Shown one piece after another: positions 1-64,000 of a stretch of 64,000 nucleotides of DNA. Under the pieces are notes generated by a model. That model had not been told where the DNA came from, made no database searches, and saw nothing but the letters and a program-made list of their open reading frames with translations. Position 1 is the first letter of the stretch; each line of letters opens with the position of its first letter. The stretch is from Marinoscillum furvescens DSM 4134 (lineage in GTDB: Bacteria > Bacteroidota > Bacteroidia > Cytophagales > Cyclobacteriaceae). The position numbers were made by a program, and so were the translations under genes. The stretch covers positions 64,724 to 128,723 of the forward strand of contig NZ_QREG01000002.1 in the NCBI RefSeq assembly GCF_003386095.1. Direction: 5' to 3'.

Positions 1-812
1 AGCGTGTTCACAAATGTACTATGAACTACCAGGTCCGCATTTAGATTGCCGATTGGATTTCGGTTATTTTCGCTGTAACCTGAAAAGACCAAATTGTCAT
101 CATTGCTCTGATAAGCTGACGCCAGCGCGGCAATGATCTGATCATCATGATCGCTTCTATTACTCAGCCGATTTAAGTATCGTGCCTTCAGTCCGTAAGC
201 AGTTTTGAGCCAAAGTCCAATATTTCCTCCATAAAACTGATCTACACCAGCAAAATCATCCTCAGCACCTTTTCCTAAATCTGCAATTCCACCTTCTAGC
301 AAAGCCAATACTTCTGCATAAATTGCTTCCTGGGTATCAACTTTAGGGTTTTGAATCTGAGTAGGCTTACCCGTTTCAGAATAAGGGATATCTCCAAACA
401 AATCAGTTGCGACTGCCAGAGTATAGGCTTTCAGCACCTTTGCACACCCTGCAAAATTCCAACTTTCATTCGCTTCAGCACGGGTGATGATTTGCTCAAA
501 ATCATTGAGTGTATAGTACATCTGTACCCATGTAGGAGTAGCTGTAAAGTCTGCTCGATAACCATTGTTGGTGGAGTTTGACAGTAGCTCCGAAAATGTA
601 GCGGCTGCCACAGCTGAAGTATTACCCATAACATTGGTCACCAGGCGCTCGGATGCAGCGACCCATACATTGACCGGCAGGACCTGCTGCGGGTTGAGTG
701 CGTTTGGATCCGTATCTATTTCATTGAGCACTTCATCACTACAGCTCCATCCAAAAGTGCTCATACTAAGTATCAGAATGGATTTGATGATATTTTTATT
801 GATCGAATTCAT
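1..812 (-). CDS. SusD/RagB-family surface lipoprotein (3' end outside the window)
   Basis: The reading frame opens with ATG at 812 and runs off the left edge, so only about 270 N-terminal residues are visible. It begins with a lipoprotein signal peptide ending in FGWSC (Cys24), followed by SDE, an acidic stretch typical of Bacteroidota surface lipoproteins. The segment after it (NPQQVLPVNVWVAASER) and the following helical repeats are typical of the SusD-like family, which forms the lid over a SusC channel and binds glycans at the cell surface. The gene lies 125 bp downstream of susC on the same strand, the standard SusC-SusD pair. The substrate cannot be read from the sequence; the nearby GH51-like enzyme suggests an arabinose-containing glycan (inference). 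Confidence 0.88.
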   Translation of the reverse strand, partial: MNSINKNIIKSILILSMSTFGWSCSDEVLNEIDTDPNALNPQQVLPVNVWVAASERLVTNVMGNTSAVAAATFSELLSNSTNNGYRADFTATPTWVQMYYTLNDFEQIITRAEANESWNFAGCAKVLKAYTLAVATDLFGDIPYSETGKPTQIQNPKVDTQEAIYAEVLALLEGGIADLGKGAEDDFAGVDQFYGGNIGLWLKTAYGLKARYLNRLSNRSDHDDQIIAALASAYQSNDDNLVFSGYSENNRNPIGNLNADLVVHSTFVNT

Positions 813-937
813 GTCGTTAATATTTTATAATGCGTGCCGAAGTAAGACATTGAAGTCATGAGCCAAACATTCATCCTTCAGGTGATCATGATGTCGAATG
901 ATTGAACTCATTACTTCAGGCATTTACATTTAGTTGG

Positions 938-3900
938 TTAAAAAACAAGCTTTAAGCCTCCACCAAAGCTCTTGGTCACCGGATAAGTACTGTACTCGAT
1001 ACCGAATGTCTCGCCTTCGGTCTGTCTCAGGTTTTCCGGATCTGAATTCGGGTAGTCCGTGATGAGTAGCAAGTTTCTCCCCACGATGTATGCCGAAATA
1101 CCCGAAAACAGCGGTACATCAACCACCTTCGTAAGGTCAAAATCCAACCGCAGTTCACGTAATCGCACAAAAGACGTCTCATAAGTGTAAAACTCATTGT
1201 TGCCATCTACGCCACCTCTCCAGGGGGCATCAAAATATGCCTGACCTTTAACGATCGCTATATCGTTAGCCTCGCCGGTAGATACAATCTCCCCATCTAC
1301 GACACTGCCTTTGACCCCATCTATCACTACTTCCGTTTCTCGATCTTCAGTAAAAGCAAATGTTCCTAAACGTCCTCCTAATCGATTTGGTCCTGAAAAT
1401 TGATTTCCACCTTTTCTCCAGTCAATCTGAGCGGAAAGCGACACAAACTTGTAAGTAAACCGATTGATAAATGACATTTCAAAATCAATAGGCGCCTCTG
1501 CATAAGTTTGTGGGGTTATGGAAGTGAGAGGTATCCCAGTGGAGCTATCTACGATGATACGGCCTTGATCATCTCGTGCGTAGACTCGACCTCTGAGCGC
1601 TGGAAACCGCCTGCCTTCTTCCACTACCAGCGACATTCCATTAAAACCAGATTCATTGTAAGCGAGCCTCTTCACACCTGTTTCATCATCCGTTTCTACT
1701 CCTTCTGAGGTGATTTCAGTAACTACATTGTTATAGGAAGTAAAATTGGTGGTCAAATCCCAGCGAAAACCATTAGTCACTATCGGAGCTACTGTCAACG
1801 AAATTTCATGTCCATTACTTTCTACGGTAGCGGCATTTTCTAAAATGGAGGACGCAGTAGTAGAAGCAGGTAGCTGTCGCTCAATGATCTGATCTTCGGT
1901 TCGTGTATCAAAATAGGTGTAATTAAAATTGATTCGATCATTTAGGAAACCAAGGGCCAGATTATATTCCATTCCTTTTGTATTAACTGGGCGTAAATCT
2001 GATGCGACAATTCGTTGACCAGAATTGGAAGCCGTAGGTCTGGAAGGTAATACACTGTGCCAGTTTCCATTAAAGGACACCACAGGATTAAAGGTGGCCT
2101 GCTGTATGAAGGTATTGGATGGCTGTTGTCCCACTTCAGAGTAATTCAAAGCGATCTTACCGAAATTTAAAATACTTTCATTGAGATCTAGCACTTCCGT
2201 AAATACCACACCTGCCCCAATATTGCCATAATTAAACGTACGGTTTCCTTCTGGCATATTCGATAAGTAATCAGAGCGAATGGCTCCATTTAGGAAAAAA
2301 GCGTCATTATAATTGAAATCCGCATTGGCAAGAAAGCCTACGTTTCTACGGCGACCGTCATGGGTGGTGGCCCTACCTATCACGTCACCATCGGTGTTGC
2401 TTGCTTTGTGCAATCCAGCCACCAGCATTCCTCCATTTAGAGCCGTGAATTGGTTGATTCCGTCATCATGGATAAATTCATTACCTACCATAATGCGAGC
2501 GTTGAATCCCGTAAAAAGCTGTTTCTTAAATGTTAATCCGGCAAAAGAGTTGTATTGAATCTGGTTGCTGTTAAACTCTGATATGTAACCATTGTTAGTC
2601 AGCGTATTGACTCCATAGTGCAAATTATATTTCTCTCGAACAATAACTCCATTGTCGGCGGCTGAGTTGAAACCGAACCTTACTTGAAAGTCCAGCCACT
2701 CAGCAAAATCATATCGCAAATAGGCATTACCGAGGACATTGATCTGCGTATTATCATTATAACGGTTATTGGCCATCCAAATGTTATTTGGAAAGTTTCT
2801 CCACCCTGTAGGGCTATATGGCTCCCCAAGCATATGCTGTGAAATACCTCCAAGATCGTAAGAGGCAGGTTTGGAATTAATCAACGCCAAAGGATTGGTG
2901 TCGCTTGCCGGCCCTTGATCTATACTTCTTACCTCGCGATGAATGAGTGATACCAGTGTTCCTACTGTCAACTTATCCGTGAGATACAAATCACCAGAAA
3001 CATTTAGGTTATACCGCTTCATGTAGGTATTCGGTACAATACCGTCTTGATTGGTGTAGGCAAACCCAATATTGACATTGCTGGATTGGCCCCGTTGTTC
3101 CAAATTTACACTGGTGTTTAGCGTGTGCCCATTTCTAAAGAAAGCTTCATAAGCATCATAAAATTGGGGCTGAACCTCGCCTCCCACATGATCTAGCGTA
3201 TAAGCGCCCAGGGTATCCATTCGCGGACCATAGTTGAGACCACTGGTTTGAGAAAATGCCCCATTACTGCCCTGAGCATACGTTTTCTGAAAGTCTGGTG
3301 TAACCGCTATCCGATCAACCGTATAATTGGTATTGAAAGTAATTTTTGTGGACCCGATATCCGCTCCTTTACCGCGTTTGGTCGTCACCACGATCACTCC
3401 ATTATTCGCTGCCACACCATAGAGAGCAGCAGCAGCTCCTCCTTTTAGTACATTGATCGATTCGATTTGAGATGGGTCCAAATTATCTGCATCACCACGA
3501 GCACCATCTATGATAAATAAGGGCTTGTTACTACCACCAAAGCTATTCTGCCCCCGGATGAGCACATTATTGAGCCCCCCTCCAGGCTGCCCACTACCCT
3601 GATTTACACTAACACCAGCGATTTTTCCCTGCAACGAATTTACCAAGTTTGGCTGAGCGCCTTTAGTAATTGTCTCAGAGTCTATATTCTGTGATGAGTA
3701 GGTCAGTGTTTTGGCGTCTTTTTCAATTCCAAATGCAGTTACAACAACCTCTTCCAGAGACGAAAGGTCAGCATACAGTGTGACGGAAACCTCAGAGCGA
3801 CCTGCTAAGGCTACCTCCTGAGGGTTAAACCCTACAAATGAAATCACGATGACTGCCTCCGGACCTGATACACTAAGCTGAAATTTCCCTTCCAGATCAG

Positions 3901-4393
3901 TAATGGTGCCATTAGTGGTACCTTTTTCGAGTACCGTAGCACCTGGCAAAGGTTCACCGTCTGCATCATGCACTGTGCCAGACACTTCAGTATCTGGTGA
4001 AATGCCTTCCTCTACGGTTTCATGAGAATCATCTTTAGGATAGATGTGAATATTGTCATCTACTCGCTTAAAGCGCAAGGAAGTTTTCACAGAAATTTCT
4101 TCCAGCACTTTGCCTAGCGGGCGCTTTTTGGCATGCAAACTCAAACTTTTTTGAGTATCTATCAGGTCATTGTTAAAGGAAAAATGAAAAGGAGTTTTTT
4201 CCTCTAAGATGCCCAATACTTCAAGCACAGTGGCTTCTTTCACCGAAACAGACAATTCTATTTCGTAAAGGCTCTTTCCCTGAGCTTTGGTCTCAGACGC
4301 CAGGAGCAGACTTGCCGAAACAGTCTGGATTATCATGAGTATGAGTACAAACCTTGACATCCTGATTAGGTCATTCAGTACATAATTTTTCAT
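938..4393 (-). CDS. SusC/RagA-family TonB-dependent transporter with N-terminal STN domain
   Basis: About 1151 residues. I start at ATG 4393; the frame extends eight codons upstream but would need a TTG. After a signal peptide (to about residue 38) come an STN (secretin/TonB short N-terminal) domain at about 45-120, a carboxypeptidase-regulatory-like domain at about 135-215 (EVSGTVHDADGEPLPGATV), a plug domain at about 220-345 (GVSVNQGSGQPGGG, VLIRGQNS, PLFIIDGA) and a long beta-barrel ending in Phe (GGGLKLVF). The family imports oligosaccharides, or more rarely peptides, across the outer membrane using TonB energy. The STN domain signals to a periplasmic anti-sigma factor, matching the FecR and ECF sigma genes directly upstream. 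SusD follows downstream. Confidence 0.95.
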   Translation of the reverse strand: MKNYVLNDLIRMSRFVLILMIIQTVSASLLLASETKAQGKSLYEIELSVSVKEATVLEVLGILEEKTPFHFSFNNDLIDTQKSLSLHAKKRPLGKVLEEISVKTSLRFKRVDDNIHIYPKDDSHETVEEGISPDTEVSGTVHDADGEPLPGATVLEKGTTNGTITDLEGKFQLSVSGPEAVIVISFVGFNPQEVALAGRSEVSVTLYADLSSLEEVVVTAFGIEKDAKTLTYSSQNIDSETITKGAQPNLVNSLQGKIAGVSVNQGSGQPGGGLNNVLIRGQNSFGGSNKPLFIIDGARGDADNLDPSQIESINVLKGGAAAALYGVAANNGVIVVTTKRGKGADIGSTKITFNTNYTVDRIAVTPDFQKTYAQGSNGAFSQTSGLNYGPRMDTLGAYTLDHVGGEVQPQFYDAYEAFFRNGHTLNTSVNLEQRGQSSNVNIGFAYTNQDGIVPNTYMKRYNLNVSGDLYLTDKLTVGTLVSLIHREVRSIDQGPASDTNPLALINSKPASYDLGGISQHMLGEPYSPTGWRNFPNNIWMANNRYNDNTQINVLGNAYLRYDFAEWLDFQVRFGFNSAADNGVIVREKYNLHYGVNTLTNNGYISEFNSNQIQYNSFAGLTFKKQLFTGFNARIMVGNEFIHDDGINQFTALNGGMLVAGLHKASNTDGDVIGRATTHDGRRRNVGFLANADFNYNDAFFLNGAIRSDYLSNMPEGNRTFNYGNIGAGVVFTEVLDLNESILNFGKIALNYSEVGQQPSNTFIQQATFNPVVSFNGNWHSVLPSRPTASNSGQRIVASDLRPVNTKGMEYNLALGFLNDRINFNYTYFDTRTEDQIIERQLPASTTASSILENAATVESNGHEISLTVAPIVTNGFRWDLTTNFTSYNNVVTEITSEGVETDDETGVKRLAYNESGFNGMSLVVEEGRRFPALRGRVYARDDQGRIIVDSSTGIPLTSITPQTYAEAPIDFEMSFINRFTYKFVSLSAQIDWRKGGNQFSGPNRLGGRLGTFAFTEDRETEVVIDGVKGSVVDGEIVSTGEANDIAIVKGQAYFDAPWRGGVDGNNEFYTYETSFVRLRELRLDFDLTKVVDVPLFSGISAYIVGRNLLLITDYPNSDPENLRQTEGETFGIEYSTYPVTKSFGGGLKLVF

Positions 4394-4549
4394 TAATTTT
4401 ACATGTTTAGTTAACAATAAGGTTGGCTAAATGCGTGTATTGGATTTTGGGTCGCCAAACTTTGAAATGCAATACACATACATCTGGTGCCGGTTTTCCG
4501 GCATCATTTGTTCCGGGCTATCCGGTATCTGGGGTCATCATCTCTTCCA

Positions 4550-5578
4550 TCAGTTTTTGGTTATAATTACACGTTTATCTTCTATCTTATAAGCAAAGCG
4601 TGAAGTCACGCCCACACCTTGTAGTATTTTTTCAAGTGATGCATTTTGGTAGCGGCCTGTATATGCCCCTTCTGGCATTCCGTTCGGTAGTTCAAAACTT
4701 ACCCCATACCATTGCTCTAATCTTTCAAATACCTCAGCTATTGGTGTATTGTTAAATACCATCAACCCATCTTTCCAACCAATCACCTGATCATAATGAA
4801 AGTTAGCAACCTTTATGGCGCTTTCAGGTGCGCGTAGAATGGCTTGCTGGGCAGGTAAGAGCGTAGCAGCGCTTCCAGCGCCTCCACTAACCTCCACTTT
4901 TCCGGTCACCACCGCTACAGATTCTACTACCTCTTCTGGATAACTTCTTACGTTGAATGAGGTACCCAACACCCGTGTGGTGATATTGGATGCATGGACC
5001 AGAAAAGGCTTTTGTTCGTCTCTGGTCACATCAAAAAACGCCTCCCCTGTAAGAAAAACATTTCGTTTTGCCCCAAATGGCTGCTCATATGTCAGCTTGC
5101 TTTCTGCATTCAGGATCACCCGTGTACCATCTGGTAGTTTTACTCTTAACTTTTGGCCTTTAAGCGTTTCCTTTACCACGTGTTGGCGCTGAAGTTGGGC
5201 TATATCAGAATTTCTCGTCGGCAAAACGTAAACGAGTACGAGAGTGGCACATACCAAAATAGCCAGTGCCGCAGCAGCAGCGAGCCATACTTTTTTGGTA
5301 TTCGCTTCCTTCCCTGGGTTGGTGTGCTTATGGCGATGGTGAGCCACCACGCTGGTGAGCAATGTGCCATAAGTTTCCTCCGGCATTTGGTACTGGTGCT
5401 TATAGCTGGTGGCCTGAATAACATTTTTGGCTTTAGCTACAATCCTTCCCCTGCCTGGATCCTGCTCTATCCAACGTGCCCAATAGTGATCGGACTCTGG
5501 GCTGGGCTGGGTCACCCACTTGATAAAGTGCTCATTTTGGAGCAAATCAAGAAAGGTATCGTTTGAAGCGTTTGTCAT
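4550..5578 (-). CDS. FecR-family anti-sigma factor
   Basis: 342 residues, ATG at 5578. An N-terminal cytoplasmic part (about 1-95) resembles the sigma-binding region. A single membrane segment lies at about 96-118 (VWLAAAAALAILVCATLVLV). The periplasmic FecR domain follows at about 140-235 (LKVKLPDGTRVILNAESKLTY-like, LTGEAFFDV, VLGTSFNVRSY), then a C-terminal DUF4974 domain at about 270-342 that resembles an STN fold. The family holds an ECF sigma factor inactive until the outer-membrane transporter signals ligand. It lies between the sigma gene (144 bp upstream) and susC (about 155 bp downstream), all on one strand, so it most likely relays signals from the STN domain of that SusC. Confidence 0.93.
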   Translation of the reverse strand: MTNASNDTFLDLLQNEHFIKWVTQPSPESDHYWARWIEQDPGRGRIVAKAKNVIQATSYKHQYQMPEETYGTLLTSVVAHHRHKHTNPGKEANTKKVWLAAAAALAILVCATLVLVYVLPTRNSDIAQLQRQHVVKETLKGQKLRVKLPDGTRVILNAESKLTYEQPFGAKRNVFLTGEAFFDVTRDEQKPFLVHASNITTRVLGTSFNVRSYPEEVVESVAVVTGKVEVSGGAGSAATLLPAQQAILRAPESAIKVANFHYDQVIGWKDGLMVFNNTPIAEVFERLEQWYGVSFELPNGMPEGAYTGRYQNASLEKILQGVGVTSRFAYKIEDKRVIITKN

Positions 5579-5722
5579 AGTACCGGGTATTTGGTGCTAT
5601 AGAGACAGCACTCCCCGAAATGACCATACCTATTTTTACTTTTTTTTGATTTATTTTTCAAAAAGCTACAAATACACCAAAAAACACAGCAAATAAGCTT
5701 TGCATTTGATCAATTTTACAAT

Positions 5723-6376
5723 TTAAAGTGACGCTGATCTCAGCAACAAGAGTAAAACAAGTGTGTCTTTGAATGGGGCTAATCGCTTCTGAAGAGATTC
5801 TAACGCCCGGTAGGTAAGGGCCCGTGCAGATTTCACTTTGATATCCATGATTTCAGCTATTTCTGCATAGCTGAGGCCTTCGTAAAAATAAAGTAACAAG
5901 GCTTCCTTTTGCTGAACAGGCAGCTCGTTGAGGTGCTTTTCGAGTAAGGCATAGTCTTCAGACCGGTCTTCGCTGGTAGATGCCATGGCTAAACCGGCAA
6001 GGCTGATTTCGAACATTTCTTCATGCTCGCCCTGCAGCCACATGCGCTCCTCACGCTTTGCCTGCCGAAGCAATCGCCTGCGTAAGGAAACGAATAAATA
6101 TCCTTTGATCGATTTTACTTCCGACAGTCGATCTCGCCGATCAATAAGATCAAAAAATAGCTCTTGAATGGTGTCAGTGACTAATTCCTTTTGCCTTACG
6201 AGCTGGCACCCATAATTATAGAGATGATTGGCATAATGATGATAGATGTAAATCAGGCTTTCTTCATCTCCATGCAAAAACTTTTTCCAAATAACAGACT
6301 CATCTTTAATTGGAATCTTTTCGCCATTCACGAGATGTGACGATTCAGAATAGTCGTATAAGGAAGAAACTTTCAT
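5723..6376 (-). CDS. ECF-type RNA polymerase sigma factor
   Basis: About 217 residues from ATG 6376; the frame continues 17 codons upstream only with a GTG start, so the internal ATG (MKVSSLYDYSES) is preferred. Region 2 is visible at about 35-100 (LHGDEESLIYIYHHYANHL, TDTIQELFFDL, KGYLFVSLRRRLL), and region 4 with a helix-turn-helix at about 145-195 (LPVQQKEALLLYFYEGLSYAEIAEIM, SARALTYRAL). This is the sigma-70 subfamily that Bacteroidota pair with FecR and SusC. It probably drives the susC-susD operon when released. A hydrophobic C-terminal tail (LVLLLLL) is unusual for a cytoplasmic sigma factor but may simply be a helix end. Confidence 0.92.
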   Translation of the reverse strand: MKVSSLYDYSESSHLVNGEKIPIKDESVIWKKFLHGDEESLIYIYHHYANHLYNYGCQLVRQKELVTDTIQELFFDLIDRRDRLSEVKSIKGYLFVSLRRRLLRQAKREERMWLQGEHEEMFEISLAGLAMASTSEDRSEDYALLEKHLNELPVQQKEALLLYFYEGLSYAEIAEIMDIKVKSARALTYRALESLQKRLAPFKDTLVLLLLLRSASL

Positions 6377-6519
6377 CTGAACAACATTTGGGAGCCATAT
6401 TCGGGCTAAAAAGCCAGAATATTTCACTCGGGTTTAGGTAGGACTTTCACCAATTTGCTGAATTTCAACCCAATAACCAAATGTTGCCTAACCGATTGAA
6501 TGCTGAAGTCGTGCTATTT

Positions 6520-8193
6520 TTACTTCTCTCGATCAAAAACCAGTACGTTTACAGATTGAGGTAAGAGCGTGACTTGCTGGCCTGCGTCTAACTGACCAAC
6601 AGCACTGCCCCATAGCGTACTTTTCCTTTGGGAGGCATCCCCGCTAATGGAATGGTGAGTATACGAATTGCCAAGGTCCATCGCGTCAAATTGGATTGCC
6701 AATGCAATCTTTTTGTCAAAATGCCGGTTGATGGCATGAATGTATACCTGCTTGTCATCTGCCGTGACTATCAAATCTACAAGAGCCACCCGCTCTGCAG
6801 GCAAAACACCGCTTACCTTGTATGGTTGCGTGTAAAATTGATTGTTTGACAACTCACTTTTCAGTACCACATTTCCGTGATACCGGGAGTAAAGCCCCGT
6901 CACCATACCTGATGGGAACAACTCGGGCTCCTTTGTGGCATCATCGATGCGGATGCTGTTGATGTCCCAGCTGTTGCCCACGAGCATCGATTGATTAGCG
7001 ATTTTGATGTGATCGCTTGCACGCATAAAAGCATGTAAAAACCCAGCGGCCCCAAGGCCTTTGGCATGGAGGGACTCTACCAACTGCTCCTCCTGCACCT
7101 GATTGTTTTTTAATGCTAACCATCCATTCCAATTCCATTCGGTAATGGCGACTTGCACGCCGGCCTCTTTCAAATACTCAAAATCCGTATTGATGATTTC
7201 CGAAAATCCGGTGGAGGGATTGATTCCCGGCAATGCGATCCAGGCATAATAAAGTTCCTCTTGCGATAGTGCTACCTCCTCACCCTCAGCATTGTAAAAA
7301 GCCCTCATCTCCCACGGGTGGTAGATGTGGTGCGCCAGGTAGCTGAACTGACCTTGGAAATGCTGTAGTGCCGGCGCAGCAAACCCCCGTGTACTTCCTT
7401 CTAATATGAGCTCAATGCCCGGATCTACACGCTTCATTTCCTGAAGGTATTGAGTGACTGTTTTCACATAGTTTTCCTCTATATCAGCTGGCAATGGTGA
7501 TTGGTTGTACCGTAGGCCCTCGTCCACATCAAACCAGTTGAGTTCATTCCCAATCTGAAAATAGCGGACGTTGTAAGGTGCTTGTCTGCCATTTTTCATT
7601 CGCAAAAGAACATATTGTTCATATTTTGGAGGCAGATGGTCAGAGAGCTGGCCATTGCAGTAAGCCAACAGGGCAGCAGCATATTCAGCACCTTGCATGA
7701 TAGAAACACTATCAAATAGCGCAAGTTTTAGGTTGGTAACCAAAAGGGGCTCAAAGTCTAATTGCTCAGAAAGCTCCAGAAACTCATCAAGCCCGAGCTC
7801 ATTATTGGATACCACCACCCCATTGCGGCCGTCATAGGGCGGCCGCTGCGGACTATCTCTATCAGGAGCATTGTCTATGAGCTCTGTCCAAAAGTAAGCA
7901 TCCACATCGGTACCGCCGGGAAACCTCACAATGGTCACCTTCAGGGAGTCCATTAAGTCTACTACATCACTCCGAAAGGTATTGGCTTTCACATCCCACG
8001 CCAGGTCTGCACCAGACTCCCCTGACCAATTGCATTTTTCAAAAAAATGACCAAACACCCGGTCGTCGAGCGTTCCCACTGGCTCATCAGTAATCGTTAA
8101 TTGCACTTGTGCTGGCAAAGTGGTGACCGTCAGCAGGCAAACTAGCAGCAAAAAACAGGACACTATATGGAGGAAACTTCCTTTTATCGTCAT
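6520..8193 (-). CDS. GH51-like alpha-L-arabinofuranosidase, secreted
   Basis: 557 residues with an N-terminal signal peptide (hydrophobic 8-28, cleavage near PAQ). The (beta/alpha)8 hydrolase core has a GNE motif (IGNELNW) with the likely acid/base Glu217, and TEWNW with the likely nucleophile Glu352, spaced as in clan GH-A family GH51. The FGHFFEKCNWSGE segment near residue 47 also fits GH51 enzymes. The C-terminal 130 residues form a beta-sandwich-like region. Such enzymes remove arabinofuranosyl side chains from arabinan or arabinoxylan. It lies upstream of and collinear with the sigma/FecR/SusCD genes, suggesting a common glycan target. A related GH-A family cannot be excluded without a profile search. 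Confidence 0.82.
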   Translation of the reverse strand: MTIKGSFLHIVSCFLLLVCLLTVTTLPAQVQLTITDEPVGTLDDRVFGHFFEKCNWSGESGADLAWDVKANTFRSDVVDLMDSLKVTIVRFPGGTDVDAYFWTELIDNAPDRDSPQRPPYDGRNGVVVSNNELGLDEFLELSEQLDFEPLLVTNLKLALFDSVSIMQGAEYAAALLAYCNGQLSDHLPPKYEQYVLLRMKNGRQAPYNVRYFQIGNELNWFDVDEGLRYNQSPLPADIEENYVKTVTQYLQEMKRVDPGIELILEGSTRGFAAPALQHFQGQFSYLAHHIYHPWEMRAFYNAEGEEVALSQEELYYAWIALPGINPSTGFSEIINTDFEYLKEAGVQVAITEWNWNGWLALKNNQVQEEQLVESLHAKGLGAAGFLHAFMRASDHIKIANQSMLVGNSWDINSIRIDDATKEPELFPSGMVTGLYSRYHGNVVLKSELSNNQFYTQPYKVSGVLPAERVALVDLIVTADDKQVYIHAINRHFDKKIALAIQFDAMDLGNSYTHHSISGDASQRKSTLWGSAVGQLDAGQQVTLLPQSVNVLVFDREK

Positions 8194-8356
8194 AGGTATG
8201 AAGTGATATTTAGCATAAAAATGTGATGATACGCTAAAATAAATAGTATGCTATCCTAGCTTATAGGGTGTGGATTGTCGTTACAGAAGTAGAAAGGGCA
8301 AGAATTGATCGCACAACTGTCGGACGCTGACAGTAATGCTATTGGTCTAATTCACG
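8194..8356. other. Upstream region of the arabinofuranosidase gene
   Basis: No gene seen. It holds a small inverted repeat CTGTC-N7-GACAG at 8317-8333 and A/T-rich sequence just before the ATG at 8193 (minus strand). No convincing TAnnTTTG promoter box was found. Confidence 0.4.
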
Positions 8357-8940
8357 GAAAAACCAACGATGGTCGTTGGTTCGGTAAACGCCGTAAAACA
8401 AAAAACACTCCCAATTGCTTAGAAGTGTTTCCCTTATGAGCCCCCAGTCGGATTCTTCCGTAGGAATGCCTGCGGCAGAACCAAACGACCGGTCGTTTGG
8501 TTCGGTAAACGCCTTAAAATAAAAAAAACACTCCCAATTGCTTAGAAGTGTTTCCTTAATGAGCCCCCAGTCGGATTCTTCCGCAGGAATGCCCGTGGCA
8601 GAACCAACGATGGTCGTTGGTTCGGTAATCGTCTTAAACAAAAAAAACACTCCCAATTTCTTAGAAGTGTTTCCCTTATGAGCCCCCAGTCGGATTCTTC
8701 CACAGGAATGCCTGCGGCAGAACCAAACGACTGGTCGTTGGTTCGGTAAACGCCTTAAAACAAAAAAACACTCCCAATTGCTTAGAAGTGTTTTCCTTAT
8801 GAGCCCCCAGTCGGATTCTTCCACAGGAATGCCTGCGGCAGAACCAAACGACTGGTCGTTGGTTCGGCAAACGCCTTAAAACAAAAAAACACTCCCAATT
8901 GCTTAGAAGTGTTTTCCTTATGAGCCCCCAGTCGGATTCG
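8357..8940 (-). repeat. Tandem array of tRNA-Thr 3'-half plus terminator units
   Basis: On the plus strand the motif cactcccaatt recurs at 8406, 8529, 8648, 8769 and 8890, giving periods of 123, 119, 121 and 121 bp. Read on the minus (tRNA) strand, each unit has the 3' part of the adjacent tRNA-Thr (T-stem and acceptor 3' strand), a 22-nt insert splitting the T-loop between TTC and GAAT, then the tRNA's rho-independent terminator hairpin and T-run. The insert itself is two micro-hairpins (TGCC-gca-GGCA and TTCC-tgt-GGAA). Another inverted repeat (GAACCAACGA/TCGTTGGTTC) precedes each T-arm. Units are near-identical, with no spacers, so this is not CRISPR. An open frame across the array (8339-8824, minus) is a by-product. 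Confidence 0.9.
8883..8914 (-). terminator. Rho-independent terminator of tRNA-Thr
   Basis: On the minus strand, AACACTTC pairs with GGGAGTGTT across a loop of about 10 nt and is followed by seven T. It lies about 10 nt beyond the tRNA 3' end. Four further copies occur in the repeat array, in 8400-8800. Confidence 0.85.
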
Positions 8941-8996
8941 AACCAACGACCTACTGATTACAAGTCAGTTGCTCTGGCCAGCTGAGCTATGGAGGC
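8923..8996 (-). tRNA. tRNA-Thr (anticodon TGT)
   Basis: A 74-nt cloverleaf without encoded CCA. The acceptor is GCCTCCA/TGGGGGC with one T-G pair. The D-arm is GCTC/GAGC. The anticodon stem ACTGA/TCAGT closes loop CTTGTAA with anticodon TGT, which reads ACA and related threonine codons. The T-stem is GTTGG/CCGAC with loop TTCGAAT, and the discriminator is U. This copy is intact, unlike the partial copies on both sides. Confidence 0.96.
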
Positions 8997-9063
8997 TTCA
9001 ATTATATTTTCCGCTTTCAGGATTCAGCATTTTCTTCGTTAAGAAATCGCTGTGCGTATCACC

Positions 9064-9108
9064 GCTCAGCTGCTGAGCCCTGCCTGCCGGCAAGGCAGGT
9101 ATGGAGGC
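9064..9108 (-). repeat. tRNA-Thr 5'-end fragment split by a palindrome
   Basis: Read on the minus strand, positions 9108-9100 repeat the first nine bases of tRNA-Thr (GCCTCCATA). A 21-bp GC-rich palindrome (9099-9079, CCTGCC...GGCAGG) follows, and then GCTCAG, which continues the tRNA D-stem but is immediately followed by its own reverse complement (GCTCAG-CAG-CTGAGC). So a partial pseudo-copy lies upstream of the real tRNA, with the insert after tRNA position 9. The rest of 8997-9211 has another hairpin (AGCGAT-aaacc-ATCGCT, 9115-9131) and no gene. Confidence 0.7.
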
Positions 9109-9211
9109 CTAACAAGCGATAAACCATCGCTGTGTCATTGTTGCTCTGTGTAAAAGCGAGTGCAAATGTAATCTTACATTTCAAAAATGCAAAGACACTC
9201 AAGAAAAAAAA

Positions 9212-11173
9212 TCAAATTTCATTTAACACGTCCAATTGCTTCTTCAAGTCCTCTAGTTCTTGTTCCGCACGTGCGATTTTATCTTTGAAATCGTCTTTGA
9301 GCTGTTCTGCATTTTTACTCGCAGCAAAAAACTCCATATTCGTTTTCCAGGTAGCAATATCGTTTTCGATATTGGATATCTTTCGCTTGATAGCTCCTTC
9401 CTTACGATGAATCTTTTGTCCACTATGAGGGCTATTCTTCAGCTTGCTCACCTGCACATGCATCTCCAGGTCACTACGCTGACTGTCTGTCAGGTCTTCA
9501 AGTGCGATAAGCTTGTTGGTAATCTCATCATATCGAGCATGCATCTTTTTGATGGCATTGCGAGGCACAAAACCGATCGCAGCATACTGATCCAACAAAT
9601 CATACACCTGATCCAGCTCAATGGTTTCGGAGTTGATATACGCCTCTAGTGCAGAGCAGATATCTTCCTTCTTTTTCAGGTTTACTTCAAACTCCTTGTT
9701 GCGGTCATTGTGCTTGGCCCTTCTGCGCTCAAAGAAATGATCACAAGCTGCTTTAAACTCCTTGTACACCTCATTTCTGAATTTTTCTGGCACCGGACCT
9801 ATCTCACGCCACTGACTTTGTAGTTTCTTAAGTTCGTTGGCCGTTTTATCAAACTCTTCGCTTTCCTTCAGCTCTTCTGCTTTGGCTAGCAGCTCTTGTT
9901 TCTTTTTAAGATTTTCCTCACGCTGACCTTCCAGGGTTTTAAAGAAAGCACTCTTATTAGCAAAAAATTGCTTGAAATTTGACCAGAAATGCTTGTTGAT
10001 GTCCTTTGCCCGATCTCGTGGAAGCCCCCCTATCTTATCCCAACGCTTTTGCAACTCAAGAATCTCCTTGGTCTTGGAGTTCCATTCGGTAATGCGATCA
10101 GAATTAAATGTTGCAAAATCGCTGGCTTCATCTCCAAGCGCCTGCTTTTTCTCTGCGTTTTCGGCCAGGTCCTTCTTTAAGTGTTCGAAATAATCTTTCC
10201 GCTTCGCGTAGATCTTGTCAGATGCAGCTTTGAAGCGTTGCCAAACCGGTTCCTGATCATCCTTAGGGATGGGGCCTATATGTTTAAATTCCTCATGAAG
10301 CTCATTGAGTTGGAAAATCGCATCTTTTAGATTTTCAAGCTCATCCAACGCCTCGGCTTTGGCACAGAGTTCTAGTTTGGACTCCAAATTCTTTTTACGA
10401 TCCAGCTCCTTCAATTCGAAGTAAATACTTCTGTGATCATAGAAACGGTCGATCAGTGCGTTGTAGTTGGCCCACAGCGTCTTCACGTGTGCCCCAGGCA
10501 CCTGCCCTATAGATTTCCATTCGTTTTGCAGCTCTTTTAGGGCATTGATAGATGCTGTACTTTCTTCACCATCTACTAGCTCACGAAGACGCTCCAGTAA
10601 ATCTTCTTTTTTAGCAAGGTTTTCATCCTTGGTTTTCTCTAGTTGAGCAAAAAACTTTGACTTTTTAGACCTTAGTTTTTCGTACAGGTCAAAAAACTCT
10701 GTATCGATCGCCTCTCCTTTGAAATCAAAATCAGCAGAGTCATTGCCTTCTATGGCCACAAATGCCTCCAAGGCAGCTTCACGCTCCTTGTCGTATATTT
10801 TATCGTAATGAGGTCGGATTTCTTTGAGTGCCTTATCCACTACCCGCATATTTTCTACACTCTCAAACTTTTTGAGGGCATCGAAGAGCTCCTGCTTACT
10901 TGGGTCGTGAAAGTCTAATGTCTCCAACAGTTTCTGTTCCTCACTGTCGTGATCATCATGATCATCACTCTCTTCTTCGGTAGCTTCGCCTTCTGCGGAT
11001 TCCTTTTCAGATTGAGCACTCACCTCTTCAGTGGGTTCTTCTGGTTCTTCAGCTGGTGCAGATGCTGCTTCCTGTGGTTTAGCTTCTTCCGTTGATTCAG
11101 CCTGGGGCTGAACATCCTCCTGAGTTTCTTTGGTTTCCAGATTCTCAGTCACTTTATTTTCCTTATCCTCCAT
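9212..11173 (-). CDS. DUF349-repeat coiled-coil protein
   Basis: 653 residues, ATG at 11173. The first 90 residues are very acidic and low-complexity (Glu, Ala, Pro, Thr and a DDHDDHD stretch). The rest is alpha-helical and carries at least five DUF349-type repeats, recognisable by a shared core: NEWKSIGQVPG, EEFKHIGPIP, KRWDKIGGLPRD, SQWREIGPVPE and AAIGFVPRN. Each is followed by a helix with conserved aromatic residues. A long C-terminal coiled coil ends the protein. DUF349 proteins are widespread in Bacteroidota and of uncertain function; no enzyme motif or membrane segment is visible, so a cytoplasmic structural or binding role is the most that can be said. Confidence 0.9.
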   Translation of the reverse strand: MEDKENKVTENLETKETQEDVQPQAESTEEAKPQEAASAPAEEPEEPTEEVSAQSEKESAEGEATEEESDDHDDHDSEEQKLLETLDFHDPSKQELFDALKKFESVENMRVVDKALKEIRPHYDKIYDKEREAALEAFVAIEGNDSADFDFKGEAIDTEFFDLYEKLRSKKSKFFAQLEKTKDENLAKKEDLLERLRELVDGEESTASINALKELQNEWKSIGQVPGAHVKTLWANYNALIDRFYDHRSIYFELKELDRKKNLESKLELCAKAEALDELENLKDAIFQLNELHEEFKHIGPIPKDDQEPVWQRFKAASDKIYAKRKDYFEHLKKDLAENAEKKQALGDEASDFATFNSDRITEWNSKTKEILELQKRWDKIGGLPRDRAKDINKHFWSNFKQFFANKSAFFKTLEGQREENLKKKQELLAKAEELKESEEFDKTANELKKLQSQWREIGPVPEKFRNEVYKEFKAACDHFFERRRAKHNDRNKEFEVNLKKKEDICSALEAYINSETIELDQVYDLLDQYAAIGFVPRNAIKKMHARYDEITNKLIALEDLTDSQRSDLEMHVQVSKLKNSPHSGQKIHRKEGAIKRKISNIENDIATWKTNMEFFAASKNAEQLKDDFKDKIARAEQELEDLKKQLDVLNEI

Positions 11174-11228
11174 CGTTACGATATCTTCTATGTTGGCAAC
11201 AAACTATAAAATTAATAAATACCCGATA

Positions 11229-11807
11229 CTAATTCAGTCGTGGATCAGTCGGATAATTAGAAATTACGCGGTATTTACCCCCCATGCTTTTGAGGGCCTC
11301 TTGCCAAAGCTCGTCAGGGTTTCTATTAAATACCAATTCTGGCGTGGCCTTTTTGTAAACTATCCAGCTTTTTGCTTCCAGTTCTTCCATCAGCTGCCCC
11401 GGAGACCATCCAGAGTACCCAATAAAGAATTTCACTCGATCTTTTTCCAACTGATGCGTATTGATGGCAGACAACAATCCTTCAAAATCTATCCCCCAGT
11501 AAACGCCATCTACAATTTCCTTATCACCTTTCAACGTGGCTGGTGTATGGTGCAAAAAGTGCAATGTATTCTGCTGCACAGGGCCTCCCACAAAGACCTC
11601 AGAGTCAAACCCTTCTGCTTCTTCCACAAGGTCTGGCAGTGAAGTTTGTGCTTTTTTGTTGAGCACAAAGCCAAAAGAGCCGTTTTCATCATGCTCACAC
11701 AGCAAAATGACTGTTCGCTCAAAGTTTGGGTCCGGCAAATAAGGCTCAGAAATCAGCAAATCACCTCTTTCTGGAGCTATCAATTTATCTGTTGCAAAAT
11801 AATCCAT
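11229..11807 (-). CDS. YqgE/AlgH family protein (DUF179)
   Basis: 192 residues. The N-terminal GDLLISEPYLPDPNFERTVILLCEH, followed by GSFGFVLNK, is the hallmark of the YqgE/AlgH family, and FIGYSGWSPGQLMEEL near residue 132 is its second conserved block. Length is normal. The biochemical role is not established. Its ATG overlaps the stop of miaE by one base (TAATG), so the two are translationally coupled. Confidence 0.93.
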   Translation of the reverse strand: MDYFATDKLIAPERGDLLISEPYLPDPNFERTVILLCEHDENGSFGFVLNKKAQTSLPDLVEEAEGFDSEVFVGGPVQQNTLHFLHHTPATLKGDKEIVDGVYWGIDFEGLLSAINTHQLEKDRVKFFIGYSGWSPGQLMEELEAKSWIVYKKATPELVFNRNPDELWQEALKSMGGKYRVISNYPTDPRLN

Positions 11808-12391
11808 TAGTGCAGGGCGGGTTTTAGTGGTAAACTATTCAAAACAACAGCTTCATCAGCAGTCATCTCCTCTAGTCTTTTATAGACCGCCGATTCGTCG
11901 AAATAGTTGAGAGCCATCTTCACAAATACTTCGCCGTGTTTGGCCTCCGATGCCCACAACTGATGGTAAAATTGTTTTAAATCTGGATCCTCCAACGCTT
12001 CATATACCATGCGAAAGCGCTCGGCACCACGTGTTTCTACAAGAGATGCCAGCAGCAGGCGATCCATAAAGCGTTCTTCTCTACCACTGCGGCATTTGTC
12101 CAACAGCTGCTTTACATAGATATCCTGACCTATCTCATGAGTCAGCTGAATACCTCTGGATTCCATGATTTCATACACAGAACGAAAATGTTCCAACTCT
12201 TCTACTGCAGTATCAATCAGTTCGGGAATGATTTCCAGACGATCGGGATACTTGGCTACAAAGCTCATAGCCATCGCCGAAGCTTTTCGCTCACAATTGG
12301 CATGATCCTTTAGAAACTCATCAAAATCTGCCATCACGGTATCTATCCATTCCTTACTGCTGTCTACAGCCAAATCAATTCTCAACTTCAT
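11807..12391 (-). CDS. miaE: tRNA-(ms2io6A)-hydroxylase MiaE
   Basis: 194 residues with the ferritin-like diiron signature of MiaE. Likely iron ligands are Glu34, Glu65-x-x-His68 (EELEHF), Glu119 (VETRGAERF) and Glu149-x-x-His152 (SEAKHGEVF). The enzyme hydroxylates the isopentenyl group of ms2i6A37 in tRNAs reading U-starting codons, using O2. The gene is first of a two-gene unit with yqgE and is divergent from pdxH across a 138-bp intergenic region. Confidence 0.92.
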   Translation of the reverse strand: MKLRIDLAVDSSKEWIDTVMADFDEFLKDHANCERKASAMAMSFVAKYPDRLEIIPELIDTAVEELEHFRSVYEIMESRGIQLTHEIGQDIYVKQLLDKCRSGREERFMDRLLLASLVETRGAERFRMVYEALEDPDLKQFYHQLWASEAKHGEVFVKMALNYFDESAVYKRLEEMTADEAVVLNSLPLKPALH

Positions 12392-12442
12392 AAAATCCTC
12401 TTTCTATATTAAAATCCCTCTTCTTTTCGCGCTCAGTAAGCG

Positions 12443-12471
12443 TTGAGGTTTTTAGCGAATCTATAACTTTG
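12443..12471 (+). promoter_or_regulatory. Bacteroidota-type promoter of pdxH
   Basis: TTG at 12443-12445, an 18-bp spacer, then TAACTTTG at 12464-12471, matching the Bacteroidota consensus TTG / TAnnTTTG. Transcription would begin near 12478, about 50 nt before the pdxH ATG. Confidence 0.6.
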
Positions 12472-12529
12472 GTTCAAAAACAAATAAAACAATTTTAAAC
12501 CTTATTACTCCACGTAAATTTAAATAAGC

Positions 12530-13174
12530 ATGAGTCTGGACATAGCATCTCTGCGAAACGAATACAGTAAGGCCTCACTAGATCTGGACTCTACCAGCAG
12601 CTCCCCCATAGAGCAGTTTCTGAAATGGTTTGAAGAAGCCCAAAAAAGTGAAATCACTGAACCAAATGCCATGGTGCTAAGTACTGCTGATCTAAAAGGA
12701 TACACGACCCAGCGTACTGTTTTATTAAAAGCTTTTGATGAAAAAGGCTTTGTCTTTTACACCAACTATTCTAGTAAAAAGGCACAGCAAATCAGTGAAA
12801 ACAATCAGGTCTCCTTGTTATTTCCCTGGTATCAGCTAGAGCGCCAGGTGATCATCACTGGAAGAGCCGAAAAAGTAAGTACTGCCGAATCGTTAAAATA
12901 CTTCACCAGCAGACCTAGCGGCAGCCAACTGGGCGCATGGGTATCACACCAAAGTAAAATCATCACTTCGCGGGGTATTTTGGAGCAAAAGCTTAACGAA
13001 ATCAAGGAAAAATTTAAGGACGGCAAAATACCTCTCCCCGATTTTTGGGGCGGATATCGTGTCATCCCAAACAGTATAGAGTTTTGGCAGGGACGCCCTA
13101 GCAGGCTGCATGATCGTATCTATTACTCATCAGACTCTGATAACAACTGGTCTAAACAGCGTCTCTCACCATGA
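12530..13174 (+). CDS. pdxH: Pyridoxine/pyridoxamine 5'-phosphate oxidase
   Basis: 214 residues, normal for PdxH. Conserved blocks include PNAMVLSTAD, RTVLLKAFDEKGFVFYTNYSSKKA (FMN binding), ERQVIITGRAEKV and the C-terminal WGGYRVIPNSIEFWQGRPSRLHDR substrate-binding segment. It oxidises pyridoxine or pyridoxamine phosphate to PLP with FMN and O2. Its stop overlaps the start of the following glycosyltransferase (ATGA), so the two form an operon. Confidence 0.96.
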   Translation: MSLDIASLRNEYSKASLDLDSTSSSPIEQFLKWFEEAQKSEITEPNAMVLSTADLKGYTTQRTVLLKAFDEKGFVFYTNYSSKKAQQISENNQVSLLFPWYQLERQVIITGRAEKVSTAESLKYFTSRPSGSQLGAWVSHQSKIITSRGILEQKLNEIKEKFKDGKIPLPDFWGGYRVIPNSIEFWQGRPSRLHDRIYYSSDSDNNWSKQRLSP

Positions 13175-14388
13175 GCAAAAACATCTACCTGGAGCGCTAT
13201 GCCTCACCCACTATTCACCACAATGAAAAAATAAATTCGGCCGTAGAGCTTATAGTAGTGCTACCCGCATTCGCGGAAAAACACCTGGACAGAGCACTGG
13301 CATCACTACACGCTTGTTCTTTCCCCAAGGAAAAAGCCTGTGTGTTGGTGGTTATCAACGAACCTGAAAATGCCTCACCTTCCATTGTAGCCACCAATGA
13401 TCACGCACAACAAGCTGCCGATGCTATCGATCAAAAGTTTCAGCAGCTTGTTGTCCGGCTAAAACTCCCCCCAAAAAAGGCGGGTGTAGGACTTGCCCGT
13501 AAAATTGGCATGGATGAAGCTGCCCGTTTTTTTGAAAAGCACAACAAAGACGGAATCATTGTCTGCTATGATGCCGATTGTCTGTGCGCTCCCAATTACC
13601 TGGAAGCAATCCACAGCTATTTCCAGCGAAAAGATCGTCTCGTAGGCCACCTTCACTACGAACACACACTCAACGGCCCACACCATCATGAAATCGTGCA
13701 ATACGAGCTCCACCTGAGGTATTATGTAAATGCACTAAGGGTGATTGCGTATCCTCATGCCATCCATACGCTAGGGTCCTGCATCACGGTCACTAGCAAA
13801 GCTTACCAAAAGCAAGGGGGAATGAATACCCGAAAAGCCGGGGAAGATTTTTATTTTCTGCACAAAATGGCCCCATTGGGCGGCATGGGTGAAATCAATG
13901 GCACAACGATCTATCCTTCTGACCGCACCTCAGACCGTGTACCCTTTGGCACTGGCCACGCAATAGATAAAATCTTAAAAACCGCACAGTACGAAACCTA
14001 CAACCCGAAAGTCTACGAGTGTTTGTCACCGATCAACGAGGACTTGCAAAGCTGGTTTACAGCACCGGCTTCTCAACTAGATAAGGTTTCAGTTTGTCTG
14101 GATGACTTCCTACAAGCCTCCAATTTTCAAGAAGAACTTGATAAGATTATTAATCAATCAGGAAGTTTTGAAAACTTTAGGCAACGCTATTATGCCTGGT
14201 GGGATGGATTTAAAGTATTAAAATACATTCACTTTGCCCGGGATCATCACTACCCTAACGTGGCACTACAAGAAGCGCTAGAATGGCTGGGGAAGCAAAC
14301 AAAGCTCAATCTTCACAAACAGCCCGCCGAACAACAACTTGCCACGCTCAGAGCATATGATCGTACAGCCAATTATCAGATCAGGTGA
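13171..14388 (+). CDS. Family-2-type glycosyltransferase, target unknown
   Basis: 405 residues, no membrane segment seen. The N-terminus has the GT-A-like start ELIVVLPAFAE, and CYDADCL at about residue 131 supplies a DxD-like metal/nucleotide motif. A central block (TLGSCITVTSKAYQKQGGM, then KAGEDFYFLHKMA) matches the GT2 pattern of acceptor loop and ED acid. The C-terminal part (about 270-405) is helical and unrecognised. It overlaps pdxH by 4 bp and converges with bshB1, overlapping its 3' end by 13 bp. Substrate and pathway are not evident. Confidence 0.72.
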   Translation: MSKNIYLERYASPTIHHNEKINSAVELIVVLPAFAEKHLDRALASLHACSFPKEKACVLVVINEPENASPSIVATNDHAQQAADAIDQKFQQLVVRLKLPPKKAGVGLARKIGMDEAARFFEKHNKDGIIVCYDADCLCAPNYLEAIHSYFQRKDRLVGHLHYEHTLNGPHHHEIVQYELHLRYYVNALRVIAYPHAIHTLGSCITVTSKAYQKQGGMNTRKAGEDFYFLHKMAPLGGMGEINGTTIYPSDRTSDRVPFGTGHAIDKILKTAQYETYNPKVYECLSPINEDLQSWFTAPASQLDKVSVCLDDFLQASNFQEELDKIINQSGSFENFRQRYYAWWDGFKVLKYIHFARDHHYPNVALQEALEWLGKQTKLNLHKQPAEQQLATLRAYDRTANYQIR

Positions 14389-15122
14389 TACAGGTCTTTA
14401 ACGCCAAGAAACTGCTTTGTAGTAAACCCCTCAGCAAACCTCACTCCTATCCTATGGCCATATTCTATTGCTCTGGCTTCTATCATCTGCATAAATTCAG
14501 GCTTTGAAATATAAGTCTGAGGTTCATTACTTTCAGGATTATAAAACTGAGATTTATAGGCTCGGATGGCTTCCATCTTTTTGGCATGAGCCTCGCTGAT
14601 GTCTACAAAAAAGTCAGGATTTTGTGACACACTCTGGATAGCAAAGTATAGCTTTTTGGGGCGCCAGGCTGCTTGCTCATCACCGTTCTCATCTGTGGTT
14701 TTCACCATCTTCAGACCCGCTTTGAAACAAGCTTCTTCCACGAGCTGTGCACCTTTGCCATGATCGGGGTGTCGATCATAAGTAGCATTGGTAAGAACAA
14801 CATCTGGCTGATATTTTCTGATTTTCTCCACTAAGGCCAATTGATGCGACTCATCATTCACAAAAAATGAATCACGAAAACCCATATTCTCACGTACTGA
14901 TAGCCCCATAATTTCAGCTGCTGCTTGAGCTTCCTCCTGTCGTTGGGCTGGAGTACCTCTGGTACCCAACTCACCCTGAGTGAGGTCAATTATGCCCGTA
15001 GTATAGCCCCGATCGAGGTGACTGATTAGGGTACCCGCACAGGACAACTCCACATCATCCGGATGTGCCGCAATGGCTAAAATATTGATTTTTTGTTGCT
15101 CCATTTCGTTTTCCTGATCCAT
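14376..15122 (-). CDS. bshB1: Bacillithiol biosynthesis deacetylase BshB1
   Basis: 248 residues of the PIG-L/LmbE zinc deacetylase family. Metal-ligand motif AHPDD lies at residues 19-23, and the second motif HPDH at 118-121. TQGELGTRGTPAQRQEEAQAAA is characteristic of the BshB1 subgroup that deacetylates GlcNAc-malate to GlcN-malate in bacillithiol synthesis. An alternative start at Met7 is possible. A thioredoxin reductase gene lies upstream on the same strand behind a strong terminator, so the two are transcribed separately despite both concerning thiol redox. Confidence 0.9.
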   Translation of the reverse strand: MDQENEMEQQKINILAIAAHPDDVELSCAGTLISHLDRGYTTGIIDLTQGELGTRGTPAQRQEEAQAAAEIMGLSVRENMGFRDSFFVNDESHQLALVEKIRKYQPDVVLTNATYDRHPDHGKGAQLVEEACFKAGLKMVKTTDENGDEQAAWRPKKLYFAIQSVSQNPDFFVDISEAHAKKMEAIRAYKSQFYNPESNEPQTYISKPEFMQMIEARAIEYGHRIGVRFAEGFTTKQFLGVKDLYHLI

Positions 15123-15157
15123 TTAAAATAATGAGCAGATCTCAAACAACCTGTAAT

Positions 15158-15184
15158 AAAAAAGGTCCCGAACACGTCGGGACC
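15158..15184 (-). terminator. Rho-independent terminator after trxB
   Basis: An 8-bp perfect stem (GGTCCCGA/TCGGGACC) with a 5-nt loop, followed on the minus strand by six T (plus-strand A at 15158-15163). It lies 33 bp beyond the trxB stop. Confidence 0.92.
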
Positions 15185-15216
15185 AATTTGATTTTTGATT
15201 TTAGGGACAATATCTA

Positions 15217-16173
15217 TTAAAGTGCAGCCTCTTGCAACTCCACTTCTTTTTCTGCGATAAACTTCTCAGCATCAAGAGCGCCCATACAGCCGCTGCCTGC
15301 AGCAGTCACTGCCTGGCGATAGATCTTATCTTGTGCATCACCTGTAGCAAAAACTCCAGGGATATTAGTTTTAGAAGTGCCTGGGATCGTTTTGATATAT
15401 CCAGCCTCATCCATATCCAGATAATCTTTGAAAATGTCCGTGTTTGGTTTGTGACCAATCGCCACAAAGAAGCCCTGCACATCTAGCTCGCGCTCTTCTC
15501 CGGTCACGGTGTCTTTTAGACGCACACCACTCACTTCTTCGTCACCCAAAACTTCTACAGTCTCAGTATTCCAAAGCACCTCGATATTAGGTGAGTTAGC
15601 TACTCGCTGTTGCATGATCTTACTCGCACGCATTTCATCACGCCTTACGAGCATATACACTTTATTTACCAGCTTAGAAAGATAAGTAGCTTCTTCTGCA
15701 GCAGTATCTCCTGCTCCTACGATAGCTACATCCTGACCTCTAAAAAAGAAGCCGTCGCATACCGCACATGCGGAAACACCTTTCCCGTTGAGCCGCTGCT
15801 CGCTTTCCAAGCCTAGCCATTTAGCTGATGCGCCTGTAGAAATGATAACAGCCTCCGCTTCGATTTCTGTTTTGTTATCTACCGTCACTTTGTGTGGCCA
15901 TCCGGAGAAATCTACTCCGGTCACCATTCCACTGCGAATATCTGTTCCAAAACGCTCAGCCTGTTTTTGAAAATCCACCATCATCTGAGGCCCCATGACA
16001 CCTTCTGGATATCCGGGATAGTTTTCTACATCAGTAGTGATAGTCAACTGCCCACCTGGCTGACCTCCTTGATAGAGTACGGGTTTCATACCTGCCCGGG
16101 CAGCATAAACTGCCGCAGTAAATCCCGCAGGACCTGATCCGATAATTAGAACTTTTACTTTTTCGTTTGCCAT
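15217..16173 (-). CDS. trxB: Thioredoxin-disulfide reductase
   Basis: 318 residues. The FAD-binding GSGPAGFTAAVYAARAG is at 12-28, the redox-active CAVC pair at Cys136/Cys139, the NADPH-binding GAGDTAAEEATYL at about 153-165, and the C-terminal FAD motif FATGDAQDKIYRQ near 285. It reduces thioredoxin with NADPH in the cytoplasm. It is followed by a strong terminator and preceded by rpoD on the same strand, with 97 bp between. Confidence 0.97.
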   Translation of the reverse strand: MANEKVKVLIIGSGPAGFTAAVYAARAGMKPVLYQGGQPGGQLTITTDVENYPGYPEGVMGPQMMVDFQKQAERFGTDIRSGMVTGVDFSGWPHKVTVDNKTEIEAEAVIISTGASAKWLGLESEQRLNGKGVSACAVCDGFFFRGQDVAIVGAGDTAAEEATYLSKLVNKVYMLVRRDEMRASKIMQQRVANSPNIEVLWNTETVEVLGDEEVSGVRLKDTVTGEERELDVQGFFVAIGHKPNTDIFKDYLDMDEAGYIKTIPGTSKTNIPGVFATGDAQDKIYRQAVTAAGSGCMGALDAEKFIAEKEVELQEAAL

Positions 16174-16270
16174 TATATCTTACTCAAATTTCAAACCTCT
16201 ATAACCAACGTTCAGAAAGACAAAAGGTCTCAATTATCTCCAACAAAAATCCAGAGTGTCTTCCAGATTA

Positions 16271-17134
16271 CTATCCGAGATAGGTTTTGAGTGATTTTGA
16301 CCTGGAAGTATTGCGCAGCCTGCGAATTGCCTTTTCTTTGATTTGGCGAACACGCTCTCTGGTAAGTTGAAATTTCTCTCCTATTTCCTCCAGAGTGAGT
16401 GCCTGACGACCATTGAGCCCAAAATACAAGGCTACCACATCAGACTCACGAGTGGTGAGTGTAGCCAATACACGCTGTACTTCACGCCGGAGCGAGTCAC
16501 ACAGCAGCACATTGTCTGGTGGCGTATCATCATCACTTTCCAGTACATCCAATAGCGTACTCTCTTCGCCTCCGGCGAAAGGAGCATCCATTGAAATATG
16601 TCTTCCTGAAATTTTTATAGTGTCAATGACTTCATCCTCTGACACTTCAAGCATTTCGGCCATTTCCACTGGAGATGGCTCACGCTCAAACTTCTGCTCA
16701 AGCTCCGAAAATGCTTTGGAAATCTTATTAAGTGAACCTACACGATTGAGCGGAAGTCGAACGATTCGAGACTGCTCAGCCAATGCCTGAAGTATGGATT
16801 GCCTAATCCACCAAACTGCATAGGAGATAAATTTAAACCCCCTGGTTTCATCAAAACGCTGGGCGGCTTTGATCAACCCGAGATTGCCTTCGTTGATTAG
16901 ATCTCCCAACGTAAGCCCCTGGTTTTGGTACTGTTTGGCTACAGAAACCACAAAGCGTAAGTTTGCTTTGGTCAGCTTATCCAGAGCCAGCTGATCGCCT
17001 TCTTTGATGCGTTTAGCCAACTCCACCTCCTGCTCGGCGGTGATAAGTTCTACTTTTCCGATTTCTTGCAAATACTTATCGAGAGATTCACTCTCCCGAT
17101 TCGTAATCTGCTTACTAATTTTTAACTGTCTCAT
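16271..17134 (-). CDS. rpoD: Primary RNA polymerase sigma factor (RpoD/SigA)
   Basis: 287 residues, the short form usual in Bacteroidota, lacking the large region 1.1 of proteobacterial sigma-70. Region 1.2 starts at [16 protein letters not shown]. Region 2 has [36 protein letters not shown] and [13 protein letters not shown]. Region 3 starts near [10 protein letters not shown]. Region 4 has [20 protein letters not shown]. It directs most transcription and would recognise the TTG/TAnnTTTG promoters seen in this window. A long hairpin lies in its 5' untranslated region (17139-17183). Confidence 0.97.
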
Positions 17135-17138
17135 TTAT

Positions 17139-17183
17139 GGCGATGTTTTGTAAAGCTGTGCCTAAAAAGACACAGCTATCGCC
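17139..17183. other. Long imperfect hairpin between pnp and rpoD
   Basis: GGCGAT (17139-17144) and AGCTGTG (17154-17160) pair with CACAGCT (17171-17177) and ATCGCC (17178-17183), leaving a 10-nt terminal loop and a one-sided bulge. It starts 5 bp from the rpoD ATG. There is no T-run, so it is not a normal terminator; an mRNA processing or RNase site is possible (inference). Confidence 0.6.
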
Positions 17184-17200
17184 AATAAATTTAATCAGCT

Positions 17201-19336
17201 TTATTTTGCTTTCTCCGGTTTAGGAAGTAAAACTTTTCGTGACAATCGGTATTTACCCGTTTTTTTGTCGATTTCGATAAGCTTCACTTTGATTTCCTCA
17301 CCTACCTCAAGGATTTCTTCCACGTTTTCTACACGCTCCCATTTGATCTCTGAGATATGGAGTAGTCCGTCTTTTCCAGGTAGTATTTCCACAAAAGCAC
17401 CGAATGGCATGATGGCTTTCACCTTGCCTTCGTACACTTCGCCTACTTCCGGCACAGCTACGATTGCTTTGATTCTACCTACAGCATCATCTAGTGAACT
17501 CTTGTCAGCAGCAAAAACACTTACCATGCCACCCTTTTCAGTTTCTTCGATGGTCACAGTAGCACCAGACTCACGTTGGATTTCCTGAACGATTTTACCT
17601 CCAGGTCCGATTACCGCACCGATCATATCACGCTCGATATTGATCTGTACCAGTCTAGGCGCATTGTCTTTCATCTCTTCTCTTGGCGCAGAGAGGGTCT
17701 TGTTCATCTCGTTAAGGATGTGAGCTCTACCTCTGTTTGCCTGAGCAAGGGCTTCTTTCAACACATCGTATGACAGACCATCGATTTTTATGTCCATCTG
17801 ACAAGCGGTAATTCCTTTGTCAGTACCTGTTACTTTGAAGTCCATATCACCAAGGTGATCCTCATCTCCAAGGATATCAGACAGCACTGCGTATCGTCCA
17901 GTTTCGCTATCAGAGATCATCCCCATAGCTATACCCGACACCGGGCTTTTCAGGTTAATACCTGCGTCCATCATAGCCAAAGAGCCGGCGCATACAGTTG
18001 CCATAGATGACGAACCATTAGACTCCAGGATATCAGACACCACACGTATGGTATATGGGTTATCATCAGTAGGAATCATAGGTTTCAATGCACGCATAGC
18101 AAGGTTTCCATGTCCTACTTCACGTCTACCCGGACCTCTGTTTGGTCTTACTTCGCCAGTAGAAAACCCTGGGAAGTTGTAGTGTAGAATAAATTTATTG
18201 TATCCAGAGATCATCGCACCGTCGATCATCTGCTCGTCCATTTTAGAACCAAGCGTTACAGTAGTCAATGATTGCGTTTCACCACGTGTAAACACCGCAG
18301 AACCGTGCGCTGATGGCAACACGTCTACTTCACTCCAGATAGGTCTGATTTCTTCCAAATCACGTCCATCCAGACGTTTCTTGGTATCTAAAACACAGTT
18401 TCTTACTGCGTTTTTCTGTACTTCTTTGAAATACTTTCCTACCAGAAAGCCATCGAGTTCTTCCAATTCCTCCTCGCTGTATTGCGCCAGGAATGACTCT
18501 TTTACCGCGTCAAAAGCTTCGCTTCTTTCGGTCTTATTGGCACTTCCTTTCTTAGCTATATCATAGCATGCCTGGTAGCAATGCTCCTGAATCTTGGCTC
18601 TAAGCTCTTCATCAGATGGCTCGTGATCGTACTCACGCTTTGTGGTAGCGCCTACTTCCTCAGCAAGCTCCACCTGTGCCTGACACTGTACTTTGATCGC
18701 TTCATGAGCAACCTGAATAGCTTCAAGCATTTCCTCTTCAGAAACTTCTTTAGACTCACCTTCTACCATCATGATGTTGTCTAGAGTACCAGCAACGATC
18801 AGATCAAGGGTAGCTTCTTCCATTTGAGTAGGTGAAGGGTTAACGATGTATTCGTCTCCCACCTTCACTGTGCGTACTTCTGAGATAGGTCCATCAAACG
18901 GAATATCCGACACACTAAGAGCTGCAGATGCCGCCAATGCTGCTAGTGCATCTGGCATTACATTAGCATCGGCAGAGATAAGTGATAGCATTACCTGAGT
19001 ATCCGCATGATAATCAGACGGGAACAAAGGCCTAAGGGCTCTATCTACCAAACGGCAGATCAGCACTTCATAATCAGAGAGTTTACCTTCTCTTTTCAAA
19101 AACCCACCAGGGATTTTTCCTGCTGCAGCAAATTTCTCCTGATAGTCTACAGATAGGGGAAGGAAGTCAACTCCTTCTTTAGCTTCTTTGCTGGAAACCA
19201 CTGTAGCTAGAATCATGGTATCACCCATGCGTACTACTACAGAGCCATCAGCTTGTTTTGCCAGGCGACCTGTCTCGATAGAGATTTCTCTACCATCAGC
19301 CAGTGCCAGTTTCTTAACCGTGTATTGAGGCTTCAT
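17201..19336 (-). CDS. pnp: Polyribonucleotide nucleotidyltransferase (PNPase)
   Basis: 711 residues. Two RNase PH-like domains (about 10-230 and 320-560), with FTRGETQSL and the catalytic region [10 protein letters not shown]...[19 protein letters not shown], are followed by a KH domain (about 565-620, [15 protein letters not shown]) and an S1 domain (about 630-705). The enzyme degrades RNA 3' to 5' with phosphate. rpsO lies just upstream on the same strand with a terminator between, the widely conserved rpsO-pnp order. Confidence 0.98.
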
Positions 19337-19410
19337 AAATGTTGTGTATTAAATAATGATGTGTTTTCAGGAGCCCCATATAATTACTGTCTTGACCAGG
19401 CGCCTGAGAT

Positions 19411-19440
19411 AAAAAAAGGGAATCCTGAGTTGAATTCCCC
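19411..19440 (-). terminator. Terminator between rpsO and pnp
   Basis: GGGAAT/ATTCCC stem with a 10-nt loop, followed on the minus strand by seven T (plus-strand A at 19411-19417). It lies about 20 bp past the rpsO stop and probably attenuates readthrough into pnp. Confidence 0.8.
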
Positions 19441-19459
19441 CTTAAAATTGTCCTTAAAA

Positions 19460-19729
19460 TTACTTACGGATACCTAGTTCCGCGATGATTTTTCTGTATC
19501 GCTCGATATCTTTATTGTACAAGTAGTCGAGCAATCTTCTTCTTTTACCAACCAATTTCATCAAGCCAAGACGTGTAGAGTGGTCTTGTTTGTTTTGTTT
19601 GAGATGTTCCGTGAGGTGGTTGATACGGTGGGTAAAAAGCGCGATCTGTCCTTCTGATGAACCAGTATCTTCTTTACCGCTACCGTATTTGGTGAAGAAT
19701 TCTTCTTTCTTTTCCTTCGTTAAATACAT
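19460..19729 (-). CDS. rpsO: 30S ribosomal protein S15
   Basis: 89 residues, the usual length. It carries the conserved S15 pattern: [44 protein letters not shown]. It binds 16S rRNA and bridges to the 50S subunit. It has its own good promoter and is followed by a terminator and pnp. Confidence 0.98.
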
Positions 19730-19770
19730 TCTCTGTTGTTTTCTCTTAATTATCCCTTAAAATCAAAGCG

Positions 19771-19801
19771 CAAATTTAGCCGGGATTGTATATAAATACA
19801 A
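19771..19801 (-). promoter_or_regulatory. Bacteroidota-type promoter of rpsO
   Basis: On the minus strand: TTG (19801-19799), a 20-bp spacer, TAAATTTG (19778-19771). This is an exact match to TTG / TAnnTTTG. The expected start near 19764 gives a leader of about 35 nt. Confidence 0.75.
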
Positions 19802-19809
19802 TAATGTGA

Positions 19810-21477
19810 TTATTTTTTCGAAAACCTCGTTTTGAGTTTATCTATCCAAACGTTATAAAAGTCGGTATCAAACAAACGAGCGTCGATTCTTGCCTGCCTT
19901 AAAAAGAACAAACCTATGGGCAACAAAGCCAGGTCGGCCACCCACACTGCCAAAACTGGGTCCATTACTCCTTCTTTTGCAGACTTTTCACAAATGATCC
20001 CAATTATGTAAAAGACCAAAAAGAATAAGATAGATACGATGACAGGCACACCCAACCCCCCTTTTTTGATGATAGCTCCTAAAGGAGCCCCTATCAGAAA
20101 CATCACAATACAGGCAAATGCCTGACTGTACTTTTTCCATTTCTCGATGATCCACCTTCGATGGTCTTTTTCCAGGTTTTTCACTCTAGACACCACTGAG
20201 GTAAGGTTTACTTTCACATTCTGTGCCTGATTTTTTGCCGTCTGTAACACATCTATTTTCCGCTTGGCAAGTGTGCTGTGCAAGTACTCCCAACTCATAG
20301 TGTCCAGCTTTGGCTTGCCCAGCACCACACCATTTGCTAATGAATCTGCATCTATCGCTGTAAGTGTACTGTCCTGATCGTCTTTGATTACCTTCAGCTC
20401 AGTACTGGGCAGTTTTGCCTGTAGTCGCATTCCAGCGCCTTCCGGGTCCTTCGCAAGTTTCTTTTGAACGGGGTTTTGAGTCAAAAAACTTAACATAGAA
20501 GCCTCTACAACAGACTGCTCGGTGGTATCCGCCTTCACTTCTTCTTTGGCCGGTGGAGCATTAGGCACCTTTAGCTCAGATTCCTTTAAGTGATATGAAA
20601 AGAAGCCGCGGGCGTTGGTAATAAATCCTTGCTTCGAAGTGTAAATAGAGCGCCCGAGGGAATCTATATCTACCGTCAGCTCAGAAATATTTTTCATCTG
20701 CCGGTTGTTTTGAAACAACTCTTCTTTCGTTCTTTTCAGGTCAAAAGAGGATAGGTTGAACACCATATCCATCCGGTTAAATTTCGTCCGATAAAACTGA
20801 TCAACGGGTTCTCGAGGTTTGGACTCTTCACTGTAATAGTTGCCATCGTACAGTTCTAGCTTGAGGTACTTGTCATTGTACATCATAAACATTCTACTAG
20901 AATCTGCCAGAATTACCCGATTGTTGCCTTTACCATCAGTATGGTCATAGATCAAAACATCTTTCAGCGTCTTATTATCGCTAAGCTTTTCTTTTACTTT
21001 GATGCTGTAGTCTGGTATGCCATTGTAAAACACCCCTTCTTTAATGTCCAATGCTGGCTTCTTATGCTTGATATCATACAGCAAGCTGTAGGCTTTTAGG
21101 TTGGCGGCAGGCACCACATGGTTCATAAACTGAAACGCCGCGAATGTGAGTATGATGACAAAAAAGAATATAGGCCGCAGGGCTCTCACCAAAGATATGC
21201 CTGCACTTTTGATGGCGGTTAGTTCGAAATTTTCCCCCAGGTTTCCGAAGGTCATCAGTGAAGACACCAACACCCCTAAGGGGAGTGCCGCCTGGAGCAT
21301 GTTGAGACTAAAATAAGTCAGCAGCTCCGCGAACACATCGAAACCGAGGTTTTTACCGACAAAATCGTCGAAGTATTTGAGCATGTACTGTATGAGTAGC
21401 ACAAAGGTGGCTACCACTGTAGTGAGTACAAATGGCCCAAAAAATGCTTTTAGAATTAACGTATCGAGCTTTCGCAT
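19810..21477 (-). CDS. LptF/LptG-family lipopolysaccharide export permease
   Basis: 555 residues. Membrane segments lie near 12-34, 50-75, 97-118, and three more in the last 120 residues (about 430-450, 458-480, 490-515). The N-terminal KLDTLILKAFFGPFVLTTVVATFVLL and GNLGENFELTAIKSAGISL are typical of the YjgP/YjgQ family. The family bridges inner membrane LptB2 to periplasmic LptC/A in LPS transport. The periplasmic part (about 120-425) is larger than in E. coli LptF/G (about 360 residues in total), as is common in Bacteroidota. Whether it acts as F or G cannot be decided here. Confidence 0.9.
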   Translation of the reverse strand: MRKLDTLILKAFFGPFVLTTVVATFVLLIQYMLKYFDDFVGKNLGFDVFAELLTYFSLNMLQAALPLGVLVSSLMTFGNLGENFELTAIKSAGISLVRALRPIFFFVIILTFAAFQFMNHVVPAANLKAYSLLYDIKHKKPALDIKEGVFYNGIPDYSIKVKEKLSDNKTLKDVLIYDHTDGKGNNRVILADSSRMFMMYNDKYLKLELYDGNYYSEESKPREPVDQFYRTKFNRMDMVFNLSSFDLKRTKEELFQNNRQMKNISELTVDIDSLGRSIYTSKQGFITNARGFFSYHLKESELKVPNAPPAKEEVKADTTEQSVVEASMLSFLTQNPVQKKLAKDPEGAGMRLQAKLPSTELKVIKDDQDSTLTAIDADSLANGVVLGKPKLDTMSWEYLHSTLAKRKIDVLQTAKNQAQNVKVNLTSVVSRVKNLEKDHRRWIIEKWKKYSQAFACIVMFLIGAPLGAIIKKGGLGVPVIVSILFFLVFYIIGIICEKSAKEGVMDPVLAVWVADLALLPIGLFFLRQARIDARLFDTDFYNVWIDKLKTRFSKK

Positions 21478-21536
21478 AAACCCCGCAAATATGAAAAGAA
21501 ATCCTCAAAGGAATACGCAAATAACCCGGGAGAAGT

Positions 21537-21932
21537 TTATCCTCCTACAATTTCCTTTAGATCATGAATCAAGCTATCATAGAGCTCTTGTTGCTCTTCC
21601 CGATCCATATCGCTGTAGTCAGTCACACGAATAAAAACCTCCTGAGTAAGCTCATTCATATCAAGCTTAAATTCCAGGTAGGTAGGGTCGTCATCTTCTG
21701 ACTGACCTTCTTCATCCAAAAACTCAAAGCGTACGTGAGAGTTGGTACGGCTAGACACCATCTTCGCCTTATTCTCATCTCCATCCCACAAAAAAGTAAA
21801 CACTTTATCCTCGTTGATATTGACATCATCAGCAAACCACTGGGCAAGGCCTGAAGCTGTACTGAAGTATGGATAAAGCATTTTCTTAGATGCGTTAATC
21901 GGATATTCTCCTATAAATTTTTCTTTCGGCAT
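21537..21932 (-). CDS. START-like/SRPBCC-fold small protein
   Basis: 131 residues. The pattern YPINASKKMLYPYFSTASGLAQWFADDV, followed by FLWDGDENKAKMVS and VRFEFLDEE, matches the Bacteroidota START-like family (SRPBCC ligand-binding fold). Partner and ligand are unknown. The gene lies 59 bp upstream of the lptF/G gene on the same strand and could share its transcript. Confidence 0.85.
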   Translation of the reverse strand: MPKEKFIGEYPINASKKMLYPYFSTASGLAQWFADDVNINEDKVFTFLWDGDENKAKMVSSRTNSHVRFEFLDEEGQSEDDDPTYLEFKLDMNELTQEVFIRVTDYSDMDREEQQELYDSLIHDLKEIVGG

Positions 21933-22006
21933 AGGTGAGGAATTTTAGGATAAGGTAAAAAAAAAATTGAAATCATCAATATGCTATGATAAAAAAGAAA
22001 TCTTCT

Positions 22007-22014
22007 TACATTTG
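22007..22014 (+). promoter_or_regulatory. Possible promoter -7 element upstream of the tRNA-Met array
   Basis: TACATTTG matches TAnnTTTG exactly, but no TTG lies at the normal distance upstream. It could drive the short frame at 22106 and the tRNA-Met repeat array. Confidence 0.35.
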
Positions 22015-22105
22015 CACCTCTTTTGAAAGGCAGCGAGCCCCAAACGGGGTTTCGGAGCTGAAATTGAGAGCTGAAAAAAGAAGTTTTTCAGGCGGAATAT
22101 AGTCA

Positions 22106-22266
22106 ATGAAAGTGGATTATATTCAAGAAATTGAGATTCTAGGTAAGAAAAATTGGTGCAAGAACTTTTCCACCAGGAAGGTCGATTGTTGGATGAAATA
22201 CTTCTGGTAAATATTACTAAAAAATTCATCTTGAGGATTGGCACCAAAAAAGAAAATACCATGTAA
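22106..22266 (+). pseudogene. Possible small frameshifted gene
   Basis: From ATG 22106 a frame reads MKVDYIQEIEILGKK and then drifts into an unlikely tail, stopping by 22211. A -1 shift in the A-run at 22148-22152 would continue it as LVQELFHQEGRLLDEILLV and on to a stop at 22266, giving about 53 residues in all. Both halves look protein-like, so a broken or sequencing-damaged small gene is plausible. No family is recognised. The rest of 21933-22320 has a CCCC-aaa-CGGGG hairpin and nothing else identifiable. Confidence 0.3.
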
Positions 22267-22320
22267 TTTCGCCCAGCTTTTTGAGCCATTTATTTAATTC
22301 TCTGGCAACAAAGTTGGAAA

Positions 22321-22741
22321 TGGTTAGAGCGTCGGATCGGCACGCGTAGTGTCATAACCCGGAGGTCTTAGCCAGGAAAATATTGTAAGAAGGAAATTTG
22401 GCGAGGTAGCCTACCTGCGGTAGGTAAACTCAGACAGATGATTTGAAAAATCGCCAAATGCTAAAAAAAAAGCATCAAATGGGTGCTAATAAATGGTTAG
22501 AGCGTCGGATCGGCACGCGTAGTGTCATAACCCGGAGGTCTTAGCCAGGAAAATATTGAAAAATGAAATTTGGCGAGGTAGCCTACCTGCGGTAGGTAAA
22601 CTCAGACGGATGATTTGAAAAATCGCCAAACGCTAAAAAAAGCATCGAAAGGATGCTAATAAATGGTTAGAGCGTCGGATCGGCACGCGTAGTGTCTTAA
22701 CCCGGAGGTCTTAGCCAGGAAAATATTGAAAAATGAAATTT
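22321..22741 (+). repeat. Three pseudo-tRNA-Met units with hairpin-expanded loops
   Basis: The motif tggttagagcg starts at 22321, 22494 and 22664, and again inside the real tRNA at 22758 (steps 173, 170, 94). Each unit carries tRNA-Met segments in order, interrupted by inserts. After G10 is a hairpin (CTACC-TGC-GGTAG). In the D-loop is a block of about 55 nt containing GCATC-gaaag-GATGC. In the anticodon loop just before CAT is GGCAC-gcgta-GTGTC. The T-arm and acceptor 3' strand are replaced by unrelated sequence. Units are nearly identical; the third has CTT instead of CAT. They cannot fold as normal tRNAs. Confidence 0.88.
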
Positions 22742-22815
22742 GGCGAGGTAGCTCAGATGGTTAGAGCGTCGGATTCATAACCCGGAGGTCGGGGGTTCGA
22801 CTCCCCCCCTCGCTA
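22742..22815 (+). tRNA. tRNA-Met (anticodon CAT), elongator type
   Basis: 74 nt without CCA. Acceptor GGCGAGG/CCTCGCT (G1-U72 wobble), D-arm GCTC/GAGC, anticodon loop TTCATAA, T-arm GGGGG/CCCCC with loop TTCGACT, discriminator A. The lowest anticodon-stem pair is A-C, which I recall in other Bacteroidota tRNA-Met genes. A tRNA-Ile with modified CAU is the alternative; initiator tRNA is unlikely because G29-31:C39-41 is absent. Confidence 0.93.
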
Positions 22816-22818
22816 CTA

Positions 22819-22847
22819 AAAAGCTCGCAGCAATGCGAGCTTTTTTT
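22819..22847 (+). terminator. Rho-independent terminator of tRNA-Met
   Basis: AAGCTCGCA-GCAA-TGCGAGCTT: a 9-bp perfect stem with a GCAA tetraloop, ending in a run of T (to 22847). Confidence 0.95.
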
Positions 22848-22893
22848 GTTTCTATCATTCCCTCAGATTGTGGCGAAGTTCCTGTAAATTCGT

Positions 22894-22912
22894 ATTACAC
22901 ATACCGTGTAAT
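22894..22912 (+). promoter_or_regulatory. Palindrome ATTACAC-N5-GTGTAAT abutting a start codon
   Basis: A perfect 7-bp inverted repeat with a 5-nt centre, ending directly before the ATG at 22913. As RNA it would fold a hairpin over the initiation region; as DNA it resembles an operator. Which applies cannot be told. Confidence 0.45.
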
Positions 22913-23515
22913 ATGAAAAGATCGTGGAACGAACATGTGGAGCTTTTTAATGGCAAGTCCACACCTCCAGCCGCTACCCTTACCAAGGCACTTGAATTAC
23001 TAAAATCACAAACTGAAAATACTAGTAAACGAGCAATAGATCTGGGATGTGGTAGTGGGAGTGATACAATGGCCTTAATTCAGCAAGGCTGGCAAGTATT
23101 AGCAATAGATCAAGAAGCAAAAATCATCCAACACCTGGTTCAGCAGCTGCCTGCGCCACTCCCCTCTCTAACTACAAGATGCACCACCTTTGAAGCACTC
23201 GAAACATTACCACCCGCTGATTTGATCAATGCGTCTTTCTCCTTACCATTTTGCAATCCCGCTCATTTTGATCAACTCTGGGATACTATTACCTCCAGTC
23301 TGGTCCAGGGCGGTTACTTTGCAGGGCACTTTTTTGGTCCTGAAGACGACTGGGCACCCAACCCAAGCATGATCTTTCACGATACTATGGCTATAGAACA
23401 GCTATTCAGGGGTTTCAGAATAGCAGCACACAAAGAAGTAAATAAAACTGGAAAAACAATTTCTGGTGACAGCAAGCACTGGCATGTCCATCACCTGGTA
23501 GCCTGTAAACTATAG
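22913..23515 (+). CDS. Class I SAM-dependent methyltransferase
   Basis: About 200 residues from ATG 22913 (MKRSWNEHVELFNG). An upstream in-frame start at 22868 would lie right behind the tRNA terminator and is less likely. Motif I is AIDLGCGSGSDTMALIQQGW, with the acidic end of beta-2 in VLAIDQEA. ADLINASFSLPFCNPAHF resembles the post-IV region of small-molecule methyltransferases. Substrate unknown. It converges with the MATE gene with a one-base gap. Confidence 0.82.
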   Translation: MKRSWNEHVELFNGKSTPPAATLTKALELLKSQTENTSKRAIDLGCGSGSDTMALIQQGWQVLAIDQEAKIIQHLVQQLPAPLPSLTTRCTTFEALETLPPADLINASFSLPFCNPAHFDQLWDTITSSLVQGGYFAGHFFGPEDDWAPNPSMIFHDTMAIEQLFRGFRIAAHKEVNKTGKTISGDSKHWHVHHLVACKL

Positions 23516-23516
23516 G

Positions 23517-24866
23517 TTAAGAAAAAGAGTAAGAAGTATAGGCCCTGGCCTCCCTGCGAAGTATCCATACTGCCAATAGCGCGTAGATAACGTTTTCCAA
23601 ACCAAGCATATAGTAGATACCAAAACTTCCCCATACTCCTGTAGCAGCCAGCAAGGCAACAAACGGCAAGAATAGTATCACCTGCCTGCCAACAGGCAAA
23701 AAGCTTGCTATTTTACTTTGGCCAACGGCCTGAAAGTATATAATAGCGCTGGAGGCCAATGGTAAAAAAGGCAATACTCCAAAGATGACTCTCACGACTG
23801 TGCGCTCTCCAGCCATCAAAATTATGTCAGGAATCAACAATCCTACGAACCAGGATGGAAATAGCAATATGGGTGTAATAAGCAAACAAGCAAAAAGAAC
23901 CCCTACACCTTGAAAGACTTTTAGCGCCTGCAAACACCTCTGCCATTCTCCTGCCCCGAAGTTTACTCCGATTACAGGTTGGAGGGGCTGCATTATGCCC
24001 AAAACTGGAACGGCAACAAAGGAAAACAGTCGATATGCAGCACTAAACACGATCAAATCATGAGCACTTCCATACCAGGTAACAAATCGGAAAACCACGA
24101 ACTGTCGAAGTACATTGGCTAGCTGAAGCAGCAAGGAAGAAACTCCAACTTTGGCCACTTCCATCATCACCTCACGATCCAGGCTTATAGCTACTTTCCC
24201 CACCGAAAACAGGGCTTTGCCACATAAAAAGTAAGCATAAGTACCAGCCGAATACACTAACATCGCAACGATACTACTCCAGGCCGCTCCCTCCACTCCC
24301 ATATTTAGCGTAGTGATAAAAAATGGAGTAAGTACAAGATTGATAGCCACAGCAACCACAGTAAACATCATAGCTTGTTTCATCTTACCCTCAGCACGTA
24401 TGAGGGCATTGGCCGATAGCCCAAAGACACTAAAAAAGACCCCACAAGCATAAGTTTCGAGGTAAGCTACCCCAAACTGCCTAACAACACCCTGAGCGCC
24501 CATCGCATCCATTATTTCTCCCGCAAAGCAGTACCCAACAGCCATCACCAACCCCGAACAAATACAGGACGAGACGATGAGGTTTGGTAAAATCTTCTCT
24601 TGAGAAGGCACATCGCCTCTACCTATGGCTCGGCTAAGCATAGATGAAAACCCCACCGCTAGCAAACCAGTAAAACTGCTCACTATCAGTGTAAACGGGA
24701 ACACCAATGACACGCCAGCAAAAGCTTCAGCACTAAGCAAGTTCCCCAGATAAACAGCGTCAACAAGGGAATTAATGGATAAGACCAACATACCAAGCAT
24801 ACCTGGTACCGAAAGACGTAAAAGGAGCCTGAAAGGAGAATCGCTCAGCAATCTTAAGTCTTTCAT
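23517..24866 (-). CDS. MATE-family multidrug/metabolite exporter
   Basis: 449 residues with about 12 hydrophobic segments in two MatE halves (about 15-180 and 235-400). PGMLGMLVLSINSLVDAVYLGNL at the N-terminus is the family signature. MATE proteins export organic compounds by Na+ or H+ antiport. It is the last gene of the collinear block that starts with the Cys/His peptide at 36173, one base after the DUF5916 gene, so it may export that pathway's product (inference). Residues PVGRQV lie on a GC palindrome (23683-23698) that looks like an inserted repeat. Confidence 0.9.
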   Translation of the reverse strand: MKDLRLLSDSPFRLLLRLSVPGMLGMLVLSINSLVDAVYLGNLLSAEAFAGVSLVFPFTLIVSSFTGLLAVGFSSMLSRAIGRGDVPSQEKILPNLIVSSCICSGLVMAVGYCFAGEIMDAMGAQGVVRQFGVAYLETYACGVFFSVFGLSANALIRAEGKMKQAMMFTVVAVAINLVLTPFFITTLNMGVEGAAWSSIVAMLVYSAGTYAYFLCGKALFSVGKVAISLDREVMMEVAKVGVSSLLLQLANVLRQFVVFRFVTWYGSAHDLIVFSAAYRLFSFVAVPVLGIMQPLQPVIGVNFGAGEWQRCLQALKVFQGVGVLFACLLITPILLFPSWFVGLLIPDIILMAGERTVVRVIFGVLPFLPLASSAIIYFQAVGQSKIASFLPVGRQVILFLPFVALLAATGVWGSFGIYYMLGLENVIYALLAVWILRREARAYTSYSFS

Positions 24867-24867
24867 C

Positions 24868-27072
24868 TTAAAATTGCTTCAGAAAGGTGATTTTACCGAT
24901 GACTTGTTGTTGGCGGTAGTTTCCTTCAAGCAGTTCAGCGTTGGTATCATTGAATACCAGATAAACGAACGATAAAGGACGGTACTCCCAACTACCTCTA
25001 ACATTCCACCTCCCTTGTTTGTCGAATGAGTTGTACTGATAAAAAGCTGACAACTGAATTCGGGGGTTCAAGGCAAATCGTGCACCAAGTGTTGTCAAAT
25101 TTGTCTTTAAGTTTTGAAATGACTCCCCCAGATCCTGAAGGTTGTTATACTCATGAGAAGCAGTAAATGCCACATGTGGTATGGGGGCATACCGAACGCC
25201 TCCAGTCACAGTCAGTCGTTTTCCATTGTAAAAGCCTCCCCAGCTTAGTTTTCCAGATATCGAAAATGACTTGGACTGATCCGTATTGTACGTGACCTGA
25301 TGTCTGGTGTAGTAATAGCTATCCTGAGCTATGGGTATGCCTAAAGGTGCAAAATTGAAATTGATGTTTTGCCATGTGGGGTAAAGCGCATACTCAAAAA
25401 AACTTCCATCTGTAAAAATCAAATAGATTGGAAACAAATATATACTCGCCTGCTGGAAGTTTCCGGGATCATTGGCGTCATGGTAATAATTAAAAAATGC
25501 TCCTGGATCAAACCTCCGAATCCACGAAATGTGTTTTGGCCTGAAAATGTAGTACCCTCCGGGGTTATGCCAGATCACATTTTTTTGGAATACAAATCCC
25601 ATATCAGGACTGTAATCTTTTGTCACAAAATTGGTGAGCCACCCAAGATAAAATCTATTGGCATTGTAACTGGCGAATACTTTACCAGCCAATCCAAGCG
25701 TATCATTTGAATTGTCACGCGAGCCTGACAGTAGATACGAAAATGTGAGCTCACTTTTGGGCCTTATCAGCCCATCCACAGTCAGTGTGGTGTTATTGCT
25801 TTGGGAGGTACCCAGCTCATCAGATGCTTCATCTAACCTGTGGGTAAGCATCACTCCTACATTATTTTCTTTAGCGTAGCTCTGCAAATACCTGCCTACT
25901 GCAAAGCTGGCCGCAGGACTATTTTCGGTAGCTGACTGATGTATATACAAACCGGCTACTGAGCGTTTGTCATCCCGCTGCGTATACCTCACCCCTGCAT
26001 CTATTTTTGCGGGCTCAGCATTGAAATCACCCTGCAAGCCAATAGTGCGGCTAAAGAACGGAATCACTGAATAATCCCCCGCTCCAGCCCATAGACCAGA
26101 GTTTTCCAGGAAAAACTGCCTTCGTTCGGGAAAGAAAATATTGAAACGCTCCAGGTTATTCACTGCCCGGTCCACGTCTGCCTGTGCAAAATCCGTGTTG
26201 AAGGTAAGATCTAGCACCGAACGGGGATTAATTGCCCATTTCACATCTCCGCCAAACTTTACATCTCCATCAGCATTAGTCTGTCCATCACTTTTTACCT
26301 GCTCTTGCTGATATAGCAAGTAAGGCTCTACACGCACATTTGCACTGGGTGCAGGTAGTTTCAGGCCTTTGAGCTGCGCGGCATAGGTCATGCGATAAGG
26401 CGAGAAAGACTGTGGAATAGCTGGAAATACTGTTTGCTCATAAGCTCTGCGCGCCATACGCGTAAATGTCACTCCCCAGGTAACCGAATCCGGATGAGCT
26501 GCTTGCTCATACCTTATAGACTTGAAGGGTATAGCAAATTCCGCAAAATATCCTGTATCGGTCTGATGAGTGCGAACACTCCAGAGCGCATTCCAATTTA
26601 CATCTGTATGGCTATCGTTGAAGTTTTGAAGGTCTCGTTGATTACCATACGGAGTGGCCTGAAAGGCTACGCAATATTGTTTCAGGTTTTGCGGATCTAA
26701 CTGAATCCCAAAAACATCATTTTCACCCCATACAAAATCTCTTCGAAGGTCTTGCACCCGAACACCGTCTTTGCCAAGAGAGTCTCTACAATACACTCCC
26801 AGATAAAGATTTTTATGATCAAACAGCAGTTTTACCTCCGTCTCAAACTGATAATCTCCGCCTTGTCTTGGTTCGATTCGGAAGAAATCACGAATTATCT
26901 GAGCGTGATTCCAAACCGGCTCACTAAGTTTACCGTCAATTTTTACAGGACTGTTGATCGGCTCTGCATAAACATTTTGTGGATTTTCTGGTGGTGAAAA
27001 ATTCTGAGCATGCTGACTTTTAGATAGGAAAGCAATGCCTAGCAACCCAAATAAAAGGAGACAATTTTTCAT
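24868..27072 (-). CDS. DUF5916 protein with CBM9-like domain, outer-membrane type
   Basis: About 734 residues from ATG 27072, which overlaps the upstream permease stop as ATGA; a GTG six bases earlier is less likely. Signal peptide to about residue 20 (SKSQ). A carbohydrate-binding/DOMON-like (CBM9-type) domain lies at about 40-235 (VKIDGKLSEPVWNHAQ, WGENDVFGIQLD). It is followed by a long beta-strand-rich DUF5916 region ending in a C-terminal aromatic strand (GKITFLKQF), consistent with an outer-membrane barrel. Function unknown. Its position between transporter genes suggests a role in handling the same ligand (inference). Confidence 0.82.
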   Translation of the reverse strand: MKNCLLLFGLLGIAFLSKSQHAQNFSPPENPQNVYAEPINSPVKIDGKLSEPVWNHAQIIRDFFRIEPRQGGDYQFETEVKLLFDHKNLYLGVYCRDSLGKDGVRVQDLRRDFVWGENDVFGIQLDPQNLKQYCVAFQATPYGNQRDLQNFNDSHTDVNWNALWSVRTHQTDTGYFAEFAIPFKSIRYEQAAHPDSVTWGVTFTRMARRAYEQTVFPAIPQSFSPYRMTYAAQLKGLKLPAPSANVRVEPYLLYQQEQVKSDGQTNADGDVKFGGDVKWAINPRSVLDLTFNTDFAQADVDRAVNNLERFNIFFPERRQFFLENSGLWAGAGDYSVIPFFSRTIGLQGDFNAEPAKIDAGVRYTQRDDKRSVAGLYIHQSATENSPAASFAVGRYLQSYAKENNVGVMLTHRLDEASDELGTSQSNNTTLTVDGLIRPKSELTFSYLLSGSRDNSNDTLGLAGKVFASYNANRFYLGWLTNFVTKDYSPDMGFVFQKNVIWHNPGGYYIFRPKHISWIRRFDPGAFFNYYHDANDPGNFQQASIYLFPIYLIFTDGSFFEYALYPTWQNINFNFAPLGIPIAQDSYYYTRHQVTYNTDQSKSFSISGKLSWGGFYNGKRLTVTGGVRYAPIPHVAFTASHEYNNLQDLGESFQNLKTNLTTLGARFALNPRIQLSAFYQYNSFDKQGRWNVRGSWEYRPLSFVYLVFNDTNAELLEGNYRQQQVIGKITFLKQF

Positions 27073-28508
27073 AAACACTCCTCTTTTTTGAATTTGACAA
27101 ACCCGATAGAAAACACCAGAATGGCCGCACAGGCTATGGTAAATATGCCTTTAAAAATAGGAAACCATTTATTACCATTTTGCACCATAGAAAAAACAGG
27201 CAGTTGCTCATAGTCTTCCCTGGAAATAGGCCTGTTTTGAAACAGACGACTAAAATAAAAGTCACTGATTTGCTGATGAAAAGAGACCAACTGGTCCTGA
27301 AAATGGAGAAACTGCCCCAGGTCTGTATCCACCACTTTCACCAAAACTTCCTGCATATAGGCCGCCGGACTAAGCCATAGATAGTTAGCCGCCCACTGCT
27401 GACGTCTGATTACCCCCTCATAATACGCATCTACTTCTTGCCGATGATGAATATCTTTTAAGGATGTAAACGCAGCGTAAGCTTTAGGCAGGAGATTTTC
27501 TTCAAGCGCACTATCACTTTTTGCAAGCTCAGGTTTGTGTTCCAAAAACTCATTGATCACGGCCAGCGCTTCCTCTTTATCATCTTCATTTTCCAGCCCC
27601 GTTCTGCGAGTCAGATCAGCCAGTGCTACACTGTTTAGCGGGTAGCGTGTAGTCACTATAACGTTTAAGACGGCAGGGACTATAATCAAAAACAACAACC
27701 AACAACCTACAGCAGCTATCGCATTAAAAGAAGAGCTTTTGCGAAAGCTGACTATGGCAAACAACAACCCAAACCAAAAGGCACAATATACGATCACACA
27801 CACCAACCAAACCAGCGCAGGCAACCAGTTTTGTGACTGCAACGGGTTTCCAGAAGTGTATAAGCCAATAATAGATAGCAAGAGACCAAGCCCTACCACA
27901 AGTGTGAAATAGCAAAGCATCCGAATCAATAGAACCTTATGAACACTCGTTGCTTGCACCTTTAAGAGCGCAAGGATGCCATGCTCCTTGTCTGAAGCAT
28001 AAAGGCCATAACCAAATGCTATAATCAGTAGTGGAAAAAGATAAACCAGCACAAAAGCCAGGTCAAAATTTCCAGTAAGTAAATTTCCAGGGTTTGCTAA
28101 CTCATTTTCAAAAAGCTGATAATACAAACTCATTGCAGTGAGCCGATAGTAATACCGATACAGGTCACGCTGGCCAATAGCCAATGCTGCAAAGTCATGA
28201 GGTGGTAAAACAGCATGATACCCATGTCTGTACCATGCATATGCAGGGCGTGATGCTACATCATGCGTTTGCTCCTGCTCCAATGTTTTCAACTCTTCCG
28301 TAAAACTGGACTTATATGCATCAAATTCGGACTGCTCCAGTTTCATCACGGCATTTATAGTATCGCGCTGATCAATTATTTCGGCTTGACCATGATAAAT
28401 AGCATACAGACCAAACAAAAACAGGACCCCCAACATGAGCAGCTGGAATCGATTACGAATGAACACTTTCCATTCGTATTGGATTATTTTTCGTGTCGCC
28501 CTATTCAT
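27069..28508 (-). CDS. ABC-2-type transporter permease with DUF3526 domain (second of pair)
   Basis: 479 residues. One N-terminal membrane helix (about 20-40), then a large extracytoplasmic loop, then about four to five helices at 140-290 and one C-terminal helix. YASDKEHGILALLKVQ resembles the cytoplasmic coupling region of NosY/ABC-2 permeases (ERETGTL-like). Starts 8 bp inside its paralogue. Together with the ATPase and first permease it forms one ABC transporter, probably an exporter or an outer-membrane-energising system. Confidence 0.82.
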   Translation of the reverse strand: MNRATRKIIQYEWKVFIRNRFQLLMLGVLFLFGLYAIYHGQAEIIDQRDTINAVMKLEQSEFDAYKSSFTEELKTLEQEQTHDVASRPAYAWYRHGYHAVLPPHDFAALAIGQRDLYRYYYRLTAMSLYYQLFENELANPGNLLTGNFDLAFVLVYLFPLLIIAFGYGLYASDKEHGILALLKVQATSVHKVLLIRMLCYFTLVVGLGLLLSIIGLYTSGNPLQSQNWLPALVWLVCVIVYCAFWFGLLFAIVSFRKSSSFNAIAAVGCWLLFLIIVPAVLNVIVTTRYPLNSVALADLTRRTGLENEDDKEEALAVINEFLEHKPELAKSDSALEENLLPKAYAAFTSLKDIHHRQEVDAYYEGVIRRQQWAANYLWLSPAAYMQEVLVKVVDTDLGQFLHFQDQLVSFHQQISDFYFSRLFQNRPISREDYEQLPVFSMVQNGNKWFPIFKGIFTIACAAILVFSIGFVKFKKEECL

Positions 28509-29937
28509 TTATTGGTTTCATTTTTCGGTTGGAATAATACACGAGCACACACAGCACTATCACCCAGGCAAGCAGCGAGATCAGTTCGAGCTTGTAGTAC
28601 TGGACCACTTGCCATACTCCCGGAGTTTGGTAGGTAAAATCTTCTATTTCATCCCACAGGTCTCGCCCTGCCTTATATTCAAAGAACTTTCCATACGTTG
28701 AATTTTGAGCCATATCATGGTTCATTCGACGCACCAGCTCCCTGCGATAGTGCTCCACCTCATTTTCAAAATGAATAAATGTGTGCAGGTCCGTACCGGC
28801 CATTGCCATAGACAAGTGTCTGATGGCCAAAAATGGGTTTAACAAACTCGCAATGCTTGCCAGGTGGTTTTGACGATAAAAAAGCTGCCGCAAACGCTCT
28901 TGATGATGGTCATAAATTCTATTTCCAAAATCCTCACCAGCCTGCATGCTGATCCCTTCGAAGTTGAAGGGAAGCTGCTGCACATCGTCTACCTGATATT
29001 CCTCCAGGTAGCGCTGTTTTAGTTTTTCCTGACGTTCAGATTTTGTAGACTTTCCGTGGAGCCCGTGCGCTTTATCTTCTGCTATGGCTGCTCTAAACTC
29101 GCGCATGGAAGGAATTTCATAAATCCTTTCACTCACATTGGCCACAGTTTTTGGCATGAGCACAGTCAGTATGATCCAGCAAGACAGCAATACCAGCAGC
29201 GCATTTCTCCCCGAAGAAGAGCGCAATGACACCCAAATACTGAGCATCAGAAAAAAGAACAGGTAAATCGTATAACTCACTATGAGTAGTATACTCCTTA
29301 GTCCCAGGTCTGTCATCTTAGCCTGAGCATCACTCAAAAATGCCATAATGATCAATCCTACCACCACGGGTAAGAGTATGCTCAAAAGCAAAAATCCATG
29401 AGCAAGCAGCTTTCCCCATGTAATTTGCTGAAACGTAACCCCCTGACTAATTAGCAGCCGGAGTGTACCCGTCTCACGCTCTTGAGTAATGGTATGAAAA
29501 CTCATAAAAATTATAAGCAGAGGCACCAGTACTTGCAGCACCAATGCGAGGCTGAGCTCTCCAAACCTGATCAAACTACTGTGGTCCTGTGCCGGACGAA
29601 ACATAAACTCATGCTGATAATGAGCTTCTAAATAAACCGAAGTACCCGTATAGGCATCCAAACCAAAATCAAACAAACTCAAAAGTGTCTTTGGCTTGAA
29701 TACATAAGTCCCATAATGTGCTGCTATGTGAGGGTGCTTGTCACCTTGCTCCAGCCACTCCTGTCTTTTCTCCTGCTGAGTCTGTACTATAGCCGAGTGC
29801 TGCTGTGCATAGACCAAATAACCTGTAACTCCCGCCACAGCTAACAGCACCCATACGATAGCACCCAGTACCAACACGCGTCGCTCTCGAAGTGCAACCA
29901 AAACCTCCTTTCTGGCAATAGTTCCGATTACAGACAT
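28501..29937 (-). CDS. ABC-2-type transporter permease with DUF3526 domain (first of pair)
   Basis: 478 residues with the same layout as the next gene. An N-terminal helix at about 22-45 is followed by an extracytoplasmic loop to about 130, then helices from 135 with the coupling sequence ITQERETGTLRLLISQG, a second long loop (about 285-440) and a last helix near 450. Its ATG overlaps the ATPase stop by one base (TAATG). The pair probably arose by duplication. Confidence 0.85.
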   Translation of the reverse strand: MSVIGTIARKEVLVALRERRVLVLGAIVWVLLAVAGVTGYLVYAQQHSAIVQTQQEKRQEWLEQGDKHPHIAAHYGTYVFKPKTLLSLFDFGLDAYTGTSVYLEAHYQHEFMFRPAQDHSSLIRFGELSLALVLQVLVPLLIIFMSFHTITQERETGTLRLLISQGVTFQQITWGKLLAHGFLLLSILLPVVVGLIIMAFLSDAQAKMTDLGLRSILLIVSYTIYLFFFLMLSIWVSLRSSSGRNALLVLLSCWIILTVLMPKTVANVSERIYEIPSMREFRAAIAEDKAHGLHGKSTKSERQEKLKQRYLEEYQVDDVQQLPFNFEGISMQAGEDFGNRIYDHHQERLRQLFYRQNHLASIASLLNPFLAIRHLSMAMAGTDLHTFIHFENEVEHYRRELVRRMNHDMAQNSTYGKFFEYKAGRDLWDEIEDFTYQTPGVWQVVQYYKLELISLLAWVIVLCVLVYYSNRKMKPINE

Positions 29938-30638
29938 TAGTTGTGCATGTGTTTGAGGTATAACTTCTCCAAATCCTGGAAGCTCACTTCGTCAGATTCA
30001 AACTGCTCGATCAACGTACCTTCTTTCATGATGCCAATATGTGTGCCGGTGTCTTTGGCCCGAAACAAGTCATGAGTAGCCATAAGTGTGGCCACACCTT
30101 TATTTTTGAGCTCTAGTAGCAGCTCAGAAAACTCATTACTCGCTTTTGGGTCGAGTCCGGAAGTAGGCTCATCGAGCAAAAGAACCCTGGCATCTCGCGC
30201 ACGCGCCAAAGCTATTCCCACTTTTTGGCGCATGCCTTTAGAATACTTGCTCACCCGCTGATGAATAAAATCCCGCTGCAAGCCTGACTGAATGAGTAAA
30301 TCCTCTAACTGGTCTTTGGTATGCGTACGCCCTCCGAGTCCACAAAAGAAATCGAGGTTTTCAATCCCAGTCAGATTTGGATACAGCTTCAGGTTTTCAG
30401 GAATATAGGACAGCAGTTGCCGGGTATCCTGTGCATGTTTCGACACGTCCATAGACTGAATTTTCGCAGTACCTGAGCTAGGTGCTATAAAATTCAGAAA
30501 CAAGTTGATAGTAGTGGATTTTCCAGCGCCATTCGCACCAAGCAAACAAAAAATCTCCCCTTCCTTAACCGAAAGATTGAGCCCTTTCAAGGCAGTAAAA
30601 TTTCCGTAGCTTTTTGTAAGATCTGTAGCTTCGAGCAT
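29937..30638 (-). CDS. ABC transporter ATP-binding protein
   Basis: 233 residues. Walker A GANGAGKST at 34-42; signature-like YSKGMRQKVGIALA near 130; Walker B VLLLDEPTSGLDP near 152; switch His in MATHD near 188. It is of the CcmA/NosF/drug-export type that pairs with ABC-2 permeases. It has no peptidase domain, so it does not itself cleave the Gly-Gly leader. Located 11 bp after the lipoprotein gene and coupled to the two permeases. Confidence 0.95.
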   Translation of the reverse strand: MLEATDLTKSYGNFTALKGLNLSVKEGEIFCLLGANGAGKSTTINLFLNFIAPSSGTAKIQSMDVSKHAQDTRQLLSYIPENLKLYPNLTGIENLDFFCGLGGRTHTKDQLEDLLIQSGLQRDFIHQRVSKYSKGMRQKVGIALARARDARVLLLDEPTSGLDPKASNEFSELLLELKNKGVATLMATHDLFRAKDTGTHIGIMKEGTLIEQFESDEVSFQDLEKLYLKHMHN

Positions 30639-30649
30639 AGCCTTATGTA

Positions 30650-32107
30650 TTAGTAAACCTGTACCAGTCCAGTTACATATCCACTAGTGCTGGTGGTCTT
30701 TTTGGTCACATCCCCAGTGGAAAGTGAATAGCTATAAAGTGCATCTTCATCACTACCCGCTATTGGAAAAAATACCTCATCATCAGATACTTGCACAAAG
30801 AAAAGTGTCCGCGAACCAGCAAAGGTATTGGGCAGTGCAGCATCTAAGGCACCTTGATCTGTAGAGGTGGTAAGATCAAGCTTTCGATAGCTAAATGAAG
30901 GCTTATCACCATCGAAACCGAACCAGTTGTCATCATTTTCGGACAATGCCGTAAAAGCTACTCCACCGATAAGGTAAAGGCCGAAACAGGATCCGCCTAC
31001 CTGATCGGTGAGGTTGAAAAAATAATCAGGATCAAACGCTGTTTCTCCCGCATTGATTCTCAGTATACCACTGGGCTTTCCGCTAAATAGTCCAGATGCC
31101 TGTATGTAGATATCTCCATTAGCATCACTTGCCATGATGGATGACGGCAATGTGCCAAACAAGGTGGCTGTACGATCATCAGTGATTACCTTCTGCAAGG
31201 TATTAGTTTGCAGGTCCACTACCGCCACTTTAGCTTCCCCACTACTACCAAAATCATTGAGTGCGATAAAAAGTGTCTGGTCACGAATAATCATGTCCGA
31301 ATAGAACAGTCCATCGCCAGCTTCCGAAAGGTCAATTTCTCCTGTGATTCGCATGTCTGCAGGGCTAAACTGAACAGCCCGAGCCAGACCTCCACCTACG
31401 GTGGCATATCCCGTTTGCTCATCTACTATCAGCACTGAGGAAAATGAATTGGCTCCGGGCACAATTATTTCCTGAGTGAGTTCTGCTTCCCCTGCACTAT
31501 TGAACTCGTACTTACCCATGGTAGCAGGAGCTCCAAACCCGGCCGTATACATAGCCTTTCCGTCTGAAAACAAAGCCGCATACTGAGCCAATTCTGTGCT
31601 ATTACTGTTACTTACAGTTTCAGAGTTGATATCTACTACCCCATTGAGAAAAGTAGTAGTGACGTCACCCGCACCCGACACCAGAGCCATACCAAAGGAA
31701 ACAGGCAAAAAGACTTCCACCTCAGCGTCCAGGCTGGATTCATTTCCCAGCTCATCAGTAACAGTAAGTGTAATGGTTTGATAGCCTGACGTAGCTGATG
31801 AAGGCTCATAACCAACCAGAACTTCTCCACTTGTAGCTCCCAAAATATCGTCGGAATTATCTATAGTGACTTCTCCTGCACTAGCGGTCACTTCCAGGTC
31901 TGCTATGCCTCCAGGTACTGCAACCGTAAACGACACTTCCAGGTGCTCACCACCTCTCACCGCCAACTCACCAGCAACATCGATGACAGGAGCGTCGGGA
32001 TCGGGACCATCATCTTCCTGACAGGAGGCCAGTACCAGGCATAGTGAAACGAACAGAGACAACAAGATTCTCCCCGAATTGAAAAAATTGAGCATTGGCT
32101 TTTTCAT
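30650..32107 (-). CDS. Surface lipoprotein with Ig-like and probable beta-propeller domains (DUF4374/XusB-like)
   Basis: 485 residues. Lipoprotein signal ending LVLASC (Cys29), then QEDDG, an acidic surface-export-type signal. Residues about 38-130 form an Ig-like beta-sandwich; the remaining 350 residues show blade-like repeats (YAALFSDGKAMYTAGFG, SVLIVDEQTGYATVGGG, IRDQTLFIALND, TGLVQVY) like DUF4374 propeller lipoproteins. Known relatives such as XusB of Bacteroides bind ferric enterobactin next to a TonB receptor. Here it lies 18 bp after a TonB-dependent receptor, so a ligand-capturing partner is likely. Family assignment is by resemblance only. Confidence 0.65.
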   Translation of the reverse strand: MKKPMLNFFNSGRILLSLFVSLCLVLASCQEDDGPDPDAPVIDVAGELAVRGGEHLEVSFTVAVPGGIADLEVTASAGEVTIDNSDDILGATSGEVLVGYEPSSATSGYQTITLTVTDELGNESSLDAEVEVFLPVSFGMALVSGAGDVTTTFLNGVVDINSETVSNSNSTELAQYAALFSDGKAMYTAGFGAPATMGKYEFNSAGEAELTQEIIVPGANSFSSVLIVDEQTGYATVGGGLARAVQFSPADMRITGEIDLSEAGDGLFYSDMIIRDQTLFIALNDFGSSGEAKVAVVDLQTNTLQKVITDDRTATLFGTLPSSIMASDANGDIYIQASGLFSGKPSGILRINAGETAFDPDYFFNLTDQVGGSCFGLYLIGGVAFTALSENDDNWFGFDGDKPSFSYRKLDLTTSTDQGALDAALPNTFAGSRTLFFVQVSDDEVFFPIAGSDEDALYSYSLSTGDVTKKTTSTSGYVTGLVQVY

Positions 32108-32125
32108 AATTGAACGATTGAATTA

Positions 32126-34495
32126 TTAAGGTTTTGTGATATGATATTTTACTTTGACGTGAAACGACCTACCTGGCTTTTGTACTCGAAAGTTGTCGTA
32201 AGCCAACACATCAAAAAGATTCTGAACTTCCAATGATAGCGTGAGCTGATCTGCTGCTCCTGTGTACGCCAAACCGATATGCTGCACCCATTGGCTTGGC
32301 ACTGTTAGCTTATCCTCCTTTCGGCCGTCTATTTCCCAGTAGCGGAAAAATTCCTCTACATAATTAACTGACCACCAGGCCTGTAACTTATCATGGCTCC
32401 GAAACAAGTCATCAAAACGAGATTGCACCTCTCCATGACCAAAGAGATAGGGTCTGTTGGGCAACCGGGCTCCCAAATACCTATCGCTGCTCACCCCGGC
32501 ACTGGCTTTCTCTGATTGATTTCTAATATCCTGGTAGGTCATGCTGGTGCTTACTGAGAGCCATTCAAACGGTGTGAAACTCAACTGACTTTCCACCCCA
32601 GCAATTTTGACACGAAGTAGGTTTTCATACTTACTCAGTACCGGTGGCGGTACCGCTTGTAGTATGATGATATCTCTAACCTTACGGTAAAATCCGTTTA
32701 ACTCTACGCTCCAAAGATTCCTTTTATAGCGCCCACCAACATTTACATTGTGACTTGTTTCTGGCTTCAATGCCGGATTAGCATTGATAGCTGAGCTAAA
32801 ATCTCCTAGTGACTCTACCCTACCAGGCATCCTGGTGGCGTATTCATAGGATGCTTTTGTCAGTAGGTATCTGCTTGCGTTCCACTTGACCAACTGGCTT
32901 ATCCCAGGCTGAAACCTCTCCTGAGCTATTACCGAAGGTTCGTCATTTTCTATGGCAAACCCTTCTGACCGATAATGATAGGCCTTTACCGCTGACGCAG
33001 AAGTCAATTGCCCTTTAAAGAACTTCTGCTCTAAACTCAGGCCGCTTACCAGTTTTTCGATACGCACAGGCAGCTTGAAATAATCCTCACCATAAAAAGT
33101 CGCTGCTATAGGGTCTGTTCCCTTTCTATTAAACCGGCTCGCCATGGCATTGAATACCACCTTAGAAGTTGGAGATAATTTGTAAGTTAAGTTGACACGA
33201 CTGGCTATATTCTCGCCATTATACTGTAGGTCGTTTTGCGACGTGGTGATCTCGCCACCGTAGGATTTGGTCCCGATTACCTTCCCTTGCCAGTCGTAGA
33301 TATTACTGGTAGTATCTATAAAAGCTGTGCGAATCTTGTTTAACCCCAGGTATATACTTACATCTAACCTATCTATCAGCTCAGCCTTTTCATATTGGAT
33401 AGCCGAACTATAACTGCTCGCCAGATTTAAGGCCTTCCCATAGGGTTGGCGCATTTCAAAATTATGTTGGATCTCATCGTATAGCCCCGCTGCTACAAAA
33501 CTGACCTTCACCTCATCTGCCCACTTTTTATTGAGCAGGCCCAACTCTCCCTTTATCAAATGATTTCGAAAACGGTCGTGAAATTTGGTAGCCGAAATGA
33601 TTTCTGGGTTTCCAAAGTCATTAATTATTTTTACTTCATCGAGTCGATAGTCGTTCTCCGAGGAAGCAAAGTAAGTGCTCACCGCCAATCTCACTCCAGA
33701 ATCCCATCGTTTGGCAGCACTAAGGGTGGTTTGCCAGGTATTAAAAGAGCTATGGGCAGCTGTAACTTCTATAAAATCTTGAAATTCTTTTCGTGTTACA
33801 ATGTTTATGGCTCCACCAAGTGCATCGGAGCCAAGTGATACAGGTACGGCCCCTTTATAGACCTCCATACGTTCGAGGTGGTTTACAGGCAGCATGGCCA
33901 AAGATGGTCCAAACCCTAGCTCATCCACTGGAAACAAAAGATCCATAGGAATGCCATCCACAAACATTTTAACCTGATTGCCTGTGAGGCCCTGAATAGA
34001 CACCTCAGTATCATTCCCCATGCCTCCGCTTTGTCTGACACGTACACCTGGCACAGAATTGAGTAAATCGGGGGCATTGACAGAGCGACTGTGCAGCGCT
34101 TTGGCATCAATCAACGAAATGGATGCAACACTTTCTTTCAGCTCTGCATTGATAGATTTTCCAGAAACAGTGACTGTACGCAGCTCAGTAGGCGCTTCAT
34201 GCAAAACAACTCGAGTGGACATACTTTCTCCAGGCTTTAGGTTCACAGCTTGTACATAAGCCTTGTACCCCAAGAAGCTCACCTGTAGTAGATATTCCCC
34301 CGGCTGTATGTTGGTAAATTCAAAAAAACCATCATTATCGGAAGTGGTCGCTTCATCAGACTGCAACTGAACAAACGCTCCGGGCACGACCTCTCCTGTT
34401 TCATCAAGCACTTGGCCAGCTAGTGACGAAGACTGACTATACCCCCAGTGAGAGGTGATGATTAAAAGAAAGATGGTTGGGATTCTTGCTTTCAT
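32126..34495 (-). CDS. TonB-dependent outer-membrane receptor
   Basis: 789 residues: signal peptide to about 20, carboxypeptidase-regulatory-like domain at 25-105 (LAGQVLDETGEVVPGAFV), plug at about 115-225 (APDLLNSVPGVRVRQSGG, VKMFVDGIPMDLLFP, LERMEVYKGAVPVSLGSDALGGAINIVT), then the barrel. Its size and plug match siderophore, metallophore or vitamin receptors rather than SusC, and no SusD follows. Two TGCAA-N5-TTGCA palindromes sit in its promoter, the same as before the peptide gene at 36173. A probable -7 box TATACTTG (minus strand, one mismatch) lies between the palindromes. Confidence 0.93.
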   Translation of the reverse strand: MKARIPTIFLLIITSHWGYSQSSSLAGQVLDETGEVVPGAFVQLQSDEATTSDNDGFFEFTNIQPGEYLLQVSFLGYKAYVQAVNLKPGESMSTRVVLHEAPTELRTVTVSGKSINAELKESVASISLIDAKALHSRSVNAPDLLNSVPGVRVRQSGGMGNDTEVSIQGLTGNQVKMFVDGIPMDLLFPVDELGFGPSLAMLPVNHLERMEVYKGAVPVSLGSDALGGAINIVTRKEFQDFIEVTAAHSSFNTWQTTLSAAKRWDSGVRLAVSTYFASSENDYRLDEVKIINDFGNPEIISATKFHDRFRNHLIKGELGLLNKKWADEVKVSFVAAGLYDEIQHNFEMRQPYGKALNLASSYSSAIQYEKAELIDRLDVSIYLGLNKIRTAFIDTTSNIYDWQGKVIGTKSYGGEITTSQNDLQYNGENIASRVNLTYKLSPTSKVVFNAMASRFNRKGTDPIAATFYGEDYFKLPVRIEKLVSGLSLEQKFFKGQLTSASAVKAYHYRSEGFAIENDEPSVIAQERFQPGISQLVKWNASRYLLTKASYEYATRMPGRVESLGDFSSAINANPALKPETSHNVNVGGRYKRNLWSVELNGFYRKVRDIIILQAVPPPVLSKYENLLRVKIAGVESQLSFTPFEWLSVSTSMTYQDIRNQSEKASAGVSSDRYLGARLPNRPYLFGHGEVQSRFDDLFRSHDKLQAWWSVNYVEEFFRYWEIDGRKEDKLTVPSQWVQHIGLAYTGAADQLTLSLEVQNLFDVLAYDNFRVQKPGRSFHVKVKYHITKP

Positions 34496-34504
34496 TCTCT
34501 TTTA

Positions 34505-34519
34505 TGCAACTTGATTGCA
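34505..34519. promoter_or_regulatory. Palindromic operator copy 1 (TGCAA-N5-TTGCA)
   Basis: TGCAA CTTGA TTGCA, a perfect 5-5-5 inverted repeat ending 10 bp upstream of the receptor ATG (34495, minus strand). Centre-to-centre distance to copy 2 is 36 bp. Confidence 0.7.
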
Positions 34520-34540
34520 AGTATAGTCATTATAATTAAT

Positions 34541-34555
34541 TGCAACATAATTGCA
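34541..34555. promoter_or_regulatory. Palindromic operator copy 2 (TGCAA-N5-TTGCA)
   Basis: TGCAA CATAA TTGCA. On the minus strand its TTG could also serve as the -33 element, 17 bp before TATACTTG, so a bound protein would block the receptor promoter. Confidence 0.7.
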
Positions 34556-34613
34556 TTATAGTTTCTTCGCTCCTTTTTATAGTTGGCAGAAACAGTGGAC
34601 GAACGGTCTACTT

Positions 34614-35528
34614 TCAGAGTTTCAATTCTTGTATCAACCCTTCGGCTTGCAGTTCTTCCAGGACCTTCAGTTGTGGATCAGAAAGATGAGAATCAGTAAG
34701 CATACCATCGGCTTTTTTCCAAAGCTCAGCAGCGGCAGCAGTCAGCCTATACCCATCCTTATTACCATTGAGCAAAAACATGTCTCCATTTTGCTTTAGC
34801 AGCTGACTCACTTGCTGATTGCGGACGAAGCATTTTGCAGATTCCTGAAGTGGAACCACTTTGCGTTCTTCATTGTACAGCAGGTAGTTGTACGGCTTTA
34901 AGAGCAGAATCTTCTTTTCTTCGAAGCCTGCGAGTTCAAACACCTGTACATCCGTTTCCAGCTGTTCCCGTTTTAAATACGAGCAGGCCACAATTTTTAC
35001 CGGTGTGGGCTCTGGGGAGTGATTCACCACTGTAGCTATTTTCCCCTCTGGCGAGGTATGAATGTCTTTGAGGCTCACATTTTCTACAAAGAAGAAATCA
35101 TCCTGGGCGGTTTTGGAATGGCGTACCTCCCCACCATTGTAGACCTCTGACACCAGCGTATACCTGCCCAACGGAGCATCATCGGGCAAGGTGTAAGGGA
35201 AATAATAATGTCGCCCAGACTGTATGTTTTGTAGAATACCTGCCAGCTTTTCAGGTGAGTGCTGACCACTTAGGTATTCTGCAATGATCAGTAAAGGAAG
35301 GTTCTTATTAAGGTACTTTAGTTGATTTGATGGTTTATCAGGAGCGTTGGCAGGTGTAGGTATGCCCAATACATGTCCTTCGAAAAGCATGGTGACATGC
35401 CCAGTGGGAGATTTGACACCAATACGCACCCATGGGCATATGTGCACATCCGAGAGATGCGATATATTAAAATTCCAGTGAATCGTAACCGTCTGCCCAG
35501 GCAGTGCACGTTTGGGAAAAATACTCAT
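34614..35528 (-). CDS. Protein with C-terminal PqqD-like RiPP recognition element
   Basis: 304 residues, no signal peptide. The N-terminal 200 residues are beta-rich with no recognised family (PGQTVTIHWNFN, WVRIGVKSPTGHVTMLFEG, DAPLGRYTLVSEVYNGG), perhaps an Ig- or macroglobulin-like sandwich. Residues about 232-301 resemble PqqD-type RiPP recognition elements: NGDMFLLN, then GYRLTAAAAELWKKADGMLTD, then a final helix VLEELQAEGLI. Such elements bind leader peptides and bring them to modifying enzymes. It starts 2 bp after the WH-motif protein, which starts 1 bp after the small peptide. The resemblance is by eye and needs a profile check. Confidence 0.6.
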   Translation of the reverse strand: MSIFPKRALPGQTVTIHWNFNISHLSDVHICPWVRIGVKSPTGHVTMLFEGHVLGIPTPANAPDKPSNQLKYLNKNLPLLIIAEYLSGQHSPEKLAGILQNIQSGRHYYFPYTLPDDAPLGRYTLVSEVYNGGEVRHSKTAQDDFFFVENVSLKDIHTSPEGKIATVVNHSPEPTPVKIVACSYLKREQLETDVQVFELAGFEEKKILLLKPYNYLLYNEERKVVPLQESAKCFVRNQQVSQLLKQNGDMFLLNGNKDGYRLTAAAAELWKKADGMLTDSHLSDPQLKVLEELQAEGLIQELKL

Positions 35529-35530
35529 GG

Positions 35531-36061
35531 CTACTTCCTCAATGCTTTAATTCGCTCTTTACTGTATTTCTCAGGGTATTCCTGAAACCATTTTTTCACT
35601 GTCTGTTCGCCCAAATGGTCATAGGTTATTGAAATCAATACTTCTAGTTTCTTCAGGTAATTTTGCCGTGCTGTATCAGCATCCACGGCTAATTGCTTTT
35701 TCCTCTCTTGTTTTTCTGCCTTACTAGCAGGAATGTGATGAAAATATCGCTGAAAATACCGCTCACTAAATTCATGATACTGGGGAGTGAATAAGATCAT
35801 GTTGTGCCACATTTCATCGATAATGAGCAGATCATCTGGAATGAAAGTCCCCGGAATCTGACTGATATAGATAAATTTTAAGGTCTCCTGCATGATTTCC
35901 TGGGCCTCACTTTCATTCATCGCATACATGTCAGTGAAACGCGACAGCATGTCCTCATTTTCGTAACTCAACAAATCTTCTAATTGGTTGGGATCTGGCT
36001 GCATCATAGCTGATAGATTATGAATAGCGGCAACACTTGAGGTGCTGCCGCTCAAAAACAT
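35531..36061 (-). CDS. Small protein with WH...FHH motif, candidate peptide-modifying enzyme
   Basis: 176 residues from ATG 36061 (MFLSGSTSSV), 1 bp after the peptide stop; the frame continues upstream over the peptide gene but the ATG there is less plausible. Predicted helical. The central block DEMWHNMILFTPQYHEF, followed by FHHIP, places Trp85, His86, His96, His108 and His109 as possible metal ligands. From memory it recalls bacterial members of the glycine-rich-domain-protein-like (DUF1399) group. The function of that group is not known to me. A role in modifying the neighbouring Cys/His peptide is inferred only from context. Confidence 0.5.
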   Translation of the reverse strand: MFLSGSTSSVAAIHNLSAMMQPDPNQLEDLLSYENEDMLSRFTDMYAMNESEAQEIMQETLKFIYISQIPGTFIPDDLLIIDEMWHNMILFTPQYHEFSERYFQRYFHHIPASKAEKQERKKQLAVDADTARQNYLKKLEVLISITYDHLGEQTVKKWFQEYPEKYSKERIKALRK

Positions 36062-36062
36062 A

Positions 36063-36173
36063 TTAAAGGGTGTTAGTGCAGTGACCACAGTTACTGCAAT
36101 GTGAACCACCTACCGCACGCTGTGCTTTGTCAGCAAGAATTTGATTGATGAGGACTTCTTTGTTGGTTTTCAT
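36063..36173 (-). CDS. Putative RiPP precursor peptide, Cys/His-rich core
   Basis: 36 residues from ATG 36173 to TAA at 36063. The leader (residues 1-23, MKTNKEVLINQILADKAQ then RAVGG) is charged and ends in Gly-Gly. The core SHCSNCGHCTNTL has three Cys in CxxCxxC spacing and two His. This leader/core layout is typical of precursors cleaved after GG. The gene is first of a collinear block that includes an RRE-bearing protein, is 1 bp from the next gene, and has a good promoter overlapping a palindromic operator. No peptidase is encoded nearby. Alternatives: a small metal-binding peptide that is not processed. Confidence 0.72.
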   Translation of the reverse strand: MKTNKEVLINQILADKAQRAVGGSHCSNCGHCTNTL

Positions 36174-36208
36174 AATTGATTTGAATTAAAATGTATGCCA
36201 ACACTTGT

Positions 36209-36240
36209 AAAAGGTAATTGGCTTCACCTTACTATTGCAA
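36209..36240 (-). promoter_or_regulatory. Promoter of the peptide operon
   Basis: On the minus strand: TTG (36240-36238), a 21-bp spacer, TACCTTTT (36216-36209), a one-mismatch fit to TAnnTTTG. The -33 TTG lies inside palindrome copy 3. The expected start near 36202 gives a leader of about 30 nt. Confidence 0.55.
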
Positions 36241-36250
36241 CAGTGTTGCA
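36236..36250. promoter_or_regulatory. Palindromic operator copy 3 (TGCAA-N5-TTGCA)
   Basis: TGCAA CAGTG TTGCA; the arms extend to TGCAAC-AGT-GTTGCA. It overlaps the -33 element of the peptide promoter, as expected for a repressor site. Confidence 0.7.
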
Positions 36251-36274
36251 TATTTAACAAATCAATTATTTTAA

Positions 36275-36289
36275 TGCAACTATATTGCA
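36275..36289. promoter_or_regulatory. Palindromic operator copy 4 (TGCAA-N5-TTGCA)
   Basis: TGCAA CTATA TTGCA, within a longer repeat AATGCAA-N5-TTGCATT. Centre is 39 bp from that of copy 3, upstream of the peptide promoter. Confidence 0.7.
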
Positions 36290-36344
36290 TTTAATCATAA
36301 TAAAAATCTTACACACCGCTAATGACCTACAGATGATAGCGCAC

Positions 36345-36370
36345 AAAAAAACCCGCACGAAGCGGGTTTT
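36345..36370 (-). terminator. Terminator of the histidine operon
   Basis: AACCCGC/GCGGGTT stem with a 5-nt loop. On the minus strand seven T follow (plus-strand A from 36345). About 30 bp after the hisB stop. It separates the his operon from the peptide operon. Confidence 0.92.
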
Positions 36371-36398
36371 ATGTTACTTATCATTAAAAGGTATGTGC

Positions 36399-37493
36399 CT
36401 ACAAGACACCCTTTGTACTTGGCAGACTGCTCATCTCCTCAGGGTTGCGCTTTACAGCCATTTTGATGGCCTTGGCCCAGGCTTTGAAGATGCCCTCTAT
36501 CTTATGATGCTCATTGTCCCCTTCCGCCATGATGTTCAGATTGCTTTTGGAAGTATCTGAAAAGGACTTGAAAAAATGCATGAACATTTCAGTTGGCATC
36601 TCTCCTATTTTTTCTCTTTTGAATTCTGCATCCCATACCATCCAAGGTCTACCGCCAAAATCGATTGCCACCTGTGCGAGTACATCGTCCATCGGCAACA
36701 AAAAGCCATAACGATTGATGCCTTTCTTATCTCCCAACGCCTTTAAAAAGCACTCGCCCAGGGCCAGTGCTGTATCTTCGATGGTATGGTGCTCATCTAT
36801 GTGCAAGTCACCTTTCACTTTTACCGTGAGGTCGATTCCACCGTGTTTGCCCAGCTGATCCAGCATGTGGTCAAAGAACCCAAGCCCGGTAGCTATGTCC
36901 GTTTTGCCGGCACCATCCAGGTTCACTTCTATGTCGATATCCGTCTCTTTGGTAGTACGCTTCACAGCAGCTTTTCGTGGCTTCAGGATTAGGTATTCAT
37001 AGATTTCTTTCCAACTGCTGGTGGTGAGCTCCGCATCAGTCACTGCTTCATCAGCAATATGGATAGCCTGGCATCCAATATTTCTGGCAAGCTGAACATC
37101 TGTAGTGCGATCTCCCAGCACAAAGCTGTTTTTCAGGTCATAATCTCCCTTTAGGTACTCAGTAAGCATACCAGTACCCGGCTTGCGGTTGGGGTGGTTG
37201 TCTGCAGGAAAATGCTCATCGATGTGCACCGTATCAAACTTGATGCCCTGGCTTTCGAGGGTGCGCATGATCAGGTTGTGCACTGGCCAAAAGGTATCTT
37301 CAGGAAACGAATCGGTACCCAGCCCATCCTGGTTGGTAACCATAGCCAGCACATAATTGCTCTCTGCCTGTATTTTTCTCAGGTAGAAAAACACATCAGC
37401 CAAAAAACTTACTTTGTCAATGTGGTCTATCTGCTCATCTTCTGTCTCATGATTGATAGTACCATCTCTATCTATGAATAAAACTGGACGCAT
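36399..37493 (-). CDS. hisB: Bifunctional histidinol-phosphatase / imidazoleglycerol-phosphate dehydratase
   Basis: 364 residues. The N-terminal HAD phosphatase (about 1-165) has nucleophile motif FIDRDGTI, and [14 protein letters not shown] near 120. The C-terminal dehydratase (about 172-364) has [16 protein letters not shown] and [13 protein letters not shown], the manganese-binding His clusters. It catalyses the sixth and eighth steps of histidine synthesis. Last gene of the his block, followed by a strong terminator. Confidence 0.97.
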
Positions 37494-37540
37494 GCTATTT
37501 CTTATGGTTTAAGTATCTAAAAGTTCTTTTCTAGCGTTTA

Positions 37541-38590
37541 CTAAGCGTAAAAATCATTGACTAATGTCAAGAAACGTTGGTTTTCTGCTGAAGTACCTAC
37601 TGTTACACGCAGACAGCCTTCGCAGTGCAGCTCACGCGTACGATTTCGCACAATCACCCCGCGCTCTATCATGAAATGAAACAGCTCATCCGCACGATCA
37701 AATTCCACCAATAGAAAATTTGCTGCACTTGGTACGATCTTTCGCACCTGCTCTACACCCTCCAATGCGTGGATTAGTTTTTCGCGCTCGGCGAGCAGGG
37801 TCTGTACATGATTTTTTTGCTTTTCGTGATTGGCCATGGCCTCCAGTGCGAGCTGCTGATTGGCAAGACTCAGATTATAAGGAGGTTTGATTTTTTCCAA
37901 CATGGCTATCACATAAGGATCGCCCATAGCTACCCCCACACGGATACCTGCCATTCCCCACGCCTTACTCAGCGTCTGTAGTACCACCAGGTTGGGGTAC
38001 TTTTCCAATTCATCGATCCAGCTAGCTTCGGGCGAAAAATCAATATACGCTTCATCTACCACCACTATTCCTGGAAATGATTTGATCAGCTCATGCATAT
38101 CTTGTCGCCTGAGCAAGTTCCCACTGGGGTTGTTCGGAGAACAGAGAAACAGCAGCTTAGCGTGCTCATCCCATGCAGAAGTAAGTGCAGGCATGTCCAG
38201 CTCAAAATCTGGCGTGAGTGGCACCAGCTTATTCTCCACGGCATTGATGGACGCACTCACTTTGTACATCCCATAGGTGGGTGGCAAAGTAATGATGTAA
38301 TCTTTGCCTGGTTCGCAAAAAAGGCGAATCAATAAATCGATGGGTTCATCACTACCATTGCCAAAAAATATACGCTCCTGGCCTACCCCTTTGAGTGCAC
38401 TCCACCGCTCCTTTAAGGCTTTGTGGTGCGGGTCTGGATATCTGTTAAAGTGTCCTGAAGCGGCCGAGCCCAACGCATTTTCATTGGCATCCAGAAAGAC
38501 TTCTGCCTCTCCTTCAAACTCATCCCTTGCGGAAGAGTATGCTTTCACCGTCCTCAGGTGACTCCTTACTAAGTTTTCCAGAGATTCCAT
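37541..38590 (-). CDS. hisC: Histidinol-phosphate aminotransferase
   Basis: 349 residues, PLP fold type I. DANENALGS near residue 34, FLCSPNNPSGN near 150, VVDEAYIDFS near 175 and the PLP-Lys block TLSKAWGMAGIRVG near 205 define HisC. It converts imidazole-acetol phosphate to histidinol phosphate. Its start overlaps the 3' end of hisD by 71 bp, in another frame, an unusually long overlap; the N-terminal sequence LVRSHLRTVKAYSSARDEF supports that start. Confidence 0.96.
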   Translation of the reverse strand: MESLENLVRSHLRTVKAYSSARDEFEGEAEVFLDANENALGSAASGHFNRYPDPHHKALKERWSALKGVGQERIFFGNGSDEPIDLLIRLFCEPGKDYIITLPPTYGMYKVSASINAVENKLVPLTPDFELDMPALTSAWDEHAKLLFLCSPNNPSGNLLRRQDMHELIKSFPGIVVVDEAYIDFSPEASWIDELEKYPNLVVLQTLSKAWGMAGIRVGVAMGDPYVIAMLEKIKPPYNLSLANQQLALEAMANHEKQKNHVQTLLAEREKLIHALEGVEQVRKIVPSAANFLLVEFDRADELFHFMIERGVIVRNRTRELHCEGCLRVTVGTSAENQRFLTLVNDFYA

Positions 38591-39878
38591 CTTCCCGAAT
38601 TTTATTTAGTCTAACAGTTACCGCATTCTTGTGACCGTCTAGCAGCTCGGCTTCAGCCATACGCTCCACAGTAGGACCTAAAAGCATCAGTCCTTCCTGT
38701 GTGATGCGCTGGTAGGTTATGTTTTTTACAAAACTATCCACTGACACTCCGCTATAGGATTTGGCCCATCCATTGGTGGGCAGTGTGTGGTTGGTACCAG
38801 AGGCATAATCGCCGGCAGATTCTGGTGTGTACTCTCCCACAAACACAGATCCAGCACTAATCACTTTTTCTGCCAGTTTCTCAGCCTTTTCTGTGCTGAT
38901 GATGAGGTGTTCAGGGCCATAACTATTGATGATGTTCAATACTTCTTTTCTGCCCTCAACAACTATTATGGAGCTTTCTCCCAAAGCCTTTTCGGCGATT
39001 TTCTTCCTACTTAACTTCGAAAGCTGAGCCTCCACTTCGGCATTCACTTCTTCAGCCTTCTTTTTGCTGGTAGACACCAGTACCACCTGGCTATCAGGAC
39101 CATGCTCTGCTTGTGCCAACAGGTCTGAAGCAGCATAAGCGGCGTTGGAGTTTTTGTCTACCACCACCATTACCTCCGATGGGCCAGCCGGCATATCGAT
39201 GGCTACATCCTGCTTGGCCAGCATTTGCTTAGCTACGGTAACGTACTGATTACCCGGACCAAAAATCTTATCCACTTTGGGTACCGTGTCTGTACCGTAC
39301 CCCATCGCAGCTATGGCCTGCGCACCGCCCAGTTTGAGCACACGCTTTACGCCCACTAGCTGTGCCGTGTACAATACCACTGGGTTGATTTGCCCCAGCC
39401 TATTGGTAGGTGAAGAGATGATCACTTCGTGACATCCGGCTATCTGTGCAGGCACGGCCAACATCAGAACAGTGGAGAATAAAGGTGCCGATCCGCCAGG
39501 CACATACAGCCCCACCTTTTCGATAGGCACTTGTCTGCGGCTACACGTCACACCGGGCATTACCTCCATCACGGTAGGTGCCTGAAGCTGAGCCTCATGA
39601 AACTTCCTGATGTTTTGGTAGGCGATCTGAATGGACTCTTTGAGCGTATCCTGCACCTGACCACTTGCGGCTTCAAACTCCTCTTCTGTAACCCAAAGAT
39701 CATCCAGCTCCACATGATCATACTCCAGTGCCAGTTTACGCAACGCCTTATCACCACCACGCTGCACCTTTTCCAATATTGGCTTCACGATCTTTTCAAT
39801 TTTTGAAAAGTCATACGAAGGCCGCTGTAAGATTTGCGCCAGCTCGTTGGATGCTGGGTTTTCGTATATTTTAATCAT
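38520..39878 (-). CDS. hisD: Histidinol dehydrogenase
   Basis: 452 residues. Conserved blocks include PGGSAPLFSTVLML, GPGNQYVTVAKQML, DMPAGPSEVMVV (active-site region), DLLAQAEHGPDSQ and the C-terminal VGEYTPESAGDYASGTNHTLPT. It oxidises histidinol to histidine with NAD+ and zinc. It has about 25 residues beyond the usual end (after VRLNKI), covering the overlap with hisC. Its ATG overlaps the hisG stop (ATGA). Confidence 0.97.
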   Translation of the reverse strand: MIKIYENPASNELAQILQRPSYDFSKIEKIVKPILEKVQRGGDKALRKLALEYDHVELDDLWVTEEEFEAASGQVQDTLKESIQIAYQNIRKFHEAQLQAPTVMEVMPGVTCSRRQVPIEKVGLYVPGGSAPLFSTVLMLAVPAQIAGCHEVIISSPTNRLGQINPVVLYTAQLVGVKRVLKLGGAQAIAAMGYGTDTVPKVDKIFGPGNQYVTVAKQMLAKQDVAIDMPAGPSEVMVVVDKNSNAAYAASDLLAQAEHGPDSQVVLVSTSKKKAEEVNAEVEAQLSKLSRKKIAEKALGESSIIVVEGRKEVLNIINSYGPEHLIISTEKAEKLAEKVISAGSVFVGEYTPESAGDYASGTNHTLPTNGWAKSYSGVSVDSFVKNITYQRITQEGLMLLGPTVERMAEAELLDGHKNAVTVRLNKIREDGISGKLSKESPEDGESILFRKG

Positions 39879-40732
39879 TGAATCATTTTTTCGATAGGCA
39901 CCACCAGAATACCTTCTGCTCCTGCCTCACGTAGTTTTTCAATATTGCCCCAGAAATCATCTTCGTTGATCACCGAATGAATGCTGCTCCACCCCTCTTG
40001 AGCCAAAGGAAGCACTGTAGGGCTGCGCATACCAGGTAAGAGGTCAATGATTCTATCTAAAGACGCATTGGGCGCGTTGAGCAGTACATATTTATTGTTT
40101 TTACCTTCCAGCACCGAATTGATTCGGAAAATCAGCTGATCGAGCAATGCCTTCTTGTCATCACTCATTTGCTTGTAGGCCACCATCACTGCCTCCGACT
40201 TCATGACGGTTTCTACCTCTTTGAGGCCATTGCTGAGCAATGTACTGCCTGAGCTTACGATATCGCAGATACCTTCGGCCAAACCAATGCCAGGTGCAAT
40301 CTCCACTGATCCACTGATCATGTGCACTTCTGCATTTACTCCTTGATCCTTGAGGTAATTCTTTAGAATGGTGGGATATGAAGTGGCCAGGTTTTTACCT
40401 TCGAAGTACTGAATGCCTGAGTAATCCACCTCACGAGGCACAGCCAACGAAAGGCGGCACTTAGAAAAGCCCAGATGCTTCACTACGTCCACTTCTTTTT
40501 GGTACTCATCCTGCACGTTTTGCCCCACTATACCGATATCGGCTATGCCGTCTTCTACATACCCGGGGATATCGTCATCCCGAAGAAAGAGAAATTCGAT
40601 TGGGAAATTGGAGGATTGAGCTTTGAGCTTTTTGGCTCCATTGTTAAACTTAATACCACATTCTTTGAAGAGCTTCAATGAGTCTTCGCTTAGTCTGCCT
40701 GATTTCTGTACGGCTACTTTGAGATTTGACAT
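39875..40732 (-). CDS. hisG: ATP phosphoribosyltransferase, long (HisZ-independent) form
   Basis: 285 residues: the catalytic domains (about 1-205; KVAVQKSGRLSEDS, FLRDDDIPGYVEDGIADIGIVG, PGIGLAEGICDIVSSGSTL) plus a C-terminal regulatory ACT-like domain (about 210-285), i.e. the long hexameric form inhibited by histidine. It makes the first committed step of histidine synthesis. First gene of the his operon, 78 bp after a His-rich leader peptide. Confidence 0.97.
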   Translation of the reverse strand: MSNLKVAVQKSGRLSEDSLKLFKECGIKFNNGAKKLKAQSSNFPIEFLFLRDDDIPGYVEDGIADIGIVGQNVQDEYQKEVDVVKHLGFSKCRLSLAVPREVDYSGIQYFEGKNLATSYPTILKNYLKDQGVNAEVHMISGSVEIAPGIGLAEGICDIVSSGSTLLSNGLKEVETVMKSEAVMVAYKQMSDDKKALLDQLIFRINSVLEGKNNKYVLLNAPNASLDRIIDLLPGMRSPTVLPLAQEGWSSIHSVINEDDFWGNIEKLREAGAEGILVVPIEKMIQ

Positions 40733-40810
40733 AAAAGGAAAATGAGTAAAGTAAGAGTGTAATATGAACTATAGCGTGCAATATGCTCGTGTCCCGGGGA
40801 GGGCTTGTGC

Positions 40811-40855
40811 TTAAGAGCAATGATGATGTAGATGATGATGCAGTGCTAGTTTCAT
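40811..40855 (-). CDS. hisL: Histidine operon leader peptide
   Basis: A 14-codon frame from ATG 40855 to TAA 40811 encodes MKLALHHHLHHHCS, six His in seven residues. It begins about 12 nt after the expected transcription start and precedes hisG by 78 bp. This is the layout of a ribosome-mediated attenuator leader. The 78-nt stretch to hisG is GC-rich at first (CCCGGGG) but lacks an obvious hairpin plus T-run, so the downstream mechanism is unclear. Confidence 0.82.
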   Translation of the reverse strand: MKLALHHHLHHHCS

Positions 40856-40873
40856 ATGTTTGAATCTTCGCGA

Positions 40874-40905
40874 CAAATGTAAAACCGAAAACTTTATAAT
40901 GTCAA
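40874..40905 (-). promoter_or_regulatory. Promoter of the histidine operon
   Basis: On the minus strand: TTG (40905-40903), a 21-bp spacer, TACATTTG (40881-40874), an exact TAnnTTTG match. The predicted start is near 40867, just before the leader peptide ATG. The remaining sequence up to 40997 shows nothing recognisable. Confidence 0.75.
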
Positions 40906-40997
40906 CCTTACAGTAAAAGAAATCTTAATTGAATAGAACAATCTTTTGCAGTGACAGCATCCTTCATACTGTTTGTTCGTCATACGTACTAGAAAAT

Positions 40998-41028
40998 GAA
41001 AAATCCCGGAGAAAATTCCGAGATTTTT
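40998..41028 (-). terminator. Terminator of the universal stress protein gene
   Basis: AAATC-CCGGA pairs with TCCG-AGATTT across a GAAAA-type loop, with T/A runs on both sides, so it may work in both directions. It lies 13 bp after the usp stop. Confidence 0.75.
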
Positions 41029-41040
41029 GATGTTTAGTAT

Positions 41041-41895
41041 TTATTCCTCCTCTTCTAGCCCGTAAGTCCAGACTGGCCGCTTGGCATGGTTTACCACATC
41101 TTCGGCGATGCTTCCCGCCAGGAAGTGTCCAATGCCTCTTCGTTGGCGTGTACCGATAGCAATCATATCTGCGGATATATCTTCGGCATAGGCAATCACG
41201 CCATCTTCTTCATTGGAGTAGTTGTAGCTCTCGTAAGTACAGTTTTGTATACCAAACTCTTCAATAAAAGCTTCCATCTGCTTACGGTCATGACGGGTAG
41301 AGGTAAAACTTGCAGGTGTATTGATTTTTACCAGTCGCAGTTTAGCACCGAAAACCTGCTGCAACGCTTTCACCTTGTCTACAAACCCCTTAGGCACTTC
41401 TTGAAAGTTTGAAGCCATTACAATGTCATTGATACCGTCGGTACTGGCCGGACCATTCAAGGTGATCACCGGGCATTTGGCATAGCGAACCATGCGCTCG
41501 GCATTGGAGCCTACGAAAAACTCTTCAGCACCTGATGCCCCTGAGGTACCCATCACTACAAGCTCGATCTTTTCTGTATCGATCTCCTGAGCAAGTTCTT
41601 TGAAGGGGTTTCCTAAAACAATTTTGTAGCTCAGGTCTATGGATTTGTAGGTGGGGTCCGACATGAGGTCATTCATCTTAGCCTCCACCGTATCGATCAT
41701 TTTCTTGATATACAGGTTTTCCATGGGGTCCGGATTGGTCACGCCCATGGTTTTAAATGTCTCCGGGCCGGGCTGTTCGATCACGTTGAAAACGGTGATT
41801 TTGGTGCCGGAGAGTTTTTGTGCAATGTCTGACGCGAAGTTGAGGGCATGGTGTGCCACCTCAGAAAAGTCGTAAGGTACGAGGATACGATTCAT
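41041..41895 (-). CDS. Universal stress protein, tandem UspA domains
   Basis: 284 residues with two Usp domains (about 1-145 and 150-284). The first opens ILVPYDFSEVAHHALNFA and has the ATP-binding signature MGTSGASGAEEFFVGSNAERM; the second has IGTRQRRGIGHFLAGSIAEDV. Tandem Usps are common in Bacteroidota and bind ATP; specific role unknown. Own terminator. Confidence 0.93.
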   Translation of the reverse strand: MNRILVPYDFSEVAHHALNFASDIAQKLSGTKITVFNVIEQPGPETFKTMGVTNPDPMENLYIKKMIDTVEAKMNDLMSDPTYKSIDLSYKIVLGNPFKELAQEIDTEKIELVVMGTSGASGAEEFFVGSNAERMVRYAKCPVITLNGPASTDGINDIVMASNFQEVPKGFVDKVKALQQVFGAKLRLVKINTPASFTSTRHDRKQMEAFIEEFGIQNCTYESYNYSNEEDGVIAYAEDISADMIAIGTRQRRGIGHFLAGSIAEDVVNHAKRPVWTYGLEEEE

Positions 41896-41967
41896 GATAC
41901 GAGTTAAATTTTGGTTTTGTGTGATCCTAATATAAGCAAAAGCGGGATCAAAAACGCCACGTAAAAA

Positions 41968-42867
41968 TTATCCCAAATACAAGCCCAGACCTACTAACAG
42001 CACAAAGAGAAGCGTAGTAAGTGCAAGCTGCTTCAGGTATGGATCTAACTCATTAGAAGTGGTTTTGGTTTTTACTGCCCAGGCATTGCGCCCTAATAGT
42101 GGCAAACACAGCAAAAACACATAGGACTCCCAACTCGCACGCTGGATCATAAAAAACACCACCATACAGACAACCGCCAGCGCCAGAAGCAACCACTGAT
42201 ACCAAACAGCCGCTGCTCGCCCAATTCGCACAGGAATGCTGTATTTCCCAGACAGTTGATCCGATTCGATATCACGGATATTGTTGACATTGAGCACACC
42301 TACAGCCAATAATCCGCAAGATGCTGCAGGCAAAAGCACTGCCCAATCCAGTGCGTGGGTATAGAGGTAATAGCTCCCTCCTACGCCCACAAAACCAAAA
42401 AACAACAAAACAAAAAAATCTCCAAATCCTGCATAGCCATATGGGTTTTTGCCTACCGTGTACTTAATGGCCGCAGCTACTGCAGCTATACCCAACACCA
42501 CAAAAACACTCACCTGTGCCCACTGGTCACCAAAGGCCAAAAACGTAAGGTAAAATCCTGATGCTAATGACAAAACCGAAAACACAATTAGCGCTCGTTT
42601 CATTGCCTTTTTGGAAATAAGACCCGCTGAAACCGTACGCTTCGGTCCGGTGCGCTGGTCTCCATCTACACCTGAGGTGGCATCACCATAGTCATTGGCC
42701 AGATTGGAAAGCACCTGCAGAAATAATGTCGTGATCAGGCTCCAGGCCAGTATGACACCATCAAACATACCCTGACTAGAAGCCAGGAAGCTCCCCAAAA
42801 AAATTGAAGAAAATGCCAGAGGAAGCGTGCGCAGCCTAAAGGCCTGAATCCAAGCTTTTAACTCCAT
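41968..42867 (-). CDS. menA: 1,4-dihydroxy-2-naphthoate polyprenyltransferase
   Basis: 299 residues with eight or nine membrane helices, UbiA superfamily. First Asp-rich motif NDYGDATSGVDGDQRTGPKRTVSAG near residue 58, second near NNIRDIESDQLSGKYSIPVRIG. These match MenA, which attaches a polyprenyl chain to DHNA in menaquinone synthesis. It follows argS by 2 bp. Confidence 0.93.
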   Translation of the reverse strand: MELKAWIQAFRLRTLPLAFSSIFLGSFLASSQGMFDGVILAWSLITTLFLQVLSNLANDYGDATSGVDGDQRTGPKRTVSAGLISKKAMKRALIVFSVLSLASGFYLTFLAFGDQWAQVSVFVVLGIAAVAAAIKYTVGKNPYGYAGFGDFFVLLFFGFVGVGGSYYLYTHALDWAVLLPAASCGLLAVGVLNVNNIRDIESDQLSGKYSIPVRIGRAAAVWYQWLLLALAVVCMVVFFMIQRASWESYVFLLCLPLLGRNAWAVKTKTTSNELDPYLKQLALTTLLFVLLVGLGLYLG

Positions 42868-42869
42868 GC

Positions 42870-44660
42870 TTACATTCTTTCAGGGACATGTATTCCGAGC
42901 AACAGCATGCTTTTGCGAATGAGACGCGCTACCGACTGTGAAAGAGCAACTCTAAACTTCACCGCTTCTTTGTTGTCTTCGTTGAAGATAGGTACATCCT
43001 GATAGAAGCCATTGTAAGTTTTGGCCAACTCATAGACATACTGTGCTATCAGCGCTGGAGAGTACTCCTCGGCAGCCAGGTCCACTGTTTTGGTGTATTC
43101 GGTCAGCTTATGAATAAGCTCTAGCTCTTTCGGCAGCAGTGAGGTGATTTTAGCAGGGTCAAATTTTGTACTCACGTCAAGGCCTTTTGCTCTACGCAAG
43201 ATCGCCGAAATCCGTGCGTGGGTGTATTGTATAAACGGTCCCGTGTTACCCTGAAACTCGATAGACTCCTGCGGGTTAAAAAGCATGCGCTTTTTCGGAT
43301 CCACTTTCAATAAGAAGTACTTGAGTGCCCCCAAACCTAGAGTACGATACAGCTCCTGAGCCTCATCTTCTGTCAGCCCTTCGATTTTACCCAGCTCGCG
43401 CGTTTGCTTTTCGGCAGTATCAAACATCTCCTGCATCAGGTCATCTGCATCTACCACAGTTCCTTCACGCGATTTCATTTTGCCGGATGGCAGGTCTACC
43501 ATGCCATAAGAAAGGTGATAAAGCCCATCAGCATAGTCTCTACCAAGTTTTTTCATGATAGAAAAAAGCACCTTGAAGTGGTAATCCTGCTCATTGCCCA
43601 CCACATACACGGACTTTTCGAAAGGAAAATCCTGATGCTTCAAGTCGCAAGTACCCATATCCTGAGTGATGTAAACCGACGTACCATCACCACGGAGCAC
43701 CAGTTTTTCGTCCAGCTTCTCTTTGGTGAGATCTACCCATACAGAGCCGTCTTCTTTTTTGAAAAACACCTCACTACCCAGTCCTTCTTCGATGATGTCT
43801 TTGCCCAGCAGATAGGTATCGGACTCGTAATAGATTTTATCAAAATCGATGCCCATGGTTTGGTAGCTGGCATCGAATCCATCAAACACCCAGCCGTTCA
43901 TTTTTTTCCAAAGAGCGACCACTTCTTCATCACCGTCTTCCCACTTTTTGAGCATCTCCTGGGCCTGCAGCATGAGGGGAGCCTGTTTTTTGGCTTCTTC
44001 TGCCTCCATGCCCTGATGCACCAGGCCTTCAATTTCTCGCTTATATTCCTGATCGAACCGCACGTAATACTTCCCTATGAGGTGATCACCTTTCACGCCT
44101 GATGATTCGGGCGTTTCGCCCGCTCCAAAAAGCTGATAGGCCAGCATGGATTTGCAAATATGAATCCCCCGGTCATTGACCAGGTTGACCTTCATCACCT
44201 CGAATCCGTTGGCCTCCAAAATGCGCGACACGGCATCTCCCAGAAAGTTGTTTCTCAGGTGCCCCAGGTGCAATGGCTTATTCGTATTGGGAGAGCTAAA
44301 CTCCACCATCACTTTTTGTCCTCGTGCTGGAAAGTCTCCAAAATTTTCGTTCTGAGCTATCTCATTCAGCACGCCAATCCACGCTGACTCGGCTACCGAC
44401 AGGTTGAGAAAGCCCTTCACTACATTGTAGTCGGCCACCAGATCAGAAGATTCTTTGAGGTATTCTCCAATCATTTTACCCGACTCCTCAGGGCTTTTTC
44501 TGGTTTGTTTCAGGTAAGGAAATACCACCAACGTGTGTGTCCCTTCAAACTCTTTGCGCGTAGGCTGTAGGGAAAAACTATCTACCGAAAGTTCAAAATC
44601 AAACAGCTGTTGAAAGGCTTTGACAATCTCGGTTTTTAAGGCTGAATCTATGGTACTCAT
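42870..44660 (-). CDS. argS: Arginyl-tRNA synthetase
   Basis: 596 residues. N-terminal additional domain (1-95), HIGH-like HLGHLRNN near 130, KMSK-like GKMKSREGTVVD near 390, and the C-terminal anticodon-binding DALR domain (about 465-596). Charges tRNA-Arg. The 169 bp upstream, to the ctlX stop, contain no gene; a weak promoter-like TTG-N21-TATTTTCA lies there. Confidence 0.97.
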   Translation of the reverse strand: MSTIDSALKTEIVKAFQQLFDFELSVDSFSLQPTRKEFEGTHTLVVFPYLKQTRKSPEESGKMIGEYLKESSDLVADYNVVKGFLNLSVAESAWIGVLNEIAQNENFGDFPARGQKVMVEFSSPNTNKPLHLGHLRNNFLGDAVSRILEANGFEVMKVNLVNDRGIHICKSMLAYQLFGAGETPESSGVKGDHLIGKYYVRFDQEYKREIEGLVHQGMEAEEAKKQAPLMLQAQEMLKKWEDGDEEVVALWKKMNGWVFDGFDASYQTMGIDFDKIYYESDTYLLGKDIIEEGLGSEVFFKKEDGSVWVDLTKEKLDEKLVLRGDGTSVYITQDMGTCDLKHQDFPFEKSVYVVGNEQDYHFKVLFSIMKKLGRDYADGLYHLSYGMVDLPSGKMKSREGTVVDADDLMQEMFDTAEKQTRELGKIEGLTEDEAQELYRTLGLGALKYFLLKVDPKKRMLFNPQESIEFQGNTGPFIQYTHARISAILRRAKGLDVSTKFDPAKITSLLPKELELIHKLTEYTKTVDLAAEEYSPALIAQYVYELAKTYNGFYQDVPIFNEDNKEAVKFRVALSQSVARLIRKSMLLLGIHVPERM

Positions 44661-44829
44661 GAAAATTTTGTTCGCTTTTCGGAATTAGTCCACAAAAATC
44701 TCTTTTCAATCGGACTTAACCAGCGAATTTTCCTTTTTTGTGAAAATAGCGCGGCATTTTTATTCCTTCCAATCTGGCAACCGCCCCTTTTGGATCCCAA
44801 CTCCTCACAATCAGGACTCCTAAATCCAG

Positions 44830-45762
44830 TTATTTCTTTGGCAAAAAGACTTCTGCCATCATACAGCGCGCACTACCACCTCCCAGGGCTTCGATCGTAT
44901 CTAGTGAGCTGTAGAGCAGTTTCCCATGTTTGGAAAGCTGTGATTTCTGATCTTCATTAAGAGACTTATAGGCAGACTCAGACATAACCACCAGCTTATT
45001 ACCATCCTTGCCAGCTACCTGTAGCATATTCCCGGCAAATCGTTCCTTTTGCTCCTCCGTAATGAAAATCACTTCTTTGCCGGTGGTCTCAAAGCTATGT
45101 ATGAGGCGTTTTTTCTCCAGCTCATCATCAATACTCTGCGCACAAACCAGCGCAAACTCCTCACCCAGACACATCATCACATTGGTATGATAGATAGGTA
45201 GTCGCTCACCATTTACGGTTTGGTTTGCCGTAAAAGCCACCACATCGTATCCAGTACGCTTTTTGAAATCTGTAAGTACTTCAGGATTGGTACGCTCTGA
45301 GATAGCCGCATAGGCTATTTTGTTTTGCCTGTCCAGGATTAAACTTCCGGTGCCTTCGAGGTACTTTCCGTGATTTTCCCATTCGGTGAAACTAGCCACT
45401 CCTCCCACCTTTCTGTGGCTTTTGATAGCCTCTATTAGGTCATCACGACGCTCCAGCCGTCGGTTTTCGGCAAACATCGGATACAGCATGAGGCGGCCAT
45501 CTTCGTGAAAGCTCACCCAGTTGTTAGGAAAAATAGAATCTGGAGTAGCCGGCTGGCGTGTATCGTCAAACACCAGCACCTCCACACCTTCGGCTCTGAG
45601 CTTGCGCACAAACTCATCAAATTCATATAGTGCCTGCCCTTGAATTTGCTCTTGAGAAAGCCCTTCCATTGTTTTTTGGTAATAGTTGTTGACTGCCGTC
45701 TGCTCGTTGCGGTGAAACGCCACCGGACGGATCATCATCAGGGTATCAGTGATTTGTTTCAT
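44830..45762 (-). CDS. ctlX: Citrulline-utilisation-type guanidino/ureido hydrolase (CtlX-like)
   Basis: 310 residues from ATG 45762, which overlaps the stop of the preceding deiminase-like gene (ATGA). Amidinotransferase/deiminase fold: NNWVSFHEDGRLMLYPMFAENRR, EGTGSLILDR, the catalytic His in YHTNVMMCLG and the catalytic Cys in GGSARCMMAE near the C-terminus. Bacteroidota proteins of this type are annotated CtlX. Together with the deiminase-like gene it may convert arginine or citrulline. Exact substrate is not readable from sequence. Confidence 0.82.
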   Translation of the reverse strand: MKQITDTLMMIRPVAFHRNEQTAVNNYYQKTMEGLSQEQIQGQALYEFDEFVRKLRAEGVEVLVFDDTRQPATPDSIFPNNWVSFHEDGRLMLYPMFAENRRLERRDDLIEAIKSHRKVGGVASFTEWENHGKYLEGTGSLILDRQNKIAYAAISERTNPEVLTDFKKRTGYDVVAFTANQTVNGERLPIYHTNVMMCLGEEFALVCAQSIDDELEKKRLIHSFETTGKEVIFITEEQKERFAGNMLQVAGKDGNKLVVMSESAYKSLNEDQKSQLSKHGKLLYSSLDTIEALGGGSARCMMAEVFLPKK

Positions 45763-46673
45763 TTTCTTCTCAGTGGTAAAGTAGAACATCTCAACAGGCC
45801 TTCCTGTTTGGCGATTTCCGCATAGGGTATTTCCTCCACGGTGATTCCCTGAGACCTCAGCCAGTCATTTAGACGCGTAAAGTTTCGCTCGCTCACCACT
45901 ACATCTGGTGCAATGCTGAAAATATTGCTCATCATGTCGTACATCTCGTGCTTGGTGATATGAAAAAGGTTCTCTTCACCAAACAGCTCCACCAGGTACT
46001 GATAGTCCTTTTCTTGTCGGAATCCTTCCCTATGAATGATGGCTTTGCCCTCACCTACAGGCTGAAAACAACAATCAAGGTGCAGAGCATTGTCTTCTGC
46101 CACTGTATTGGATTTAGCCAGATCAAACTCTTTGACGATTTTATTCGGAAAAAACTCTTTGAGGAACTGCACCCCTTCGAGGTTGGTGCGGGCGGTGATG
46201 TAATCTGGGTAATCTTCGCCTTTGTAAGTGCCGATAAAGATGTGTTCACCATGTATCATCACATCTCCACCTTCTATGTGAACCTCCTCCGGCGGGGTAA
46301 TCACTTTGCCTGGAGCGATCTTCTCTAGAATATAACCAATAGCTTCCAGCTCGGGCACCCTGTCTGGCAGGATATTGGATTTGAACAGGTAATCCTCAAT
46401 CACAAATGCAATATCACGCGTGAAAATCTGATTGATATCGGTCATCAGTTCAGGGCGGTAGACGGTCACACCGTGTTTTTCAAACACAGCATTGAAAGCC
46501 TCCATCTCCTGGACCATATCTTCTTCCTTAGGGTAAGTCCCTGCTTTGATGTGTTCTGCCGATTTCGGATCGTAAGCCTCCTCGAGTTTTGGCGTACCTC
46601 CGCAGCTTTTGGCCGTACCGAGCACTACAGCTTCCAGCGGAGACATCTCGTCTTTTATATTGAGCTTAATCAT
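45759..46673 (-). CDS. Arginine deiminase / dimethylarginine hydrolase family protein
   Basis: About 304 residues from ATG 46673 (MIKLNIKDEMSPLEAVVLG). Motifs: FTRDIAFVI, EGGDVMIHG, the catalytic LHLDCCFQPVG and the active Cys in LLRCSTLPLRR near the C-terminus. The guanidino-group-modifying fold hydrolyses arginine-type substrates through a Cys thiouronium intermediate. Forms a translationally coupled pair with ctlX and is divergent from an arginine decarboxylase gene, suggesting shared arginine metabolism. An amidinotransferase activity is the alternative. Confidence 0.8.
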   Translation of the reverse strand: MIKLNIKDEMSPLEAVVLGTAKSCGGTPKLEEAYDPKSAEHIKAGTYPKEEDMVQEMEAFNAVFEKHGVTVYRPELMTDINQIFTRDIAFVIEDYLFKSNILPDRVPELEAIGYILEKIAPGKVITPPEEVHIEGGDVMIHGEHIFIGTYKGEDYPDYITARTNLEGVQFLKEFFPNKIVKEFDLAKSNTVAEDNALHLDCCFQPVGEGKAIIHREGFRQEKDYQYLVELFGEENLFHITKHEMYDMMSNIFSIAPDVVVSERNFTRLNDWLRSQGITVEEIPYAEIAKQEGLLRCSTLPLRRK

Positions 46674-46818
46674 GGGGTAATTTGGGTTAAAAATCAGAGC
46701 GCAAAAGTACGCGATCATTTCAATATTTATAAGCCTCAAAATATTAAACCAACTATCACTTGCATTTGTCTTTTTTTTGTGAACATTGCGGCTTTTACAA
46801 CAGTGTGATTCGGAATCG

Positions 46819-48213
46819 ATGAAGAGTTACTCAGACCTTATAGAACAAACCTTCTATTTTCCAACGAAAGAGTTTCGTGTGGAGAATGACCAGCTCAAAT
46901 TTCATGATGTAGACCTGATGGAAATTATCCGTCAGTATGGCACCCCTCTTAAGCTCACCTATCTACCTAAGATCAGTGAGAACATTCAGTTTGCCAAGCA
47001 GATATTTGGTGATGCCATCAAAAAGCACAATTACGAAGGCAGCTACACGTACTGCTACTGTACCAAGTCATCGCATTTTCAGTTTGTACTGGCCGAAGCA
47101 CTGAAAAACGACATCCATATAGAAACGTCATCAGCCTACGACATTCCTATCGTCCGACATTTGCATGCATCGGGGCTGATAGATAAAAACAAAATGGTCG
47201 TTTGCAATGGCTACAAGCGACCGCTCTATGTCCAATACATCGCCGATCTGATCAACGATGGGTTTAACAATACAATTCCTGTACTCGATAACCTCAACGA
47301 GCTGCAGTATTACCACGAAAACGTAAAAAAAGATTTCAAAGTAGGCATTCGCATAGCTGCAGATGAGGAGCCAAACTTTGCTTTTTATACCTCCAGACTG
47401 GGTATACGCTACCACGATATAGTGCCACACTACAAGGAAATGATCGCTGGCACCAAAGCGCGACTGAAAATGCTTCACTTTTTCATCAATACAGGCATTA
47501 AAGACACGGCGTACTATTGGAGCGAGCTGAGCAGGTTTATCTACAAATACTGTGAGCTAAAAAAGATCTGTCCGGATCTGGATACGGTAGATATCGGTGG
47601 TGGATTTCCAATTAAAAACTCACTAGGCTTTGAGTATGACTACTCCTACATGGCTGAACAAATCGTCAGCAACATCAAATGGATCTGTCAGAAAAATCAC
47701 GTACCCGTACCGAACATTGTCACGGAATTTGGTTCGTTTACTGTGGGTGAAAGTGGTGCTACACTGTACTCAGTACTCGATCAAAAACTACAAAACGACA
47801 AGGAGCTGTGGTACATGATGGATGGCTCCTTTATCACCCATATGCCAGACGTATGGGGACTCAACGAAAAGTTTATCATGCTCCCCGTCAATCATTGGGA
47901 CAACCCTCACCATAGAGTAAACATCGGAGGGCTAACATGCGATAGTCAGGACTACTACGATAGTGAAGCCCACATCGGAGAGGTATTCTTGCCGCGTATA
48001 GACGATGAAGAAACGCTGTATTTTGGCTTTTTCCACACGGGAGCCTATCAGGAGAGCCTCGGCGGGTATGGCGGCATACAGCACTGTCTCATACCTGCAC
48101 CCAAGCACATCATCATCAGCAAAGACGAAAATGGGCAGCTTTCGTCCGAGCTTTTTGCTGAAGAGCAAAAAAGTGACGCCATGATGAAAATATTGGGGTA
48201 CGCAAAAGACTAA
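46819..48213 (+). CDS. speA: Arginine decarboxylase, PLP fold type III (Bacteroidota form)
   Basis: 464 residues from ATG 46819 (MKSYSDLIEQTFYFP); an earlier in-frame start at 46786 is less likely. The PLP lysine sits in YCTKSSHF near residue 83. Barrel motifs include VCNGYKRPLYVQYIADLI, LDNLNELQYY, HFFINTGIKDTAYYWSELSRF, DTVDIGGGFPIKN and TEFGSFTVGESG. It makes agmatine for polyamine synthesis. It is shorter than the roughly 630-residue proteobacterial SpeA, as usual in this phylum. Relation to DAP/ornithine decarboxylases leaves some doubt on substrate. Confidence 0.85.
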   Translation: MKSYSDLIEQTFYFPTKEFRVENDQLKFHDVDLMEIIRQYGTPLKLTYLPKISENIQFAKQIFGDAIKKHNYEGSYTYCYCTKSSHFQFVLAEALKNDIHIETSSAYDIPIVRHLHASGLIDKNKMVVCNGYKRPLYVQYIADLINDGFNNTIPVLDNLNELQYYHENVKKDFKVGIRIAADEEPNFAFYTSRLGIRYHDIVPHYKEMIAGTKARLKMLHFFINTGIKDTAYYWSELSRFIYKYCELKKICPDLDTVDIGGGFPIKNSLGFEYDYSYMAEQIVSNIKWICQKNHVPVPNIVTEFGSFTVGESGATLYSVLDQKLQNDKELWYMMDGSFITHMPDVWGLNEKFIMLPVNHWDNPHHRVNIGGLTCDSQDYYDSEAHIGEVFLPRIDDEETLYFGFFHTGAYQESLGGYGGIQHCLIPAPKHIIISKDENGQLSSELFAEEQKSDAMMKILGYAKD

Positions 48214-48239
48214 CCTGAACAGAAACTTGTTTTATTTGC

Positions 48240-48274
48240 GGTAGGCGGCAATGTTTTGTGAATTGACGCCTACC
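48240..48274 (+). terminator. Hairpin after speA
   Basis: GGTAGGCG (48240-48247) and CGCCTACC (48267-48274) form an 8-bp perfect stem with a 19-nt loop, then TGTTATTTTC. The weak T-run makes termination uncertain; the sequence resembles the GC palindromes seen elsewhere in the window. Confidence 0.45.
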
Positions 48275-48318
48275 TGTTATTTTCACAAGTCCGAAGTGTC
48301 TTTTCCCAATAGAATACT

Positions 48319-49071
48319 GTGCATAGAAACCTTGTAATCATACCCACCTACAATGAAAGCGAAAACATCCGCGAAATCACTGCTGCGGTAATGGGGCTTT
48401 CCGTTCCATTTGAGCTGTTGATTGTGGATGACGGCTCTCCTGATGGCACCGCTCAGATTGTGCAAGAACTACAGCAGCAATATGAAGGGCGCCTACACCT
48501 TATTCAACGGGAGGGCAAACTAGGCCTGGGCACTGCCTACATTCGAGGGTTTCAGTTTGCTCTGGAAAATGGATACGATTATATTTTTGAAATGGATGCG
48601 GACTTTTCGCACAATCCCAACGACCTCATCCAGCTCTATCGGGCCTGTGTAGATCAGGGGGCGGACTTATCTATAGGTTCTCGCTATATCAAAGGAGTAA
48701 ACGTGGTGAACTGGCCTATGGGCCGGGTGCTAATGTCTTACTTTGCGAGCATCTATGTGCGCCTGGTTACGGGCATACCAGTGATGGACACCACCGCAGG
48801 ATTTAAATGCTACAGTCGCAAAGTACTGGAAACCATCGATCCCGAAAAAATCCGATTTATCGGCTATGCCTTTCAGATAGAAATGAAATTTACCGCATGG
48901 AAGCACGGCTTTAAGATTGTGGAGGTTCCGATTATTTTTACCGAACGAGCCAAAGGCAGCTCCAAAATGTCAAAAGGCATCTTTAAAGAAGCCGTATTTG
49001 GGGTGTTGGAAATGAAAATCCGAAGCTTGTTTAGAAAATACCAGCCCTACCGCCTTAGTCAAAGCGAATAG
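48319..49071 (+). CDS. Polyprenol-phosphate mannose synthase-like glycosyltransferase
   Basis: 250 residues with a GTG start (48319). GT2 family: VIIPTYNESENIREIT at the start, VDDGSPDGTAQIV, FEMDADFSHNP (metal-binding DAD), GSRYIKGVNVVNWPMGR. The C-terminal ITLR-like part VEVPIIFTERAKGSSKMSKGIFKEA matches dolichyl/polyprenyl-phosphate mannosyltransferases lacking a membrane anchor. It would load mannose or another hexose on undecaprenyl phosphate at the inner membrane for surface glycan or O-glycosylation. Its 3' end overlaps the converging permease gene by 17 bp. Confidence 0.9.
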   Translation: MHRNLVIIPTYNESENIREITAAVMGLSVPFELLIVDDGSPDGTAQIVQELQQQYEGRLHLIQREGKLGLGTAYIRGFQFALENGYDYIFEMDADFSHNPNDLIQLYRACVDQGADLSIGSRYIKGVNVVNWPMGRVLMSYFASIYVRLVTGIPVMDTTAGFKCYSRKVLETIDPEKIRFIGYAFQIEMKFTAWKHGFKIVEVPIIFTERAKGSSKMSKGIFKEAVFGVLEMKIRSLFRKYQPYRLSQSE

Positions 49072-50272
49072 CCCGGATAGGCTTAATGCGAGAGATCACC
49101 CCAAGGGGTATAAATAGTGCCACTGCTGTAATTCCTACTACAAACAAATTGATCCACAGCACGGCCAGCAAGTCGAAGTTGATAGGCACATGATTCATGT
49201 AGTAGTTGGCCGGATCTAGCGGTATCAGTTTGAGGTACTTTTGCACAAGACAAAACCCCAAACCAAACAAGTTTCCCCAAAAAATTCCTTTGAGGATCAG
49301 GTTGAGGCCATTGAAAAAGAATATACGTCTCAAAAAACGATTGGCCGCTCCCAGGGCTTTGAGGGTGCCTACCATGTGCGTACGCTCCATGATGAGGATG
49401 AGCAAAATAGACACCATATTGAATGCAGCCACAAACAGGACCAGTGTGAAAAAGATGACCACATTGCGATTTACCAATCGTAGCCAGTCAAATATCTGAA
49501 CGTATTTGTCACTGACCTTGTCTACATACAGATCAGAGCCTGTATTCTCAAAAACGAGCGTTTCGGCTTCATCCATATGGTCAGGATTATCCAAAAACAC
49601 CTCTATTCCGCCTACAGTCGTCTGCCCCCAGCCATTGATGCGGCGGACGAGGTTGATGTCGCCAAGCACCACCTTCTCGTCAAAGTCTTCCAAACCAGTT
49701 TCGTAAATCCCAGTGATTTTTAGCTTTCGCCAGCGAGGCGGGTCTTGCACAAAAAACACCAACACCTCATCTCCTACTCCCAACCTCAGATATTTGGCAA
49801 TCTTCTGACTAATGGCCACTTCAGTACCATATCCTTTTTCTGGAAATTGAGGAAAATAGCCTTCGCGCATGTGAATAGCAAAGGCAGTGGTATCAAAATG
49901 CCGATCAAGCCCTTTCACAATCACACCCTGCACCTCCTCGCCGGTCTTCAGCAATCCCGCCTTGTACGCATAAGTCTGCAGGTAATCCACGCCTGGCAAC
50001 GCTGCGATGTTTTCCAGCAGCGAATCCTCCGCTATAATGGCTGTTTGTTCAAATGAAGTGGAAAGCGTGTATTTGCTGACAATCAGGTGACCACTAAAAC
50101 TATAAATTTTTTGCTTGATGGTATCTTCAAAGCCACGGAGGATCATAAACGTACACAGCAGTGCTGCCAAAGCCACAGCAATGCTTACTACGGCAATTTT
50201 ATTGATGACCGTAGAAAACGATCCGGCATCATTTTTTGTGATTCGCTTGGCTATGAAATACGGAAGATTCAA
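49055..50272 (-). CDS. LolC/LolE-type ABC permease (lipoprotein release)
   Basis: 405 residues with a TTG start at 50272, since no ATG or GTG lies between it and the upstream stop. One helix at about 22-48 is followed by a periplasmic MacB/LolE-like domain and three FtsX-type helices (about 270-295, 320-345, 370-395). Bacteroidota usually encode a single LolCE-like protein for passing lipoproteins to the periplasmic carrier. No LolD ATPase gene is adjacent. Confidence 0.88.
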   Translation of the reverse strand: MNLPYFIAKRITKNDAGSFSTVINKIAVVSIAVALAALLCTFMILRGFEDTIKQKIYSFSGHLIVSKYTLSTSFEQTAIIAEDSLLENIAALPGVDYLQTYAYKAGLLKTGEEVQGVIVKGLDRHFDTTAFAIHMREGYFPQFPEKGYGTEVAISQKIAKYLRLGVGDEVLVFFVQDPPRWRKLKITGIYETGLEDFDEKVVLGDINLVRRINGWGQTTVGGIEVFLDNPDHMDEAETLVFENTGSDLYVDKVSDKYVQIFDWLRLVNRNVVIFFTLVLFVAAFNMVSILLILIMERTHMVGTLKALGAANRFLRRIFFFNGLNLILKGIFWGNLFGLGFCLVQKYLKLIPLDPANYYMNHVPINFDLLAVLWINLFVVGITAVALFIPLGVISRIKPIRAIRFD

Positions 50273-50315
50273 ATATGCTTATTTTTGATCAGCGCAATAT
50301 TAAATCATATATATC

Positions 50316-51476
50316 GTGAGACACTTTTTAAACTTAATCTTTTTGCTGCTGATCATCGGCTGCAACTCTCAAAAACCCACCAATCAATTGCTCACCGGAG
50401 CAGATCAAATGGACCGCTACCTTCCTCAACTGAAGGATCGGCAAGTGGGGCTATTTGTCAACCACACATCGCTAATAGGTGAAACGCACCTCACCGACAG
50501 CTTGCTTGCTCTTGGAGTCAACATCAAACGCGTTTTTAGTCCAGAGCATGGCTTTAAAGGCAATAAACCAGACGGTGAAAAAATCGATAACGAACAATCT
50601 GACAAATTTGAACTGGCTTCCCTTTACGGAAAAAACCGCAAGCCAACCGATGAGCAAATCTCAGACCTGGATGTACTGATTGTGGACATTCAGGATGTAG
50701 GGGTTCGCTTTTATACCTATGCCAGCACCATGACCTATCTAATGGATGCCTGTGCTCGACTGGACGTACCCGTGATTGTACTGGACCGCCCCAATCCCAA
50801 CGGCAGCTATGTGGATGGTCCCATGCTTGATGAACAATTTAAATCCTTCGTAGGTCTACATCCCATTCCACTTGTGCATGGGCTCACCTTGGGGGAGCTG
50901 GCTCAGATGATCAATGGCGAAGGCTGGCTGGAATCCGGTCTGGCTTGCAATCTTGAAGTAATCCCGGTCACTAATTGGAGTCATGATCAGCCTTATTCTT
51001 TACCAGTACGGCCCTCGCCCAACCTACCCAATGACCTCAGCATTGCACTATATCCTTCCTTAGCACTCTTCGAAGGCACGGTGGTGTCCATTGGTCGTGG
51101 CACTGATTGGCCTTTTCAGGTGATAGGACATCCGGCATATGATAGCACGTCATTTACATTCACCCCTACACCTAACGCTGGCAGCAAATACCCTCCGCTG
51201 GAAGGTCAAAAGTGTTTTGGAGTTGACCTTACAAGCACTGCCCCTACTTATGCTTTCACCTTGAAATACATCCTCGATTTTCACCAAACCCTTAGTGCTA
51301 AAGAAATTGAATACTTCAATGCCTACTTTCCAAAACTGGCCGGTACTGATCAGCTCCAAAAGCAAATAGCTGCAGGTATGTCAGAAGATGAAATTAGAGC
51401 TACCTGGCAAGAAGACCTCTCTGCTTACAACGTGATGCGACGTAATTACCTGCTCTATCCATTGGAAAGCAAGTGA
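50316..51476 (+). CDS. namZ: DUF1343 exo-beta-N-acetylmuramidase (NamZ family) lipoprotein
   Basis: 386 residues, GTG start. Lipoprotein signal ending LLIIGC (Cys16). Conserved DUF1343 blocks: GLFVNHTS, RVFSPEHGFKG, SLYGKNRKPT, DIQDVGVRFYTYASTM, LDRPNPNG, SLALFEGTVVSIGRGTDWPFQ. The family releases N-acetylmuramic acid from muropeptide ends in cell-wall recycling. Divergent from the permease gene with 43 bp between. Confidence 0.92.
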   Translation: MRHFLNLIFLLLIIGCNSQKPTNQLLTGADQMDRYLPQLKDRQVGLFVNHTSLIGETHLTDSLLALGVNIKRVFSPEHGFKGNKPDGEKIDNEQSDKFELASLYGKNRKPTDEQISDLDVLIVDIQDVGVRFYTYASTMTYLMDACARLDVPVIVLDRPNPNGSYVDGPMLDEQFKSFVGLHPIPLVHGLTLGELAQMINGEGWLESGLACNLEVIPVTNWSHDQPYSLPVRPSPNLPNDLSIALYPSLALFEGTVVSIGRGTDWPFQVIGHPAYDSTSFTFTPTPNAGSKYPPLEGQKCFGVDLTSTAPTYAFTLKYILDFHQTLSAKEIEYFNAYFPKLAGTDQLQKQIAAGMSEDEIRATWQEDLSAYNVMRRNYLLYPLESK

Positions 51477-51524
51477 TTCTTCCTAATTTGAAAATCCAAT
51501 TTATATACCTCAAATAAACAACGA

Positions 51525-51974
51525 ATGAAAAACATCCTAATGTGCGCAATGGCGCTTACTTCCTTACTAGCTTTCTCCTGCAAAACAACTAAATCCGGCA
51601 ATGAACAAGCGGCCCTGCAAAAGGCCATCTGGTACAACTGGACAGGAGGCATAGCTGGTGTGGGTGGCACCAATTATGAAATCAGTTTTGAAATCCCGGA
51701 TGGAGCATCCTACGAAGTGCTTTCTGCAACGATCGATGGCAATACAATCCCAGTAGATAAGGTATCAAAAGCCGAAAATGTACTTACGGTATTCCTATCC
51801 GAGAACCGCTCTGCCAATCAGCGAAGCAAAGACCAGCCAATGATCAATAACCCCACCCCTAATTACCGAACAGAAAATCCAAAATCTGGACAAATAGAGC
51901 TCCTATTCAATGATAAATCCGTGACCATAGAGGTCACCAATTTTGAAAAAACAGATAGTAAAAATTACAAGTAG
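51525..51974 (+). CDS. Small lipoprotein of unknown function
   Basis: 149 residues. Lipoprotein signal ending LLAFSC (Cys19), then KTTKSG. The rest is a predicted beta-sandwich (WYNWTGGIAGVGGTNYEISFEIPDG, QIELLFNDKSVTIEVTNF). No family recognised. Lies 48 bp after namZ on the same strand; possibly cotranscribed. Confidence 0.7.
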   Translation: MKNILMCAMALTSLLAFSCKTTKSGNEQAALQKAIWYNWTGGIAGVGGTNYEISFEIPDGASYEVLSATIDGNTIPVDKVSKAENVLTVFLSENRSANQRSKDQPMINNPTPNYRTENPKSGQIELLFNDKSVTIEVTNFEKTDSKNYK

Positions 51975-52011
51975 CACAGCATGCTACCTTTATAGAATCA
52001 AAAACTCACAT

Positions 52012-55000
52012 ATGAAACGCCGCCTAATGACTACTCTGGCCCTCGGCACTGTGCTGCTGGGCTATTTTGTATTTACTACCCATGACCATGACAGGTCGTT
52101 TGCTGACTTTATTACCAATCACGAGTTTCATCCCAACAATAGATCGGTAGCCGAAGTAAACAATATACCCAAGCGGGATCGCCCGGATTTGGCATGGGAA
52201 CAAAACTTCCTGATGACGCTGGACCCAGCGCTAAAACGCCCAGCTCCCGAAAGACTTTATGAAGCCCGAGCACAAATAAAGAAGCATTTTGATGCACAGG
52301 CGAAAGCCAGAACGGGTAGCAGCGAACACCCATGGATAGAGAGAGGCCCCAGCAAGGTAGGTGGACGTACTCGCGCCATCATGTGGGACCCCAATGATGC
52401 ATCAGGTAAAAAAGTATGGGCCGGAGGAGTCTCTGGTGGGCTTTGGTACAACACTGACATTTATGACGTAAATGAAGGATGGCAAAAGGTAGATGATTTT
52501 TGGGGCAACCTGGCCATCACTTGTATAGCAGCTGACCCAAACGACCCCAAAACCTTCTATGTAGGCACTGGAGAGGGATACGCCGGTGCCAGCCGTGGGG
52601 CCGGCATATGGAAGTCCACCGATGCAGGACAGACATGGAAGCAGCTCAGTGCTACAGCCAACTATTACTTTGTGCTTGACCTGGTAGTAAGAAATGAAAA
52701 CGGCTCAAGCGTCCTTTACTTTGGATGTCGTGACTATTACTACCAAGGAAAGTGGCACGATGCGCTCGATGGGCTGCTCAGGTCCACTGATGGCGGACTT
52801 ACAGTATCACAAGTACTACCTATAGCGAATGGTTATATTGCTTACTCTGCCTCAGACATTGAACTAGATGCTAACAACAACTTATGGGTAGGCTCTATCG
52901 AAAACTCTTTCAATGGTGGAGGTGGCACCATCCTGTACTCTACCGATGGACAGAACTGGGAAATCAAAACCCAAAGGAGCAATGCCTCACGAATGGAATT
53001 AGCATGTGCACCCTCTGATGCCAACACCGTTTATGCACTGGTAGAGGGTAGCGGTCAGGTGAAAGAAATCATAAAATCCACCGATGGTGGCGACACCTGG
53101 CAGGCAGTTTCTAAACCAATTGACGCAGACGATGACATTGCCGCGGATGATTTCTCCCGAGGGCAGGCCTGGTATGATCTGATAGCGGCAGTAGACCCAA
53201 ATGATGCCAACACCCTCATCGTTGGAGGTATCGATTTGTTTAAAAGCACAGATGCCGGAGCCAGCTGGACTCAACTGTCCCATTGGTATGGAGGCTTTGG
53301 TTTTCCATACGTACACGCCGATCAGCATGCTGTCGTTTTTAAACCTGGCTCCTCCACAGATGTCCTCTTTGGCCATGATGGCGGTATAGACCTGAGCACA
53401 AACATGACAGGCTCTACTCCATCATTTACCAACAGAAATAAAAACTATAACGTCACCCAGTTTTATGCGGCAGCTATTCACCCTGAAGCTGGAAAAGATT
53501 ATTTTCTAGCCGGATCACAAGATAATGGCACGCAAAAATTCACCTTACCGGGATTTGGAAATACCACCGAGCCTACGGGTGGTGATGGTGCCTATTGCTT
53601 CATCGACCAAACCAATGGAGACATTCAAATCACCTCCTACGTTCAGAACGCCTACTACCTCTCCACAAATGGTGGAGCCACTTTTAACGAATTTGTCTAC
53701 GATGAAAACAGCGGTCGATTTATCAACCCTGCAGCATATGACAGCCATCAGGGCATACTCTACACGGCGGTAAGCAGCTCTAAAGTTGGCCGCTTTACGG
53801 GTATCAAAACAGGTAATGTATCCAGAAATGACCTGGCAGCGAACATGTCTGACATGGCCTCTGCCCTCACCGTGTCACCTTACACCACCACTAGCACCAC
53901 CCTGTTCGTAGGTACCGGGGCAGGTAGTCTTTACAAGATCACCCACGCGGATGAGAATGCAACTACGACCAACATCACGGGCAATAACTTTCCCGACGGT
54001 TATATCAACTGTATAGCTATGGGACAATCAGAAGAGCACCTTCTGGTGGTTTTTTCCAACTATGGTGTCAATTCTCTGTATGAATCCAAAGACGGAGGCA
54101 ACTCCTGGAGCAGTAAGGAAGGAGACCTGCCAGACATGCCTATTCGCTGGGCGCTGTACAACCCCAACAACTACGATGAAGTGATACTCGCTACTGAGCT
54201 GGGTATTTGGCGGTCTACCAACTTCGACACTACTGCCCCTAACTGGTTACCTTCTAATGAAGGACTCGCTAATGTAAGGGTAGACATGCTACAAATACGG
54301 TCGTCAGATCATGAGGTCATAGCCGCTACCCATGGCCGAGGGCTATTTTCCAGCTCCGGCTTTTCCACTGAAGAATCACTTACTGCCAGCTTCACGGCAT
54401 CTTCTACATCAGTCTTCTCTGGAGATCAGGTAACCTTTACAGACATGTCTACAGGAAGTCCTACTTCCTGGTCCTGGACCTTTGAAGGAGGCACGCCCGA
54501 AACCTCTTCCGAGCAAAACCCTGTAGTGACATACCAGGACCCGGGTCAGTTTGATGTAACCCTACAAGTAAGTAATCAAAGTGGTGGTACAGACACCAAA
54601 ACTGTCACTGCTATGATCACTGCAACCCCAGACACTAACGTACCCAACCTGGCAGCTGTAGTACCTCAAGGATGGGACGATGAGATCACACTATATACGG
54701 AAGCAGAGGCATTTGGCACCAATGTAGATTTATCTATCAACGATGATGCGTTATTGGCCTACGCCCTAATCAATTCAGGAGTTAGTGATTTGAGCGCAGC
54801 TTTCAATGTAGAGATTCAATTAGATGATGAAGTGGTAGGCACTGAAAGTTGGGACGAGCAGATCAATACCAATGCCATCTGGTACAGCTACGACTTTTCG
54901 TTGGGACAGCTGAGCGAAGGAGAACATACCATCTCGGTAACACTAGATGTGGATGAAGATATCGAAGAGACCAATGAAAAGGACAATACAACTTCGAAAA

Positions 55001-55950
55001 CCTTCTATGTGCAGCAATCTTGCACGGGCGACAATACACTGACAGAGCTAGAGGGCACCATCACTGATGGCAGTGGCTCAGCTATGTACCTCAACAATCG
55101 AAACTGCTCCTGGTCCATAGCACCCAAAAATGCCCGATCTATCACTCTTTCATTTAGCGAATTTGACACGGAAAAATCCGCGGATTTTGTAAACATCTAC
55201 GATGGCAACAACCTTAACACTCCAATAGCTGAACTAAGTGGCACCGCGCTGCCTTCAGACATCACCGTAGATGCTGCAGAAGTGGTAGTAGAATTTATCA
55301 CCAACAATACCGAGCGTAGTGATGGATGGACACTCGCCTACGAAACAGAAGTTTATAAACCCGACCTTATGGCGGAAATCCTCAGTGCTGAGCAAGTTTT
55401 AGACGAACTTGCCGTTTCTGTAAAAGTCACTAACGATGGGTTTGCTGACCTGGATGAAGCCGCAACTATCACGCTTTACTTATCCAAAGACAATGTGGTT
55501 TCTAGTAGTGATACCCAGCTGCATGCATTCAACAGCACTGCACTGGCTTCCAAAACAGACCAAATACTTTCTGCAAACATCTCGCTAACCCAGAGCCTGG
55601 AACCTGGAGCGTATTTTGTTATTGCTGTTGCTGATGAAGAAAACCTCATCGAAGAAGAATCTGAAGGCAACAACGAATCGGTCATTGCCCTGGACCTCAT
55701 AGTATTAGGAAACAACTACTGGAAAGAAATCACTCTATACCCCAACCCGGCAAACAACTACCTCAACATCCGAACACCGGGACCGGAGCCTACTCATTTT
55801 GAGTTGCGAGACGTAAGTGGTAAGAAAATTAGTAGTGGTATTTTCTCGAGTAAATACCAGCTTGGAATGGCAGGTTTGCCCTCGGGGGTATACCTACTCA
55901 GCCTTTCCAACAACTACGGAAACCATCAGGTAAAAATCGTGAAACACTAA
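52012..55950 (+). CDS. Large secreted BNR-repeat protein with PKD, CARDB, CUB and T9SS sorting domains
   Basis: 1312 residues from ATG 52012; the frame extends 23 codons upstream into the preceding gene, but the signal peptide MKRRLMTTLALGTVLLGYF fits this start. Residues about 100-780 form a sortilin/VPS10-like BNR propeller with many Asp boxes (STDAGQTW, STDGGDTW, STDAGASW, SKDGGNSW). Then come a PKD domain (about 790-870), CARDB-like (about 875-1000), CUB (about 1003-1112), a second CARDB-like (about 1114-1232) and a type A T9SS sorting domain (about 1240-1312, ITLYPNPANNYLNI). Exported by the type IX system; ligand or enzyme activity unknown. Confidence 0.9.
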   Translation: MKRRLMTTLALGTVLLGYFVFTTHDHDRSFADFITNHEFHPNNRSVAEVNNIPKRDRPDLAWEQNFLMTLDPALKRPAPERLYEARAQIKKHFDAQAKARTGSSEHPWIERGPSKVGGRTRAIMWDPNDASGKKVWAGGVSGGLWYNTDIYDVNEGWQKVDDFWGNLAITCIAADPNDPKTFYVGTGEGYAGASRGAGIWKSTDAGQTWKQLSATANYYFVLDLVVRNENGSSVLYFGCRDYYYQGKWHDALDGLLRSTDGGLTVSQVLPIANGYIAYSASDIELDANNNLWVGSIENSFNGGGGTILYSTDGQNWEIKTQRSNASRMELACAPSDANTVYALVEGSGQVKEIIKSTDGGDTWQAVSKPIDADDDIAADDFSRGQAWYDLIAAVDPNDANTLIVGGIDLFKSTDAGASWTQLSHWYGGFGFPYVHADQHAVVFKPGSSTDVLFGHDGGIDLSTNMTGSTPSFTNRNKNYNVTQFYAAAIHPEAGKDYFLAGSQDNGTQKFTLPGFGNTTEPTGGDGAYCFIDQTNGDIQITSYVQNAYYLSTNGGATFNEFVYDENSGRFINPAAYDSHQGILYTAVSSSKVGRFTGIKTGNVSRNDLAANMSDMASALTVSPYTTTSTTLFVGTGAGSLYKITHADENATTTNITGNNFPDGYINCIAMGQSEEHLLVVFSNYGVNSLYESKDGGNSWSSKEGDLPDMPIRWALYNPNNYDEVILATELGIWRSTNFDTTAPNWLPSNEGLANVRVDMLQIRSSDHEVIAATHGRGLFSSSGFSTEESLTASFTASSTSVFSGDQVTFTDMSTGSPTSWSWTFEGGTPETSSEQNPVVTYQDPGQFDVTLQVSNQSGGTDTKTVTAMITATPDTNVPNLAAVVPQGWDDEITLYTEAEAFGTNVDLSINDDALLAYALINSGVSDLSAAFNVEIQLDDEVVGTESWDEQINTNAIWYSYDFSLGQLSEGEHTISVTLDVDEDIEETNEKDNTTSKTFYVQQSCTGDNTLTELEGTITDGSGSAMYLNNRNCSWSIAPKNARSITLSFSEFDTEKSADFVNIYDGNNLNTPIAELSGTALPSDITVDAAEVVVEFITNNTERSDGWTLAYETEVYKPDLMAEILSAEQVLDELAVSVKVTNDGFADLDEAATITLYLSKDNVVSSSDTQLHAFNSTALASKTDQILSANISLTQSLEPGAYFVIAVADEENLIEEESEGNNESVIALDLIVLGNNYWKEITLYPNPANNYLNIRTPGPEPTHFELRDVSGKKISSGIFSSKYQLGMAGLPSGVYLLSLSNNYGNHQVKIVKH

Positions 55951-55969
55951 CCATAGAATAGCACTATTT

Positions 55970-56004
55970 CTCCGGCTATCAGCCTCATTAGGTGATAGCC
56001 GGAG
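55970..56004 (+). terminator. Strong hairpin after the BNR gene
   Basis: A 12-bp perfect stem (CTCCGGCTATCA/TGATAGCCGGAG) with an 11-nt loop, followed by GGATTTTC. The stem is long but the T-run short. Confidence 0.65.
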
Positions 56005-56036
56005 GGATTTTCACTCTTCCGAAGAATACATTGCTT

Positions 56037-56064
56037 TTGAAATAATCCTAAAGCACTAGTTTTG
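56037..56064 (+). promoter_or_regulatory. Promoter of fmt, possibly giving a leaderless transcript
   Basis: TAGTTTTG at 56057-56064 matches TAnnTTTG exactly. TTG lies 17 bp (56037) or 23 bp (56031) before it. The fmt ATG is only 5 bp past the box, so transcription would start at or next to the start codon. Confidence 0.5.
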
Positions 56065-56069
56065 CCCCA

Positions 56070-56999
56070 ATGGACAAAAAACTCAGAATCATCTTTATGG
56101 GTACCCCGGAGTTTGCTGTACCCGGGCTACAAAAACTAGTAGAAAATGGCTATCAGGTTGTGGCGGTGATCACCGCACCGGATAAGCCCAAGGGTCGTGG
56201 CAAAAAACTGGGCACCTCTCCAGTAAAAGACTATGCCGTGTCACAAGACCTGCCTATACTTCAGCCTACCAACCTTAAGGCTCCTGAGTTTTTGGAAGAG
56301 TTAAAAAGCTATGAGGCAGACCTCCAGATAGTCGTGGCGTTCCGTATGCTACCTGAAGCGGTTTGGAACATGCCGCCTTTGGGCTCATACAACCTCCATG
56401 CTTCACTCCTCCCCGACTACCGAGGTGCCGCACCGATCAACTGGGCCATCATCAATGGCGAAAAGGAAACCGGCGTGACCACCTTTAAGCTCAAGCATGA
56501 AATCGATACGGGAAACATCCTCTTTCAGGAAAAAGAACCGATCCACCCAGATGATACGGTCGGCAGCCTTTACGAAAGGCTCATGCACAAAGGCGCTGAC
56601 TTGATCGTAAAATCAGTGGAAGCTATCAGTAAAGGAGAGGTAGATCTAAAACCTCAAATACTGCCAGAAAAAGAAAAACATGCGCCCAAGATTTTCCGGG
56701 AAGATTGCGAAATCAATTGGAGTCAGGATACTGAGACCATCCGAAATTTCACTCGTGGCCTGAGTCCCTACCCTGCTGCCTGGACAACATTGGATGAACT
56801 AACCTTCAAAATTTATGGAGCAGTAAAATCTACCGCCAACTATTCCAGTGTACCAGGTACGTTTGAGACTGATGGAAAGTCCTTTCTTGATGTAAAAACC
56901 GCCGATGGTGCACTGCGCCTAACCGAGGTTCAGCTACAGGGAAAGAAAAGAATGAAAACCGAAGACTTCCTCCGCGGTTATCAACTAAAAAATAGCTAA
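56070..56999 (+). CDS. fmt: Methionyl-tRNA formyltransferase
   Basis: 309 residues. IIFMGTPEFAVPGLQKL at the start, AYNLHASLLPDYRGAAPINWAI-type block (PLGSYNLHASLLPDYRG) with catalytic Asn/His/Asp near 105-145, TGVTTFKL, and the C-terminal OB-like domain from about 205. Formylates initiator Met-tRNA with 10-formyl-THF. Followed 6 bp later by folA, linking folate supply to formylation. Confidence 0.97.
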   Translation: MDKKLRIIFMGTPEFAVPGLQKLVENGYQVVAVITAPDKPKGRGKKLGTSPVKDYAVSQDLPILQPTNLKAPEFLEELKSYEADLQIVVAFRMLPEAVWNMPPLGSYNLHASLLPDYRGAAPINWAIINGEKETGVTTFKLKHEIDTGNILFQEKEPIHPDDTVGSLYERLMHKGADLIVKSVEAISKGEVDLKPQILPEKEKHAPKIFREDCEINWSQDTETIRNFTRGLSPYPAAWTTLDELTFKIYGAVKSTANYSSVPGTFETDGKSFLDVKTADGALRLTEVQLQGKKRMKTEDFLRGYQLKNS

Positions 57000-57005
57000 T
57001 CGATT

Positions 57006-57506
57006 ATGAAAATATCTATGATAGCGGCCATGGGAATCAACCGCACCATCGGGAAAGACAATGACATCCCCTGGCACCTGCCTGACGATTTCAAATACTT
57101 TAAAGACACTACGGAAGGCCACCACGTGATCATGGGGCGTAAAAATTTTGAATCACTACCGCCTCGATTTAAGCCCCTACCGAATCGCCCAAACATCGTG
57201 ATCACGAGAAACGACAGTTACGATGCTCCGGGAGCCGAAGTAGTCAACAGCCTGGAGGAAGCACTGGAAATAGCCAAAAAGAATGGGGAACCAGAAGCCT
57301 TTATCATAGGAGGTGGTGAGATCTACAAACTGGGCCTGGATGTGGCAGAAATCATTTACCTCACCGAAATAGATGCTACCTTCAACGGCGACACTATCTT
57401 TCCAGAGTTTGACAAAAGGCAATGGCAGGAGGTCTCACGAAAGCATCACCCGGCGGACGATCGTCACCAATTTGCTTTTGATTTCGTAATATACAAGAAA
57501 AAGTAA
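57006..57506 (+). CDS. folA: Dihydrofolate reductase
   Basis: 166 residues. Motifs [39 protein letters not shown], and [14 protein letters not shown] near 97. Reduces dihydrofolate with NADPH. Sits between fmt and a small membrane-protein gene in a same-strand run. Confidence 0.97.
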
Positions 57507-57509
57507 GCC

Positions 57510-57896
57510 ATGGACACTCACAAACGCCTCCTCAGCATCCTGCACATTGTGTACGGAAGCCTCCACATTTTATTATTCCTTTTGGGAGCACTGCTAGTCA
57601 ACACTTTCCTGCCGTTCATCATGGCCGAGATAGCCGAGGCAGATGCCGATGCAGCTATGATCACCGAACTGGCAATCAACTTTGTTAGGGCTTTATTTTT
57701 CATTTTACTCTTTTTGATTCCTCTGCCTTCAGTGATAGGTGGATTTGCCCTGCTCAATGGTAAAAAATGGGGCCTCAACTGGCTCATGGCTTCTGGCTGT
57801 CTGTCCCTGATCAATGTGCCACTTGGTACGGGATTGGGCATCTATACGATCTGGGTGTTTGTAGAAGTACAAAATGCAAAAAAGAACAATGACTAA
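57510..57896 (+). CDS. Small integral membrane protein of unknown function
   Basis: 128 residues with about four hydrophobic segments (12-38, 55-75, 78-92, 98-120). No family recognised with confidence. It starts 4 bp after folA and overlaps the next gene by 8 bp, so it is a true operon member. Confidence 0.72.
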   Translation: MDTHKRLLSILHIVYGSLHILLFLLGALLVNTFLPFIMAEIAEADADAAMITELAINFVRALFFILLFLIPLPSVIGGFALLNGKKWGLNWLMASGCLSLINVPLGTGLGIYTIWVFVEVQNAKKNND

Positions 57897-58686
57897 GATT
57901 AGCAACAATGTGGTAATGATCACCGGTGCCTCTTCTGGTATAGGCGAGGCACTAGCCTATGAGCTGGCAGCCAAAGGCGCCAGATTGATCTTGTCAGCAA
58001 GACGAAAGGAAGAGCTTGAGCGGGTAAAAGGCAACTGTGCGAATCAGGAAAATATCCGCATACTTTCGCTGGACCTGAGTGACAGTTTTGCCATAGGGCA
58101 AAAAGCCAAAGAGGCAGAATCGCTCTTTGGACAGGTAGATATCCTGATCAACTGTGGAGGAATCAGCCAGCGTGACAAGGTAATCAACACCCAGCTGGAA
58201 GTAGACCGCAAAATCATGGAAGTCAACTACTTTGGCACCATTGCACTCACCAAGGCGTTGTTGCCGGGCATGGTAAATAGAAAGTTTGGCCATCAAGTCG
58301 TAATCACATCCGCCACAGGAATCATCAGCACACCACTCAGATCATCGTATGCAGCCTCCAAACACGCACTGCATGGTTTTTATGATGCGCTTCGCGCCGA
58401 ACACCACGATGATGGCCTTCGAGTAAGCATAATCCTTCCGGGCTACGTTCGCACTCAAATCAGCCTGAATGCCTTGATGGGCGATGGCAGCCAACAAAAC
58501 AAAATGGACGATGCTCAGGATCAGGGCCTTTCTCCTGAAGCATGTGCCAAAAAAATCATTCAAGCCATTGAAAAGAACAAAGAAGAAGTCTACATTGGAG
58601 GGGTAAAAGAAGTGGCAGGCATCTACCTCAAACGATTCTTGCCCAGGCTCTTTTCCAAAGTAATACGTAAAGCCGCTGTGACCTAA
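57889..58686 (+). CDS. Short-chain dehydrogenase/reductase
   Basis: 265 residues from ATG 57889; an in-frame ATG at 57874 lies deeper within the preceding gene. Rossmann motif TGASSGIGEAL near 12, NCGG near 87, catalytic Ser near 137 (ITSATG) and YAASKHALHG (Tyr/Lys) near 151. Classical SDR of the DHRS7/YqjQ-like type. Substrate unknown. Confidence 0.9.
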   Translation: MTKISNNVVMITGASSGIGEALAYELAAKGARLILSARRKEELERVKGNCANQENIRILSLDLSDSFAIGQKAKEAESLFGQVDILINCGGISQRDKVINTQLEVDRKIMEVNYFGTIALTKALLPGMVNRKFGHQVVITSATGIISTPLRSSYAASKHALHGFYDALRAEHHDDGLRVSIILPGYVRTQISLNALMGDGSQQNKMDDAQDQGLSPEACAKKIIQAIEKNKEEVYIGGVKEVAGIYLKRFLPRLFSKVIRKAAVT

Positions 58687-58690
58687 TCGT

Positions 58691-61600
58691 TTGAAAAGTC
58701 TATCGCTATATATCGTCCTATGCCTGGTTGGTTTAGGTCTGTTTGGCCAAAAAGCAAATCCCGTAGCGGGAGTAGCTTATGTAAAGCTAGCACCTACTGA
58801 AAGCACTAGTAGTAGTCGTAGGTCTGCTCCTACATTTAGTCTTTCTGATCAGGAAATCCTGAACTATACGCCTCTTAGAAAGCGCAGCACTACTTTGCGA
58901 CAAAGCTCATCGGTACTCGACGGACTGTACAAAATAGAAGTGAGCAAACAGAAAGACATATTAGCTTTCTGTAACGAGCTGGAGGCTTATGGCAATGTAA
59001 TTTATGCGGAACCTGTTTTTCAAGAAAAGCAGCTCTATATCCCCAATGACCCATCTGCCGGCAATGGAGATCAGGATTATCTGGAGATCATCAATGCCTA
59101 TGATGCGTGGAACATTTCTCGTGGTGACAGTACCATTGTGATTGGCATCATAGATTCGGGCATCGACTTCACACATGAAGATATCGATGACAAAATCATC
59201 CTCAATGAAGCGGACCCTATCAATGGCATAGATGATGACAACAATGGCTACATTGATGACTATCGTGGATATGACTTTGCCGATGAAGACAATGACCCAC
59301 AGGCAGACAAAAGCTTTCATGGCAATCGTGTAGGCGGTGTAGCTGCAGCCGAAACGGACAATGAAATCGGAATTGCAGGCGTGGGATTCCATTCCAAAAT
59401 TGCCGCTTTGAAAATATTCCGCTCTGCGGACAACTTTTCGGGAGGAAGCTATGAAGCCATCGTCTATGCCGCAGATCTGGGCTATGACGTCATCAACTTA
59501 TCCTGGGGCTCCATGGACTCTTACAATCAGGCTGCACAGGACATTATCACCTACGCGGCAGTAGAAAAAGACGTGGTAATAGTGGCCGCAGCAGGCAATA
59601 CTCCGGGCAACAACCGCTTCTACCCCGCCAGCTACGATCACGTGCTCTCCGTAGCGGCCAGCAATAACGATGACAGCAAAGCCGGATTTACCAGCTACAA
59701 TTATGACGTAGACCTCATGGCACCTGGCAGCAATATCTACTCCACGTTTAAAGACAATGGATATGCTACCGACCAGGGCACCAGCTATAGTGCTCCAATG
59801 GTAGCAGGTGCGGCTGCACTGGTGAGACATATCTATCCAGAGCTGAATGCCCTGCAGGTGATGGAACGCATCCGATCTACTTCCCACCCAGTGTATGATG
59901 TCACGCCTAATGCTGATTTTGAAGGCATGCTGGGCTATGGACGACTAGACATGTTTCAGGCGTTATCAGCCGACTCTGTAAAGGCTGTTCGGGTTTCAGA
60001 CTTCTCATATTCCAATGGCAGTGGCCCGAATGCTTTTTATGGAGACTCTATCACTTTTGCTTTTAAGCTTACCAACTACCTCATGCCAACTTCTGACCTT
60101 AGGCTGCGATTTAGCTCGAGCTCAGAATACGTATCCTTCATTAAGGATGAAATAACCATTGGAAATATGGAAATGCTTGGTGAGCAATTTATTACCGAAA
60201 AGCTCTTTGCTCTAGCAGAAAACACACCAAGCCGTCATTCCATTACGGTCAAAATGGAGATTCAGGACGGTAACTATAGTGATTCCCATTATTTTGAACT
60301 CACTACCAACTCCGATTTGGTGGAGTTATCAAACGGCGAAGTAAGCGTATCCCTAACCAGTGATGGAAACATCGGGTATGTCAATGAAGGGTTTTCTGAA
60401 GGGAATGGCATGATCTACGAAAATCACATTGTTGCAGCAAATATGGGAGTACTGTTCTCAACAGATGGACAACATGTATCTGACAACTTACCAGGCCCCT
60501 CTACCAGTAGAGATAGAGATTTTATTGCGATCAACCCAATAAAACTTACTGCTCGGGAATCAGCAGACCATTTGGCTATTAGTACATTTTCAGATGACTC
60601 TTCTGCAGCAGCAATTGGCATCACAGTAGACCAGCGCACCATCATCAATGATGCTAGCAGCTACTTAATTTATGAATACAGGGTGATCAATACTGGTGAA
60701 TCTACCATAGACAGCCTTCGCGGAGCACTATACATGGACTGGAGACTAAAAAATACCAACCTCAACCATTGCTATTTTGACAGCACCACCCATCGGCTAA
60801 TTGGACTTACCAGTGACAGCTCCCTTTTTGCTGGTATGGAGTATTTTCAAACTACCCCTGGAGCTTATCAGGCATTGGACCTGGGAGGCAGCAACCCTGA
60901 CGTGGCGTTTTTCAACGATAGTATAAAACACTCGCTCACCTACCAAACACAATTCGACAGTGCCGGATCAGACGCTGGAAATGATGTAGCAGCACTCCTG
61001 GCCAGCCCTACTGTATCACTCGCACCAGCTACAGATGTAAAAATGACTTTTCTGGTCGCCATTGGAAAATCACCTTCGGACCTAAAAACGCAGCTAGATA
61101 ACGCCAGAAATGCCTATTCTACCTTTCGGCAGTCTCCACCTGTTTTAGAATATTTTACGAGTTGTTCGGGTGCATCTTTAGAGATAGACCCTGCTTCAGG
61201 TGACCTCTTCCGGTTTTACTCGGATCCTAACCGTGAGCATTTTTTAGAAGAAAATGACACACTCCACACCGGCGAGATCACTAGTGATACCGTGTTTTAC
61301 GCCGTAAACATAGACAACTACCCAACGGAAGTTCAAAAGCTAGTTGTTCAGCTCGTAGATGATGTAGCTGATTTCAAAATATCCACAGATACTTTGTACT
61401 TAGACCATGATGTGAATCGCGTTCAATTCACAGACTTAAGTTTTGAGGCCAATACCTGGACGTGGGACTTTGGCAATGGCATTCAATCGAGTATTCAAAA
61501 CCCTGCAGTAAATTACTCCGAGCCGGGCACCTACAGCATTACGCTTACAGTGACCAACGATCAAGGTTGTACTGGTACATTGAGCAAAACCCTCCACGTG

Positions 61601-62821
61601 GCCAACCGCCCTGCCAAACCGGTGATCGAGGCTCCTAGCGTATGTGCTGGAGAAGAGGTGACAATAGTCGCCAGCAACACCGATCATATCGCTCTGTACA
61701 CGGATTTACAACAAACGAACCCGATAATATCCGGAGCCGAGCTAACAGTAGGTCCACTGAGCAGTGATACGGTGCTTTATTTTACTAACCTCCAAAACGG
61801 TTATGAGAGTTTAAAACAGGAGGTCTCCCTGAATATCACTACCATAAAAGCATCCTTCACCTATCTACCCAACCCCAACTCTACAGCTCATGAGGCCCTC
61901 TTTATAGCTACTGCTACCAATGCAACCAACTCAACGTGGGTTTTGGAAGGCAACACACACCATAAAGATACGCTCATCATAGAGGCTACTCCCGACCCAT
62001 TCCAGATACAACTGATAGCTAGCAATAAGACCGGCTGTAGCGACACCTTACAGCGCACCATCAACTTCCGGAAGTCCCCTACTCCGACACTACCTGCCTC
62101 CATCGATGTATGTCCGGAAGACTCAGTGACCATTGTCCCCGAAGGTGGGTCAGCTTTTGGATTTTATGCGGATGCTGCACTCACCCGGCTTTTACAAAAA
62201 GGCAATACTATGACCCTCACCTCGACAGCAGCAGACACATTGCTTTATGTAGTAGGGCTGGACAGTATATTGCCTTCAGATCCTGTTATGGTAGCTATTG
62301 GTTTACACGATACTGCATTTGATATTGCTTTAGATCCCGACACTTTAATCCTTTCCCAGCAGCAAACTATTACACTTAGCTCGCAGGGAGTGGAGTTAGC
62401 TCAAATTGCGTGGTATCTAGACAGCATCTTTTTAGACACACACCCTTCACCGAAAGTGTTTTTTGATCAGGAAGGGGACTATACTGTTTCGGCTGTTGCC
62501 AAAACAATCCACGGATGCTCCGTCACTGCACAAAAGAAGTTGGTGGTCCGCAATGACCTCTCTCAAGAAGATCCATTGAGCAGCTCTCTCGGGCAGACTG
62601 TGATCTACCCCAATCCCACCCAAAACACGCTGACCATCCAGGTAAATGAACCGACCAAAGCCACCTTATTCACACTAGACGGTCAAAAGATTAACTCATG
62701 GGATATCAACGACTTAGCGAAAATAAATTTGTCGCAATTGCAAAAAGGCGTATATTTGCTTGTACTTGACGCTCCGGCATCAGGCACCCTCCAGCTACAA
62801 AAAATCATCCTCACTAACTAG
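58691..62821 (+). CDS. Secreted subtilisin-like (S8) serine protease with PKD and T9SS domains
   Basis: 1376 residues with a TTG start, 5 bp after the SDR stop; the signal peptide (MKSLSLYIVLCLVGLGLFGQ) begins at once, supporting it. A propeptide-like region (about 25-115) precedes the catalytic domain: Asp155 (GIIDSGID), His210 (SFHGNRVGG), oxyanion Asn303 (AAAGN) and Ser365 (GTSYSAP). The usual HGT is HGN here. Calcium-binding-like DDDNNGYIDD lies near 181-190. A PKD domain is at about 890-965. The end is a type A T9SS sorting domain (about 1303-1376, VIYPNPTQNTLTI). Likely a surface or released protease. Confidence 0.92.
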   Translation: MKSLSLYIVLCLVGLGLFGQKANPVAGVAYVKLAPTESTSSSRRSAPTFSLSDQEILNYTPLRKRSTTLRQSSSVLDGLYKIEVSKQKDILAFCNELEAYGNVIYAEPVFQEKQLYIPNDPSAGNGDQDYLEIINAYDAWNISRGDSTIVIGIIDSGIDFTHEDIDDKIILNEADPINGIDDDNNGYIDDYRGYDFADEDNDPQADKSFHGNRVGGVAAAETDNEIGIAGVGFHSKIAALKIFRSADNFSGGSYEAIVYAADLGYDVINLSWGSMDSYNQAAQDIITYAAVEKDVVIVAAAGNTPGNNRFYPASYDHVLSVAASNNDDSKAGFTSYNYDVDLMAPGSNIYSTFKDNGYATDQGTSYSAPMVAGAAALVRHIYPELNALQVMERIRSTSHPVYDVTPNADFEGMLGYGRLDMFQALSADSVKAVRVSDFSYSNGSGPNAFYGDSITFAFKLTNYLMPTSDLRLRFSSSSEYVSFIKDEITIGNMEMLGEQFITEKLFALAENTPSRHSITVKMEIQDGNYSDSHYFELTTNSDLVELSNGEVSVSLTSDGNIGYVNEGFSEGNGMIYENHIVAANMGVLFSTDGQHVSDNLPGPSTSRDRDFIAINPIKLTARESADHLAISTFSDDSSAAAIGITVDQRTIINDASSYLIYEYRVINTGESTIDSLRGALYMDWRLKNTNLNHCYFDSTTHRLIGLTSDSSLFAGMEYFQTTPGAYQALDLGGSNPDVAFFNDSIKHSLTYQTQFDSAGSDAGNDVAALLASPTVSLAPATDVKMTFLVAIGKSPSDLKTQLDNARNAYSTFRQSPPVLEYFTSCSGASLEIDPASGDLFRFYSDPNREHFLEENDTLHTGEITSDTVFYAVNIDNYPTEVQKLVVQLVDDVADFKISTDTLYLDHDVNRVQFTDLSFEANTWTWDFGNGIQSSIQNPAVNYSEPGTYSITLTVTNDQGCTGTLSKTLHVANRPAKPVIEAPSVCAGEEVTIVASNTDHIALYTDLQQTNPIISGAELTVGPLSSDTVLYFTNLQNGYESLKQEVSLNITTIKASFTYLPNPNSTAHEALFIATATNATNSTWVLEGNTHHKDTLIIEATPDPFQIQLIASNKTGCSDTLQRTINFRKSPTPTLPASIDVCPEDSVTIVPEGGSAFGFYADAALTRLLQKGNTMTLTSTAADTLLYVVGLDSILPSDPVMVAIGLHDTAFDIALDPDTLILSQQQTITLSSQGVELAQIAWYLDSIFLDTHPSPKVFFDQEGDYTVSAVAKTIHGCSVTAQKKLVVRNDLSQEDPLSSSLGQTVIYPNPTQNTLTIQVNEPTKATLFTLDGQKINSWDINDLAKINLSQLQKGVYLLVLDAPASGTLQLQKIILTN

Positions 62822-63029
62822 CGCATTGCTTCCACTGCACTGAACCGCCATATTCAGGTCCGTCCCATTTTCCAAACTAGCAAGCAACAGGTTTCTATTC
62901 TACATCCATAAGAAAGAGCCATTACGTATGTAATACGCAAATTCTTAAGTCAACCTAGTAGGGTATTAGCCTTATTGACCGTTTTTCTCAAGAATTGTCC
63001 AAGTTAAAGTTAGAACCTGATTTCACCAC
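62822..63029. other. Intergenic region before the last gene
   Basis: No gene. An inverted repeat ATTAC-gtat-GTAAT lies near 62920-62935. No exact TAnnTTTG box seen. Confidence 0.4.
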
Positions 63030-64000
63030 ATGAAAACTTCTTCCCAACATATCACTTTGATTACCCTGCTGTTAATACTAGCATTTGGCTCCCAGCTGCA
63101 TGCTACTTCCATTCCCGGTTGCTCTGGAGGAACAGTCGAAAACAACGTAGAAGATGGCGTAGAAATCAAAAACGGAGACTGTGGCATACTGTCGTCCAAT
63201 ATTGGAACTATTGAAGGCAATATTGAGATTAAAGGCGGTGGAGAACTAACAATAGATGGTAATATCAACACAGTGGAAGGTAACATTACCATCTGTACTT
63301 CATGTACATTGATCATCAATGGAGATATATCTCAAATGGATGGAAGCATTACCAATAATGGCACACTGATCATCCGTGGAAGTGTGACATCAGAAGGTAA
63401 ACTGGAGATCAAAGGCAAAGGAACTACTACACTGGACGGAGGAAGTTTTACCAGTACTAATGATACCGTAGAGCTCGGACCTCAATCTAATTTGGACCTT
63501 CAAAATGGCAGTTCTATAAGTGTATCAAAAGAAATTGTAAATAAAGGCACCATCACCTCCGATGAAACAGGCAACACTATCTCTGGAGGGATAGACAACT
63601 CTGGAGGTGGCACCTCTCCTACATTTACAGGATGTGGATCAGGTGAGTGTACCGATAATTCTACACTACCCATTACACTAGGAAGTTTCGAACTGACAGC
63701 TCAGCAGAATACCATTCTACTATCATGGACAACACTATCCGAAATAAACTTTGAATATTTCGAGATTCAACGAGCCAGCGCCGATGGGGATTTTGAAACG
63801 ATAGCCACACTAGCAGGCAATGGCACCACTTCACAACCTGTAGCCTATACCTGGACTGATGAAGCGCCTCTATCAGGCATTAACTACTACCGCCTGATCA
63901 GCAACGATTACGATGGATACAGAGAAGTTTTTGAAGCGAAAGTGATTGAATTCAACGTGCAGTCAGCTAAGAATGAGTGGAAAATGTTCCCTTCGGTTAT
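63030..64000 (+). CDS. Secreted protein with repetitive N-terminus, probable T9SS substrate (3' end outside the window)
   Basis: ATG at 63030; 323 codons are visible before the right edge. A signal peptide (ITLITLLLILAFGSQLHA) is followed by a region rich in Gly, Asn, Ile and Thr with loose repeats (NIGTIEGNIEIKGGG, NTVEGNITI, QMDGSITNNG, RGSVTSEGKLEIKGKG), consistent with a beta-helix. From about residue 215 comes an Ig/Fn3-like segment (LSWTTLSEINFEYFEIQRA, NYYRLISNDYDG) typical of proteins just before a T9SS sorting domain; the last codons (WKMFPSV) suggest that domain begins. No enzyme motif seen. Confidence 0.8.
   Translation, partial: MKTSSQHITLITLLLILAFGSQLHATSIPGCSGGTVENNVEDGVEIKNGDCGILSSNIGTIEGNIEIKGGGELTIDGNINTVEGNITICTSCTLIINGDISQMDGSITNNGTLIIRGSVTSEGKLEIKGKGTTTLDGGSFTSTNDTVELGPQSNLDLQNGSSISVSKEIVNKGTITSDETGNTISGGIDNSGGGTSPTFTGCGSGECTDNSTLPITLGSFELTAQQNTILLSWTTLSEINFEYFEIQRASADGDFETIATLAGNGTTSQPVAYTWTDEAPLSGINYYRLISNDYDGYREVFEAKVIEFNVQSAKNEWKMFPSV

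Follow-up and report, generated by a model that had tools for sequence, protein, structure and literature searches.

A conserved Cys/His-rich peptide gene downstream of Zur-type palindromes in Marinoscillum furvescens, a candidate structural gene for a ribosomal metallophore

The window analyzed here, a 64,000-nucleotide stretch of contig NZ_QREG01000002.1 of Marinoscillum furvescens DSM 4134, carries a 36-residue open reading frame that is a genuine, conserved coding gene, and on balance we favor the view that it is the structural gene of a ribosomal metallophore, zinc being the likeliest metal, which is served by export and uptake systems of its own. A secreted zinc-scavenging peptide is probable because the operon combines an apparent zinc-starvation switch with genes for likely maturation proteins, exporters and outer-membrane import. 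More tentatively, and as something possible rather than probable, the peptide could be the first gene-encoded zincophore and the first member of a new Bacteroidota RiPP class, matured by two proteins that we call WH and P3 together with a methyltransferase, exported, re-imported in an XusAB-like manner and placed under Zur control. If true, a zinc scavenger made by the ribosome would bring the zincophore and ribosomal-metallophore fields together, and a TBDT-DUF4374-DUF3526 transport set in marine Bacteroidota would acquire a function; a demonstration of maturation would make the locus a new RiPP class.

A conserved peptide gene with an invariant core

36063..36173, minus strand: precursor-like peptide gene (orthologues at 14 other loci; codon constraint in the core)

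Read from 36173 to 36063, the frame encodes 36 amino acids and a stop, MKTNKEVLINQILADKAQRAVGGSHCSNCGHCTNTL, with potential ligands C26, C29 and C32 along with H25 and H31 in the metal-ligand-type core HCSNCGHC. Loci were sought using as query the 304-aa protein P3 (P0003), encoded two genes 3' of the peptide. This search gave 12 loci, chiefly in Aquimarina and one in Flavivirga, and the peptide occupies the same place in all of them. Further independent loci came from a whole-genome search, which located one in a genome of the window's order (G584), and from a plasmid search, which located one on pAT2 of Aureibacter tunicatorum. The C-terminal part, ...GGSHCSNCGHCTNTL, is thus present at 15 loci, namely the window, the Aquimarina loci, one decayed Flavivirga copy, G584 and pAT2. 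The gene table of pAT2, known to be incomplete, lists the neighbors of the peptide and omits the peptide itself, illustrating how a key gene can escape annotation.

The octapeptide HCSNCGHC is identical letter for letter in 14 of the 14 other loci, pAT2 included, which is far more than chance would give. In a codon comparison of 14 loci its codons are invariant at positions 1 and 2 and variable at position 3 in eight of eight cases, the pattern of a gene-encoded short precursor under amino-acid-level selection. The first-pass annotation, which had proposed a real short frame with a Cys/His-rich C-terminal segment and a precursor-like character, is supported on these points, and the peptide lies in a conserved operon with transporters and a linked methyltransferase. 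It had named stops, frameshifts and free third-position change in homologues as signs of a spurious frame; the third-position changes in the core are synonymous only, and no stop or frameshift was found in the peptide frame of any homologue, including the Flavivirga copy, whose downstream genes look broken.

Other parts of that annotation do not hold. The double glycine of the proposed leader is not conserved, the corresponding residues being SLGTHC at one locus (L011), AGSVHC in the Flavivirga copy (L013) and LGLGHC in pAT2, and the absence of GG from these three places the peptide outside the double-glycine (C39-processed) leader class. The expected conserved leader and variable core are reversed, the core being invariant and the N-terminal leader half conserved yet more variable. 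Multiple precursors in other strains had been named as further support; a search of the peptide's own genome recovered no second copy. The HCSNCGHC pattern is absent from 394 other genomes of the phylum. The distribution is patchy, comprising Aquimarina, a single remnant in Flavivirga, a plasmid and, within the window's order, two genomes, and it suggests horizontal transfer. The methanogen Cys-rich peptide family TIGR04165 was considered and rejected, as the peptide scores 17.3 bits, far below the cut-off of 60.

Zur-type palindromes and the metal concerned

36275..36289, no strand: Zur-type palindrome 1, TGCAACTATATTGCA, centered at -108
36236..36250, no strand: Zur-type palindrome 2, TGCAACAGTGTTGCA, centered at -69
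34541..34555, no strand: Zur-type palindrome 5' of the TBDT gene (motif match)
34505..34519, no strand: Zur-type palindrome 5' of the TBDT gene (motif match)

The first-pass annotation credited the gene with a good promoter; the candidate, TTG-N20-TAAATATG, is a weak match to the Bacteroidota-type -33/-7 pattern (5 of 6 scored positions) and is equaled in 23.5% of shuffles. The striking feature 5' of the gene, which went unmentioned, is a pair of palindromes about 108 and 69 nucleotides ahead of the ATG, and these Zur-type boxes are the most specific clue to function. The palindrome core, TGCAAYNNNRTTGCA, lies 5' of the peptide gene in 15 of 15 loci. In 13 relatives its positions agree with those in the window, although one or two bases of the motif differ in some of them, and pAT2 has a single copy at -87.

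Genome-wide pattern searches, with the reversed motif as control, showed the palindrome to be rare and the control count to be close to zero; in the peptide's own genome the palindrome occurs at seven places compared with none for the control. Four of the seven are inside the peptide operon. Another precedes a gene whose product, scoring slightly under the cut-off of the model, resembles the zinc metallochaperone GTPase ZigA, and one lies between a ZnuD-like TBDT gene, which has a Fur-family gene ahead of it, and a DUF4625 lipoprotein gene. The seventh exact copy (G000 C1:174257; L021:5001) stands ahead of a thioredoxin-reductase-like gene beside nitrate-type transport genes, with no evident zinc link. 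In G584, palindromes separate an ABC/FolE/Fur-family group from a MerC/COG0523 group; one precedes a COG0523 gene in Aquimarina longa, and another the cluster-linked Fur-family gene in a different Aquimarina, while several other Aquimarina copies precede genes without an evident zinc link. Across the window's order, 6 of 19 ZigA genes, 5 of which belong to genomes other than the peptide's own, carry an exact copy of the box no more than 330 bp 5' of the P-loop codons, a level never equaled in 200 shuffles each, and the remaining 13 have none.

Zur regulons classically contain ZigA/COG0523 and folE-type genes, TBDT genes and zur (PMC6103462). Here one operator is common to the peptide operon and to zinc-homeostasis genes. 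Because the boxes accompany ZigA-like, FolE/Fur-family, MerC and ZnuD/DUF4625-type genes, the palindrome is strongly predicted to be a Zur box. We found no Zur box described for Bacteroidota in the literature searched, and TGCAAYNNNRTTGCA is a candidate zinc-starvation operator for this phylum. On pAT2 (L179:3860-13693), two Zur-type boxes precede a TBDT - HmuY - CobN - ExbB - DUF2149 group adjoining the peptide cluster, which suggests that another system for metal uptake is controlled in the same way.

It is conceivable, although we regard it as unlikely, that the product is a metallophore or other metal-handling RiPP for copper, cobalt, nickel or iron, and that the palindrome is the box of a Fur-family regulator whose metal specificity differs or is mixed. 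Copper is the metal of the known ribosomal metallophores, Cu(I) is bound well by Cys/His cores, and the box-bearing pAT2 group encodes, besides its TBDT and HmuY, a CobN-like protein. Fur-family models do not discriminate, the cluster-linked Fur-family proteins scoring no better with the Zur model than with the Fur and PerR models. Against these points, the box-bearing genes elsewhere form a zinc set (ZigA-like, FolE, ZnuD-like).

A zincophore would have precedents in its regulation. Zincophore clusters under Zur control are established (PMC6103462), and none of those named is ribosomal (PMC6103462, PMC10957091). Pseudopaline, coelibactin and EDDS share with the present cluster Zur-type control and the linkage of chelator biosynthesis to an exporter and, in the Gram-negative case, a TBDT; they are opine-type, non-ribosomal or small-molecule compounds, whereas the peptide product would be gene-encoded (PMC6103462). 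ZepA of Anabaena is likewise a Zur-controlled extracellular polypeptide for zinc acquisition, but it is an exoprotein, and the peptide described here is of a short leader-core type (PMC10957091). In the open-access literature we found no ribosomal zincophore, and the ribosomal metallophores found there are copper-binding.

Operon, transport and putative maturation proteins

35531..36007, minus strand: WH protein (158 aa, IDEMWHN...YFHH), putative maturation protein (homologue alignment, structure model)
34614..35528, minus strand: P3 protein (304 aa), Ig-like domains with a PqqD/RRE-like C-terminus, putative maturation partner (structure model, profiles)
32126..34495, minus strand: TonB-dependent receptor (TBDT), the closest model being that of the siderophore receptor MxcH (score under the cut-off)
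30650..32107, minus strand: DUF4374-like lipoprotein, XusB-like (22.5 bits, cut-off 25; pAT2 homologue annotated DUF4374)
29937..30638, minus strand: ABC transporter ATPase (profile matches, relatives)
28501..29937, minus strand: DUF3526 ABC permease 1 (profile matches, relatives)
27069..28508, minus strand: DUF3526 ABC permease 2 (profile matches, relatives)
24868..27078, minus strand: CBM9/DUF5916 outer-membrane-type protein, without a counterpart in the pAT2 cluster
23517..24866, minus strand: MATE exporter, without a counterpart in the pAT2 cluster
22913..23515, plus strand: SAM-dependent methyltransferase, linked in relatives (start codon from alignment)

The peptide gene heads the operon, and the genes 3' of it follow on the same strand in the order listed, from WH to MATE, and this order is kept in Aquimarina and G584, with identities to the window of about 42–79%. 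In pAT2 it is largely kept, without DUF5916 and MATE and with a SAM methyltransferase after the permeases on the same strand. In the window a homologous methyltransferase gene converges on MATE, as it does in G584 and in each of the three Aquimarina genomes examined to that distance; in all four of these relatives it has a Fur-family gene as neighbor. In Flavivirga algicola (L013:9353-11377) the cluster is decaying: the frames of WH and P3 are disrupted and the transport genes gone, while the peptide, the boxes and the Fur-family gene are still intact. An AstE/AspA-type amidohydrolase-like gene (L027:373-1452, L055:5140-6234) flanks the G584 cluster and, in one Aquimarina, neighbors the Fur-family gene; it is absent from the window. 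Elsewhere in the window, an open frame of imperfect repeats at 8339-8824 (EESDWGLIRETLLSNWECF...) has the look of an array of DNA repeats and not of a gene.

From their gene position, WH and P3 are the likeliest candidates for maturation proteins. The first-pass annotation placed the next start codon 1 bp after the peptide stop, and an ATG at 36061 does open a frame, but the homologue alignment begins at residues matching window positions 36004-36007. The WH model is all-helical (pLDDT 81) with the invariant motifs DEMWHN, YH and YFHH.P, and a structure search with it gave no PDB match; more WH homologues occur in two genomes (G324, G279) in unrelated surroundings. P3 is modeled as Ig-like sandwiches, partly at low confidence, with only generic Ig-type structural matches. 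The strand and helix order of its C-terminal domain resembles PqqD/RRE, and the sequence matches there are weak (PqqD 13.3 bits against 23.4; hhalign probability 2%, not significant). P3 homologues were found in one other genome among 241 of the window's order, and the Flavobacterium-type family to which G324 belongs, searched in 399 genomes, gave marginal partial matches only. Neither WH nor P3 matches any characterized family. No known RiPP-modifying enzyme was found in the peptide cluster, nor was an MNIO (DUF692), a C39 peptidase or another dedicated leader peptidase; C39 was also not found in G584 (77% complete). If the metallophore reading is true, a cluster whose one recognized modifying enzyme is the methyltransferase would point to a new chemistry of RiPP maturation.

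This gene content can be compared with two kinds of known system. Copper RiPP metallophores (methanobactins and the MNIO-made bufferins/captophorins) also have a short, metal-linked ribosomal precursor with a Cys-containing segment and two-protein maturation partners encoded beside it. They use MNIO enzymes, in contrast to the present cluster, which is set apart by its lack of an MNIO, its apparent zinc-starvation control, dedicated TBDT/DUF4374 uptake and conserved core (PMC13097082, PMC12452194). In Bacteroides, the TBDT XusA and the DUF4374 protein XusB import metal-siderophore complexes, shown for iron siderophores. The pairing of a TBDT with a DUF4374 surface-type lipoprotein is the same here, although XusAB pirates iron xenosiderophores, and the window has zinc-type regulation and an adjacent peptide gene (PMC13142918). 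The nearness of our TBDT to siderophore receptors and its DUF4374 partner gene count for the metallophore reading; against it count the failure to find a known RiPP-modifying enzyme or dedicated leader peptidase in the cluster, the weak RRE-like match of P3, the unconserved GG and the possibility that the ABC/DUF3526 and MATE exporters serve another substrate.

Two other roles for the peptide bear on these partner genes. We judge it quite unlikely that the peptide is an unmodified zinc chaperone or buffer kept in the cell or periplasm and is no metallophore. The core resembles a zinc-ribbon knuckle, and the maturation enzyme and leader peptidase are unproven; however, the operon is given over to outer-membrane import and inner-membrane export, and we would expect a cytosolic zinc sponge induced at zinc shortage to be counterproductive. 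Still less credence can be given to an antimicrobial or signaling RiPP made under zinc starvation, with ABC/DUF3526 as export or immunity and the TBDT serving some other ligand. A peptide with an ABC exporter and a methyltransferase is a common bacteriocin layout, and the methyltransferase matches the RiPP methyltransferase model weakly (37.9 bits, cut-off 175), yet the core is invariant across genera, unlike arms-race peptides, and the TBDT and DUF4374 genes are kept in the same operon.

The mechanism that we infer for a secreted zincophore comprises zinc binding, modification, leader removal, secretion and re-uptake of the peptide. Scarcity of zinc would cause a Zur-type repressor of the Fur family to come off the palindromes, and the operon would be expressed. 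The N-terminal part of the peptide would act as a leader read by WH and P3, and probably also by the linked methyltransferase, and these proteins would carry out the processing or modification of HCSNCGHC at the C-terminal end. The product would be exported by the ABC/DUF3526 and/or MATE transporters, its Cys/His ligands would capture Zn(II), and the zinc-laden peptide would be taken back up by the DUF4374 lipoprotein and TonB receptor, in the way that XusAB handles ferric siderophores.

RNA elements flanking the peptide gene

36026..36052, minus strand: intercistronic RNA hairpin, possible partial terminator (covariation)
36185..36232, minus strand: pseudoknot-like 5'UTR element, diverged relative of DUF805b RNA, RF02914 (Rfam scores relatives, not the window copy)

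The gap of about 55 nt between the peptide stop and the conserved start of WH holds a covarying hairpin that is found in every locus. Over 12 loci, 99.3% of cells are paired and 8 of 12 pairs have changed on both sides; none of 500 shuffles equals this result, and slid versions collapse. A U-tract accompanies the hairpin in Aquimarina. The hairpin may be a partial terminator that raises the peptide:enzyme ratio, by which peptide mRNA would exceed the mRNA of the downstream genes.

A short Cys-rich frame, then a covarying hairpin and, in Aquimarina, a U-tract, is also the arrangement of a regulatory leader peptide, in which translation of the Cys-rich stretch would control the hairpin and the genes behind it. 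We consider such an attenuator very improbable, given that the N-terminal half is also conserved as protein (K5, E6, I9 and I12 are invariant in a ten-row alignment) and that the Cys codons, which include TGT as well as TGC, do not form runs.

A conserved, pseudoknot-like 5'UTR element of about 40 nt is situated between the boxes and the peptide ATG. Its relatives score above the RF02914 gathering cut-off of 35.6 bits in pAT2 (53.4) and in two Aquimarina loci (L129, 40.2; L130, 42.4) and below it in two other loci (L132, 31.6; L131, 26.3), and the window copy, unscored by Rfam, has diverged below detection. A covariance model of the element finds matches 5' of many other genes, those of other RiPP-like precursors included. 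The possibility of a cluster-specific riboswitch was accordingly rejected; the element is an already catalogued RNA family, the general DUF805b family, which precedes many unrelated genes and is unspecific to the peptide system. At other Aquimarina loci (L139:1500-1710, L142, L150, L157), DUF805b-type RNA lies about 55–65 nt 5' of the start codons of RiPP-like precursors (ILDLKGATQLSKNEQQTIKAG..., LNKKTVSHLSNQELQKVNGG...). Such elements occur as tandem copies in A. longa, and they precede genes for membrane and secreted proteins too.
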